From NCBI GenBank assembly GCA_016179745.1, contig JACPCP010000013.1, positions 1 to 35,343 on the forward strand: DNA of 35,343 nucleotides, given 5' to 3'. Every line of letters starts with the position of its first letter. The stretch's first letter is position 1. The stretch comes from Candidatus Omnitrophota bacterium (GTDB taxonomy: Bacteria > Omnitrophota > Omnitrophia > Omnitrophales > JACQLI01). The notes under the pieces were generated by a model. It ran no database searches and had not been told where the DNA came from. It saw nothing but the letters and a program-made list of their open reading frames with translations. Both the position numbers and the translations under genes were made by a program. Positions 1 to 35,343 of the stretch are shown here, piece by piece.

Positions 1-402
1 ATTGGAAGTTACAAGTTCAAAAGAGGTCGGTAGTATACCATAACCACTAACAGATTGGTGGAAGATCACGGATTTAGCTCTTGCAGTCCAGCTTTCCGAA
101 GAGTTCTTTGAGGTTCTTTGTTTTTGTAACCCGCCTCTTTTTCCTTTTAATGTCTTGGTTTGCTTTCCGCTCTTCCTTAATCGCCGTAATGGGCCGCCGC
201 CCGCGCCAAAATGAAATGCCTCGACCGTGCCGAGTTCAGCCGGCAAGGTGAGCGGAGTCCCGAGAAAGATCCCGGGATGGACTTCGGAGAATTGGCTTTG
301 ACCGGCTAACGCAGGAAGGGCATCGGCCCCAATCGTCGTCACGGTGAAAACAAGCACGACGAAGAGAGAAAGAATAGACTTCGGCCTTTGTTTTTGGTTC
401 AC
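1..402 (-). CDS. N-terminal part of a secreted protein of unknown function (runs off left edge)
   Basis: A minus-strand frame opens with GTG at 402-400 and stays open to base 1 (134 codons). A stop lies just upstream (TAA at 417-415), and GTG is the only usual start codon between them. The first ~33 residues form a clear signal peptide: a basic start (MNQKQRPKS), a hydrophobic core (ILSLFVVLVFTVTTIGA) and a likely cleavage after ALPALA. The next ~35 residues look like normal protein. From about base 190 leftward the frame becomes a Lys/Arg/Ser-rich, unconvincing sequence. A neighbouring minus-strand frame over 223-79 reads more naturally (ends NLKELFGKLDCKS, TAA at 81-79). A frameshift or contig-end chimera near the GC-rich stretch 190-208 is therefore likely. 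No SD is evident and I do not recognise the family. Confidence 0.5.
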   Translation of the reverse strand, partial: MNQKQRPKSILSLFVVLVFTVTTIGADALPALAGQSQFSEVHPGIFLGTPLTLPAELGTVEAFHFGAGGGPLRRLRKSGKQTKTLKGKRGGLQKQRTSKNSSESWTARAKSVIFHQSVSGYGILPTSFELVTSN

Positions 403-472
403 TTTTTCAATCGGTTAAATTTAGGCTCAAACCCTTGTCCCGAAAGCAATTCCCGGAGTTGGGAGACGCCTA

Positions 473-492
473 GATTTTGCCTGGATTTTGCC
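473..492. repeat. Two 9-bp direct repeats with 11-bp period
   Basis: GATTTTGCC occurs at 473-481 and again at 484-492, one helical turn apart. It lies in the intergenic stretch 403-624 between two divergent genes for exported proteins, so it could be an operator. Apart from this pair and the promoter at 550-578, I see nothing else in this stretch. Confidence 0.35.
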
Positions 493-549
493 AAGTTTAT
501 CACATGAATTTAGGGCTTACAATTCCATGAAAAAAATTTCGATCTTGAT

Positions 550-578
550 TTGTCAAATGAGCTTATGGGAGTTATACT
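550..578 (+). promoter_or_regulatory. Sigma-70-type promoter for the small exported protein
   Basis: TTGTCA (550-555) is followed by a 17-bp spacer and TATACT (573-578). The expected transcript start is near 585, about 40 nt before the ATG at 625. Confidence 0.6.
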
Positions 579-624
579 TTGATCGAAATTGAGAACCAAT
601 GTTTTTCAAACCGTGGAGGCTTAC

Positions 625-978
625 ATGAAAAAAATTTTGCTTCTTTTATTCGGCTTGCTGATTTCGGCCCCTCCTGCCCTCTTGGCCTTGCCGGCCTCCG
701 CTCCGCCCGAAGAGAAGGAGGCCTATGATGAAGACCTGGATGAAGAGGAAGGGCTCGAGGAGACCGAGGCCGTGGAGGAAGAGTCCGGCCGGAACCCTCT
801 CACAAGAGCGGTTGAAGGAGTGAATGAAGGGACGGAAAAACTTCTCGATCGCACGGTCAAGGGAGCCTACCGGGTCGCCACGCTCGGACAGTCGAAATTG
901 GAATCCTACGAAATCGAAGAGCCGGAAAAAGGTTCCGGAGAGCCGACGAAAATCAAGATCTCGATTCCGGGGACATGA
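625..978 (+). CDS. Small exported acidic protein, function unknown
   Basis: The protein is 117 aa from ATG 625. This start has a good SD (GGAGG, five bases before the ATG), whereas the frame also stays open upstream to 589 without one. A signal peptide (MKKILLLLFGLLISA..., likely cleavage after LPASA) is followed by a strongly Glu/Asp-rich stretch at about residues 28-55. A mixed-charge C-terminus contains a possible amphipathic helix (NPLTRAVEGVNEGTEKLLDR) and ends in a short beta-like segment (KIKISIPGT). It has its own promoter (550-578) and converges on the msbA-like gene. No known family is recognised; a periplasmic or envelope-associated role is inferred only from the signal peptide. 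Confidence 0.7.
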   Translation: MKKILLLLFGLLISAPPALLALPASAPPEEKEAYDEDLDEEEGLEETEAVEEESGRNPLTRAVEGVNEGTEKLLDRTVKGAYRVATLGQSKLESYEIEEPEKGSGEPTKIKISIPGT

Positions 979-994
979 TCGAAACCTTCCTGCC

Positions 995-1016
995 GGGCAG
1001 GCACAGAGGCCTGCCC
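995..1016. repeat. REP-like palindromic hairpin
   Basis: GGGCAGGC (995-1002) and GCCTGCCC (1009-1016) form a perfect 8-bp stem with a 6-nt loop. It sits in the 38-bp gap between two convergent genes. Neither side has a convincing T-run, so it resembles a REP-type intergenic palindrome more than a classical terminator. It may still stop transcription in both directions. Confidence 0.5.
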
Positions 1017-2768
1017 CTACAGATTAAATTGTAAATCGTGGAGGCGCTTGTAGACGCCGCCCGCCTTTAAAAGCGATTCGTTCGTCCCCCTCTGAACAAT
1101 CCGGCCGTCCTCCAGGACAAGGATCTGGGTCGCCCGCTGGACCGTGGAAAGCCGGTGGGCAATCACAAAAACCGTCCTCCCTTCCATTAATCGCTCAAGC
1201 GCCATCTGGACCTCCCGCTCACTTTCGGTATCGAGGTGAGACGTGGCTTCATCCAGAATTAAGATCGGCGGATTCTTTAAAAGGGCTCGGGCAATGGCCA
1301 GGCGCTGACGCTGGCCGCCGGAAAGTTTAAGCCCCCGCTCCCCCACCCTTGTCTTGAATCCCTCAGGCAACTCCTCGATGAAACCTTCGGCATGAGCCGC
1401 ACGGGCAGCGGCACGGATCTCCTCCTCGCCCGCCGTTGGTTTTCCGTAGGCAATGTTCTCGGCGACCGAAGCATTAAAGAGAACCGTCTCCTGCGAGACG
1501 ACGCCGATTAAACTTCGAAGGGAATGCAAACCGGCCTGCTTGATATCGACACCGTCCACGGTCACCCGGCCTTTCACGGGGTCATAAAAACGGAGCAGGA
1601 GATTCACGAGGCTCGTCTTGCCGGCGCCGCTCGGTCCGACCAGGGCCAGCACCTCCCCCTTCTCCACCTCAAAATGAATATCGGAGAGGACGGGCGAGCC
1701 CGGCTCATATTCAAAGAAGACGTGTTCATAAGAAACCTTTGAAACTTCGGGCCCCAGTTTCGCCGCCCGGGGATCTTCGACCATGGAGGGCTTCACATCC
1801 AGGATTTCAAAGATCCGGTTTCCCGAGGCAATCGACTGCTGGACCGTGCTGTTCACTTTGCTCAATTTTTTCAGCGGCTCATAAAAAATAAAAAGCGAAC
1901 CGACGAAGGCGCCGAAGCGGTCGGCCGGAAGGTGCTGGAGCGCAAACCACACCGCCAAAGCCGTCCCGACGGCGCCCATGGCTTCGATCAGCGGCCGTTG
2001 GATCGTGGTCGTCTTGATGGTTTTTTTGAAAAAATCAAACACGCTGCGGTTGATCGCCTCAAAGCGCCGGATCTCGTGCTCCTCCTGATTGAAGGCCTTC
2101 ACGATGTGGATCCCGGTCAGGGTCTCGCCCATGGCCGCCGTGATGTCGCTTGAGCGCTCCTGCATCCGCTTCGTCACCCGGCGGAGCCGTTTTCCCAGGA
2201 TCACGATCGGGACCGCCGCCAGCGGGAAAACAATCACGGCGTAAAGCGCATAAGGGCCGCCCCAAAGAAAAACCATCGGAAGATTAAAGAGGATCGTCAA
2301 GGGCTGCTGGATGATATCCACGAGCACATCGGTGATGGCGCCCTGGATGCTCCCCACATCATTCAAGATCCGGCTCATGAAATCCCCGGTCCGCCCCCGG
2401 GCGTAGAAATCCATGTCGAGTTTCACCAAGTGCCGGTAAAGGTCATCCCGGATCTGGCGGAGGGCCCGGATCCCGATGCTCGCCATCTCATACTTGGAGA
2501 AATAATCAAAAAGGCTGTGCATTAAGAAAACACCCACGATCACCAAGGGCACCCAGTAGGCCGGAAACTCGAGGCGGGGAAGGAAGGCGGCGTGAGGAAT
2601 ATTATCGATAATGACCCGGGTCCGGTTCTCGAGGCCGTTCAGGGTCACATAGACCGTGACGGAAATCAGGGCGTTGGCAAGGGACACCCCGAGCATGCAC
2701 AGGGCGGCGATAGAAAGCCGCACCCGGTAGGGCCAAACATAGGCAACAAGACGCCGGTAGGTTCCCAT
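1017..2768 (-). CDS. msbA: MsbA-like ABC exporter (fused TMD-NBD), probable lipid A/lipid flippase
   Basis: This half-transporter of 583 aa would dimerise to flip lipid A-core or another lipid across the inner membrane using ATP. An N-terminal six-helix ABC-exporter domain (about residues 1-320) precedes the nucleotide-binding domain. Walker A (GPSGAGKTS), Q-loop (VSQETVLF), signature (LSGGQRQR), Walker B (ILILDEATS) and H-loop (VIAHRLST) are all intact. The start chosen is ATG 2768-2766. The frame stays open to 2846, but the extra 26 residues do not look conserved and a promoter lies at 2780-2809. Divergence from the gfo-lpxB pair supports a lipid A role, although MsbA cannot be separated from other lipid or peptide exporters by sequence alone. 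Confidence 0.85.
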   Translation of the reverse strand: MGTYRRLVAYVWPYRVRLSIAALCMLGVSLANALISVTVYVTLNGLENRTRVIIDNIPHAAFLPRLEFPAYWVPLVIVGVFLMHSLFDYFSKYEMASIGIRALRQIRDDLYRHLVKLDMDFYARGRTGDFMSRILNDVGSIQGAITDVLVDIIQQPLTILFNLPMVFLWGGPYALYAVIVFPLAAVPIVILGKRLRRVTKRMQERSSDITAAMGETLTGIHIVKAFNQEEHEIRRFEAINRSVFDFFKKTIKTTTIQRPLIEAMGAVGTALAVWFALQHLPADRFGAFVGSLFIFYEPLKKLSKVNSTVQQSIASGNRIFEILDVKPSMVEDPRAAKLGPEVSKVSYEHVFFEYEPGSPVLSDIHFEVEKGEVLALVGPSGAGKTSLVNLLLRFYDPVKGRVTVDGVDIKQAGLHSLRSLIGVVSQETVLFNASVAENIAYGKPTAGEEEIRAAARAAHAEGFIEELPEGFKTRVGERGLKLSGGQRQRLAIARALLKNPPILILDEATSHLDTESEREVQMALERLMEGRTVFVIAHRLSTVQRATQILVLEDGRIVQRGTNESLLKAGGVYKRLHDLQFNL

Positions 2769-2779
2769 GGAAGGTTGGG

Positions 2780-2809
2780 AGTCTAGCACAGCCCAGCGCC
2801 ATGTGGCAA
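2780..2809 (-). promoter_or_regulatory. Extended -10 promoter for msbA-like gene
   Basis: On the minus strand TTGCCA (2809-2804), an 18-bp spacer and TAGACT (2785-2780) preceded by TGC match sigma-70 well. Only 11 bases separate the -10 box from ATG 2768, so the mRNA would have a leader of about 5 nt or none. Confidence 0.55.
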
Positions 2810-2848
2810 GGCGGGACCTCCACCCTCTGTCGGACGTTGGTTGCATAG

Positions 2849-3038
2849 GGAGAAATTCTCCGGGCTTGAGGCGCGAATCGCGGAGGATTCGAGAAAGTCT
2901 TGGGCGAGATCGCTAGGGGGAAGCGCCGGCCCCGCCAGGCCTTGCTGGCGGGGAACGGCGAGGGGCCCCAGCGAGATCGCCCTTAGATCTTTCCGAATCC
3001 GGAGCGACTGAGCGCCGAGAGCGCCGGAGAATTTCTCC
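2849..3038. repeat. 190-bp imperfect palindrome (possible MITE or large hairpin element)
   Basis: The outer ends are a perfect 15-bp inverted repeat: GGAGAAATTCTCCGG at 2849-2863 and its complement at 3024-3038. Inner pairing is imperfect but extensive; 2886-2919 matches the complement of 2966-3000 with a few gaps. The centre is a perfect 9-bp hairpin (2930-2938 with 2945-2953). This structure fills most of the intergenic region between the divergent msbA-like and gfo genes. It has no coding capacity. No target-site duplication was recognised. Confidence 0.6.
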
Positions 3039-3113
3039 TACCAAACCACCGTTGTCGGACAGCCGAGCGTCCCCGGGAGGCGTGGGAGATTCGGCTGCGA
3101 TTCAACATAGCAT

Positions 3114-3142
3114 TTGACACCCCTGGAGGCGGTTGATAGATT
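3114..3142 (+). promoter_or_regulatory. Promoter with consensus -35 for gfo-lpxB
   Basis: TTGACA (3114-3119, perfect consensus), a 17-bp spacer and TAGATT (3137-3142) preceded by TGA. The -10 box ends only 10 bases before ATG 3153, which predicts a nearly leaderless transcript. An alternative TTG start at 3114 would overlap the -35 box and is unlikely. Confidence 0.6.
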
Positions 3143-3152
3143 GCAGGAACTT

Positions 3153-4094
3153 ATGGCAGAGCCCCTCAAAATAGGCGTCGTCGGCGTAGGCCACGTCGGA
3201 AAAGAGCACGCACGGATCCTGGCCTCCCTTCCCCAAGCCAAGCTTGTTGGAATCTCGGATGTGGACCCCTCGAAAAGGGAGCGGGCCGAGGCCCTCGGCG
3301 TCCCCTTTTTCACAAATCCAAAGGACTTGATCGGCAAGGTCGATGCCGTCAGTGTCGCCACTCCGACTTCCACACACGCCGCCGTCGCCCGGGAATTTCT
3401 CAGAGCGGGTGTGCACGCCCTCGTGGAAAAACCTTTTACGCTCCGGCTCGAGGAAGCGGAAGACCTGATTGAGCTTGCGAAGGAACGGAATTTGGCCCTT
3501 CAGGTGGGCCATATTGAGCGTCATAACCCGGGGTTCCGCCGGGTCGAACAGATCGCCAAGAATATCCGCTTTCTTGAAATCCACCGCCTGAGCCCCTTCA
3601 CCCCCCGCATCCAGGATTGCGGCGTCGTCTTGGACATGATGATCCACGACCTTGATATTGTGCTGGGGCTCGTCAAATCGGAGATCCAAAGCTTCGATGC
3701 GGTCGGAATCCCGGTCCTGACCCCTTTCGAAGACATTGCGAACGTCAGGATCAAATTCAAAAACGGGACCATCGCCGATCTCACGGCCTCCCGCCTGACG
3801 CCGGAACGTCAGAGGAAAATCAGGATCTTCCAGGACGACGCTTACATTTCTCTCGATTATGAAGCCCAGACCGGCCAGATTTTCCGGAAGTCTTTTCTTC
3901 AAATCACTCAGGAAAAAATTGAAATCCAAAAGGCCGAACCGCTCCGGGAAGAGTTCGAATTTTTCCTGCAGGGCATCCTGACTGGTAAAAGCCTGGGTCA
4001 TCCCGATGAGCCCGCCCGGAATGCCCTCGCCCTGGCCCTTGAAATTGTCGAGGCCATCAAGGAAAGCCGGAATCAATTCGTCCGGACCGGATAA
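3153..4094 (+). CDS. Gfo/Idh/MocA-family NAD(P)-dependent oxidoreductase
   Basis: The protein is 313 aa. An N-terminal Rossmann fold begins at once (KIGVVGVGHVGKEHARIL, then VGISDVD). The family EKP motif (VEKPFTL) follows at about residue 92, then the GFO_IDH_MocA C-terminal domain. The start chosen is ATG 3153; the frame continues to TTG 3114, but that overlaps a promoter. The gene is 30 bp upstream of lpxB and surely co-transcribed with it. Oxidoreductases of this family commonly sit beside lpxA/lpxB in diderms, and a sugar or nucleotide-sugar substrate (for example UDP-GlcNAc oxidation as by GnnA) is a reasonable guess. The aminotransferase partner GnnB is not adjacent, so the exact reaction is unknown. 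Confidence 0.8.
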   Translation: MAEPLKIGVVGVGHVGKEHARILASLPQAKLVGISDVDPSKRERAEALGVPFFTNPKDLIGKVDAVSVATPTSTHAAVAREFLRAGVHALVEKPFTLRLEEAEDLIELAKERNLALQVGHIERHNPGFRRVEQIAKNIRFLEIHRLSPFTPRIQDCGVVLDMMIHDLDIVLGLVKSEIQSFDAVGIPVLTPFEDIANVRIKFKNGTIADLTASRLTPERQRKIRIFQDDAYISLDYEAQTGQIFRKSFLQITQEKIEIQKAEPLREEFEFFLQGILTGKSLGHPDEPARNALALALEIVEAIKESRNQFVRTG

Positions 4095-4124
4095 ACCCGC
4101 TCCACTCCTTCCAAAGGCCCCAAC

Positions 4125-5285
4125 GTGCCGAAAATCTTCCTCATTGCCTGCGAAGCCTCCGGGGACGCCCACGGCGCCGTCCTCGCCCAATCCCTCAGAA
4201 AGCTCGACCCAAGAATCGAATTTGAGGGGCTGGGCGGCCCGGAGATGGGACGCTCGGGGGTCTCGCTTTTGGCGGACATGACAAAGATTTCCGCTCTCGG
4301 TTTCGGGGACGTCCTGGGGAAATATTTCCAATTCCGGAAAATCTTTTACCGGGCGCTCACTCATGTCAGGAAGACAAAGCCCGATCTTCTCATCCTGATC
4401 GATTCGCCCGCTTTTAACCTTCGCTTCGCCAAAAAAATCCGGAAGCGGGTCCCTATCATCTACTACATCTCCCCTCAAATTTGGGCGTGGGGCGGACGAC
4501 GGATCCGCACGATCAAGCGCACGATCGACCACATGATGGTCATCCTTCCCTTTGAAGAGGAAATTTACCGGAAGGCCGGCGTTCCCTGCACGTTCGTGGG
4601 GCATCCCCTGCTCGACCGGATCAAGCCTTCGAAATCACGAACTTTGCTCCGCCAGGAATTCGGCGTCAGGGAGACAGAAAAGGCCATCGCCCTTCTCCCC
4701 GGCTCCCGGGAATCCGAGGTCCGGAGGATCCTCCCGGTCATGCTGGAGACGGCAGACCTTTTGACAGGGGAAAACCCGGGACTCAAGTTTTTCTTGATCG
4801 AGGCGCCGCACGTCTCCCGAGAGATTTATGAGGCCCCGCTCGAGCGCCATCCCCAACTGCATCCCTTTCGAACGGCGGAGCGGCTCTATGATGTGGTGCA
4901 TCTGGCTGATTTTGCGCTCGTCGCTTCCGGCACGGCCACGCTGGAGACAGCCCTTCTCGGGACCCCGTTTTTCCTGCTTTACAAAACGAGCGCCTCAACT
5001 TTTTTGATCGGCCGGCGGCTTGTGAAAATCCCCTACCTCGGCCTGGTCAACGTGCTGGCGGGCCGGTTTGTCGTCCCGGAATTCATCCAGCACCTGGCCG
5101 AACCTCAACGGATCGCCCACGAAACCAAAGTCCTTTTGGAAAACGAGGTCCTGAGGGACAAACTCCGGGAAGAAATTTACGAAGTGACCCGGAAGCTTGG
5201 CGAACCCGGAGCTACGGAGCGGGCGGCAAAGGTAGTCCTGGGAAAACTGAGGGAGTCGGAAGGTTACCGGAGGGCGAGGCCGTAG
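4125..5285 (+). CDS. lpxB: Lipid-A-disaccharide synthase LpxB
   Basis: LpxB joins UDP-2,3-diacylglucosamine and lipid X to make the tetra-acyl disaccharide of lipid A at the inner face of the cytoplasmic membrane. The protein is 386 aa, the usual length. Family signatures are intact: N-terminal ACEASGDAHGA, PAFNLRFAK, the YYISPQIWAWG motif, FVGHPLLD, LLPGSRESEV, and the sugar-nucleotide-binding VASGTATLETAL. The start is GTG 4125, with a weak SD-like AAAGG about seven bases upstream. It follows gfo by 30 bp. Its 3' end overlaps the convergent Nramp-like gene by 22 bp. Its substrate supply (LpxI, LpxA, LpxC) is encoded on the opposite strand 8-11 kb away. Confidence 0.95.
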   Translation: MPKIFLIACEASGDAHGAVLAQSLRKLDPRIEFEGLGGPEMGRSGVSLLADMTKISALGFGDVLGKYFQFRKIFYRALTHVRKTKPDLLILIDSPAFNLRFAKKIRKRVPIIYYISPQIWAWGGRRIRTIKRTIDHMMVILPFEEEIYRKAGVPCTFVGHPLLDRIKPSKSRTLLRQEFGVRETEKAIALLPGSRESEVRRILPVMLETADLLTGENPGLKFFLIEAPHVSREIYEAPLERHPQLHPFRTAERLYDVVHLADFALVASGTATLETALLGTPFFLLYKTSASTFLIGRRLVKIPYLGLVNVLAGRFVVPEFIQHLAEPQRIAHETKVLLENEVLRDKLREEIYEVTRKLGEPGATERAAKVVLGKLRESEGYRRARP

Positions 5286-6709
5286 GCCACGGCCAAAGCC
5301 AGATAGAAGGTTCCGCTCACCGCCAAAAGCCCGTTGGCCCACCGTCCCGGACAGGCTGATCGAGGCACGAGACGAGGCAGAAGTTTCAGGTTGATCCCCA
5401 GCAGGGCGAACGTAAAGATCACGGTCCCGGCGAATCCCAGTACGGCCGAGAGAAGAATTAAAACCCCCGGCTCGGCGAGCGGCATCGTGATGGATGTCAC
5501 GACGGTCAGCACCACCACAAAGAAGTAATACCACCAGCGGAAGCTTTTCTTTTTTGCCGCCGGGAAGAAATGATGAAAAAAATCCGCCTGGATCCGGCTC
5601 ACGGCATCCAGCGTGGTGAACCAGGTGTCCGAGAGAAAGGCAGCGGCCACAAAGAGAAAGAGGACCCGGCCGAACGCTCCCCAGTTCACTTCGAAAAACC
5701 GGGCCTGCACCACCGCAATCTCATAACCCTGGGGAAGGATCCCCTGAGGGTGGAGAAGGGCAAAGGCCAGAAGACACGTCAAAAGGGTCGTAAAAATATT
5801 CCCGAAGATCCCGACCCCCGAATCAAAGATAAGAAAGCGCTTCCACTTCCCCACTTCTTTTAATTCCACGGCCGTCCCTTCAAAGGTGAAGCCGGCGTCC
5901 GGAATCACTTCTTCCCTGCCGGTCAAGGGGCTTGTGACTCGTCCGGCCCGGGCCGCCATGCCCACGCCTTTCTCCCTCAGCCAATACGAATAAAAAAGCG
6001 TCCAGAACCCGCCGAGGCCCGCAAAGGTGATGGCCGTTAAAAGTTTCGTCGCATCGTTCGCCTCCCACGGACGGGAAAGAGCTTCCGGCCCGAAAAGCCC
6101 CCTCAGAAACCGGGGGGCCACGGCACGGACTTCGGAATGGGAGGCCGCCGCCACGAGGCCGAAGACAGTAAGAACCGCCACCGCCCACATCACCTTTTCA
6201 ATGACGGGATAAACCACCCGGCTGAATAAAATCGCCGAGAAAAAAACCGCCATCGAAAGATAGGCCCAGAAAAGGGTCTGCCCTTGTTCCGTCCACCCCG
6301 CCGGAAAATGAGTCATGGCCGCCAGGGCCGTGCCTCCCGCCGAGGCGAAGGCGCCGAACCAGAGAAAGGAGGCGCTCATCAGGATCCAGAGAAGGAGGGC
6401 AAGCCCTCGATCGAGCCGCATAAAACCCTGAAAGACCGTCTCCCCCGTAAGGAGGGTGTAGCTTCCGATCGAAAAATTCAGGGGATATTGAAGGAGGCAG
6501 GCGGGAATCAAAAGAAAGAGAAAAGCGAGTCCATACTTCGCCACGAGGTAGGGCCACCAGATGAGTTCGCCGGAACCCTGAGCCAGGGCCATCCAGACAA
6601 CGCCCGGGCCGATCATCGCCAGAAGACCGGGAAAGGCTGGAAAAGAAGAAGGGGCAAGCCCTTTTAAGACTTGCCCCTTCTTCTTTTTTTCCTCGAAAGA
6701 GGAAATCAA
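5264..6709 (-). CDS. Nramp-like (SLC11 superfamily) integral membrane transporter, divergent substrate motif
   Basis: About 11 hydrophobic segments fill this 481-aa frame. The first reads LLAMIGPGVVWMALAQGSGE, in the place where Nramp proteins carry the metal-binding DPGN of TM1. The Nramp-like fold is therefore kept, but the canonical Asp/Asn metal ligands are not evident. A hydrophilic insert (about residues 250-290) follows TM6 or so. Substrate is unknown; a divalent metal or another cation is possible. The start is uncertain. TTG 6709 immediately follows the glnA stop but lies beyond the strong terminator at 6641-6687, whose stem would encode the first residues. ATG 6616 begins inside TM1. 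The 3' end overlaps lpxB tail-to-tail. Confidence 0.7.
   Translation of the reverse strand: MISSFEEKKKKGQVLKGLAPSSFPAFPGLLAMIGPGVVWMALAQGSGELIWWPYLVAKYGLAFLFLLIPACLLQYPLNFSIGSYTLLTGETVFQGFMRLDRGLALLLWILMSASFLWFGAFASAGGTALAAMTHFPAGWTEQGQTLFWAYLSMAVFFSAILFSRVVYPVIEKVMWAVAVLTVFGLVAAASHSEVRAVAPRFLRGLFGPEALSRPWEANDATKLLTAITFAGLGGFWTLFYSYWLREKGVGMAARAGRVTSPLTGREEVIPDAGFTFEGTAVELKEVGKWKRFLIFDSGVGIFGNIFTTLLTCLLAFALLHPQGILPQGYEIAVVQARFFEVNWGAFGRVLFLFVAAAFLSDTWFTTLDAVSRIQADFFHHFFPAAKKKSFRWWYYFFVVVLTVVTSITMPLAEPGVLILLSAVLGFAGTVIFTFALLGINLKLLPRLVPRSACPGRWANGLLAVSGTFYLALAVAYGLALR
6641..6687. terminator. Strong bidirectional terminator hairpin at glnA 3' end
   Basis: Bases 6641-6658 pair perfectly with 6670-6687 (18 bp, GC-rich core GGGGCAAG, A-rich and T-rich flanks, 11-nt loop). 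On the minus strand it ends in U-rich sequence 23 bases after the glnA stop. It overlaps the predicted start of the Nramp-like gene, so it could also act as an attenuator. Confidence 0.8.
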
Positions 6710-8206
6710 TTAGATGTCGAAATAGAGGTAAAACTCGTGCGGGTGCGGCCTGAGACGGACCGGATCGATTTCCACTTCCCGCTTGTAGGCAATCCAGGTT
6801 TCGATCACGTCCTGGGTGAAGACGCTGCCCTTGAGAAGAAACTCATGGTCTTTTTCGAGCGCACTCAGGGACTCTTCGAGAGAACCCGGGACCGTGCGGA
6901 TCCTTGCCTTTTCCTCTCCTTCAAGTTCGTAGATGTTCTTATTATCGAGCGGCTCGCCCGGATCAATCCGGTTCTGAATGCCGTCGAGACCGGCCATCAT
7001 CAGCGCAGGAAACGCCAGATACGTGTTGGCCGTCGGATCCGGACAGCGGAATTCGATCCGTCTGGCGCTCGGACTTGAGGAATACATCGGGATCCGGCAG
7101 GCGGCAGAGCGGTTCCTTTGGCTGTAAACCAAATTGACCGGCGCTTCGTAGCCCGGGACCAGGCGCTTGTAGGAATTGGTTGTGGGAGCGCAAAAGGCCA
7201 TCAGGGCGTGCGCATGTTTCAAGAGACCGCCGATATACCAGCGGCACATTTCACTTGTGAGTGCATAGCCTTTTCCATCGTAGAAAAGGTTCTTACCCGA
7301 CTTCCAAAGGCTCTGGTGGACGTGCATGCCCGAACCGTTGTCTTTGAAGATGGGCTTCGGCATGAAGGTGGCCACCTTGTTGTATTTCCGGGCCGTGTTT
7401 TTGATCACGTATTTGTACCACATCACGTTGTCGGCCATCTTGGTGAGCGAGGAATAACGCATGTCAATCTCGCACTGACCGGCGGTGGCAACTTCGTGGT
7501 GATGCACCTCCACCGGAACGCCTACCTTTCGAAGAGTGAGAATAATCTCGGACCGGATGTCCTGCAGGGTGTCGTGCGGAGGGACCGGGAAATAGCCCTC
7601 TTTGTAACGGGATTTGTAACCGAGGTTCGGCTTCTCGTCTCTTCCCGTGTTCCAATCCCCTTCCACGGAATCAATGTAATAGTAGCCAAAGTTCTCGCCC
7701 TGGTCGAAACGAATGTCGTCAAAGATGAAAAACTCAAGCTCGGGTCCCCAATAACTCGTGTCTGCAATGCCGGTCTGCTTCAGATACTCCTCGGCTTTCC
7801 GGGCAATGTAGCGGGGGTCGCGGCTGTAAGGCTCACGGGTAATAGGATCGTAAACGTCGCAGATAATGCTCAAGGTGGGAATTTGGCAGACCGGGTCCAC
7901 GGCGGCCGTGCTCGGGTCCGGCATCAGGATCATATCGGATTCCTGGATCTTCTGGAATCCGCGGATCGAGGAACCGTCAAAACCGATTCCCTCCACCCAG
8001 ATGGATTCTTCCAACTTGTCATAGTCGACCAGGTCCGTGGCCGGAATGGAAAAGTGCTGCCAGAGGCCCGGGAGGTCATTGAATTTGAAATCGATGATTT
8101 GGATTTTATTCTTTTGGATGAAGCGTTTGATCTCCTCCGGCGTCGTGGGACGCGTGGCTTCGATCAATTCCTCTTCCCGATCCTTGCCGGTTACCAGTGT
8201 GGTCAT
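6710..8206 (-). CDS. glnA: Type I glutamine synthetase
   Basis: GlnA makes glutamine from glutamate, ammonium and ATP. The protein is 498 aa, slightly longer than the usual ~470 because of a ~20-residue N-terminal extension. Catalytic signatures are present: [35 protein letters not shown], the ATP-site segment [25 protein letters not shown] and [18 protein letters not shown] tyrosine in [11 protein letters not shown] sits where GlnE adenylylates GSI-beta enzymes, although the following residues differ from the common LPPEE form. ATG 8206 has a strong SD (AAGGAGG, about eight bases upstream). It is the last gene of amt-glnB-glnA and ends in a strong terminator. Confidence 0.95.
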
Positions 8207-8309
8207 TGAAACTTCCTCCTTGATCTTGATTGGAATGCCGCTCGATTCACAAACTTAACAAGTACTGTGACTGCCGCGGGAAAACCCTTGACGGCGGGGA
8301 GTACTTATT

Positions 8310-8342
8310 AGGGAGCGGCTATCTTACAAAAAGCCGCTCCCT
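8310..8342. terminator. Hairpin between glnB and glnA
   Basis: Bases 8310-8320 pair with 8332-8342 (11-bp perfect stem AGGGAGCGGCT, 11-nt loop). On the minus strand only TAATAAG follows, so termination is probably partial. It could stabilise or separate the glnB and glnA messages within the 156-bp gap. I found no convincing separate glnA promoter. Confidence 0.5.
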
Positions 8343-8362
8343 GTGTAAAGCAGGAAAAATCC

Positions 8363-8704
8363 TTAAACGAGGGCCCGCTCGCCCCGTTCCCGGGTGCGGA
8401 TCCGGACCACTTCGGAGACCTCGGTGACGAAAATCTTTCCGTCCCCAACCCCGCCCGTGTAGGCCGATTCCAGGATGGCCTGAATGATTTTCTCGGCATC
8501 CCGCTCATTGGCCACGATTTCCACCTTGATCTTGGGAAGGAAGTCGACCTTGTATTTCTCCCCTCTCCACTGCTGGACCGTGCCCTTCTGAAGGCCGTGG
8601 CCCTCAATCTCCGTGATCGTGATCCCGGGGTACCCCGAGCGCTCCAGGGCCGCCCGAACCCCGTCCAGTTTCTCAGGCCTGATGACTGCTTCAATCTTTT
8701 TCAT
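8363..8704 (-). CDS. glnB: Nitrogen regulatory protein P-II
   Basis: This trimeric signal protein senses 2-oxoglutarate and ADP/ATP and controls Amt, GlnA and regulators. It has 113 aa, close to the usual 112. N-terminal KKIEAVIRPEKLDGVR and the B-loop region YTGGVGDGKIFV are typical. In the T-loop Tyr51, the uridylylation site, is kept (RGEKYKVDFLPK), while position 46 is Trp instead of the common Tyr. ATG 8704 has the SD AGGAGAGG about eight bases upstream. It lies 33 bp after amt, the classic amt-glnB pairing (such paralogs are often called GlnK). Confidence 0.95.
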   Translation of the reverse strand: MKKIEAVIRPEKLDGVRAALERSGYPGITITEIEGHGLQKGTVQQWRGEKYKVDFLPKIKVEIVANERDAEKIIQAILESAYTGGVGDGKIFVTEVSEVVRIRTRERGERALV

Positions 8705-8737
8705 GGTAGTGTCCTCTCCTAATCAGTTGACCTTCAA

Positions 8738-10099
8738 TTACCGTTTCCCGGCATATTCGGGCGCTTTTTCTTCGACGGAGCTTCCCAGCCCGAGCACGGT
8801 GTAATGTGGTTTGCGGATCACGAAATCAGGATAAGCCGAGTTACCGTGTTCGCCGATGTCCAACCCCTCAATTTCTTCGTGGAGACTGACGCGAATGCCA
8901 ACGGTGTGTTTAATCAACAGCCAAAAGATCAAAGCCGCAAAGAAGGTGTAGAGCCCCACGGCGCCGATTCCGGTCAGTTGGGCCGTCAGAAGCTTCGTCC
9001 CGCCCCCGAAGAGGAGCCCGTTTCCAGTCGTATTCGGGCTCACCCAATCCTGGGCAAAGAGGCCCACGGAGAGAGTCCCAAAGATTCCATTCACCAAGTG
9101 GACCGCTGTGGCGCCGACGGGATCGTCCACATGAACCTTGTCAAAGAAAATAACCGCCAGCACGACCAGGACGCCTGCAATAAATCCGATGATCGCCGAA
9201 CTCCCGACGCTCACAAAGGCACAGGGGGCCGTGATGGCCACCAGGCCGGCCAAGCAACCGTTCAGGGTCATTCCCAAATCCGGTTTCTTCAGCAGGAGCC
9301 AGGCGATCAGCGTGGAACCCAAAACACCGGTTGCGGCAGCCATGTTCGTAGTCACACAAATATGGGCCATGAGTCTCGGATCAGCGGCCATGGTGCTTCC
9401 CGGATTGAAACCAAACCAGCCGAGCCAAAGAACAAAGGTGCCGATCAGGGCCAGGCTCATGCTATGTCCGGGAATCACGTTGATTTTCCCGTTCGGCCCG
9501 TATTTTCCAAAGCGAGGGCCGAGGACAAGGGCCCCGGCTAGTGCGGCCCAGCCTCCCACGGAATGAACGACCGTGGAGCCCGCAAAATCCCACATCCCGA
9601 GCTTGGCGAGCCAGCCGCCGCCCCAGATCCAGTGACCCGTCACCGGATAAATGAGACCCACGAGCAGAAAGGAAAACAGGATGAAAGAAAGATATTTGAT
9701 CCGGCCGCCAACCGATCCTGAAACGATCGTGGCTGCCGTCCCGGCAAAAACAAGCTGAAAGAAAAATTTGGCCAAAAGAGGAACTCCGGTCCAGGCGATG
9801 GAACTATAAGCCCCCTGATAGGCGTCACCGGTGGCAGGGCTATTGTCAGCGCCGTGAAGCATGAAAAGCCCTTTCAAACCGAACCACGGGCCGCCGTCCC
9901 CGAACATCAGTCCCCAGCCAATAAACCAGAAGGCAACGGTGGAACAAGCAAAGACAACAAAATTTTTGGAGAGGATGTTAACGCAGTTTTTACTCTGTTG
10001 AAAACCCGCTTCGACGCAACCAAACCCCAGATTCATGAAGAAAACGAGCATCGCCGTCACCAGAACCCAGAGCGTATCAGCCATTACTTTTGGATCCAT
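8738..10099 (-). CDS. amt: Ammonium transporter Amt
   Basis: Amt is a trimeric inner-membrane ammonium channel. The protein has 453 aa and about 11 TM segments. It opens directly with TM1 (VLVTAMLVFFMNLGFG), with no evident signal peptide. Family motifs include DFAGSTVVHSVGGWAALAG, which carries the first pore His, and DDPVGATAVHLVNGIFGT, which carries the second. GFNPGSTMA is also typical. ATG 10099 has the SD AAAGGAGA about seven bases upstream. A sigma-54 promoter lies ~85 bp upstream, indicating induction under nitrogen limitation. It is followed by glnB and glnA. Confidence 0.95.
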   Translation of the reverse strand: MDPKVMADTLWVLVTAMLVFFMNLGFGCVEAGFQQSKNCVNILSKNFVVFACSTVAFWFIGWGLMFGDGGPWFGLKGLFMLHGADNSPATGDAYQGAYSSIAWTGVPLLAKFFFQLVFAGTAATIVSGSVGGRIKYLSFILFSFLLVGLIYPVTGHWIWGGGWLAKLGMWDFAGSTVVHSVGGWAALAGALVLGPRFGKYGPNGKINVIPGHSMSLALIGTFVLWLGWFGFNPGSTMAADPRLMAHICVTTNMAAATGVLGSTLIAWLLLKKPDLGMTLNGCLAGLVAITAPCAFVSVGSSAIIGFIAGVLVVLAVIFFDKVHVDDPVGATAVHLVNGIFGTLSVGLFAQDWVSPNTTGNGLLFGGGTKLLTAQLTGIGAVGLYTFFAALIFWLLIKHTVGIRVSLHEEIEGLDIGEHGNSAYPDFVIRKPHYTVLGLGSSVEEKAPEYAGKR

Positions 10100-10183
10100 T
10101 CGATTTCTCCTTTCAAGATTCTATTTTCGGTATCCCCCGACTTCAAAGATAAAGAACAGTCGCCTTTCATGCAGGGAGTAGAA

Positions 10184-10200
10184 GGCAACTAACATGCCAA
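10184..10200 (-). promoter_or_regulatory. Sigma-54 (-24/-12) promoter of amt-glnB-glnA
   Basis: On the minus strand bases 10200-10184 read TTGGCATGTTAGTTGCC. The GG and GC are separated by exactly 10 bases, close to the TGGCACG-N4-TTGCA consensus. The expected start is near 10172, giving a ~70-nt leader. A NifA-type activator is encoded upstream in the same orientation. Confidence 0.8.
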
Positions 10201-10231
10201 TTAAATCCCCCTCTCAGGGTCAAAATCAAAG

Positions 10232-10243
10232 AAGGGGCCCCTT
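10232..10243. promoter_or_regulatory. 12-bp palindrome upstream of the sigma-54 promoter
   Basis: AAGGGGCCCCTT is a perfect palindrome centred about 40 bp upstream of the -24 element. It could be an activator site. It does not match the TGT-N10-ACA NifA or NtrC consensus, so the role is speculative. Confidence 0.3.
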
Positions 10244-10283
10244 ATGCCAAAGGAGGTTCGAGGAAACATTTTTGTAAGCTTAT

Positions 10284-10313
10284 CTGAGGCGGGCTTCAAT
10301 TTTGTTGCCTCAG
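10284..10313. terminator. Hairpin spanning the APC permease stop codon
   Basis: CTGAGGC (10284-10290) pairs with GCCTCAG (10307-10313), loop 16 nt. No strong U-run follows on the minus strand, so it is a weak terminator at best. It separates the permease from the sigma-54 promoter region. Confidence 0.35.
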
Positions 10314-11974
10314 CCGCTGATTACAATATGGCAATCCCGGGGGAGATTTTTGGCCAGAGTCCGGACCACATCCCCTCTTAAAAGATTCACCAACGCACTC
10401 CGCCGTGTGGCCCCGATCATCACGGTGTTGACTTCCAACTCCTGCGCAGCGCCCGCAATCAGCTTCCCGGGATTTTCCCCGAGACGCCACACCGGAACGG
10501 CCGTCACCCCTCTCTTCTCCATCTCCTTTTGGGCTTTCCCAAGGAGATCGAGGGACTTCGTGGAAGGTTCCAGTTCCGTGGGAAGTTCGGGAGAGGGCGG
10601 ACTTTCTTCAACGTAAACGAGGTAGACGGAATTCTCACCCTTTGATTTGACCCGCATGGCCGCCTCTTCAAGCAAAAAGAGATTCAGACCCTTCAACGCC
10701 ACAAGTGAGGAGCTTTTGTAAAGCGGTGCAATCTCCTTTGCTTCCGAAACCGTCAAGACATTCACCGATTCCACCAGCTCGGCAATCGGCACCGGCACCA
10801 CCACCTTGGCAAGGGCCCGAAGGATCAGGCCGGTCGAGAGAACAGCGGTGGCAAAAAGGAGGGCGTTGTGCTTTTCATAGGCAATCGTCAATTCGATGAG
10901 AAAAAGGACGGCAGAGCCGATGAAAAGGAGGATTCGCTCCTGTCGTTTGAGCGAAATTTCAAAATTGGTGGCGCAGGAACCGAGATTCAGCGTAATGGCC
11001 CCCACCACACCGATCGCATAAAGGGAAGCAAGTCTGACGATATCATGTTCAAAGATCAGAACCAAAACCGGCACCAAAGCCGCCACCATTAAACTGAGCC
11101 AGGGCATTCCAAAACGGTTCAGGCGGGCAAAAATTCCTGGAAGTTCCCCGTCCTTCGCCATCGCAAACTGAATCCCCACCAGATCTCCAATGGCCGTGTT
11201 TGCCGCAGAAAGGAGAAGGAGCCCGAAGACGAGCGAAATCACGTGCCCATACCACGGACCGATATAGTAATCTCCCAGCGCACGGAGCATATCGTCGGTG
11301 TGATTCGTCAGGCCCGGAATGGCATTCATTGCAATCCCCAGCAGAAAGGTCAGAAGGGAAACTTCGATCAGGACGGGCCAAATCGCCCGCTTTGACGTCC
11401 GCTCGACCGGCTGGGCCATGATCCCCGTCATGTTGGCAATCGCCTCCACCCCGGACAAGGCCAGAACGATCCCGGCAAATTGAGACCAGTTAGCGGCCCA
11501 ATTTCCTTCGGGCCACCGGAGTTCCACATGAGGCAGGGCAGGGACGGTTGCGAGAAAAAGAATGCCGGCCGCCGCCGAGGCCGCAATCCCGATGACCACG
11601 GCAAGGCTCCCCCCTTTGCCGGGCCCCACCCAATTAATGACCCCAATGGCCAGAATCGTCATGATCGCCCAGAGTTCCGGATGGGCAAAGTTAAAGTAGT
11701 GGAAGGCGTCGAGTGTGCTGAGGGAGGCTGTGACCACGTAATCGGCCATCAAAAGAAAGGCCCCGATCACGGCCAGCGTCTTGGACCGGTGTTTGACCGA
11801 GGAATAAACTCCGCCGCCGTCCGGATAAATCCGGCAGATGATCATGTAACAGCGGCCGACCAAAGCCGTCAACAGAGACATCAAACCCAGGAAAAACCAC
11901 GAGGCGTGGCCGGAGAGGGCAAAGGCAATCCCGAGGACATAGGCCTTGCTCGTGCCCCAGTCGCCATAAAGCAT
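10310..11974 (-). CDS. APC-superfamily permease with C-terminal universal-stress-protein domain
   Basis: About 12 TM segments (residues 1-400) of the amino acid-polyamine-cation type precede a cytoplasmic ~150-residue domain. That domain ends in GATRRSALVNLLRGDVVRTL, matching the UspA nucleotide-binding signature (G-x2-G-x9-G-S/T). Substrate is unknown; an amino acid or other nitrogen compound is suggested by the neighbours. ATG 11974 is the first ordinary start. However, the frame stays open for 26 further codons, and the upstream residues (LLKKVERPGELKWFQAGA) look like a genuine N-terminus of this family. The only plausible start there is ATC at 12037-12035, with AAAGG-type SD about nine bases before it and 13 bases after the regulator stop. 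The longer form (10310-12037) is probably real. Confidence 0.8.
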   Translation of the reverse strand: MLYGDWGTSKAYVLGIAFALSGHASWFFLGLMSLLTALVGRCYMIICRIYPDGGGVYSSVKHRSKTLAVIGAFLLMADYVVTASLSTLDAFHYFNFAHPELWAIMTILAIGVINWVGPGKGGSLAVVIGIAASAAAGILFLATVPALPHVELRWPEGNWAANWSQFAGIVLALSGVEAIANMTGIMAQPVERTSKRAIWPVLIEVSLLTFLLGIAMNAIPGLTNHTDDMLRALGDYYIGPWYGHVISLVFGLLLLSAANTAIGDLVGIQFAMAKDGELPGIFARLNRFGMPWLSLMVAALVPVLVLIFEHDIVRLASLYAIGVVGAITLNLGSCATNFEISLKRQERILLFIGSAVLFLIELTIAYEKHNALLFATAVLSTGLILRALAKVVVPVPIAELVESVNVLTVSEAKEIAPLYKSSSLVALKGLNLFLLEEAAMRVKSKGENSVYLVYVEESPPSPELPTELEPSTKSLDLLGKAQKEMEKRGVTAVPVWRLGENPGKLIAGAAQELEVNTVMIGATRRSALVNLLRGDVVRTLAKNLPRDCHIVISG

Positions 11975-12050
11975 GGCGCCGGCCTGGAACCATTTTAGTT
12001 CCCGGGGACGTTCGACTTTCTTGAGAAGGGTGGCGATGGCTGGAGACCTT

Positions 12051-13643
12051 TCAGTCGTTCGGCGGGGGTCTCAGACCGTAACGCTTGATCTTGTATCCGA
12101 TCATTCTCTCGGTGAGGCCCAGCAATTGGGCAGCCCGGCGCTGGTTGCCGCCGGTTTTTTTCAAGGCCGACTCGATCAACGATTTCTCCATCTTCTCAAT
12201 CGTTTCCGGAAGCGGGCCGGGGACAGGTTCGGAACTCAACTCGGGATTGAAGGTCGTGAGACCGGGGCCTTTGCCGTCCTGCGGAATGGGGAAAAGATCA
12301 GGGGTCAGGGTTTCTCTCTTACACAGGACCACCGCCCGCTCCAGGGCATTTTCAAGTTCCCGGATATTGCCCGGCCAGGCGTAGTTCATCAAAATTTCCA
12401 TTGATTCGTCCGAAATGTATTTCACATTTTTTTTGTTCTCTTCACCGGCCCGCTCGAGAAAATATTTCACGAGGAGGGGGATATCTTCACGACGTTCCCG
12501 GAGCGCCGGCAGGAAAATCGGCACCACGTTCAGGCGGTAATAAAGATCCTCCCGGAAACGGCCTTCCCGGACCTCCTTTTCCAAATCCTTGTTGGTGGCC
12601 ACGATGAGGCGAATGTCGACCCGGATGGTTTGCGTGCCGCCGAGCCGCTCAAACTCCCTTTCTTGAAGGACCCGAAGCATCTTCACCTGTGTTGAAAGGG
12701 GGATGTCTCCGATCTCGTCCAGGAAAAGCGTCCCGCCATTGGCCATTTCAAACCGCCCGATCTTGGTGGCCGCCGCCCCCGTGAAGGCCCCTTTTTCGTA
12801 ACCGAAAAGCTCGCTTTCGAGAAGCGTTTCCGGAAGCGCCGCACAGGAGACCTTGACAAACGGTTTGTCCGCCCGGTCGCTTTGAAAATGGATGGCATTG
12901 GCAATCAGTTCCTTCCCCGTCCCGCTTTCACCCCGGAGGAGCACGGTCGCCTTGGTTTTGGCCACCAGCTCCAACGTGTCATCCACGTCACGCATCCGCT
13001 TGCTTTCCCCCACAATGTTGGAAGGATGGAAGCGTTTCTTGAGCTGGCGCCTGAGGCGGCTATTTTCATCCTGAAGGCGGGCCTTTTCTTTTTCGACCAT
13101 TTTATGGACACGCACCGCCTGGGCGACCATGGAACTGATAATCGTCAGAAGCCGAAGGTCTTCGTCGAAGGAAATGTCCTGCTGAAAGAGCCGGTCGACA
13201 CTGAGGGCCCCCAGGGTCTTGCCGTCCAGCTTGATGGGAACGCAGAGAAAAGAAATCTGGTTCCTCTGTTTGATGTCGCCCCGGGCCTCGGTCCGGTTGA
13301 GGAAAAGGGGCTCCTTCCCCACGTTTCTCACGATGATCGGCTCCCCCGCCGCCACGACCCGGCCCGTGATCCCCTCGCCCACCTTGTAACGTCCTCTTTC
13401 GATTGCCTTCCCGCTCAGGCCCCGGGCCACTTGAATGATGAGTTCGTTCGTCTCCTCATTCAAAAGAGTCAGGGTCCCCCGTTCCATGGCCATCTTATCG
13501 TGGAGGATCCCCAGGACTTCTTTCATAATGGCTTCAAGGTCCAGGGACGAATTCATCGCCTTGGAAATTTCGTAAAGCGTCGTGATCTCCGCAAGCTCCC
13601 GCTTGAGACCGGGAAGAGATTTTCCCCGATTTGATTTTTCCAT
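12051..13643 (-). CDS. NifA-type sigma-54-dependent transcriptional activator (GAF-AAA+-HTH)
   Basis: This 530-aa bacterial enhancer-binding protein has an N-terminal GAF sensor (about residues 25-180) and a short coiled coil (183-203). The AAA+ domain has Walker A GESGTGKE (238-245), the sigma-54-contacting GAFTGA loop (285-290) and Walker [12 protein letters not shown] (303-313). A C-terminal Fis-type HTH contains [27 protein letters not shown]. It lacks a receiver domain, so it is NifA/NorR-like in layout, not NtrC-like. No nif genes are present. The likely target is the sigma-54 promoter of amt-glnB-glnA two genes downstream. ATG 13643 lies one base after the lpxI stop with GGTGGGG as SD; the frame remains open to 13670. 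Confidence 0.9.
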
Positions 13644-13644
13644 G

Positions 13645-14448
13645 TTAACGCCCCACCAGGGCAATGCCAACTTGATCGGCCCGTTTCACAAATTCACGGA
13701 GATCAATAAAAATGGTTTTCCCCGCCTCGAAGGCCAGCGCCTTCGCCCGGGCCTCGATCAGACAACCCAGGGTCCCGAGCCCAACGGCAGGGACGTCGAA
13801 CCGCATGTCCTGCCGGGGCTTGGCCGTTTTCACAACTGTCACACCGCCCCGGCCCAAAAGGCCTCCCCGTTTGATGGTTTCATCCGTCCCTTCAATGGCC
13901 TCGAGGGCCAGGACCGCTTTATTTTTCACCACCACGGTCTGCCCGATGTCGAGCGAGCCCAGGGCCTTCGCAATCTTCCAGCCGAACTCCATATCTTCCT
14001 CCGCCTCTTTCGAAGGTGTTTTTTTTCCTAACACTCCCGGCCCCGGCATCGCCTCTTTGAGGAAACGGGTGGAATCCTGGAGCTCGATCCCCTCAGAGGC
14101 CAGATAATCGGCAATCCCGCCCAGGAGGGCGTCGTCCCGGAAGTCCCGGGTTTTCAGGAGCACCTTGGCCATTTCCAAATCGGGCTGGACGTTTCCCTGA
14201 AAGATTTGCACCTTTTCAATTTTTCCGGCCATCAAGGCCTCCCGGACCCCTTCCGCCTTGAAAAAATCTCGCAGACGGCCAAGCTGGCCCAGTTTGATTT
14301 CCCGGTAGGCATCGGTCACCTGGGTCAGGCCGGGGTCGGACTCGCCGGCGATCCCGCAGCAGACCACACGATACCCCCCCTGTCTCGCCTCTTCGGCGAC
14401 CAAAAAGGGGAAACGTCCTTTGCCCGCAATGAGGCCCAGCGTCTTCAT
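13645..14448 (-). CDS. lpxI: UDP-2,3-diacylglucosamine pyrophosphatase LpxI (DUF1009)
   Basis: LpxI hydrolyses UDP-2,3-diacylglucosamine to lipid X and UMP, the step done by LpxH in E. coli. The 267-aa length is typical. N-terminal [19 protein letters not shown] and the C-terminal LpxI domain are recognisable, with [29 protein letters not shown] and [17 protein letters not shown]. It follows lpxA by seven bases and precedes the sigma-54 activator by one base. LpxI is the form common in alphaproteobacteria and several PVC phyla. Confidence 0.95.
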
Positions 14449-14455
14449 CGGAGGG

Positions 14456-15244
14456 TCAGCGGGAGATGCCCCGCTTCGAGTCTTTCAAATAATGAAGCAG
14501 GGTCTCAATCGAGGGGGACGGGGAGATTTCTTTTCGAATTTTGGCAACGGCGTTTTTCACGGTCAGACCGGAACGAAAGAGAATCTTATAAGCCCTTTTG
14601 AGGGCCGCCTTTTCCTCCTTGGAAACTCCGGCCCGGTCCAGGCCCACCGAGTTGATTCCGTGAACCACCGCCGGGTGGCCGTCCGCCATCATGTAAGGAG
14701 GGACATCCTGGACCACTTTTGAGCAGCCGCCGATGATGGCCAGCGTCCCGACCCGGACAAACTGATGAACGGCGCTGAGCCCCCCGATGATGGCACGGTC
14801 CTCCACCGTGACGTGTCCCGCCAGGGTGGCCGCATTTGCCAGCGTCACGAAATTTCCGATGACGCAGTCATGCGCCACATGCGCATAGGCCATCACGAGG
14901 GAGTCATCACCGATCACGGTTTCCGTGCCTTCCTTGGTCCCGGGATTGATCGTGACATATTCACGAATCTTGTTGCGGTTCCCAATCTTCAAAAAACTTG
15001 TGCCGCCGTCGTATTTCTTGTCTTGAGTGACACTGCCGATCACGGCCCCGGTGAAAATTTCGCACTCCCCGCCGACTGTGGTGTGGCCTTCGATCGTGAC
15101 CCGGGCGCCGACCACGGTCCGGTCGCCGATCCTGACGGTCCCCGCCACCATCGAGTAGGGGCCGATCTCGACCCCTTCGCCCAGTTCGGCGTCGGGGTGG
15201 ACAATGGCCGTAGGATGGATCTTGACTCCTTCCAAGTTCTGCAT
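14456..15244 (-). CDS. lpxA: UDP-N-acetylglucosamine acyltransferase LpxA
   Basis: LpxA adds the 3-O hydroxyacyl chain to UDP-GlcNAc, the first step of lipid A synthesis, in the cytoplasm. The 262-aa length is standard. Left-handed beta-helix hexapeptide repeats run from residue 8 to about 190. The catalytic His falls at residue 125 (AHVAH), as in E. coli, and NKIREYVTINPGT is conserved. A helical C-terminal domain follows. ATG 15244 lies four bases after the lpxC-fabZ stop. The frame is open upstream to 15415, but that part overlaps fabZ and is not LpxA-like. Confidence 0.95.
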   Translation of the reverse strand: MQNLEGVKIHPTAIVHPDAELGEGVEIGPYSMVAGTVRIGDRTVVGARVTIEGHTTVGGECEIFTGAVIGSVTQDKKYDGGTSFLKIGNRNKIREYVTINPGTKEGTETVIGDDSLVMAYAHVAHDCVIGNFVTLANAATLAGHVTVEDRAIIGGLSAVHQFVRVGTLAIIGGCSKVVQDVPPYMMADGHPAVVHGINSVGLDRAGVSKEEKAALKRAYKILFRSGLTVKNAVAKIRKEISPSPSIETLLHYLKDSKRGISR

Positions 15245-15248
15245 TTTT

Positions 15249-16550
15249 TCAGCGCTGGACAATGGCAAATTTGACTTCCGCTTCACAAACCAGTTTGTCG
15301 CCGACAAAGGCGCGGCCGGCGCACTGTCCGGTCTTGGCCCGGCACCGGAGGACTTCCACCTCGAGCCGGAGCTCATCGCCGGGGACCACCGTTTGCCTAA
15401 ACTTGCAAAAATCAACGCTCATGAAATAGGCAATCTGGCCCCGCATCTCAGGCTGTGACAGCATCACGACCCCGCCCACCTGGGCCAGGGCCTCCAGGAT
15501 CAGGACCCCCGGCATCACGGGGTGGCCCGGAAAATGGCCCTTGAAATAATCCTCCGTGGTCCTCACAAGTTTGTAACCTACGGCCCGTTTTCCGGGCTCC
15601 AGCTTTTCCACCCTGTCAATCAGAAGAAAGGGATGCCGGTGCGGAAGAATCTTTTTGATCCCTTCCACGTCCAGCAACGAGGGAGTCTCGGAGCCGGCCG
15701 GAGATGATTTTTCCTTTTTGGGATGAGCCATGGCAATTTTTCTCACGAGTTCGACATTGAGGGCGTGCCCGCTTCGGGTGGCAATCACGTGCCCCTTCAG
15801 AAAGCCCCCCAGGAGGTAGAGGTCCCCCAAAAGATCCATCATCTTATGACGGCAGGCCTCGGTGTCAAATCTCAGGGAATTCTCAAGAGGGAGGTTCCGT
15901 TCAAAAACGAGGGTATTTCCAAGATTGGCCCCCTTCCCAAACCCTTTGGCCAGAAGGAGTTCAGCCTCTTCCTTGAGGCAAAAAGTTCGGGCCGGGGCAA
16001 TCTCCCGTTCAAAGATCTCGGGGAGGATCCGAAGGGAAAGGAACTGGTCCGCCAGGTCCCGGTGGCGGTAACTCAAGGTATAGGAAATCGTCAGGTGCGG
16101 CGCCGGAAGCACAATGAGATTTTGATCGCCGTGGTCGATAAAAACAGGTTCCCGGACCTCTATAAAGTGCCTTTCCCGGTCCTGAGGAACAAGGCCGGAA
16201 CGGGAGAGGGTCCCGGCGTACTCCCTGGCGCTTCCGTCCAAACCCGGAAGCTCTTCCCCGTCGACCTCCACCACCGCATTGTCAATTCCAAGCCCGTGAA
16301 AAACCGCCATCAAGTGCTCAATGGTGTGGACGACCCCTTTCCCCATTGTGAGCGATGTCTGACGGGCCCCGTCGGGATGAATATGATCCACCACCGCCCG
16401 GACCCGTTCGGAAGGATCCAAGTCGGTCCGGACAAAAAGAATTCCGCTGTCAGGCTCCCCCGGCCGGACCGTCACCGTCACCGTCCGGCCGGTGTGGAGG
16501 CCGGGGCCCCGAAACGAAACTGCCTCTCTCAGCGTCTGCTGTTCTGTCAT
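15249..16550 (-). CDS. lpxC/fabZ: Bifunctional LpxC-FabZ fusion (UDP-3-O-acyl-GlcNAc deacetylase / 3-hydroxyacyl-ACP dehydratase)
   Basis: Residues 1-275 are LpxC, the zinc deacetylase committing to lipid A. Zinc ligands are His79 (HTIEH, with catalytic Glu78), His235 and Asp239 (RHKMMDLLGD); His262 (SGHALN) is the catalytic base. After a Lys/Ser/Pro linker (about 277-290), residues 292-433 are FabZ. It has ILPHRHPFLLIDRV, catalytic His339 in GHFPGHPVMPGVLILEA and Glu353. FabZ dehydrates 3-hydroxyacyl-ACP, so the fusion joins two enzymes competing for the same acyl-ACP pool. Such fusions are known in Bacteroidetes, Chlamydiae-related and other PVC lineages. The ATG shares one base with the ompH stop. 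Confidence 0.95.
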   Translation of the reverse strand: MTEQQTLREAVSFRGPGLHTGRTVTVTVRPGEPDSGILFVRTDLDPSERVRAVVDHIHPDGARQTSLTMGKGVVHTIEHLMAVFHGLGIDNAVVEVDGEELPGLDGSAREYAGTLSRSGLVPQDRERHFIEVREPVFIDHGDQNLIVLPAPHLTISYTLSYRHRDLADQFLSLRILPEIFEREIAPARTFCLKEEAELLLAKGFGKGANLGNTLVFERNLPLENSLRFDTEACRHKMMDLLGDLYLLGGFLKGHVIATRSGHALNVELVRKIAMAHPKKEKSSPAGSETPSLLDVEGIKKILPHRHPFLLIDRVEKLEPGKRAVGYKLVRTTEDYFKGHFPGHPVMPGVLILEALAQVGGVVMLSQPEMRGQIAYFMSVDFCKFRQTVVPGDELRLEVEVLRCRAKTGQCAGRAFVGDKLVCEAEVKFAIVQR

Positions 16551-17080
16551 CAGGCCTTTTTCTTCTGATAATTCCGGTTCAGTTCTTCCAGGATGTCATT
16601 GGACAGGTCGAAGCGGGGGCTTCGATAAAGGAGCGTGCGGTCGTTGAAGATGAGGTCGTAACCCTTCCGCTCGCCATACCGCTGGACCACCTCATCAATG
16701 TCCTTGAAAATTTCCCGGACCATCTTATTCCGCGATTCGCCCAGTTCCTTCCGGGCGGCGGCGTCAAACTCCTGCAGTTCCCGGATCTTGGCATCGATGG
16801 CTTCCTGTTTTTTCTCCTTGGCATTCTCGGCCAGAAGGGCCTGCTCATCCTTGAGGCGCCGAACCTCCCGGACCATGGCATCCCGCTCCTCTTCCTTGGT
16901 CTTTCCCGAGGCCTGAAGCCGGGTGTCGTTTTGCTTGGTCTTTTCGTAGCCGTCGAAGACCTTGGCCACGTCCACATAGCCGGCCTTGTTGACGGCGGCT
17001 GACACGACCGGCGTCAGGACGGTGCCGAAAACCAAAATCGAAAAAGCCGAAACAAATATTTTTCGCGAAATTCCTTTCAT
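16550..17080 (-). CDS. skp: Periplasmic chaperone Skp/OmpH
   Basis: This 176-aa periplasmic holdase would deliver outer-membrane proteins to BamA. A signal peptide (residues 1-28, cleavage near PVVSA) precedes the OmpH core: GYVDVAKVFDGYEKTK, a long charged coiled coil (about 45-130) and VVQRYGERKGYDLIFNDRTLLY near the end. ATG 17080 has the strong SD GAGGAGG. The position directly after bamA and before lpxC is the classic bamA-skp arrangement. lpxD, which often lies next, is absent here. Confidence 0.9.
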   Translation of the reverse strand: MKGISRKIFVSAFSILVFGTVLTPVVSAAVNKAGYVDVAKVFDGYEKTKQNDTRLQASGKTKEEERDAMVREVRRLKDEQALLAENAKEKKQEAIDAKIRELQEFDAAARKELGESRNKMVREIFKDIDEVVQRYGERKGYDLIFNDRTLLYRSPRFDLSNDILEELNRNYQKKKA

Positions 17081-17117
17081 GGGATTGCCTCCTCTAGAGA
17101 TTTGAAGTTAAAACTGG

Positions 17118-19499
17118 CTAAAATCCGTGACTCAAACTGAACTCGAACCGGCCGTTCCGATCCTCCGTGTCCCGGTTGGCGATGGGAAGGCCGTAATAAA
17201 AAGCAAGCGGGCCGATGGGGGTTTTGACCTTGATCCCCGGGCCGACACTGATCGCATAGTCCCCGAAATCCAACCCATAGCTGTCTTCATGCACCTGACC
17301 GACATCGACAAAAACTGCCGCCTTGAGAATCTCAAGGTAAGGCAGGGGAAAGGTGTATTCCAAATTGATAACGTTCAGGGTCTGTCCGCCCACGGCATCC
17401 CCCGCCTCGAGCGGCCCCACACGCCTGTAGTTGAAACCCCGAACCGTCCCCAAACCGCCGGCATAGAAACGGTCAAACACCGGGACCGTGTCCGAATCCC
17501 CAAAGTCCTGGGAGGTCCCGATCCGAAAACGAAATTCAATGACGTGCTTCTTGAAAAGCGTCCAGTAATGCGTGTAGTTGGCCTGAAGCGTATAAAAATC
17601 CTCTTCGCCTCCGATAAAGCTCCCCACCAGCTCCTCCTGAAGGGAAAAGAGGAGACCCCGGCCGGGATTGATCATGCTGTCCCGGGTGTCCCAGTTTTGC
17701 GAAAGGCGAAACCGGCTCAAGGTGGTGGACCCTTCAAAATCCCGGACCACTTTGGGGGCATCGCTCGAAATGTTGTCCAACTTAATGGATTCCAGCGTGT
17801 AACCCGTCCCGAGGCGGAAGGTGTCGCCGAAGGCCTTCGACAGGTTGACTCCGAAGCCGAGCCGGCTTTCGTCGAAATCGACATTCAAATTGTCCCGCCG
17901 GGTGTTGTAACCCTCTACGCCCAGGGAAATTTTTCGGCCGAAAAGATAGGGTTCGACAAAATTCACTTCGTAATTTTGGGCAATGGTCCCCACACGGGCA
18001 CGCACGGAAAGCTTTTGTCCGGCCCCGGTAAAGCGGGGAAAATTCAGGAGGTCGAAATTCTTTTGCGAGATCTCGGCAAAGCCCACAAAGCGGTCAATGG
18101 AGCTGACGCCGCCGCCGAAGGAAAGCTCCCCCGTCCGCTTCTCTTTTACCCGAAAGACGAGGTCCTTGCGGTTCGCAGCGGAACCCGGCTCAAAGTCGTG
18201 CGTCACCTCCTCAAAATACTCCAAATCCTCAAGGCGCTGGACGGACTTGCGGATCTTCTCGCCGTCGATCTTGTCTCCGGGACGAATCCGGAGCTCCCGG
18301 CGGACCACAATATCCTTCGTCTTTTTGTTTCCCCGGATCACCACCTTGTCCACAAAGTAAAGGTCGCCCTCCTTGATCCGGTAGCGGAGGTCCACCTTGC
18401 CGGTGTCCCGGTTCAGTTTTACGTCCGGCACAATGCGCGCATCCACATAACCCCGCTCAAAATAGTATCTGCGGATCCGGTCGAGATCATTCGCCAGGTA
18501 ATATTGCGAGTAGGTCGTGCCGGGAAGCATCTCGAGAGTCTCCCAGATTTCACTCTCCGGGAAAAGTTCGGCCCCCTCGATCTTGACCTCGCCGGTCACG
18601 TAATGGGTCCCTTCCTCGATCAGGATCGTAATGACAATTTTCCGGTTGGCGGCATCGTAATCAAACTTCGGGGAGACCTTCACGTCGAGGTAGCCTTCCT
18701 GCTGGTAAAAGAGCTGGATCCGGTCCAGGTCTTTTTGGAATTTCTCCTCATTAAAAACACCCGAGGTGATCCAGGTGTCTTTCTTGGTCTTCATCAACTT
18801 GCGGATTTTTTTGAGCTTGAAGGCCTGGACGCCGTCGAAGCGCACGTCCTTGATCTTGTATTTTTCTCCCTCCAGGATGTGGATAAAAACCGTGGCCTCC
18901 TTGGTTTTCTCGTTCACGTCCACCTCCGACTCGATCTCCACAAAGCGAAATCCCTTGGAGCCGTATTTTTTCCGGATTGCCTCGACCCCCTCCTTCAGGG
19001 CCCGTTCGTCCAGGATCTGGCCCTCCAGGATTTTAATTTCCTTTCGGAGGTCCTTTTCGTCAAAGGTCGAGTGGCCGTCCAGAATGATCTGACGGACGAT
19101 GGGCTTCTCCTCCACGGACACGATCAGCCGAAAGCCCTGGGGGTCCTCCTCTACCTCGATTTGGATGTCACGAAAATAACCGGTCCCGTAAAGACGCTTG
19201 ATGTCTTCATTGACGGTTTCACGGACCAGCCTCTCTCCCTTCCTGGATCTCATCTGGTTTAAAACAACGGCCGTGCTGATGATCTGGTTTCCCCGCACTT
19301 GAATGGCCAAAATTTCGTTGGGCTTCTCCTCTGGAGGCGCCGGGACCGGGGTCTCGTCCGAAGAGGAAGGGGAGGAAGGCTGAGAAGGAGGGGTCTCTTC
19401 TGCCCAAAAAACGGGCGGCGCCTGAAATAAGATCAGTCCGACAATCCCCCAAACGGCGAGGGTGCGGACCCAAAAAGAGGTCGTTCGGGCTAAATTCAT
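17118..19499 (-). CDS. bamA: Outer-membrane protein assembly factor BamA
   Basis: BamA inserts beta-barrels into the outer membrane. The protein is 793 aa. A signal peptide (residues 1-33, ending VFWA) is followed by a Pro/Ser/Glu-rich linker. Five POTRA repeats follow, opening near ILAIQVRGNQII, VRQIILDGHSTF, IKDVRFDGVQAF, GEVKIEGAELF and VDKVVIRGNKKT. The C-terminal 16-stranded barrel (from about residue 440) contains the loop 6 motif GLGTVRGFNYR and ends in aromatic Phe (FSLSHGF), the beta-signal. ATG 19499 overlaps the dnaB stop (ATGA). The frame is open to 19550, but upstream residues lie within dnaB. Confidence 0.95.
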   Translation of the reverse strand: MNLARTTSFWVRTLAVWGIVGLILFQAPPVFWAEETPPSQPSSPSSSDETPVPAPPEEKPNEILAIQVRGNQIISTAVVLNQMRSRKGERLVRETVNEDIKRLYGTGYFRDIQIEVEEDPQGFRLIVSVEEKPIVRQIILDGHSTFDEKDLRKEIKILEGQILDERALKEGVEAIRKKYGSKGFRFVEIESEVDVNEKTKEATVFIHILEGEKYKIKDVRFDGVQAFKLKKIRKLMKTKKDTWITSGVFNEEKFQKDLDRIQLFYQQEGYLDVKVSPKFDYDAANRKIVITILIEEGTHYVTGEVKIEGAELFPESEIWETLEMLPGTTYSQYYLANDLDRIRRYYFERGYVDARIVPDVKLNRDTGKVDLRYRIKEGDLYFVDKVVIRGNKKTKDIVVRRELRIRPGDKIDGEKIRKSVQRLEDLEYFEEVTHDFEPGSAANRKDLVFRVKEKRTGELSFGGGVSSIDRFVGFAEISQKNFDLLNFPRFTGAGQKLSVRARVGTIAQNYEVNFVEPYLFGRKISLGVEGYNTRRDNLNVDFDESRLGFGVNLSKAFGDTFRLGTGYTLESIKLDNISSDAPKVVRDFEGSTTLSRFRLSQNWDTRDSMINPGRGLLFSLQEELVGSFIGGEEDFYTLQANYTHYWTLFKKHVIEFRFRIGTSQDFGDSDTVPVFDRFYAGGLGTVRGFNYRRVGPLEAGDAVGGQTLNVINLEYTFPLPYLEILKAAVFVDVGQVHEDSYGLDFGDYAISVGPGIKVKTPIGPLAFYYGLPIANRDTEDRNGRFEFSLSHGF

Positions 19500-20863
19500 A
19501 AGGGGACTTCTTCCTCCCGATGAAACTCCGGGTTGTCGAAGCGTGTCCACTCTTTCAAGAAGACCAATTCAATCGTTCCGGTGGGGCCGTTCCGCTGTTT
19601 GGCAATGATGGCCTCTGCCTTGTTGCGATTTTCCTCCGTCGGGTGGTAATACTCCTCCCGAAAGAGAAAGACGACCACATCCGCATCCTGTTCAATCGCT
19701 CCCGATTCCCGAAGGTCCGACAGTTGCGGCCGGTTGCCTGTGCGGGACTCCACGGCCCGGGAAAGCTGACTGACGGCAATCACGGGGACCCGAAGCTCAC
19801 GAGCCAGCGCCTTCAGGGAACGGGAAATCTCTGAAATTTCCTGCTGGCGGTTCTCGGAGCGCCCGAACCCCTGCATCAATTGGAGGTAATCGACGACCAC
19901 CAGTTCGATATTGTATTGCGCCTTGAGCCGCCGGGCCTTGGCCCGAAGTTCGAGGGCCGTCAAGGTCGGCGAATCATCAAGGTAGATCGGGGCCTCCGAG
20001 AGTTTCCCGGCCGCCGCTGTCAGCTTGGGCCAATCCTGGTGCGAGAGGTATCCGGTCCGGACGCTTTGGGCATTCACCCGGGCATGGGAGCAAAGCATCC
20101 TCTGGACCAATTGCTCTTTTGACATTTCGAGAGAAAAGAAGGCGATCGGTTTTTTCAGGTCGACTCCAATGTGTTCGCAAATGGAGCTGACAAAGGCGGA
20201 CTTCCCCATGGAGGGGCGGCCTGCGATGATGATGAGATCCGAGGGCTGAAGCCCGGCGGTTTTGATGTCGAACTCCTTGAAACTGGTCGCCAGCCCCGTC
20301 ACGTGTTCCTTCCGCTGATAAAGCTGGTCAATGGTCTCGATCGAGGCCCGGATCACATCCTTAAGGGAAATGAACTTTCCCTCCACCTGGTGCTGGCCGA
20401 TCTCAAAGATCAATTGCTCCGCCCGGTCCACAAGCTCGCTCACGTCGCTCGCCGGCTCATAGCTTTGCTGCAGGATTTGGTTCGCCGTCGAAATAAGGCT
20501 GCGAAGCAGGGCCTTCTCCTTGACGATCTGGGCGTAATGGTCCACATTCACCGCCGTGGGCACCATGGCGGTCAGTTGGGCCAGGTAGCTTGCCCCGCCG
20601 ACCTCCTCCAACTGCCGGTTTCTCCGAAGCTCCTCAGCCACCGTGACAATGTCCACGGCCTGGTTCTTTTCAAAAAGCGATTGTGCGGCCAGGAAAATTT
20701 TTTGGTGGGGATCATCGTAGAAGTAAAAAGGCTTGAGGATCTCGATGGCCCGGACGAGGGCGGCTTCCTCAAACAGCATGGCCCCGAGGACGCACACCTC
20801 GGCCTCCCGGCTCTGCGGAGGGATCTTTTCAAGAAGATTCAGGCTTGCTTCTGAGCTCGCCAT
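19496..20863 (-). CDS. dnaB: Replicative DNA helicase DnaB
   Basis: DnaB is the hexameric 5'-3' helicase at the replication fork. The 455-aa length is typical, with no intein. An N-terminal helical domain (PPQSREAEVCVLGAML, about 15-110) is linked to the RecA-like domain. Walker A is AGRPSMGKS (214-222); Walker B is ELVVVDYLQLM. GNRPQLSDLRESGAIEQDAD is also a family signature. It lies 25 bp after rplI, the widespread rpsF-ssb-rpsR-rplI-dnaB order, and overlaps bamA by four bases. No clear SD precedes ATG 20863. Confidence 0.95.
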   Translation of the reverse strand: MASSEASLNLLEKIPPQSREAEVCVLGAMLFEEAALVRAIEILKPFYFYDDPHQKIFLAAQSLFEKNQAVDIVTVAEELRRNRQLEEVGGASYLAQLTAMVPTAVNVDHYAQIVKEKALLRSLISTANQILQQSYEPASDVSELVDRAEQLIFEIGQHQVEGKFISLKDVIRASIETIDQLYQRKEHVTGLATSFKEFDIKTAGLQPSDLIIIAGRPSMGKSAFVSSICEHIGVDLKKPIAFFSLEMSKEQLVQRMLCSHARVNAQSVRTGYLSHQDWPKLTAAAGKLSEAPIYLDDSPTLTALELRAKARRLKAQYNIELVVVDYLQLMQGFGRSENRQQEISEISRSLKALARELRVPVIAVSQLSRAVESRTGNRPQLSDLRESGAIEQDADVVVFLFREEYYHPTEENRNKAEAIIAKQRNGPTGTIELVFLKEWTRFDNPEFHREEEVPL

Positions 20864-20888
20864 TCTGAATGTAGGATTGCGGTTTGAG

Positions 20889-21335
20889 TTAGGGTTTTTT
20901 GACTACGTCGACTTCGACCACCGGCTTCACTTCAGGATGAAGTTCAAGGGTCACCGAATGAGTCCCCAGGCTCCGAATCGGCCGGGGAAGGCGGATCTGT
21001 CTGCGATCAAGGGCGATCCCCTTTTGTTTCAGCATTTCTGAAAAATCCCTGGCCGTCATGGACCCAAAGACTTTTCCTTTTTCCCCCACCTTCACCTCCC
21101 AACGGAGCCTCAGCTTCGCCAGCTCGTCGGAAAGCTTGAGGGCCTCTTCCTTGCCTCTCTCTTTTCGTTCGGCCGCCCGTTTTTTTTCAAACTCGAGCGC
21201 TGCCCGGTTTTCCTCCGTCGCCGGAAGGGCCAGGTTCTGAGGGAGCAAAAAATTCCTCCCGAAACCGTTTCGAACCTTCATGACATCGCCCCGCTTCCCC
21301 AGCTTCTCGACGTCCTGCAAGAGTATGATTTCCAT
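20889..21335 (-). CDS. rplI: 50S ribosomal protein L9
   Basis: The 148-aa length matches L9. The N-terminal domain (MEIILLQDVEKLGKRGD, VRNGFGRNFLLPQNLA) is followed by a long charged helix (about 42-75) and the C-terminal domain (VFGSMTARDFSEML). ATG 21335 lies five bases after rpsR, with AGGTGG as SD. The frame is open to 21533 but that part overlaps rpsR. Confidence 0.95.
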   Translation of the reverse strand: MEIILLQDVEKLGKRGDVMKVRNGFGRNFLLPQNLALPATEENRAALEFEKKRAAERKERGKEEALKLSDELAKLRLRWEVKVGEKGKVFGSMTARDFSEMLKQKGIALDRRQIRLPRPIRSLGTHSVTLELHPEVKPVVEVDVVKKP

Positions 21336-21340
21336 CGGAT

Positions 21341-21655
21341 TTATTCCACCTGAAAGGGCAGCAGGGCCGCATGGCGGGCCCGTTTGATGGCACGGGTCAA
21401 GCCCCGTTGGTGTTTTGCGCACACCCCCGTGACCCGGCGGGGAATGATTTTCCCCTTCTCGGTCAAAAACTTTCCGAGCCGTTCCGACTCCTTGTAGTCC
21501 AGCATTGTCAGTTTCTCGCTGCAAAAACGGCAAATTTTTTTCCGGAAGAAACGCCCCCGCTCTCCCCGTTCTCCCCGCTCCCCCCGGTCCCGGTCTCCCC
21601 GGTCCCGTGAGGAAGGATAGGACGAACCCTCACCCGCATACCCATAAGCGCTCAT
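21341..21655 (-). CDS. rpsR: 30S ribosomal protein S18
   Basis: This 104-aa S18 has an N-terminal extension of about 35 residues. The extension is rich in Arg, Asp, Glu and Gly (repeated RGD and ERG units) and precedes the conserved core [19 protein letters not shown] ... [15 protein letters not shown]. The core Cys pair (CRFC) could bind zinc. ATG 21655 overlaps the ssb stop by one base, with SD GAGGAGG inside the ssb 3' end. Confidence 0.95.
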
Positions 21656-22134
21656 CAGAAGGGGACCTCCTCATCGGGAGAAAGTTCTTCCTTTGAGATC
21701 TCCACGGGGCCCTCTTTCTTCAGCGGCGATCCAGGCGTCTCCTCAGACGCTATCGGCTCCTCCGGAAGCTGGATCGTCTCGACCTCGCCTCCCCGGACGC
21801 CTCCCCGGCTGAGAAATTGAACATTGTTGGCGACCACTTCCAGGGTAGAGCGCTTGGTGCCGTCCTGGGCCTCCCAGCTCCGGCTCTGCAAACGGCCCTC
21901 GACAAAAACCGGACTTCCTTTTCGAAGGTATTCATTACAAACTTCCGCCCGCCTCGCCCACACCACCACCCGGATGAAACTGGTGTCTTCTTTCTTTTCT
22001 CCCGTGTTTGAAACATAGTTCCGGTTGACCGCCACGGTGAAATTAGTCACCGCCTGACCGGAGGGAAGATACCGAAGCTCGGGGTCCCGGGTCAGGTTTC
22101 CGATCAAAAAAACTCGATTAAGACTTGCGGCCAT
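21655..22134 (-). CDS. ssb: Single-stranded DNA-binding protein SSB
   Basis: The protein is 159 aa. The OB-fold (residues 1-110) has [21 protein letters not shown] and [13 protein letters not shown] short acidic linker leads to the C-terminal tip DEEVPF, the peptide that recruits replication partners. The gene overlaps rpsF by 17 bp and has a good SD (AGGAGG), indicating translational coupling with both ribosomal-protein neighbours. Confidence 0.95.
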
Positions 22135-22495
22135 GGAGCGCCTCCTGCTTTTCCTGGGGAGCTTCCGTGAAAGGTTTTGATTTTTTCTGGTCTTTCTCGG
22201 TGGTTTTGGGGACGGGGCTTTTCAGAACGGTCGATTTCAGGATCGTCGCGTCCAGCTCAAGGGCCTTTTGAAACTCCACGATCTGGTTCGGTTCCATTTC
22301 AAACAGGCACTGGAGCAAACGGCCTTCACGTGATTTCCGGAGCGGGTAACCGAGCGGGCGACGGCCGAGATCGGTCCGGTCCAAACACCGGCCCCCCAAA
22401 CGGCGGATCAATTCCTCAAGCCGCTTTTCCTCGTCCTTGCTGCCTCCCGATGCGGAATCGGGCGGAAAGATAAGAAGCGCTTCATATCGTTTCAT
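22118..22495 (-). CDS. rpsF: 30S ribosomal protein S6
   Basis: The 125-aa S6 has the N-terminal MKRYEALLIF strand, LGRRPLGYPL and the central LLQCLFEMEPN. A Lys/Glu-rich C-terminal tail begins at about residue 98. It is the first gene of rpsF-ssb-rpsR-rplI-dnaB, preceded by an apparent promoter (22536-22564) and SD GGTGG. Confidence 0.95.
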   Translation of the reverse strand: MKRYEALLIFPPDSASGGSKDEEKRLEELIRRLGGRCLDRTDLGRRPLGYPLRKSREGRLLQCLFEMEPNQIVEFQKALELDATILKSTVLKSPVPKTTEKDQKKSKPFTEAPQEKQEALHGRKS

Positions 22496-22535
22496 TGGAT
22501 TTTTCCCACCTCAAAAGGGGCAAGAATGGGCGTGA

Positions 22536-22564
22536 ATTTAGCACAAAACCTCTGGGAGTGCAAG
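22536..22564 (-). promoter_or_regulatory. Probable internal promoter for rpsF-ssb-rpsR-rplI-dnaB
   Basis: On the minus strand TTGCAC (22564-22559), a 17-bp spacer and TAAATT (22541-22536) with extended TGC. It lies in the 72-bp gap between pth and rpsF, the widest gap in this part of the run. The -35 match is modest. Confidence 0.45.
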
Positions 22565-22567
22565 AAG

Positions 22568-23152
22568 TTAGGAAGCTTCCGGCGGCTGGTTCGTCCAGTT
22601 CATGGCCTCGTCCACCGGCCTTGAAATCCATAACCGGCAGGCTTGGACCGCCCGGTCCAAGACCTCTTTTAATTCTTTTTCTTCTTGGGGGTCAAAGGGG
22701 CTTAACACGTATTCTTCGAGGGGTTCCCGGACCGGTTCCGGCGGCTGGATTCCTACCCGGAAGCGGGCGTAGCTTGAACTTTTCAGAACCTCCTGAATGG
22801 ACCTCAATCCTTTGTGGCCCCCGTCGCTTCCCTCCGCCCGAAGCCTTAATCTTCCGAAGGGAAGGGCCGCATCATCCACCACAACCAAAAGATCGTTTTT
22901 GAAATTGATTTCGAAATGGCGAAGGAGAAGCTCCAGCGGTTTTCCGCTTTCATTCATGAAGGAATCGGGAACGGCCAGAATTCCCTGCTGAGGATGACAT
23001 TCAATCTCGGCAAAACGGGATTTCAAATTTTTGTCTTGTTTCCAGCGGGCCCGGAAACTTTGGGCAAGTGCTTCCACCACCCGGCGGCCTACGTTGTGCC
23101 GGGTCTTTTCATACCGGGGACCGGGGTTCCCAAGACCGACGATGAGTTTCAT
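22568..23152 (-). CDS. pth: Peptidyl-tRNA hydrolase
   Basis: Pth frees peptides from peptidyl-tRNA dropped by stalled ribosomes. The 194-aa length is typical from ATG 23152. The frame continues to 23308, but those 52 residues are a basic low-complexity shadow of rplY. The substrate-binding Asn (GLGNPG), catalytic His (KTRHNVG), the second Asn (DSFMNESG) and Asp (VVVDDAALPFG) are all present. In the segment GGHKGLRSI a Lys stands where E. coli has Asn114. It follows rplY by 22 bp, a common pairing. Confidence 0.93.
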   Translation of the reverse strand: MKLIVGLGNPGPRYEKTRHNVGRRVVEALAQSFRARWKQDKNLKSRFAEIECHPQQGILAVPDSFMNESGKPLELLLRHFEINFKNDLLVVVDDAALPFGRLRLRAEGSDGGHKGLRSIQEVLKSSSYARFRVGIQPPEPVREPLEEYVLSPFDPQEEKELKEVLDRAVQACRLWISRPVDEAMNWTNQPPEAS

Positions 23153-23174
23153 CCGCCCTGGGTCTCCCCGGAGA

Positions 23175-23930
23175 TCAGGCAGGTTCCTTCTTTTCGGGTT
23201 TCTCGGGCTTCTCAGCGGCCTTTTCAGGCTTTTCGGCTTTCTTGGGTTTCTCGCCGGCGGCCGGGGCGGCGCCTTCTTCTTCGGCCTTCTCCTTCTTGCC
23301 TTTTTCAATGACTTCCGGCTCGGCGGCCGCTTCAGCGGGCGGGGCGGCCTCTTCCACCTTCTGGGGCGGTTGGAGCGAGATGATCACCTCTTCGGGACCA
23401 AGGAGGGGGGTGACGCCGGACGGAAAAGAAAGTTCTTTCAAATGGATGGAGTCCCCAATCTTGAGAAGCTTGACATCCGCTTCAATCCGTTCGGGAATCT
23501 CCGTGGGAAGACACTCCACTTCGATCTCGTGATGGACGACGTCCAGAACACCGCCCTCCTTGACGCCGGGGGCCACTTCCGAACCCTTGACCTGAAGCGG
23601 CACTTTGATTTTAATTTTGTCCGTCAGGGAAATGGCGGTGAAATCGACGTGGTAAATTTCATCCGTCACCGGGTCCCGCTGGACTTCCTTGATGAGGCAG
23701 GTCGTAGCCTTCTTGGCCTTCGGCCCTTCCAATTTCAGCGAAATCAGCACATTGCTGCCCGCCTTGGTCCGGGTGGCCCTGGAAAATTCCTTTTTGTCCA
23801 CGGCCACCGAGGTGGCGGTCACGCCTTTGCCATACAAAACCCCGGGGATCCTCCCGAGGCGTCGAACGGCCCGGGCGAATTTTTTGCCGACGGCTTCCCG
23901 AACTTCTGCTTTCAGCTCAATCGTTTCCAT
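23175..23930 (-). CDS. rplY: 50S ribosomal protein L25/Ctc (TL5) family
   Basis: This 251-aa long-form L25 binds 5S rRNA. The N-terminal L25 domain (residues 1-95: RAVRRLGRIPGVLYGKG, QRDPVTDEIYHVDF) is followed by the TL5-type beta domain (about 96-185). A C-terminal tail of some 65 residues is made almost only of Glu, Lys, Ala and Pro with repeated KPEK units. ATG 23930 has the SD GGAGG. It sits 15 bp after prs; prs-rplY-pth is a very common order. Confidence 0.93.
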   Translation of the reverse strand: METIELKAEVREAVGKKFARAVRRLGRIPGVLYGKGVTATSVAVDKKEFSRATRTKAGSNVLISLKLEGPKAKKATTCLIKEVQRDPVTDEIYHVDFTAISLTDKIKIKVPLQVKGSEVAPGVKEGGVLDVVHHEIEVECLPTEIPERIEADVKLLKIGDSIHLKELSFPSGVTPLLGPEEVIISLQPPQKVEEAAPPAEAAAEPEVIEKGKKEKAEEEGAAPAAGEKPKKAEKPEKAAEKPEKPEKKEPA

Positions 23931-23945
23931 AAAAGTCTTCCTCCG

Positions 23946-24905
23946 CTACGCCTCGACGGCCGCCCGGCGAAAGAGCGAACTGACGGATTCGTTGGTATGA
24001 ATCCTCTGGATCGCCTCCGCCAAAAGCTTGGCCACCGAGAGAACGTGTATCTTTGAAATCCGTTTTTCCTTCGGGATCCGGATGGTATTGGTAACAACCA
24101 ATTCCTTGAGATCGGACTCCCGGATCCGGCTGACGGCCGGGTCGGCCAGCACGGGATGGACCACGGTGGCATACACATCCAGGGCGCCGGCCTTCTTGAG
24201 GGCCCGGGCCGCTCCCACCAGACTGCCCCCCGTTGAAATCAGGTCGTCGACCAGGATCACATTCCGGTCCTTGACAGTTCCGATGATATGCATGACCTGG
24301 GTCTTCCGGTCGCTTTCCCGCCGCTTGTCGACAATGGCCAAGTCCGCATTCAGACGCTTGGCATAGGCCCGGGCCATTTTGATTCCGCCCACATCCGGCG
24401 AGACGACCGTCAAATTTTTCAGCCGTTTTCTTAAAAAATATTCCCCCAGCACATTGATCGAATAAAGGTGGTCCACCGGGATGTCAAAAAAACCCTGGAT
24501 CTGATTGGCATGCAGGTCCATCGTCAGCACCCGGTCGGCGCCAGACACCGTGATCAGATTGGCGATCAATTTCGCCGTGATCGGAACTCTCGGCCGGTCC
24601 TTGCGGTCCTGGCGGGCGTAGCCAAAAAAAGGCAGCACCGCCGTGATCCGGCTTGCCGAGGCCCTGCGGGCGGCATCGACCAGGACCAAAAGCTCCATCA
24701 GGTGATCATTCGGCGGCGTCGAGGTGGACTGCAGGATAAAAACATCCCGGCCCCGGATATTCTGCTGGATCTGGACCCGGATCTCCCCTTCCGGAAAGCG
24801 GCCGACCTCCACCTTTCCCGGTGTGGTTTCCAGGGTGTCGCAAATCTCCCGGCAAAGTTCCTGGTTTGAATTCCCGCCGAGAATTACCAGGTTATTGTTT
24901 TTCAT
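23946..24905 (-). CDS. prs: Ribose-phosphate pyrophosphokinase
   Basis: Prs makes PRPP from ribose 5-phosphate and ATP for nucleotide, His and Trp synthesis. The 319-aa length is typical. It has the flexible-loop segment GYARQDRKDRPRVPITAK, MDLHANQIQGFFDIPVDHL, and the PRPP-binding loop VILVDDLISTGGS. Its ATG overlaps the glmU stop (ATGA), so the two are translationally coupled. Confidence 0.95.
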   Translation of the reverse strand: MKNNNLVILGGNSNQELCREICDTLETTPGKVEVGRFPEGEIRVQIQQNIRGRDVFILQSTSTPPNDHLMELLVLVDAARRASASRITAVLPFFGYARQDRKDRPRVPITAKLIANLITVSGADRVLTMDLHANQIQGFFDIPVDHLYSINVLGEYFLRKRLKNLTVVSPDVGGIKMARAYAKRLNADLAIVDKRRESDRKTQVMHIIGTVKDRNVILVDDLISTGGSLVGAARALKKAGALDVYATVVHPVLADPAVSRIRESDLKELVVTNTIRIPKEKRISKIHVLSVAKLLAEAIQRIHTNESVSSLFRRAAVEA

Positions 24906-26113
24906 GATTTCCGGCTTCCCCGGCTCCGGTCCCGGTTTAGCGGACGGGCCGGAACACCGACAAAGACCCGGCCCTTTCCAATTTTTGTTCCCCGGGTCAA
25001 GACAGCGCCCGCTCCGGTTTTAGCCTTATCTCCCACCTGAAGGCCGTCGTAATTGGCCGTGATGGTCCCGGCACCGATATTGGTCCCCGCTCCCACCGTG
25101 GCGTCCCCCAAATACGTCAGGTGTTTCGCCAAAACTTTTTTCCCGATCCGTGAGCGGACGACCTCCACAAAACTTCCGATCACGGCCCCGTCCTCAATGA
25201 CAGAACCGGAACGGATCCTGGCAAAAGGGCCGATCCGGCATTTCCTTCCGATCCGGACTCCCCGTTCGATAAAAGTCCACGGGTAAATGACGGTGTCCCG
25301 GCCGATCGAAACCTCCGGGGCAATAAACGTCTGCTCCGGAGACACAATCGTCACCCCTTGCCTTTGATGGTTCAAAATGTTTTTTTGGCTCAAGATTCTT
25401 GTGGCTGAGGCCAAATCCGCCTGGGAGTTGATACCTTGCGCTTCTTCCGGCGGCGCATACGGGAGGGCTTCCACACGGCCCCCTGCTTCGTCAATCAGCC
25501 GGACGGTATCGGTTAGATAATACTCTTTTTTGCGGTTTTTGGGTCTAATTTTTTCAAGGGCCCGGAAGAGGGCCCGGGGCTCGAAGACATAAACCCCCGT
25601 ATTGACTTCGTGAATACGCTTTTCGGCTTCGTCAGCGTCCAGCTCCTCCCGGATCCCGATCACCCGCCCCCCCCGCCTCAAAACCCGGCCGTAGCCCGTG
25701 GGGTCCACCCTGAAACTGGAGAGAACGGTGACCGCCGCCCCGGATTCCCTGTGCCCCCGAAGCAGCCGGGAAAGGGTTTCCTTCTGAAGAAGAATCATGT
25801 CGGCCGGCCAAACGAGAAGATCGCCCCGAAAACCACCCACCTTCCGCCGGGCGGCTTGAACAGCGTGTCCGGTCCCAAGCTGAGGGGTCTGAGTGACGGA
25901 GTCGACCACCCCGTGAGGCAAATGGGACAGAACCTCTTCCTTCCCCCATCCGACGACCACCACGGGACGTTTCACGCCCAGCTGTCTGAGACTGACCAGG
26001 GGATAATCGAGAAGGGGCCGCCCGAAAATTTCGTGCAGGACTTTCGGCCGGTCTGAATTCATGCGGGTCCCCCGGCCGGCGGCCAGGAGGACTGCCCGGA
26101 GGGGCCGGCTCAT
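24902..26113 (-). CDS. glmU: GlmU-type bifunctional UDP-GlcNAc pyrophosphorylase / GlcN-1-P acetyltransferase, shortened C-terminus
   Basis: The protein is 403 aa, about 50 shorter than typical GlmU. The uridylyltransferase domain is intact (LLAAGRGTRMNSDRPKVLHE, QLGTGHAVQAA, EVNTGVYVF). The beta-helix domain keeps KHLTYLGD, with the catalytic His, and GAGTITANYDG. It then appears to lack about one coil (the family KTIIG-type segment with its CoA/substrate-site Lys) and most of the C-terminal tail. The first activity should be normal; the acetyltransferase may be altered. ATG 26113 overlaps the permease stop (ATGA). The frame extends to 26224 inside the permease gene. It supplies UDP-GlcNAc for LpxA and peptidoglycan. 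Confidence 0.88.
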   Translation of the reverse strand: MSRPLRAVLLAAGRGTRMNSDRPKVLHEIFGRPLLDYPLVSLRQLGVKRPVVVVGWGKEEVLSHLPHGVVDSVTQTPQLGTGHAVQAARRKVGGFRGDLLVWPADMILLQKETLSRLLRGHRESGAAVTVLSSFRVDPTGYGRVLRRGGRVIGIREELDADEAEKRIHEVNTGVYVFEPRALFRALEKIRPKNRKKEYYLTDTVRLIDEAGGRVEALPYAPPEEAQGINSQADLASATRILSQKNILNHQRQGVTIVSPEQTFIAPEVSIGRDTVIYPWTFIERGVRIGRKCRIGPFARIRSGSVIEDGAVIGSFVEVVRSRIGKKVLAKHLTYLGDATVGAGTNIGAGTITANYDGLQVGDKAKTGAGAVLTRGTKIGKGRVFVGVPARPLNRDRSRGSRKS

Positions 26114-27012
26114 CCCTTGATCCCGGTCAGCTTGATTCCTTCGACGAAATAGCGTTGGGTGAAAAAGAACACCACCAGGATGGGAAAAATCATCATGAGG
26201 GAACCCGCCATGAGAAGGGTCCAATCGGTGTGATACAGGCTCTGAAAGTAAGCCAGACCGACCGGCAGGGTGAACTTATGGTGGGTGTTGAGAACGATCA
26301 AGGGCCACATAAAATTGAGCCACGAGCCCATGAAGGTGAAGGTCGTCAGGGTCGCCAGGGCCGGTCGTGAAAGAGGGAGGATGATCGACCAGAAAATCCG
26401 GAAATAGGAGCAGCCGTCTATTTTAGCGGCATCCTCCAGGTCCTTGGGAAGCGTCAGAAAAAATTGGCGCAGGAGAAAAGTGCCGTAGGCCGTGAAGACG
26501 CCCGGCAGAATGACGGCCTTGTAGGTATCAATCCAACCCAGGCTCCGGAGCAGAATAAAAACCGGGATCATCGTGACAGCGCCGGGCACCATCATGGTGG
26601 CCAGATAGGCGAAAAAGATTTTGTCCCGTCCCGGGAATTGAAGACGGGCAAAGGCGTAGGCCGCCATGGCGCTTGTGATCACCTGCCCTGCCGTCACGCA
26701 GACCGAGACCCACAGGGAATTCAGATAAAACCGGGCAAACGGAACGGCATTCCAAGCCAGAACATAATTTTTCCAGACAAACCGGGTTGGGATCCAATCC
26801 TGCCACCAGATCCGGTCGTAGGAAAAAAGACTCCCGGGCGGCTTGAGGGAAGTGGTCAGCATCCAAAGGAAGGGGGCCACCATGGCCAGCGCTCCCAGCG
26901 ACAGAAAAAGATAGGCGCCGCTTTTTTTGATCTGCTCCTTGATGCGTGCCACCCGCTTGAGTTCTTCGACTGAAGTTTTACGCTCCACCGGGGCCCTGCT
27001 CCATGGTTCCAT
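26110..27012 (-). CDS. Sugar ABC transporter permease, MalG type
   Basis: This 300-aa inner-membrane permease has six TM segments and the EAA-loop motif (EDAAKIDGCSYFRIFWSIILP), which docks on the ATPase. The pattern fits the CUT1 family importing oligosaccharides or glycerol phosphate. ATG 27012 shares one base with the stop of the MalF-type gene upstream. Its own stop overlaps glmU. No periplasmic binding protein or ATPase gene is in the window, so substrate cannot be inferred and a shared ATPase encoded elsewhere is needed. Confidence 0.88.
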   Translation of the reverse strand: MEPWSRAPVERKTSVEELKRVARIKEQIKKSGAYLFLSLGALAMVAPFLWMLTTSLKPPGSLFSYDRIWWQDWIPTRFVWKNYVLAWNAVPFARFYLNSLWVSVCVTAGQVITSAMAAYAFARLQFPGRDKIFFAYLATMMVPGAVTMIPVFILLRSLGWIDTYKAVILPGVFTAYGTFLLRQFFLTLPKDLEDAAKIDGCSYFRIFWSIILPLSRPALATLTTFTFMGSWLNFMWPLIVLNTHHKFTLPVGLAYFQSLYHTDWTLLMAGSLMMIFPILVVFFFTQRYFVEGIKLTGIKG

Positions 27013-27918
27013 CAATAGTAGTAAACGACTTTCCCAAAAACCTTCCACTTGACCAGTGTAAAAAGAAAAATGATGAGGAAGAGCACCCACGCAATCGCCG
27101 CCGCATATCCCATTTGGTGCCATTGGAAGGCATTGTTAAAGAGATAGTAGATAATCGTGGTCGTGGACCCGTTCGGCCCCCCGCCTGTCATGACAAAGGC
27201 GGGATCGAATCCGGATTGGAAACCGCCGATGATGGACATCGTGGCAATAAAAAAGGTCGTCGGTGAAATTTGGGGCCAGGTCACGTTCCAAAACTTCTGC
27301 CAGGAATTGGCCCCGTCAATCTGGGCCGCCTCGTAAAGGTCCTTCGGAACGCCCTGCAGGGCCGCCAGATAGAGGATCATATTGTAACCCCCGACCGACC
27401 CCCACACCGTCATGATCATCAGGGCCGGCTTGGCCCACGCCTCGTCCGTGAGCCAGTTCGGGCCTTTCAGGGGAAGGTGAAAGATTTCGCCGAGCTTTGC
27501 AATCGAGAGGTTGAAAAGCCCGAAGTCGGAATTGTAAAGAAGCCGCCACAGCATATAGATGGCGACACCGGAACAAATGGTGGGCAGGAAATAAACGCTC
27601 CGGAAAAAAACAAAGCATGAGCGAGCCGGCCATGCTGAGAGGAATAGATCCCATGAGGTAAAGGGTGTTCCAGCAGAATTTCCAGAAAAAGGGGTCTTGA
27701 AAAAGGCGGATGAAATTATCGAGGCCGACAAACCGGAGCGGAGAAAAAAGGTCCCATTCCATAAAACTGAGGCCCAGGGAGGCAAAAACGGGGAGCGACG
27801 TAAAAACCAGAAAGCCGATGAAATTGGGGGCCAGAAACCCGAAGGCGGCCAGGGCCTCTTTCCGGGAGTTCGTCAAAAACCTTTTGGGGGAGGGCGCCTT
27901 TTTCACGGGGGGCGTCAC
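27012..27918 (-). pseudogene. Sugar ABC transporter permease, MalF type, interrupted by a one-base frameshift
   Basis: The N-terminal third lies in one frame (GTG 27918 to about 27611; FGFLAPNFIGFLVFTSLPVF, LFSPLRFVGLDNFIRLFQDP). The rest lies in the next frame to 27012 (FLPTICSGVAIYMLWRLLYN, then the EAA loop YEAAQIDGANSWQKFWNVTWP). The two meet at a run of seven A on the plus strand (27604-27610, T on the coding strand). Removing one base gives a 301-aa permease, the usual family length. GTG overlaps the SDR stop (GTGA). The shift may be a sequencing error, a true mutation, or slippage at the T7 run. The C-terminal frame is well conserved, which argues for a recent event or an artefact. Confidence 0.85.
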
Positions 27919-28868
27919 GGCTTGGCGAGGACCCCTTGCTCCTTGAACGATTCACAGGTCAGCCGCAGCCCCTCTTCGAGAGAATGCGAAGGCTGCCAAT
28001 TCAGAATTTCCCGGGCCAGGCGGTTGTTGCAAAAGTGCCTCTCGGCCCCGAAGACCTTTTGATTCAGACACTCCACCTTCTCGATCTTCAAAAGGTCCGC
28101 AATTTTCCGGGCCACTTCGCCGATGCTGTGTTCGACCCCCGAACCCAAATTGATGGGCCCGCCGGAATAGTCCGTTTCCGCCCCTTTCAGGAGGGCCTCG
28201 ACCATGTCTCCCACAAAGGTGAAGTCCCTTCGGACCCGATCGTTCAGAATGGTCAAGGAACCCTTGGAAAGACCCTGGCGGAAAAAAGAAGCCACGAGAT
28301 AATCGGCGGATTGCCTCGGGCCGTAGGTGTTAAAGAGCCGGAAGATGAGGCACGGAACGCCGTAATTTTTCCGGTAATCGTCGCACAAAAGCTCCCCGAT
28401 CCTTTTCGTCGTCGCATAGACGCTTGCGCTGGGATCAATAGGATGCTTTTCGTCGATGGGGAGGTATTTTGGAACCGAGGGGTAAAGCAGCGCAGCGGAA
28501 GGAAAGATAAACTTTTTCACCGGGGTCTTCCGTGCCACTTCCAGCATATGAACCGTTGCCATGACATTCAAGCGGAAGGCAAGATCGGGCTTCTCCTGGG
28601 CAGCCCGGGGAAATGCAAAGGCGGCCAAATGAAAGATGAAATCAAATTTTTCGTCTTCGCCCGGGGTCCAAACGGTGACATCGGCTTTCAGATACCGAAT
28701 TTTTCCGTTCACCCCCTTCAATCCCGGAGGTCCGTCGAGGCAGTCGAGCACTGTGACCCGGGCACCCCGGGAGACAAGGGCCTCCACGAGGTGGGAGCCG
28801 AGAAAACCTGCGCCCCCTGTCACCAAAACTTGTTTGTCCTTCCAGTCCGAAGGGCTCACGTTCGTCAC
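27915..28868 (-). CDS. Extended SDR: NAD-dependent nucleotide-sugar epimerase/dehydratase
   Basis: The 317-aa protein opens with a Rossmann motif (VLVTGGAGFLGSHLVEAL), then FHLAAFAFP, the catalytic Ser-Ala region (IFPSAALLY) and YATTK (YxxxK). The C-terminal part (RRDFTFVGDMVEALL, PINLGSG) binds the sugar nucleotide. It resembles UDP-glucose 4-epimerase/dehydratase relatives, but the exact reaction is not readable. In E. coli GalE-like enzymes Ser/Thr precedes Tyr; here Ser-Ala-Ala is present. The start GTG 28868 overlaps the kinase stop (GTGA). It is the last enzyme of the sugar cluster. Confidence 0.85.
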   Translation of the reverse strand: MTNVSPSDWKDKQVLVTGGAGFLGSHLVEALVSRGARVTVLDCLDGPPGLKGVNGKIRYLKADVTVWTPGEDEKFDFIFHLAAFAFPRAAQEKPDLAFRLNVMATVHMLEVARKTPVKKFIFPSAALLYPSVPKYLPIDEKHPIDPSASVYATTKRIGELLCDDYRKNYGVPCLIFRLFNTYGPRQSADYLVASFFRQGLSKGSLTILNDRVRRDFTFVGDMVEALLKGAETDYSGGPINLGSGVEHSIGEVARKIADLLKIEKVECLNQKVFGAERHFCNNRLAREILNWQPSHSLEEGLRLTCESFKEQGVLAKP

Positions 28869-29950
28869 CGTGCCGGGGAAGGAGGGAGGCCCAGGGCCTC
28901 TCGTCTGGCAGAATCTTCCAGGGCATCCGTTGGAACCTTATAAAACTCCCCGTCCCGATCGTGGCTGTCGGGTTCGTAAAAAATGACCTGGGTGCCTCGA
29001 TTTTCGAACCGGAAGGGCACCGAAAGAAGCCCCCCGAGCCGTTCTTTGATCCGGGGGTGCGCCTCAGGCGGGGCAAACAAAAGCATAAATCCCCCTCCTC
29101 CGGCGCCGAGGAGTTTCCCTCCCAGAGCACCGGCTTCGAGGGCCGTCTCGTAGACTTGATTCACTCTCAAACTCGAAATTTTGTCCGACAAATCCCGCTT
29201 GATCCTCCAGGATTCGTCAAGCAATTTTCCGAACTCGCCGAGATCGGAACGCCCCTTGAGAATAGAGGCCGCCTCCTCCACCATCTCGAACATCCGGGAA
29301 AGCTCCCTTCCCTTCCGGAAAATATTTTTAGACTGCTCTCGGGCGATCTCCGAGGAAGACCGGGAGAGTCCCGTAAAGCAAAGTATCAGGTGGTTCTGCA
29401 GCTCGTTTAAACGGTTCTGATCCAAAATCAGGGGGTCCACTGAAAATTCACCGTTCGGGGAAAAACTCACCCGGTTCAACCCCCCGAAGGCCGTGACCAC
29501 CTGATCCTGGACTCCTCCGCTTTCCTGCAATAGGTTCCGCTCGATCTCAACGGCCTCGAGGGCCAGCTGTTTCTTGGTGGGCATCCTCCGTTTGAGGGCA
29601 TGAAGGGCGTGCAGGAAACCCACCGTGAAGGCGGAGCTTGAGCCGAGACCCGTCCGGGCAGGCAGGTCTCCGTCGTGGTGGATCTCAAGGCCGTCTTCAA
29701 TGCCGAGAAATTTCAGGGTCGCACGGACCGCCGGGTGAATGATCTCATCGTGCGACTTGACGTGCTCCGTCTGGGACCAGGCCACACGGGTCTTGTGCTC
29801 AAAGAAGGGGGGAAGGTAGCGGCAGGAAATATAACAGTATTTGTCGACGGTGGTGGCCAGGACAGCCCCTCCATTTTCCTGATACCAGCCGGGGTAATCC
29901 GTTCCGCCGCCGAAAAAGGAAATCCGGAAAGGGGTGCGGGTGATGATCAT
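28865..29950 (-). CDS. GHMP kinase, HddA-like (D-glycero-D-manno-heptose 7-phosphate kinase type)
   Basis: This 361-aa cytosolic sugar kinase begins TRTPFRISFFGGGTDYPGWY, the HddA-type start, and has the GHMP ATP loop ARTGLGSSSAFTVG (about 98-111). The C-terminal glycine-rich motif GGKLLGAGGGGFMLLF is also present. In heptose pathways HddA makes heptose 1,7-bisphosphate, later converted to GDP-heptose; FGGY-unrelated GHMP relatives phosphorylate fucose or other sugars. GmhA, GmhB and HddC are not in the window. The start overlaps the upstream SDR stop (ATGA). Confidence 0.85.
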   Translation of the reverse strand: MIITRTPFRISFFGGGTDYPGWYQENGGAVLATTVDKYCYISCRYLPPFFEHKTRVAWSQTEHVKSHDEIIHPAVRATLKFLGIEDGLEIHHDGDLPARTGLGSSSAFTVGFLHALHALKRRMPTKKQLALEAVEIERNLLQESGGVQDQVVTAFGGLNRVSFSPNGEFSVDPLILDQNRLNELQNHLILCFTGLSRSSSEIAREQSKNIFRKGRELSRMFEMVEEAASILKGRSDLGEFGKLLDESWRIKRDLSDKISSLRVNQVYETALEAGALGGKLLGAGGGGFMLLFAPPEAHPRIKERLGGLLSVPFRFENRGTQVIFYEPDSHDRDGEFYKVPTDALEDSARREALGLPPSPAR

Positions 29951-30951
29951 GTGGAAACCCGGTCAAGAACCGCTTTGTCGGCTTCCCTTCTCCAATACGA
30001 AAGCAGGTTTTTCAAACTTTCTTCAAACGAAACCCTCGGCTTCCAGCCTGTCCTTTTCACAAATTTGTCCACGCAGGGAATCTGTAACGTGACGTCCGCC
30101 GGACGAAGCAGGCTTTCATCGCAGCGGGTGGGAATGGGGACCTCGCTCAATTGAAGGAGGCGCTTGAGAAATTCCCCCACCGAAAGGGTCGTGGTGCCTC
30201 CGATATTGTAAACCTCTCCGGGGTCCCCGTGGAGAATCGCCTCCCAATAGGCCCGCATTGCATCCCTGACATCGATCAGGGTCCGGACCGAATCCAGATT
30301 CCCATGGACCAGCTCTTTCTGAAGTCCCCGCTCAATCCAGGCCACCTGTTTGGCAAACGAAGTGGCGAAGAGATCCTCACGCCGGGGATTGAGATAGGCA
30401 AACATCCGAGTGCGGATGATCCGCATTTTGTAGCTTTTGAAATAGGCCCAACCCAGAAGGTCCTGGGCCGTCTTTGAAACCGCATAAGGGCTCACCGGTC
30501 TCAGGGGGGCTTCTTCCCGGATCGGCACCTCGCTCGGGCCCACGAGGCCGTAGACCTCCGAGGTGCTGCAAAGCTGAATCCAGGGGTCCTGCCCCGCCCG
30601 CCTCACCGCTTCGAAAAGATTGCTGGTTCCGATGATGTTGTTGTTTAAGACAGCGCTCGGCGTTTCGAAAGAGGCACGCACGTTGGCGTGAGAGGCCAGA
30701 TGAAAGATGGCGTCCGGCCGGGCTTTCTGGATCACCGAAAGCACGGAACCGTAATCCAGAAGATCGGTTTCGTGGACCGTCACCCGGTCGGCGATTTCAC
30801 TCAGGTTGCCTCGGGTCGTGCTGTGCCAACGGGCAAGGCCGTGGATTTCCACCTCCGGGTGGTCGCTCGCCACGGTCTCGGCCAAATAACTTCCGCCGGA
30901 CCCGGCAATCCCCGTAATCAGAATTCGCCGAAAAATTCTTTCGCTGGCCAT
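29947..30951 (-). CDS. GDP-mannose 4,6-dehydratase-like SDR
   Basis: This 334-aa SDR opens with ILITGIAGSGGSYLAE and has DLLDYGSVLSVIQKARPDAIFHLAS and CSTSEVYG with YAVSK (YxxxK). The C-terminal region includes the GMD-family-like RTRMFAYLNPRR and VRTLIDVRDAMRAYW. It is most like GMD/RMD enzymes, which make or reduce GDP-4-keto-6-deoxymannose; the 6-deoxy-heptose enzymes of Campylobacter belong to the same group. ATG 30951 has the SD GAGGGGG and follows the ColD-like gene by 14 bp, consistent with consecutive steps. Confidence 0.85.
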   Translation of the reverse strand: MASERIFRRILITGIAGSGGSYLAETVASDHPEVEIHGLARWHSTTRGNLSEIADRVTVHETDLLDYGSVLSVIQKARPDAIFHLASHANVRASFETPSAVLNNNIIGTSNLFEAVRRAGQDPWIQLCSTSEVYGLVGPSEVPIREEAPLRPVSPYAVSKTAQDLLGWAYFKSYKMRIIRTRMFAYLNPRREDLFATSFAKQVAWIERGLQKELVHGNLDSVRTLIDVRDAMRAYWEAILHGDPGEVYNIGGTTTLSVGEFLKRLLQLSEVPIPTRCDESLLRPADVTLQIPCVDKFVKRTGWKPRVSFEESLKNLLSYWRREADKAVLDRVST

Positions 30952-30965
30952 GGATCAGAGCCCCC

Positions 30966-32165
30966 TCAGGATTTCTCCACGCAAACCGCTTCCAGGACCA
31001 CCTGGGCGATGAAGTCAACCGCTTCGGCCTTTAACGAGGCGTGATTGGGCAGAAAGAAGCCGCTCGAATAAATCCGGTCTGCCACGGGAAAATTGACTTT
31101 TCCGTAGCGGTTAAACCAGAAGGGATGCCGGCCCAGACTGGCCGCCGAAAAAATCCGTGTCTCAATGCCGTGCTCGGTCAGGGCATTGATAATGGATCGG
31201 CGCTGCTCCCGGCTCTCCGCCACTGCGGCAAAATGAATGCTCGAAATCTTCGCCTGAGGGTCCTCCCAACGCTGGACATAAAAGTGATCCTTCAAATGTT
31301 TGAGGTAACGCAGGTGGTTCTCGTGCCTTTGAGTTGCCATCCCGTCCAATTTCTCAATCTGATGCAGTCCGATGAAGGCATTGAGGTCCGTCGAACGCAG
31401 GTTAAAACCCGGCTCATAAAAGACAAACGGCCGATGAAAATCATCCACTTCATATTTCTGGACAAGGCTCCGGTGGGCCGGTTCATCGAGGTCCTTGCTC
31501 CATCCGTGGCTCCTCAGCATCAGAAGGAGGTCGTAAAGTCCCTTGTCGTCCGTTGAAATCATCCCGCCTTCGATGGTCGACGCCTGATGACCGAAATAAA
31601 AGGAAAAGCTTCCCAGGTCGCCGAAACAACCCAGCTTTTTTCCGTAAGCCGACGAGCCGACCGCCGCACAGGTGTCTTCCATGAGAAAGAAACCGTATTT
31701 TTCCTTGAGCCGGAGCAGGGCCTCCATCTTGTGCGGAATCCCCAACACCTGGACCAGCATCACCGAAGCGGGTTCGTGCTGTTTGAGAAGTGACTCCAGA
31801 TAATCCAAATCCAGCCCAAACGTGTCTGGATCGGTTTCGCACAGGAGGGGTTCGAATCCAAACTGGATCGCCGGCGCCAGCGAGGTCACCCACCCCGTGC
31901 TGGGGACGACGACCTTTTTATTTTTAAGACGGCCCGAAAGGAGGAGGGCGTAATACATCAACAAATTGGCCGAGGAACCCGAGTTACAGAAAACGGAATA
32001 TTTCGCGCCAAGCCACCGGCTCCATTTTTCTTCCAATTGGAGCGTCAACCGGTCCTTGGTCAGCCGGGGGTTGGATTGGAGCCAGCCGATCAGGCGATCG
32101 ATGTCCTTCTGGTCGATCGTATCTTCAGCCAGATGATATTTGAGCGGGGGCTTGGCGGTCGGCAT
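30966..32165 (-). CDS. ColD-like PLP-dependent 3-dehydratase (DegT/DnrJ family with His replacing catalytic Lys)
   Basis: The protein is 399 aa. The fold is of the DegT/DnrJ/EryC1 type, with NSGSSANLLMYYALL and the PLP-site LMEDTCAAVGS. In the segment FSFYFGHQASTIEGG, His stands at the position of the Schiff-base Lys of aminotransferases. Such a His is the hallmark of ColD (GDP-4-keto-6-deoxymannose 3-dehydratase) and RfbH. Other ColD-like stretches are LRSHGWSKDL and FYEPGFNLRSTDLNAFIGLHQIEKL. It should remove the 3-OH of a 4-keto-6-deoxy sugar nucleotide instead of aminating it. ATG 32165 heads the sugar-nucleotide cluster, behind a promoter at 32206-32234. Confidence 0.85.
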   Translation of the reverse strand: MPTAKPPLKYHLAEDTIDQKDIDRLIGWLQSNPRLTKDRLTLQLEEKWSRWLGAKYSVFCNSGSSANLLMYYALLLSGRLKNKKVVVPSTGWVTSLAPAIQFGFEPLLCETDPDTFGLDLDYLESLLKQHEPASVMLVQVLGIPHKMEALLRLKEKYGFFLMEDTCAAVGSSAYGKKLGCFGDLGSFSFYFGHQASTIEGGMISTDDKGLYDLLLMLRSHGWSKDLDEPAHRSLVQKYEVDDFHRPFVFYEPGFNLRSTDLNAFIGLHQIEKLDGMATQRHENHLRYLKHLKDHFYVQRWEDPQAKISSIHFAAVAESREQRRSIINALTEHGIETRIFSAASLGRHPFWFNRYGKVNFPVADRIYSSGFFLPNHASLKAEAVDFIAQVVLEAVCVEKS

Positions 32166-32205
32166 CTCTATTTGATTGTTTACCTGTTCAAACCAAAGGC
32201 TTTAC

Positions 32206-32234
32206 AGGATACTCCGAACCCTCAATTTTCACAA
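32206..32234 (-). promoter_or_regulatory. Promoter of the ColD-like sugar operon
   Basis: On the minus strand TTGTGA (32234-32229), a 17-bp spacer and TATCCT (32211-32206). The predicted start is near 32199, about 35 nt before ATG 32165. It is back-to-back with the small-RNA promoter at 32275-32303. Confidence 0.45.
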
Positions 32235-32236
32235 CA

Positions 32237-32257
32237 GCATTTTGGCGGCATTTTGGC
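32237..32257. repeat. Two 10-bp direct repeats, 11-bp period (operator candidate)
   Basis: GCATTTTGGC at 32237-32246 and again at 32248-32257, one helical turn apart. They lie between the -35 boxes of two divergent promoters (sugar operon and small RNA). This spacing suits a dimeric regulator acting on both. Confidence 0.5.
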
Positions 32258-32274
32258 ATTCTTTGGTTCTCCAA

Positions 32275-32303
32275 TAGACACAGGTTATGGCTTATGGTAT
32301 ATT
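32275..32303 (+). promoter_or_regulatory. Extended -10 promoter for a small structured RNA
   Basis: TAGACA (32275-32280), a 17-bp spacer, TGG, then TATATT (32298-32303). The predicted start is G at 32310 or 32311. No protein gene follows on the plus strand; only the folded RNA element does. Confidence 0.6.
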
Positions 32304-32309
32304 TCGTTT

Positions 32310-32379
32310 GGAATTGCCCCCACTCCAAACTGTGGCGTTTATCGCCGCATTCCCGAAAGGGATAGGAGCGGGGGTTTTT
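32310..32379 (+). ncRNA. Predicted ~70-nt structured small RNA next to a DUF3800 gene
   Basis: P1 is a 10-bp terminal stem (32317-32326 with 32365-32374, one A.C mismatch, five G-C at the base). It encloses P2 (32331-32337 with 32343-32349, loop TTTAT) and P3 (TCCC 32351-32354 with GGGA 32359-32362, GAAA tetraloop), forming a three-way junction. P1 is followed at once by T5 (32375-32379), so the closing stem also serves as the intrinsic terminator. A promoter lies directly upstream. The plus strand is favoured by promoter, tetraloop and T-run, although P1 pairs slightly better on the minus strand and P2 slightly better on the plus. Candidate RNA motifs named DUF3800-I to -XI are, from memory, described beside DUF3800 genes; whether this belongs to one is unknown. 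Confidence 0.6.
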
Positions 32380-33007
32380 ATTTGGGCCACACCTGGACAT
32401 AGATTTGCCTGTGGGCAATCAATCGATGGTAGGTGTCGGCATCTTTCTTCTTCTGCATTTTCCGGTTAATCACCCCCGCAATATAATCCGCAAGCTGAAG
32501 CAGCCGGTTACTTGAAGAGCGCTGCATTTTTACCTTTCGGAGGTGTTTCCTGTCCGAAGTATTGATCTTCCGCCTGAGATAAGTCGCCAGCTGACGTTTG
32601 AAATCAAGGCTCCCGCTTTCATCGATTACAACAGTGGCGTTTTCGAGCCGCTCCTTCGCATTTTCAAACAGAAGGCTGCAAGTGTATTTATAGAACGATT
32701 GCTTGTGCCGGAAACCCTCCCCGTAAAGTTTGGCCGGATCCTTATTGATCACAATGCCGTAGAAGAAAAAGTCATAGGGAGCGGCGGCCTTCAAAAATGC
32801 TTTCCGGATGCGGTCTGAATTTCTCTTGAAGTGGAATTCTGAATTGGGTTCCCATCCTAATTCGTGGGCCAGCAGCTCCAGTCGTTTCTCGCAGGCCGTT
32901 GCTTCGCCAGGATCTTCAAAGATGACAAGCGCAATGGAGAAAAAGCGGCTGGATCCTTGAGAGAGTTTAAGGCCCGGGTCACCGGATTCATCAATGAAAA
33001 CCAGCAA
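32378..33007 (-). CDS. DUF3800 domain protein
   Basis: The protein is 209 aa. It opens at once with the family motif LVFIDESGDPG. A second acidic motif, VVIDESGS, lies in the middle, and QLADYIAGVINRK near the end. The spacing of Asp/Glu residues resembles RNase H-like nucleases, but biochemical function is unknown. The start chosen is TTG 33007-33005, five bases after a perfect AAGGAGG. The frame is open to 33079 (also TTG), but that part lies in repeat-like, Pro-rich sequence. Base composition is less GC-rich than the neighbours and it stands alone between sugar genes, suggesting horizontal transfer. Its stop overlaps the T-run of the small RNA on the other strand. Confidence 0.88.
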   Translation of the reverse strand: MLVFIDESGDPGLKLSQGSSRFFSIALVIFEDPGEATACEKRLELLAHELGWEPNSEFHFKRNSDRIRKAFLKAAAPYDFFFYGIVINKDPAKLYGEGFRHKQSFYKYTCSLLFENAKERLENATVVIDESGSLDFKRQLATYLRRKINTSDRKHLRKVKMQRSSSNRLLQLADYIAGVINRKMQKKKDADTYHRLIAHRQIYVQVWPK

Positions 33008-33063
33008 AACTCCCTCCTTGGGGTTAGGGGGGAGAGGCGGGGTGGCCGGCTTTTCTACAGGAC

Positions 33064-33098
33064 GACCCTCCTTCGCCAAGGCTTCGGAGAGGCGCCCG
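33064..33098. repeat. Repeat-like palindromic sequence (CCTCCTTCGCCAAGGCTTCGG type)
   Basis: The stretch contains CCTTCGCCAAGGCTTCGG and partly pairs with itself. It resembles a short dispersed repeat seen in many candidate-phylum genomes. It crosses the distal TTG start of DUF3800, which supports the nearer start. The rest of 33008-33174 is noncoding and holds only a weak promoter candidate. Confidence 0.35.
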
Positions 33099-33130
33099 CA
33101 ACCCTGATTCTTCTAAAGAAAACGGCTTTT

Positions 33131-33136
33131 ATTTTA
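33131..33136 (-). promoter_or_regulatory. Possible -10 box for DUF3800
   Basis: TAAAAT on the minus strand matches five of six consensus bases, about 125 bp before TTG 33007. No good -35 lies at the right distance, so this is tentative. Confidence 0.25.
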
Positions 33137-33174
33137 CCGAAAAAAGGGGGCAGGCAAAAGAAGAAAAACTTGGA

Positions 33175-34047
33175 TCACCGGTGACGCTTAAAGAGGATAA
33201 ACTGAGAGAGGCCCATGAAATACCCGAACAAATAGACCGTGTAGCCCAGGAAACGAATCCACTGGAAAGTGACCAGGGCTTGGGCCAGCCTGAGGGGGTA
33301 TCGAAGCATCCGGTAAATCAGGGAATGTTTCGGAACAAATCCACCGGAAGCAAGCGATTCGTCGGTGTCGTAACTCAGATCAGGACGCACCCTCTGAAGG
33401 TAAGCCGAGCCCCGGCCATTCCGGTAAAACAGTTTCACAAATTTGGCCAGTGAACCCGGCAAAGGATGATAAGCCCAGGTTTGAGGAGCAAGGACAACCC
33501 GGTAACCGGCTTTTCGCAGGCGCACACGGAGGTCGGGGTCGAGGCCCCGGGGGATATCTTCCCGCTCCATCCCCACGGCGGCAAACACCTCTTTTCGAAA
33601 CGCCACACAGCCGTGGCACGGCAGATCGCTCTCCAATACGGTCTGGACCACGGGCATTTGAAAACGTGGAAATTGCCTGGCCGCCCTTTGCTGAAATCCA
33701 TTGGCATCGGGAGGCGAGAGGATCGAAGCGCCCACCATCGCAATCGTCGGGTCCTCCCGAAGGGTCCGCACCAGGTTCTCAATCATTTCCGGATGTCCCA
33801 CCCGGCTGTCATCATCCATGACCACCAACACTTTCCCCCCGGCGGCCCGTGCCCCCTCGTTGATCGCCTTCCCTTGAGGAGAAACGCCGTGGACCAGGAT
33901 CACCTCAAGCTCCCGAAAGGTCTGGCCTCGAAGGCCTTCGAGGAGGCGTTCGAGATTCTCATTCCGGCCCTCATAGAAATGCGGAATCACGACCGACACC
34001 TCGACTTGCTCCGAGAGCCGGATTTTTTCGACGGGGTCTTTTTGCAT
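33175..34047 (-). CDS. Family 2 glycosyltransferase
   Basis: The 290-aa protein has a GT-A fold. It starts VSVVIPHFYEGRNENLERLLEGL and has the metal-binding DDD motif (VLVVMDDDSRV) with LPCHGCVAFRKEVF in the acceptor region. ED/LDPDLRVRLRKAGYR carries the likely catalytic acid pair. One or two hydrophobic segments near the C-terminus (about 245-285) suggest membrane association. The donor and acceptor are unknown. It lies seven bases after a sulfotransferase gene and the two are probably co-transcribed, consistent with surface-glycan decoration. Confidence 0.88.
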   Translation of the reverse strand: MQKDPVEKIRLSEQVEVSVVIPHFYEGRNENLERLLEGLRGQTFRELEVILVHGVSPQGKAINEGARAAGGKVLVVMDDDSRVGHPEMIENLVRTLREDPTIAMVGASILSPPDANGFQQRAARQFPRFQMPVVQTVLESDLPCHGCVAFRKEVFAAVGMEREDIPRGLDPDLRVRLRKAGYRVVLAPQTWAYHPLPGSLAKFVKLFYRNGRGSAYLQRVRPDLSYDTDESLASGGFVPKHSLIYRMLRYPLRLAQALVTFQWIRFLGYTVYLFGYFMGLSQFILFKRHR

Positions 34048-34053
34048 TCAGAT

Positions 34054-34857
34054 TCAGACTGAAACTTTGGCGGGAGACTTCAACCAGCCGTCGATCTTCC
34101 GTCCCAGGAAATCCTCAAGTTCCTGATTCGAGTCATGAAAGACCCCCGAAAGGTGACGGATGATCGCCGGATCAGTTTCTTTGAACCGGGGCGCTTCATT
34201 GGTCCGGATAAATTCCAATTTTGTCGTCCGGGCCACCCCCAGGAAATCAAACGCCTGATTCAAAACCGGCTGCGGATTCGTCTCAAATTCTTCCGTGATC
34301 AGGAACAAAAGATTCCGACGGGGGTAAAATTTCAAATACTCCCGGATGTAACGAAGGTAAAAACCCCGGAGTTTGTAGCTAAAAGGCTGAATCACCTTCC
34401 ACTTTCCCTCATACCGGGCCACCCGTTCGCCCTCTCCATCCATGGCGTCCGGCAACGGCAGGGTCTCAAGCCCGTTCTTGACGGACCACCAGTAATTGGA
34501 AATCGCCCGTTCCACCGGGTCCCGAAGCAGAAAAATGAATTTCATATCGGGAAAACAGGAGAAGATCCGTCCCGGGACCCCTTCACAATTCATGTAGTGC
34601 GTCGTTTTCTCGCCAACGGCCTTCTGATTCCCGATATTCTGATACCGGACCGCCAAAAGATATTCCTTACCCCTTTTGAACTCCTCGGGATAGACAAAAA
34701 ATTTTGACTCGGGCACCGAGGGCTTGGACATGAAAATATCCGGGTGCTGGTCCAAGCAGTAGTAAAAGGCCGTGGTCCCGGAACGGGCGGCACCGGCAAT
34801 GATAAAATTGGGTTCCCGGGCTAGGGGCGCTGATTCGGGAGAAGGGTCTCGTTCCAT
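34054..34857 (-). CDS. PAPS-dependent sulfotransferase (heparan N-sulfotransferase-like)
   Basis: The 267-aa protein has the 5'-phosphosulfate loop NFIIAGAARSGTTAFYYCLDQHPDIFM near its start and the 3'-phosphate motif KFIFLLRDPVERAISNYWW. The pattern GEKTTHYM is typical of the heparan/Nod-type group. It would transfer sulfate from PAPS to a sugar hydroxyl or amine. ATG 34857 overlaps the upstream glycosyltransferase by 37 bp. The frame is open to 35178, but that part is shadow of the neighbouring gene. PAPS-making genes are not in the window. Confidence 0.85.
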   Translation of the reverse strand: MERDPSPESAPLAREPNFIIAGAARSGTTAFYYCLDQHPDIFMSKPSVPESKFFVYPEEFKRGKEYLLAVRYQNIGNQKAVGEKTTHYMNCEGVPGRIFSCFPDMKFIFLLRDPVERAISNYWWSVKNGLETLPLPDAMDGEGERVARYEGKWKVIQPFSYKLRGFYLRYIREYLKFYPRRNLLFLITEEFETNPQPVLNQAFDFLGVARTTKLEFIRTNEAPRFKETDPAIIRHLSGVFHDSNQELEDFLGRKIDGWLKSPAKVSV

Positions 34858-35343
34858 GAATTTGACGGAAAGCCGATTTGTTCCCTGACAATGAAAAGCG
34901 GACGGCCCTTCACATCCTGGGAAATCCTCCAGAGGTATTCCCCGATAATCCCGAGGAAAAGTAATTGGGTCCCGCCCAGAAAATAAATGGAGATCATCAA
35001 AGTGGTCCAGCCCTTGAGGACGTTCCTGCGCACAAACCAGTCCACAGTGACAAAAAGGATGACGGACAGGCTGATGAAAAGAAAAAAGACACCGGCATAG
35101 GTGCTGAGGCGAAGCGGAATATAGGAGTAGGCCGTGAAGGCGTCGATCCCCGTCTTGAACATTTTTCCGAGGCTCCACTTCGATTTCCCGTGGGAACGGC
35201 CCTCACGGTCATAGAAAACCCGATCCTGTTTGAATCCCGCCCAGGAAATCAGTCCAAAAACCACCCGGTTTTTCTCCCCAAACTCACGCAGAGACTCCCG
35301 GACTTTTTTATCAATGAGGCAAAAACTCCCGGTCCCCTCAGCC
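34821..35343 (-). CDS. C-terminal part of a polyprenyl-phosphate sugar transferase (GtrB/ArnC/DPM1 type GT2), cut by right edge
   Basis: About 174 codons are visible and the frame remains open to the right edge; a GTG at 35264 is internal. The visible part holds the family motif GTGSFCLIDKKVRESL, then FKQDRVFYDREGRSHGKSKW with the R/K-rich catalytic loop. Two TM segments follow (YAGVFFLFISLSVILFV and LMISIYFLGGTQLLFLGIIG). The C-terminal stretch GEYLWRISQDVKGRPLFIV is characteristic. The enzyme would load a sugar onto undecaprenyl phosphate at the inner membrane for flipping and surface transfer. It overlaps the sulfotransferase start. Confidence 0.9.
   Translation of the reverse strand, partial: AEGTGSFCLIDKKVRESLREFGEKNRVVFGLISWAGFKQDRVFYDREGRSHGKSKWSLGKMFKTGIDAFTAYSYIPLRLSTYAGVFFLFISLSVILFVTVDWFVRRNVLKGWTTLMISIYFLGGTQLLFLGIIGEYLWRISQDVKGRPLFIVREQIGFPSNSWNETLLPNQRP

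Follow-up and report, generated by a model that had tools for sequence, protein, structure and literature searches.

A DUF3800-IX RNA from Omnitrophota and its convergent RNase HII-like partner suggest a small mobile cassette with a candidate RNA-restrained nuclease

We analyzed a 35,343-nucleotide stretch of DNA from a Candidatus Omnitrophota bacterium (here called the window), in which a DUF3800 gene ends tail to tail with a small structured RNA gene. The locus is a new Omnitrophota member of the catalogued Rfam motif RF02968 (DUF3800-IX), whose function is unexplained. That gene and RNA form a protein-RNA module, as the first-pass annotation of this DNA had proposed, is well supported by covariation in the RNA, a fixed tail-to-tail geometry, correlated RNA and protein distances, and a conserved RNA promoter. 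As the best explanation, we propose a pair of the toxin-antitoxin or abortive-infection type, whose RNA would bind an RNase HII-like nuclease and keep it inactive. We give this reading, which we draw from comparative genomics and a predicted fold, a probability of a little under one half (about 0.48).

RF02968 was the sole Rfam match in the 35-kb window, at 32316..32379 on the plus strand (56.7 bits against a cut-off of 36.8, model positions 1-67, E=6.8e-10). The transcript probably extends over about 32310-32379 (plus strand). Its three helices are P1 (32316-32326/32365-32375), P2 (32331-32337/32343-32349), and P3 (32351-32354/32359-32362), which closes a GAAA loop at 32355-32358. The fold of 32310-32379 reached -36.1 kcal/mol compared to -21.1 +/- 2.7 for shuffled sequences (z=-5.6), and none of 200 shuffles was as good. 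With our own covariance model, the window RNA scored 79.5 bits, its sequence being part of the model seed. A sigma-70-type promoter precedes the RNA on the same strand (32275..32303), with TAGACA at 32275-32280, a 17-nt spacer, and an extended -10 (TGGTATATT) with TATATT at 32298-32303. This promoter matches at 10 of 12 positions with the extended TG. Taken alone, the match is near chance (0.7 expected in the region, 1 found), but it is backed by the conservation of its position in homologues. A run of five T residues directly after P1 (32375..32379, plus strand) is presumed to be an intrinsic terminator, which a generic terminator scan left unscored because its stem is branched. The run overlaps the convergent stop codon (32378-32380), so the end of the gene and the tail of the RNA have bases in common. 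The first-pass annotation had read the extended -10 promoter, a three-way-junction RNA with a GAAA tetraloop at 32310-32374, and the T5 terminator from the letters alone, and our analysis bears out all three. Genes for a DegT-type aminotransferase, a glycosyltransferase, and a sulfotransferase are among those flanking the locus.

The gene on the minus strand (32378..33007) encodes a DUF3800 protein of 209 amino acids (PF12686, 62 bits against a cut-off of 21). No other DUF3800 gene lies beside it, in agreement with the earlier description of a lone gene. The likely start is the TTG codon at 33007-33005, since the homologues all open with (M)LVFIDESG, and this position matches the end coordinate of the first-pass annotation. 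The stop codon occupies 32380-32378. The sequence AAGGAGG (33013..33019, minus strand) forms a Shine-Dalgarno site 5 nt before the TTG, although the core of this site is rare in the family (4 of 60 loci, compared to 8 of 60 in a control window). The nearest relative of the window protein (locus L007) is 76% identical to it, and the genome groups with Omnitrophota. Among close DUF3800 pairs with computable dS, dN/dS was 0.02 to 0.11. No close relative was found in a phage collection, and on plasmids only DUF3800 of ~25% identity. The genome of the window also carries a second, distant DUF3800 gene (L003; contig 21, 273-896, minus strand) directly after an HsdM-like gene, and neither our model nor Rfam found an RNA alongside it.

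The DUF3800 protein is predicted to have an RNase HII-like fold. An AlphaFold2 model (pLDDT 92.8, pTM 0.90) was used for a Foldseek search of the PDB, and RNase HII or RNase H3 took ranks 1 to 5, with probability 1.00 and TM scores of 0.45 to 0.59. Only the fold search succeeded; a sequence search against solved structures gave no match for the protein, and Pfam gave PF12686 with no match to an RNase HII profile. The DUF3800 domain has been termed an RNase H fold with catalytic rearrangement (PMC10910872). In an alignment of 68 proteins, F3, I4, D5, E6, S7, G8, G11, F70, K88, D128, L168, Q170, and D173 were invariant and E56 was present in at least 90%, with numbering from the L after the start. 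The invariance of FIDESG is partly a selection effect, since this motif belonged to the homologue search pattern; D128 and D173 lie outside the pattern. We consider D5, E6, D128, and D173 a putative metal-binding set. Like RNase HII and HIII, the protein has, in its predicted fold, a consecutive D-E pair opening the first strand and two further invariant aspartates. However, identity to those enzymes is about 12-15% over the fold, and DUF3800 adds the invariant K88 and the near-invariant E56.

With a full-model score above threshold and an adjacent PF12686 protein, the window locus is the same as RF02968 in sequence, structure, and DUF3800 association, and is a member of it. The first-pass annotation had mentioned reports of DUF3800-associated RNA motifs, and RF02968 is indeed one. 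The DUF3800-IX motif reportedly belongs to the 224 candidate RNAs that came out of the comparative survey by Weinberg et al. in 2017. What is new beyond the RF02968 record is the Omnitrophota copy, the edges of the cassette, the predicted protein fold, and the finding of constrained solo RNAs, meaning RNAs that stand without an intact protein gene.

A genome scan and a viral scan, in which a few viral entries duplicate genome entries, provided 91 protein loci from Patescibacteria, Omnitrophota, Elusimicrobiota, Verrucomicrobiota, Acidobacteriota, Chloroflexota, Bacteroidota, Alphaproteobacteria, and other groups. Our covariance model, seeded with 16 members, placed a convergent RNA directly 3' of the gene in 81 of the 91, and Rfam added four (two RF02968 and two RF02967, DUF3800-VII). 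Leaving out one locus cut by a contig end (L053), 85 of 90 judgeable loci had a model-supported tail-to-tail RNA. The other five had a similar unclassified inverted repeat, seen by eye only, and none of the 90 was a clear case of a protein without an RNA. Across 80 RNA sequences, 20 of 22 base pairs showed changes on both sides. Covariation was 0.603, compared to 0.190 for shuffled alignments and at most 0.137 for slid structures, in an alignment fitted to the structure, which favors the score somewhat. The first-pass annotation had named the lack of covarying pairs, or of a conserved element beside homologues, as grounds for giving up the proposal; we found both the covariation and the element. 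Junction bases, P2, and P3 were conserved among the homologous RNAs. RNA and protein distances correlated at r=0.51 (null maximum, 0.16), for which shared inheritance alone would suffice. In the protein tree, Omnitrophota appeared twice, at separate, supported positions between other phyla, which suggests transfer.

The obligate pairing, the distance correlation, and the conserved junction bases would also fit an RNA that the nuclease needs as a cofactor or sensor, within a ribonucleoprotein defense enzyme, and that is not its inhibitor. The restriction-modification and prophage neighborhoods described below would suit such an enzyme, as would the occurrence of other DUF3800 proteins as accessory nucleases in type V and VI CRISPR loci (PMC10910872, PMC12669027), a point that also counts against a toxin. 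We nevertheless consider this RNA-dependent effector unlikely, since a pure cofactor should decay after the enzyme is lost, whereas the solo RNAs stay constrained.

Some loci departed from the simple pair. In one genome (G340, locus L144), a single DUF3800 gene lies between two same-strand DUF3800-IX RNAs (1501-1573 and 2277-2349), and two other loci (L139 and L133) have an extra RNA close to an intact unit. RNAs of the Rfam families RF02964 (DUF3800-V) and RF02967 (DUF3800-VII) lie near DUF3800 matches of other subgroups, at L223 1118-1213(+), L095 6781-6863(-), and L096 6771-6856(-). Their position beside other DUF3800 subgroups suggests one common design.

While inspecting the edges of the unit, we found that conservation sets in at the ATG on one side and dies away at the RNA promoter on the other, so that the unit comprises gene, RNA, and RNA promoter. 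Over 60 loci, every column before the ATG stayed at or below 0.16 bits, compared to nearly 2 bits for the ATG and for most of the FIDESG codon positions. The protein gene is thus without a conserved upstream signal. On the RNA side, 70 homologous loci had the -10 and the -35 at conserved positions, 18 and 41 nt upstream of the RNA 5' end, respectively. The mean best promoter score was 9.4 of 12 compared to 7.6 in shuffled sequence, and a score of at least 9 was reached by 76% compared to 17%. These data bear on whether the RNA merely terminates the DUF3800 gene or regulates it as an antisense RNA, as might be supposed at the window locus from its overlap with the stop codon and its T5 end. The RNA has its own conserved promoter, however, and in several loci (L021, L066, and L146) a terminator-like hairpin distinct from the RNA lies between it and the stop codon. 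We rejected a plain terminator or antisense role as very improbable, given the conserved junction, P2, and P3 bases and the internal sequence kept in constrained solo RNAs.

Immediate neighbors of the units were mostly unrelated genes, and restriction-modification was the only strongly repeated class (among 114 neighbor proteins, N6_Mtase in 5 and HsdM_N in 4). Some units lie in viral contigs or prophage settings, and three of alphaproteobacterial type, read by eye, follow integrase-like genes (L067, L071, and L090). In two loci (L052 and L056), the unit sits between uppS and cdsA. In the other loci of the same family, no DUF3800 gene was found beside UppS, and in several of them uppS is shortly followed by a cdsA-like start, a comparison that supports insertion of a bare cassette. 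For the window itself, the DegT neighbor has distant relatives in the order, but the two best of these gave no syntenic empty site, so the empty-site test rests on L052 and L056. A Sphingobium locus (L080) was dropped because it adjoins a tRNA-like stretch. Taken together, the gene arrangements suggest that gene and RNA make up a small mobile cassette of two parts, a protein plus an RNA with its own promoter.

Sporadic spread across phyla and the one empty site would also fit a selfish mobile or homing element, in which DUF3800 moves the cassette, the RNA belongs to the mobility machinery, and solo RNAs are non-autonomous copies. Internally deleted copies (L005 and L197) and an RNA-only insertion inside a type ISP gene (L145) are of the kind that such an element would leave. 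On the other side, genomes usually carry one or two diverged copies, inspection around the units revealed no terminal repeats or target duplications, no transposase was seen, and the predicted fold is RNase HII-like, not transposase-like. We therefore doubt that the cassette is such an element.

At the type ISP locus (L145, 1-3072; genome G341, from the phylum of L011), the DUF3800-IX RNA and a second RNA-like element, about 300 bp together, split the gene. The left part of the interrupted protein aligns to residues 125-641 and the right part to residues 638-1055 of the intact enzyme, so that the split falls near residue 640 and costs almost no coding sequence. The second element is three-way-junction-like and follows the DUF3800-IX RNA on the same strand in two genomes, at L145 1310-1380(+) and at L138 70-135(+), with the common sequence TGATnTTCGGC...GCCG.GC...CGCAAG...CTAGT. 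The fold of the L145 copy gave z=-5.1, while that of the L138 copy was unremarkable (z=-1.0), and neither matched Rfam up to E=5. A pattern scan for this element, which stands beside two solo RNAs, gave a single match, which lies in a coding region and looks like chance.

RNA-first searches covered 1,251 genomes, made up of 285 from Omnitrophota and 380, 248, and 338 from the phyla of L011, L029, and L044. The RNA was present in 4, 15, 17, and 7 of these, respectively. Of the 49 RNA loci recovered, 26 had an intact protein gene, 6 a degraded one, and 16 none, and 1 was cut at a contig end; 22 of the 49 therefore had no intact protein. One degraded gene kept both ends but had its middle deleted (L005), one was reduced to its last 18 codons (L136), and one was frameshifted (L128). 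Two further RNAs with DUF3800 remnants lie 5.4 kb apart on contig 120 of genome G879 (L193 and L197), in a neighborhood of type III restriction-modification genes that also has a DUF1016-like gene.

In four Elusimicrobiota (L181, L182, L185, and L186), a solo RNA follows the same ResIII helicase gene. Just 6 of its 65 columns vary, compared to 241 of 482 third codon positions (Fisher p=6e-11), 19 of 50 intergenic positions (p=4e-4), and 63 of 129 flanking positions (p=1e-8); these p-values are approximate, since the four sequences share a tree and the sites are not fully independent. The changes fell mostly in loops, the P3 edge, or the tail, with one near the end of P1. Two of the four genomes (G949 and G937) carry DUF3800 genes elsewhere. 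No DUF3800 gene was found in the other two (G849 and G815), and no PF12686 match in five more solo-RNA genomes (G942, G958, G798, G741, and G438), all with the reservation that drafts may miss genes. The constraint was measured in one lineage, and the RNA could have gained a new role there.

Solo RNAs adjoin genes for ResIII helicase, DUF1016/YhcG with HsdS (L184), type III restriction-modification (L193 and L197), an N6-methylase (L192), and type ISP restriction-modification. Such neighbors could mean that the RNA is separately functional, with DUF3800 as a processing or turnover enzyme, or that the RNA has been recruited by the neighboring helicase or restriction-modification proteins. We judge this improbable, since the neighbors vary from case to case and most RNA loci retain DUF3800 or its remnants.

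The reading in which the RNA restrains the nuclease is favored because the protein was not seen without the RNA, the RNA is often found alone, and the solo RNA is still constrained. The asymmetry of loss is weak evidence by itself, since a 630-nt gene is a larger target for neutral decay than a 65-nt RNA and breaks first. Given a target ratio of 6:1 to 10:1, the 22:0 asymmetry has a p of about 0.03-0.12, and we rejected it as sole proof of a toxin because the size difference makes it too weak. The constraint on solo RNAs is the stronger point, as a pure cofactor should decay without its enzyme, and an antidote RNA guarding against incoming copies would explain it. Anti-addiction explains lone protein antitoxins in the same way. 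There is also precedent in AbiF/RCd22, where a structured RNA binds a toxic protein directly and so neutralizes it, both in cis and in trans (PMC12373285). Against a toxin, a DUF3800 gene of unstated subtype was scored essential in Legionella (PMC7811196).

As we envision the restrained nuclease, the RNA would be made constitutively from its own promoter and fold as a three-way junction, and the folded RNA would bind the nuclease directly and hold it inactive. The nuclease gene, having no conserved promoter or ribosome site, would be weakly expressed from whatever sits upstream. Loss or depletion of the RNA, for example through phage takeover or loss of the cassette, may free the nuclease, whose targets would then be RNA or duplexes that contain RNA. 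A cell without the nuclease could still retain the RNA, which would shield it from copies that arrive later. The parts of this model that we infer are binding, inhibition, toxicity, and trigger.

The proposed pair resembles AbiF/RCd22 and the type III toxin-antitoxin systems (ToxIN and CptIN) in joining a ribonuclease-like protein to a structured RNA in prophage or defense settings. Direct action of the RNA on the protein has been shown in those systems, whereas for DUF3800-IX we infer it. Their RNA is upstream, cotranscribed, and repeated, while the DUF3800-IX RNA is single, downstream, and convergent, with its own promoter. In addition, the DUF3800 protein is predicted to be RNase HII-like, not ToxN- or HEPN-like, and Pfam gives DUF3800 only, not a ToxN/AbiQ-type toxin. 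OMEGA systems (TnpB and IscB) are similar in another way, as they too are mobile and sporadic and have a conserved RNA at the 3' end of a gene for an RNase H-fold nuclease. OMEGA RNA lies on the same strand as the nuclease gene and takes its guide from flanking DNA. In contrast, the DUF3800-IX RNA is encoded on the strand opposite its gene, reaches as far as the gene's stop codon, and shows no guide segment. By inspection, both ends of the RNA lie in helix P1, followed by the T tail or the end of the gene. We rejected an RNA-guided nuclease, since no variable guide segment stands beside the conserved core and the 3' end of the RNA runs into the stop codon on the other strand. Among the roles that the first-pass annotation had guessed at, RNA guiding is not supported. 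An RNA-inhibited nuclease, toxin-antitoxin, or defense role is favored by the predicted fold, the constrained solo RNAs, and the prophage and restriction-modification settings.

DUF3800-associated RNAs are catalogued bacterial RNAs without known function, and solo RNAs under constraint offer natural experiments for telling an RNA that blocks its protein from one that serves it. More tentatively, the cassettes may represent a distinct toxin-antitoxin or anti-phage class, in which an RNase HII-type nuclease is held in check by a single convergent three-way-junction RNA. Time and again, this RNA would have been retained without its protein for anti-addiction or immunity, frequently next to genes for restriction-modification. 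Further families of DUF3800 RNA might then be variants of the same system. If the nuclease is restrained by its RNA as we propose, a group of orphan RNA motifs would turn out to be controllers of a nuclease family that occurs in prophages and in phyla that have received little study.
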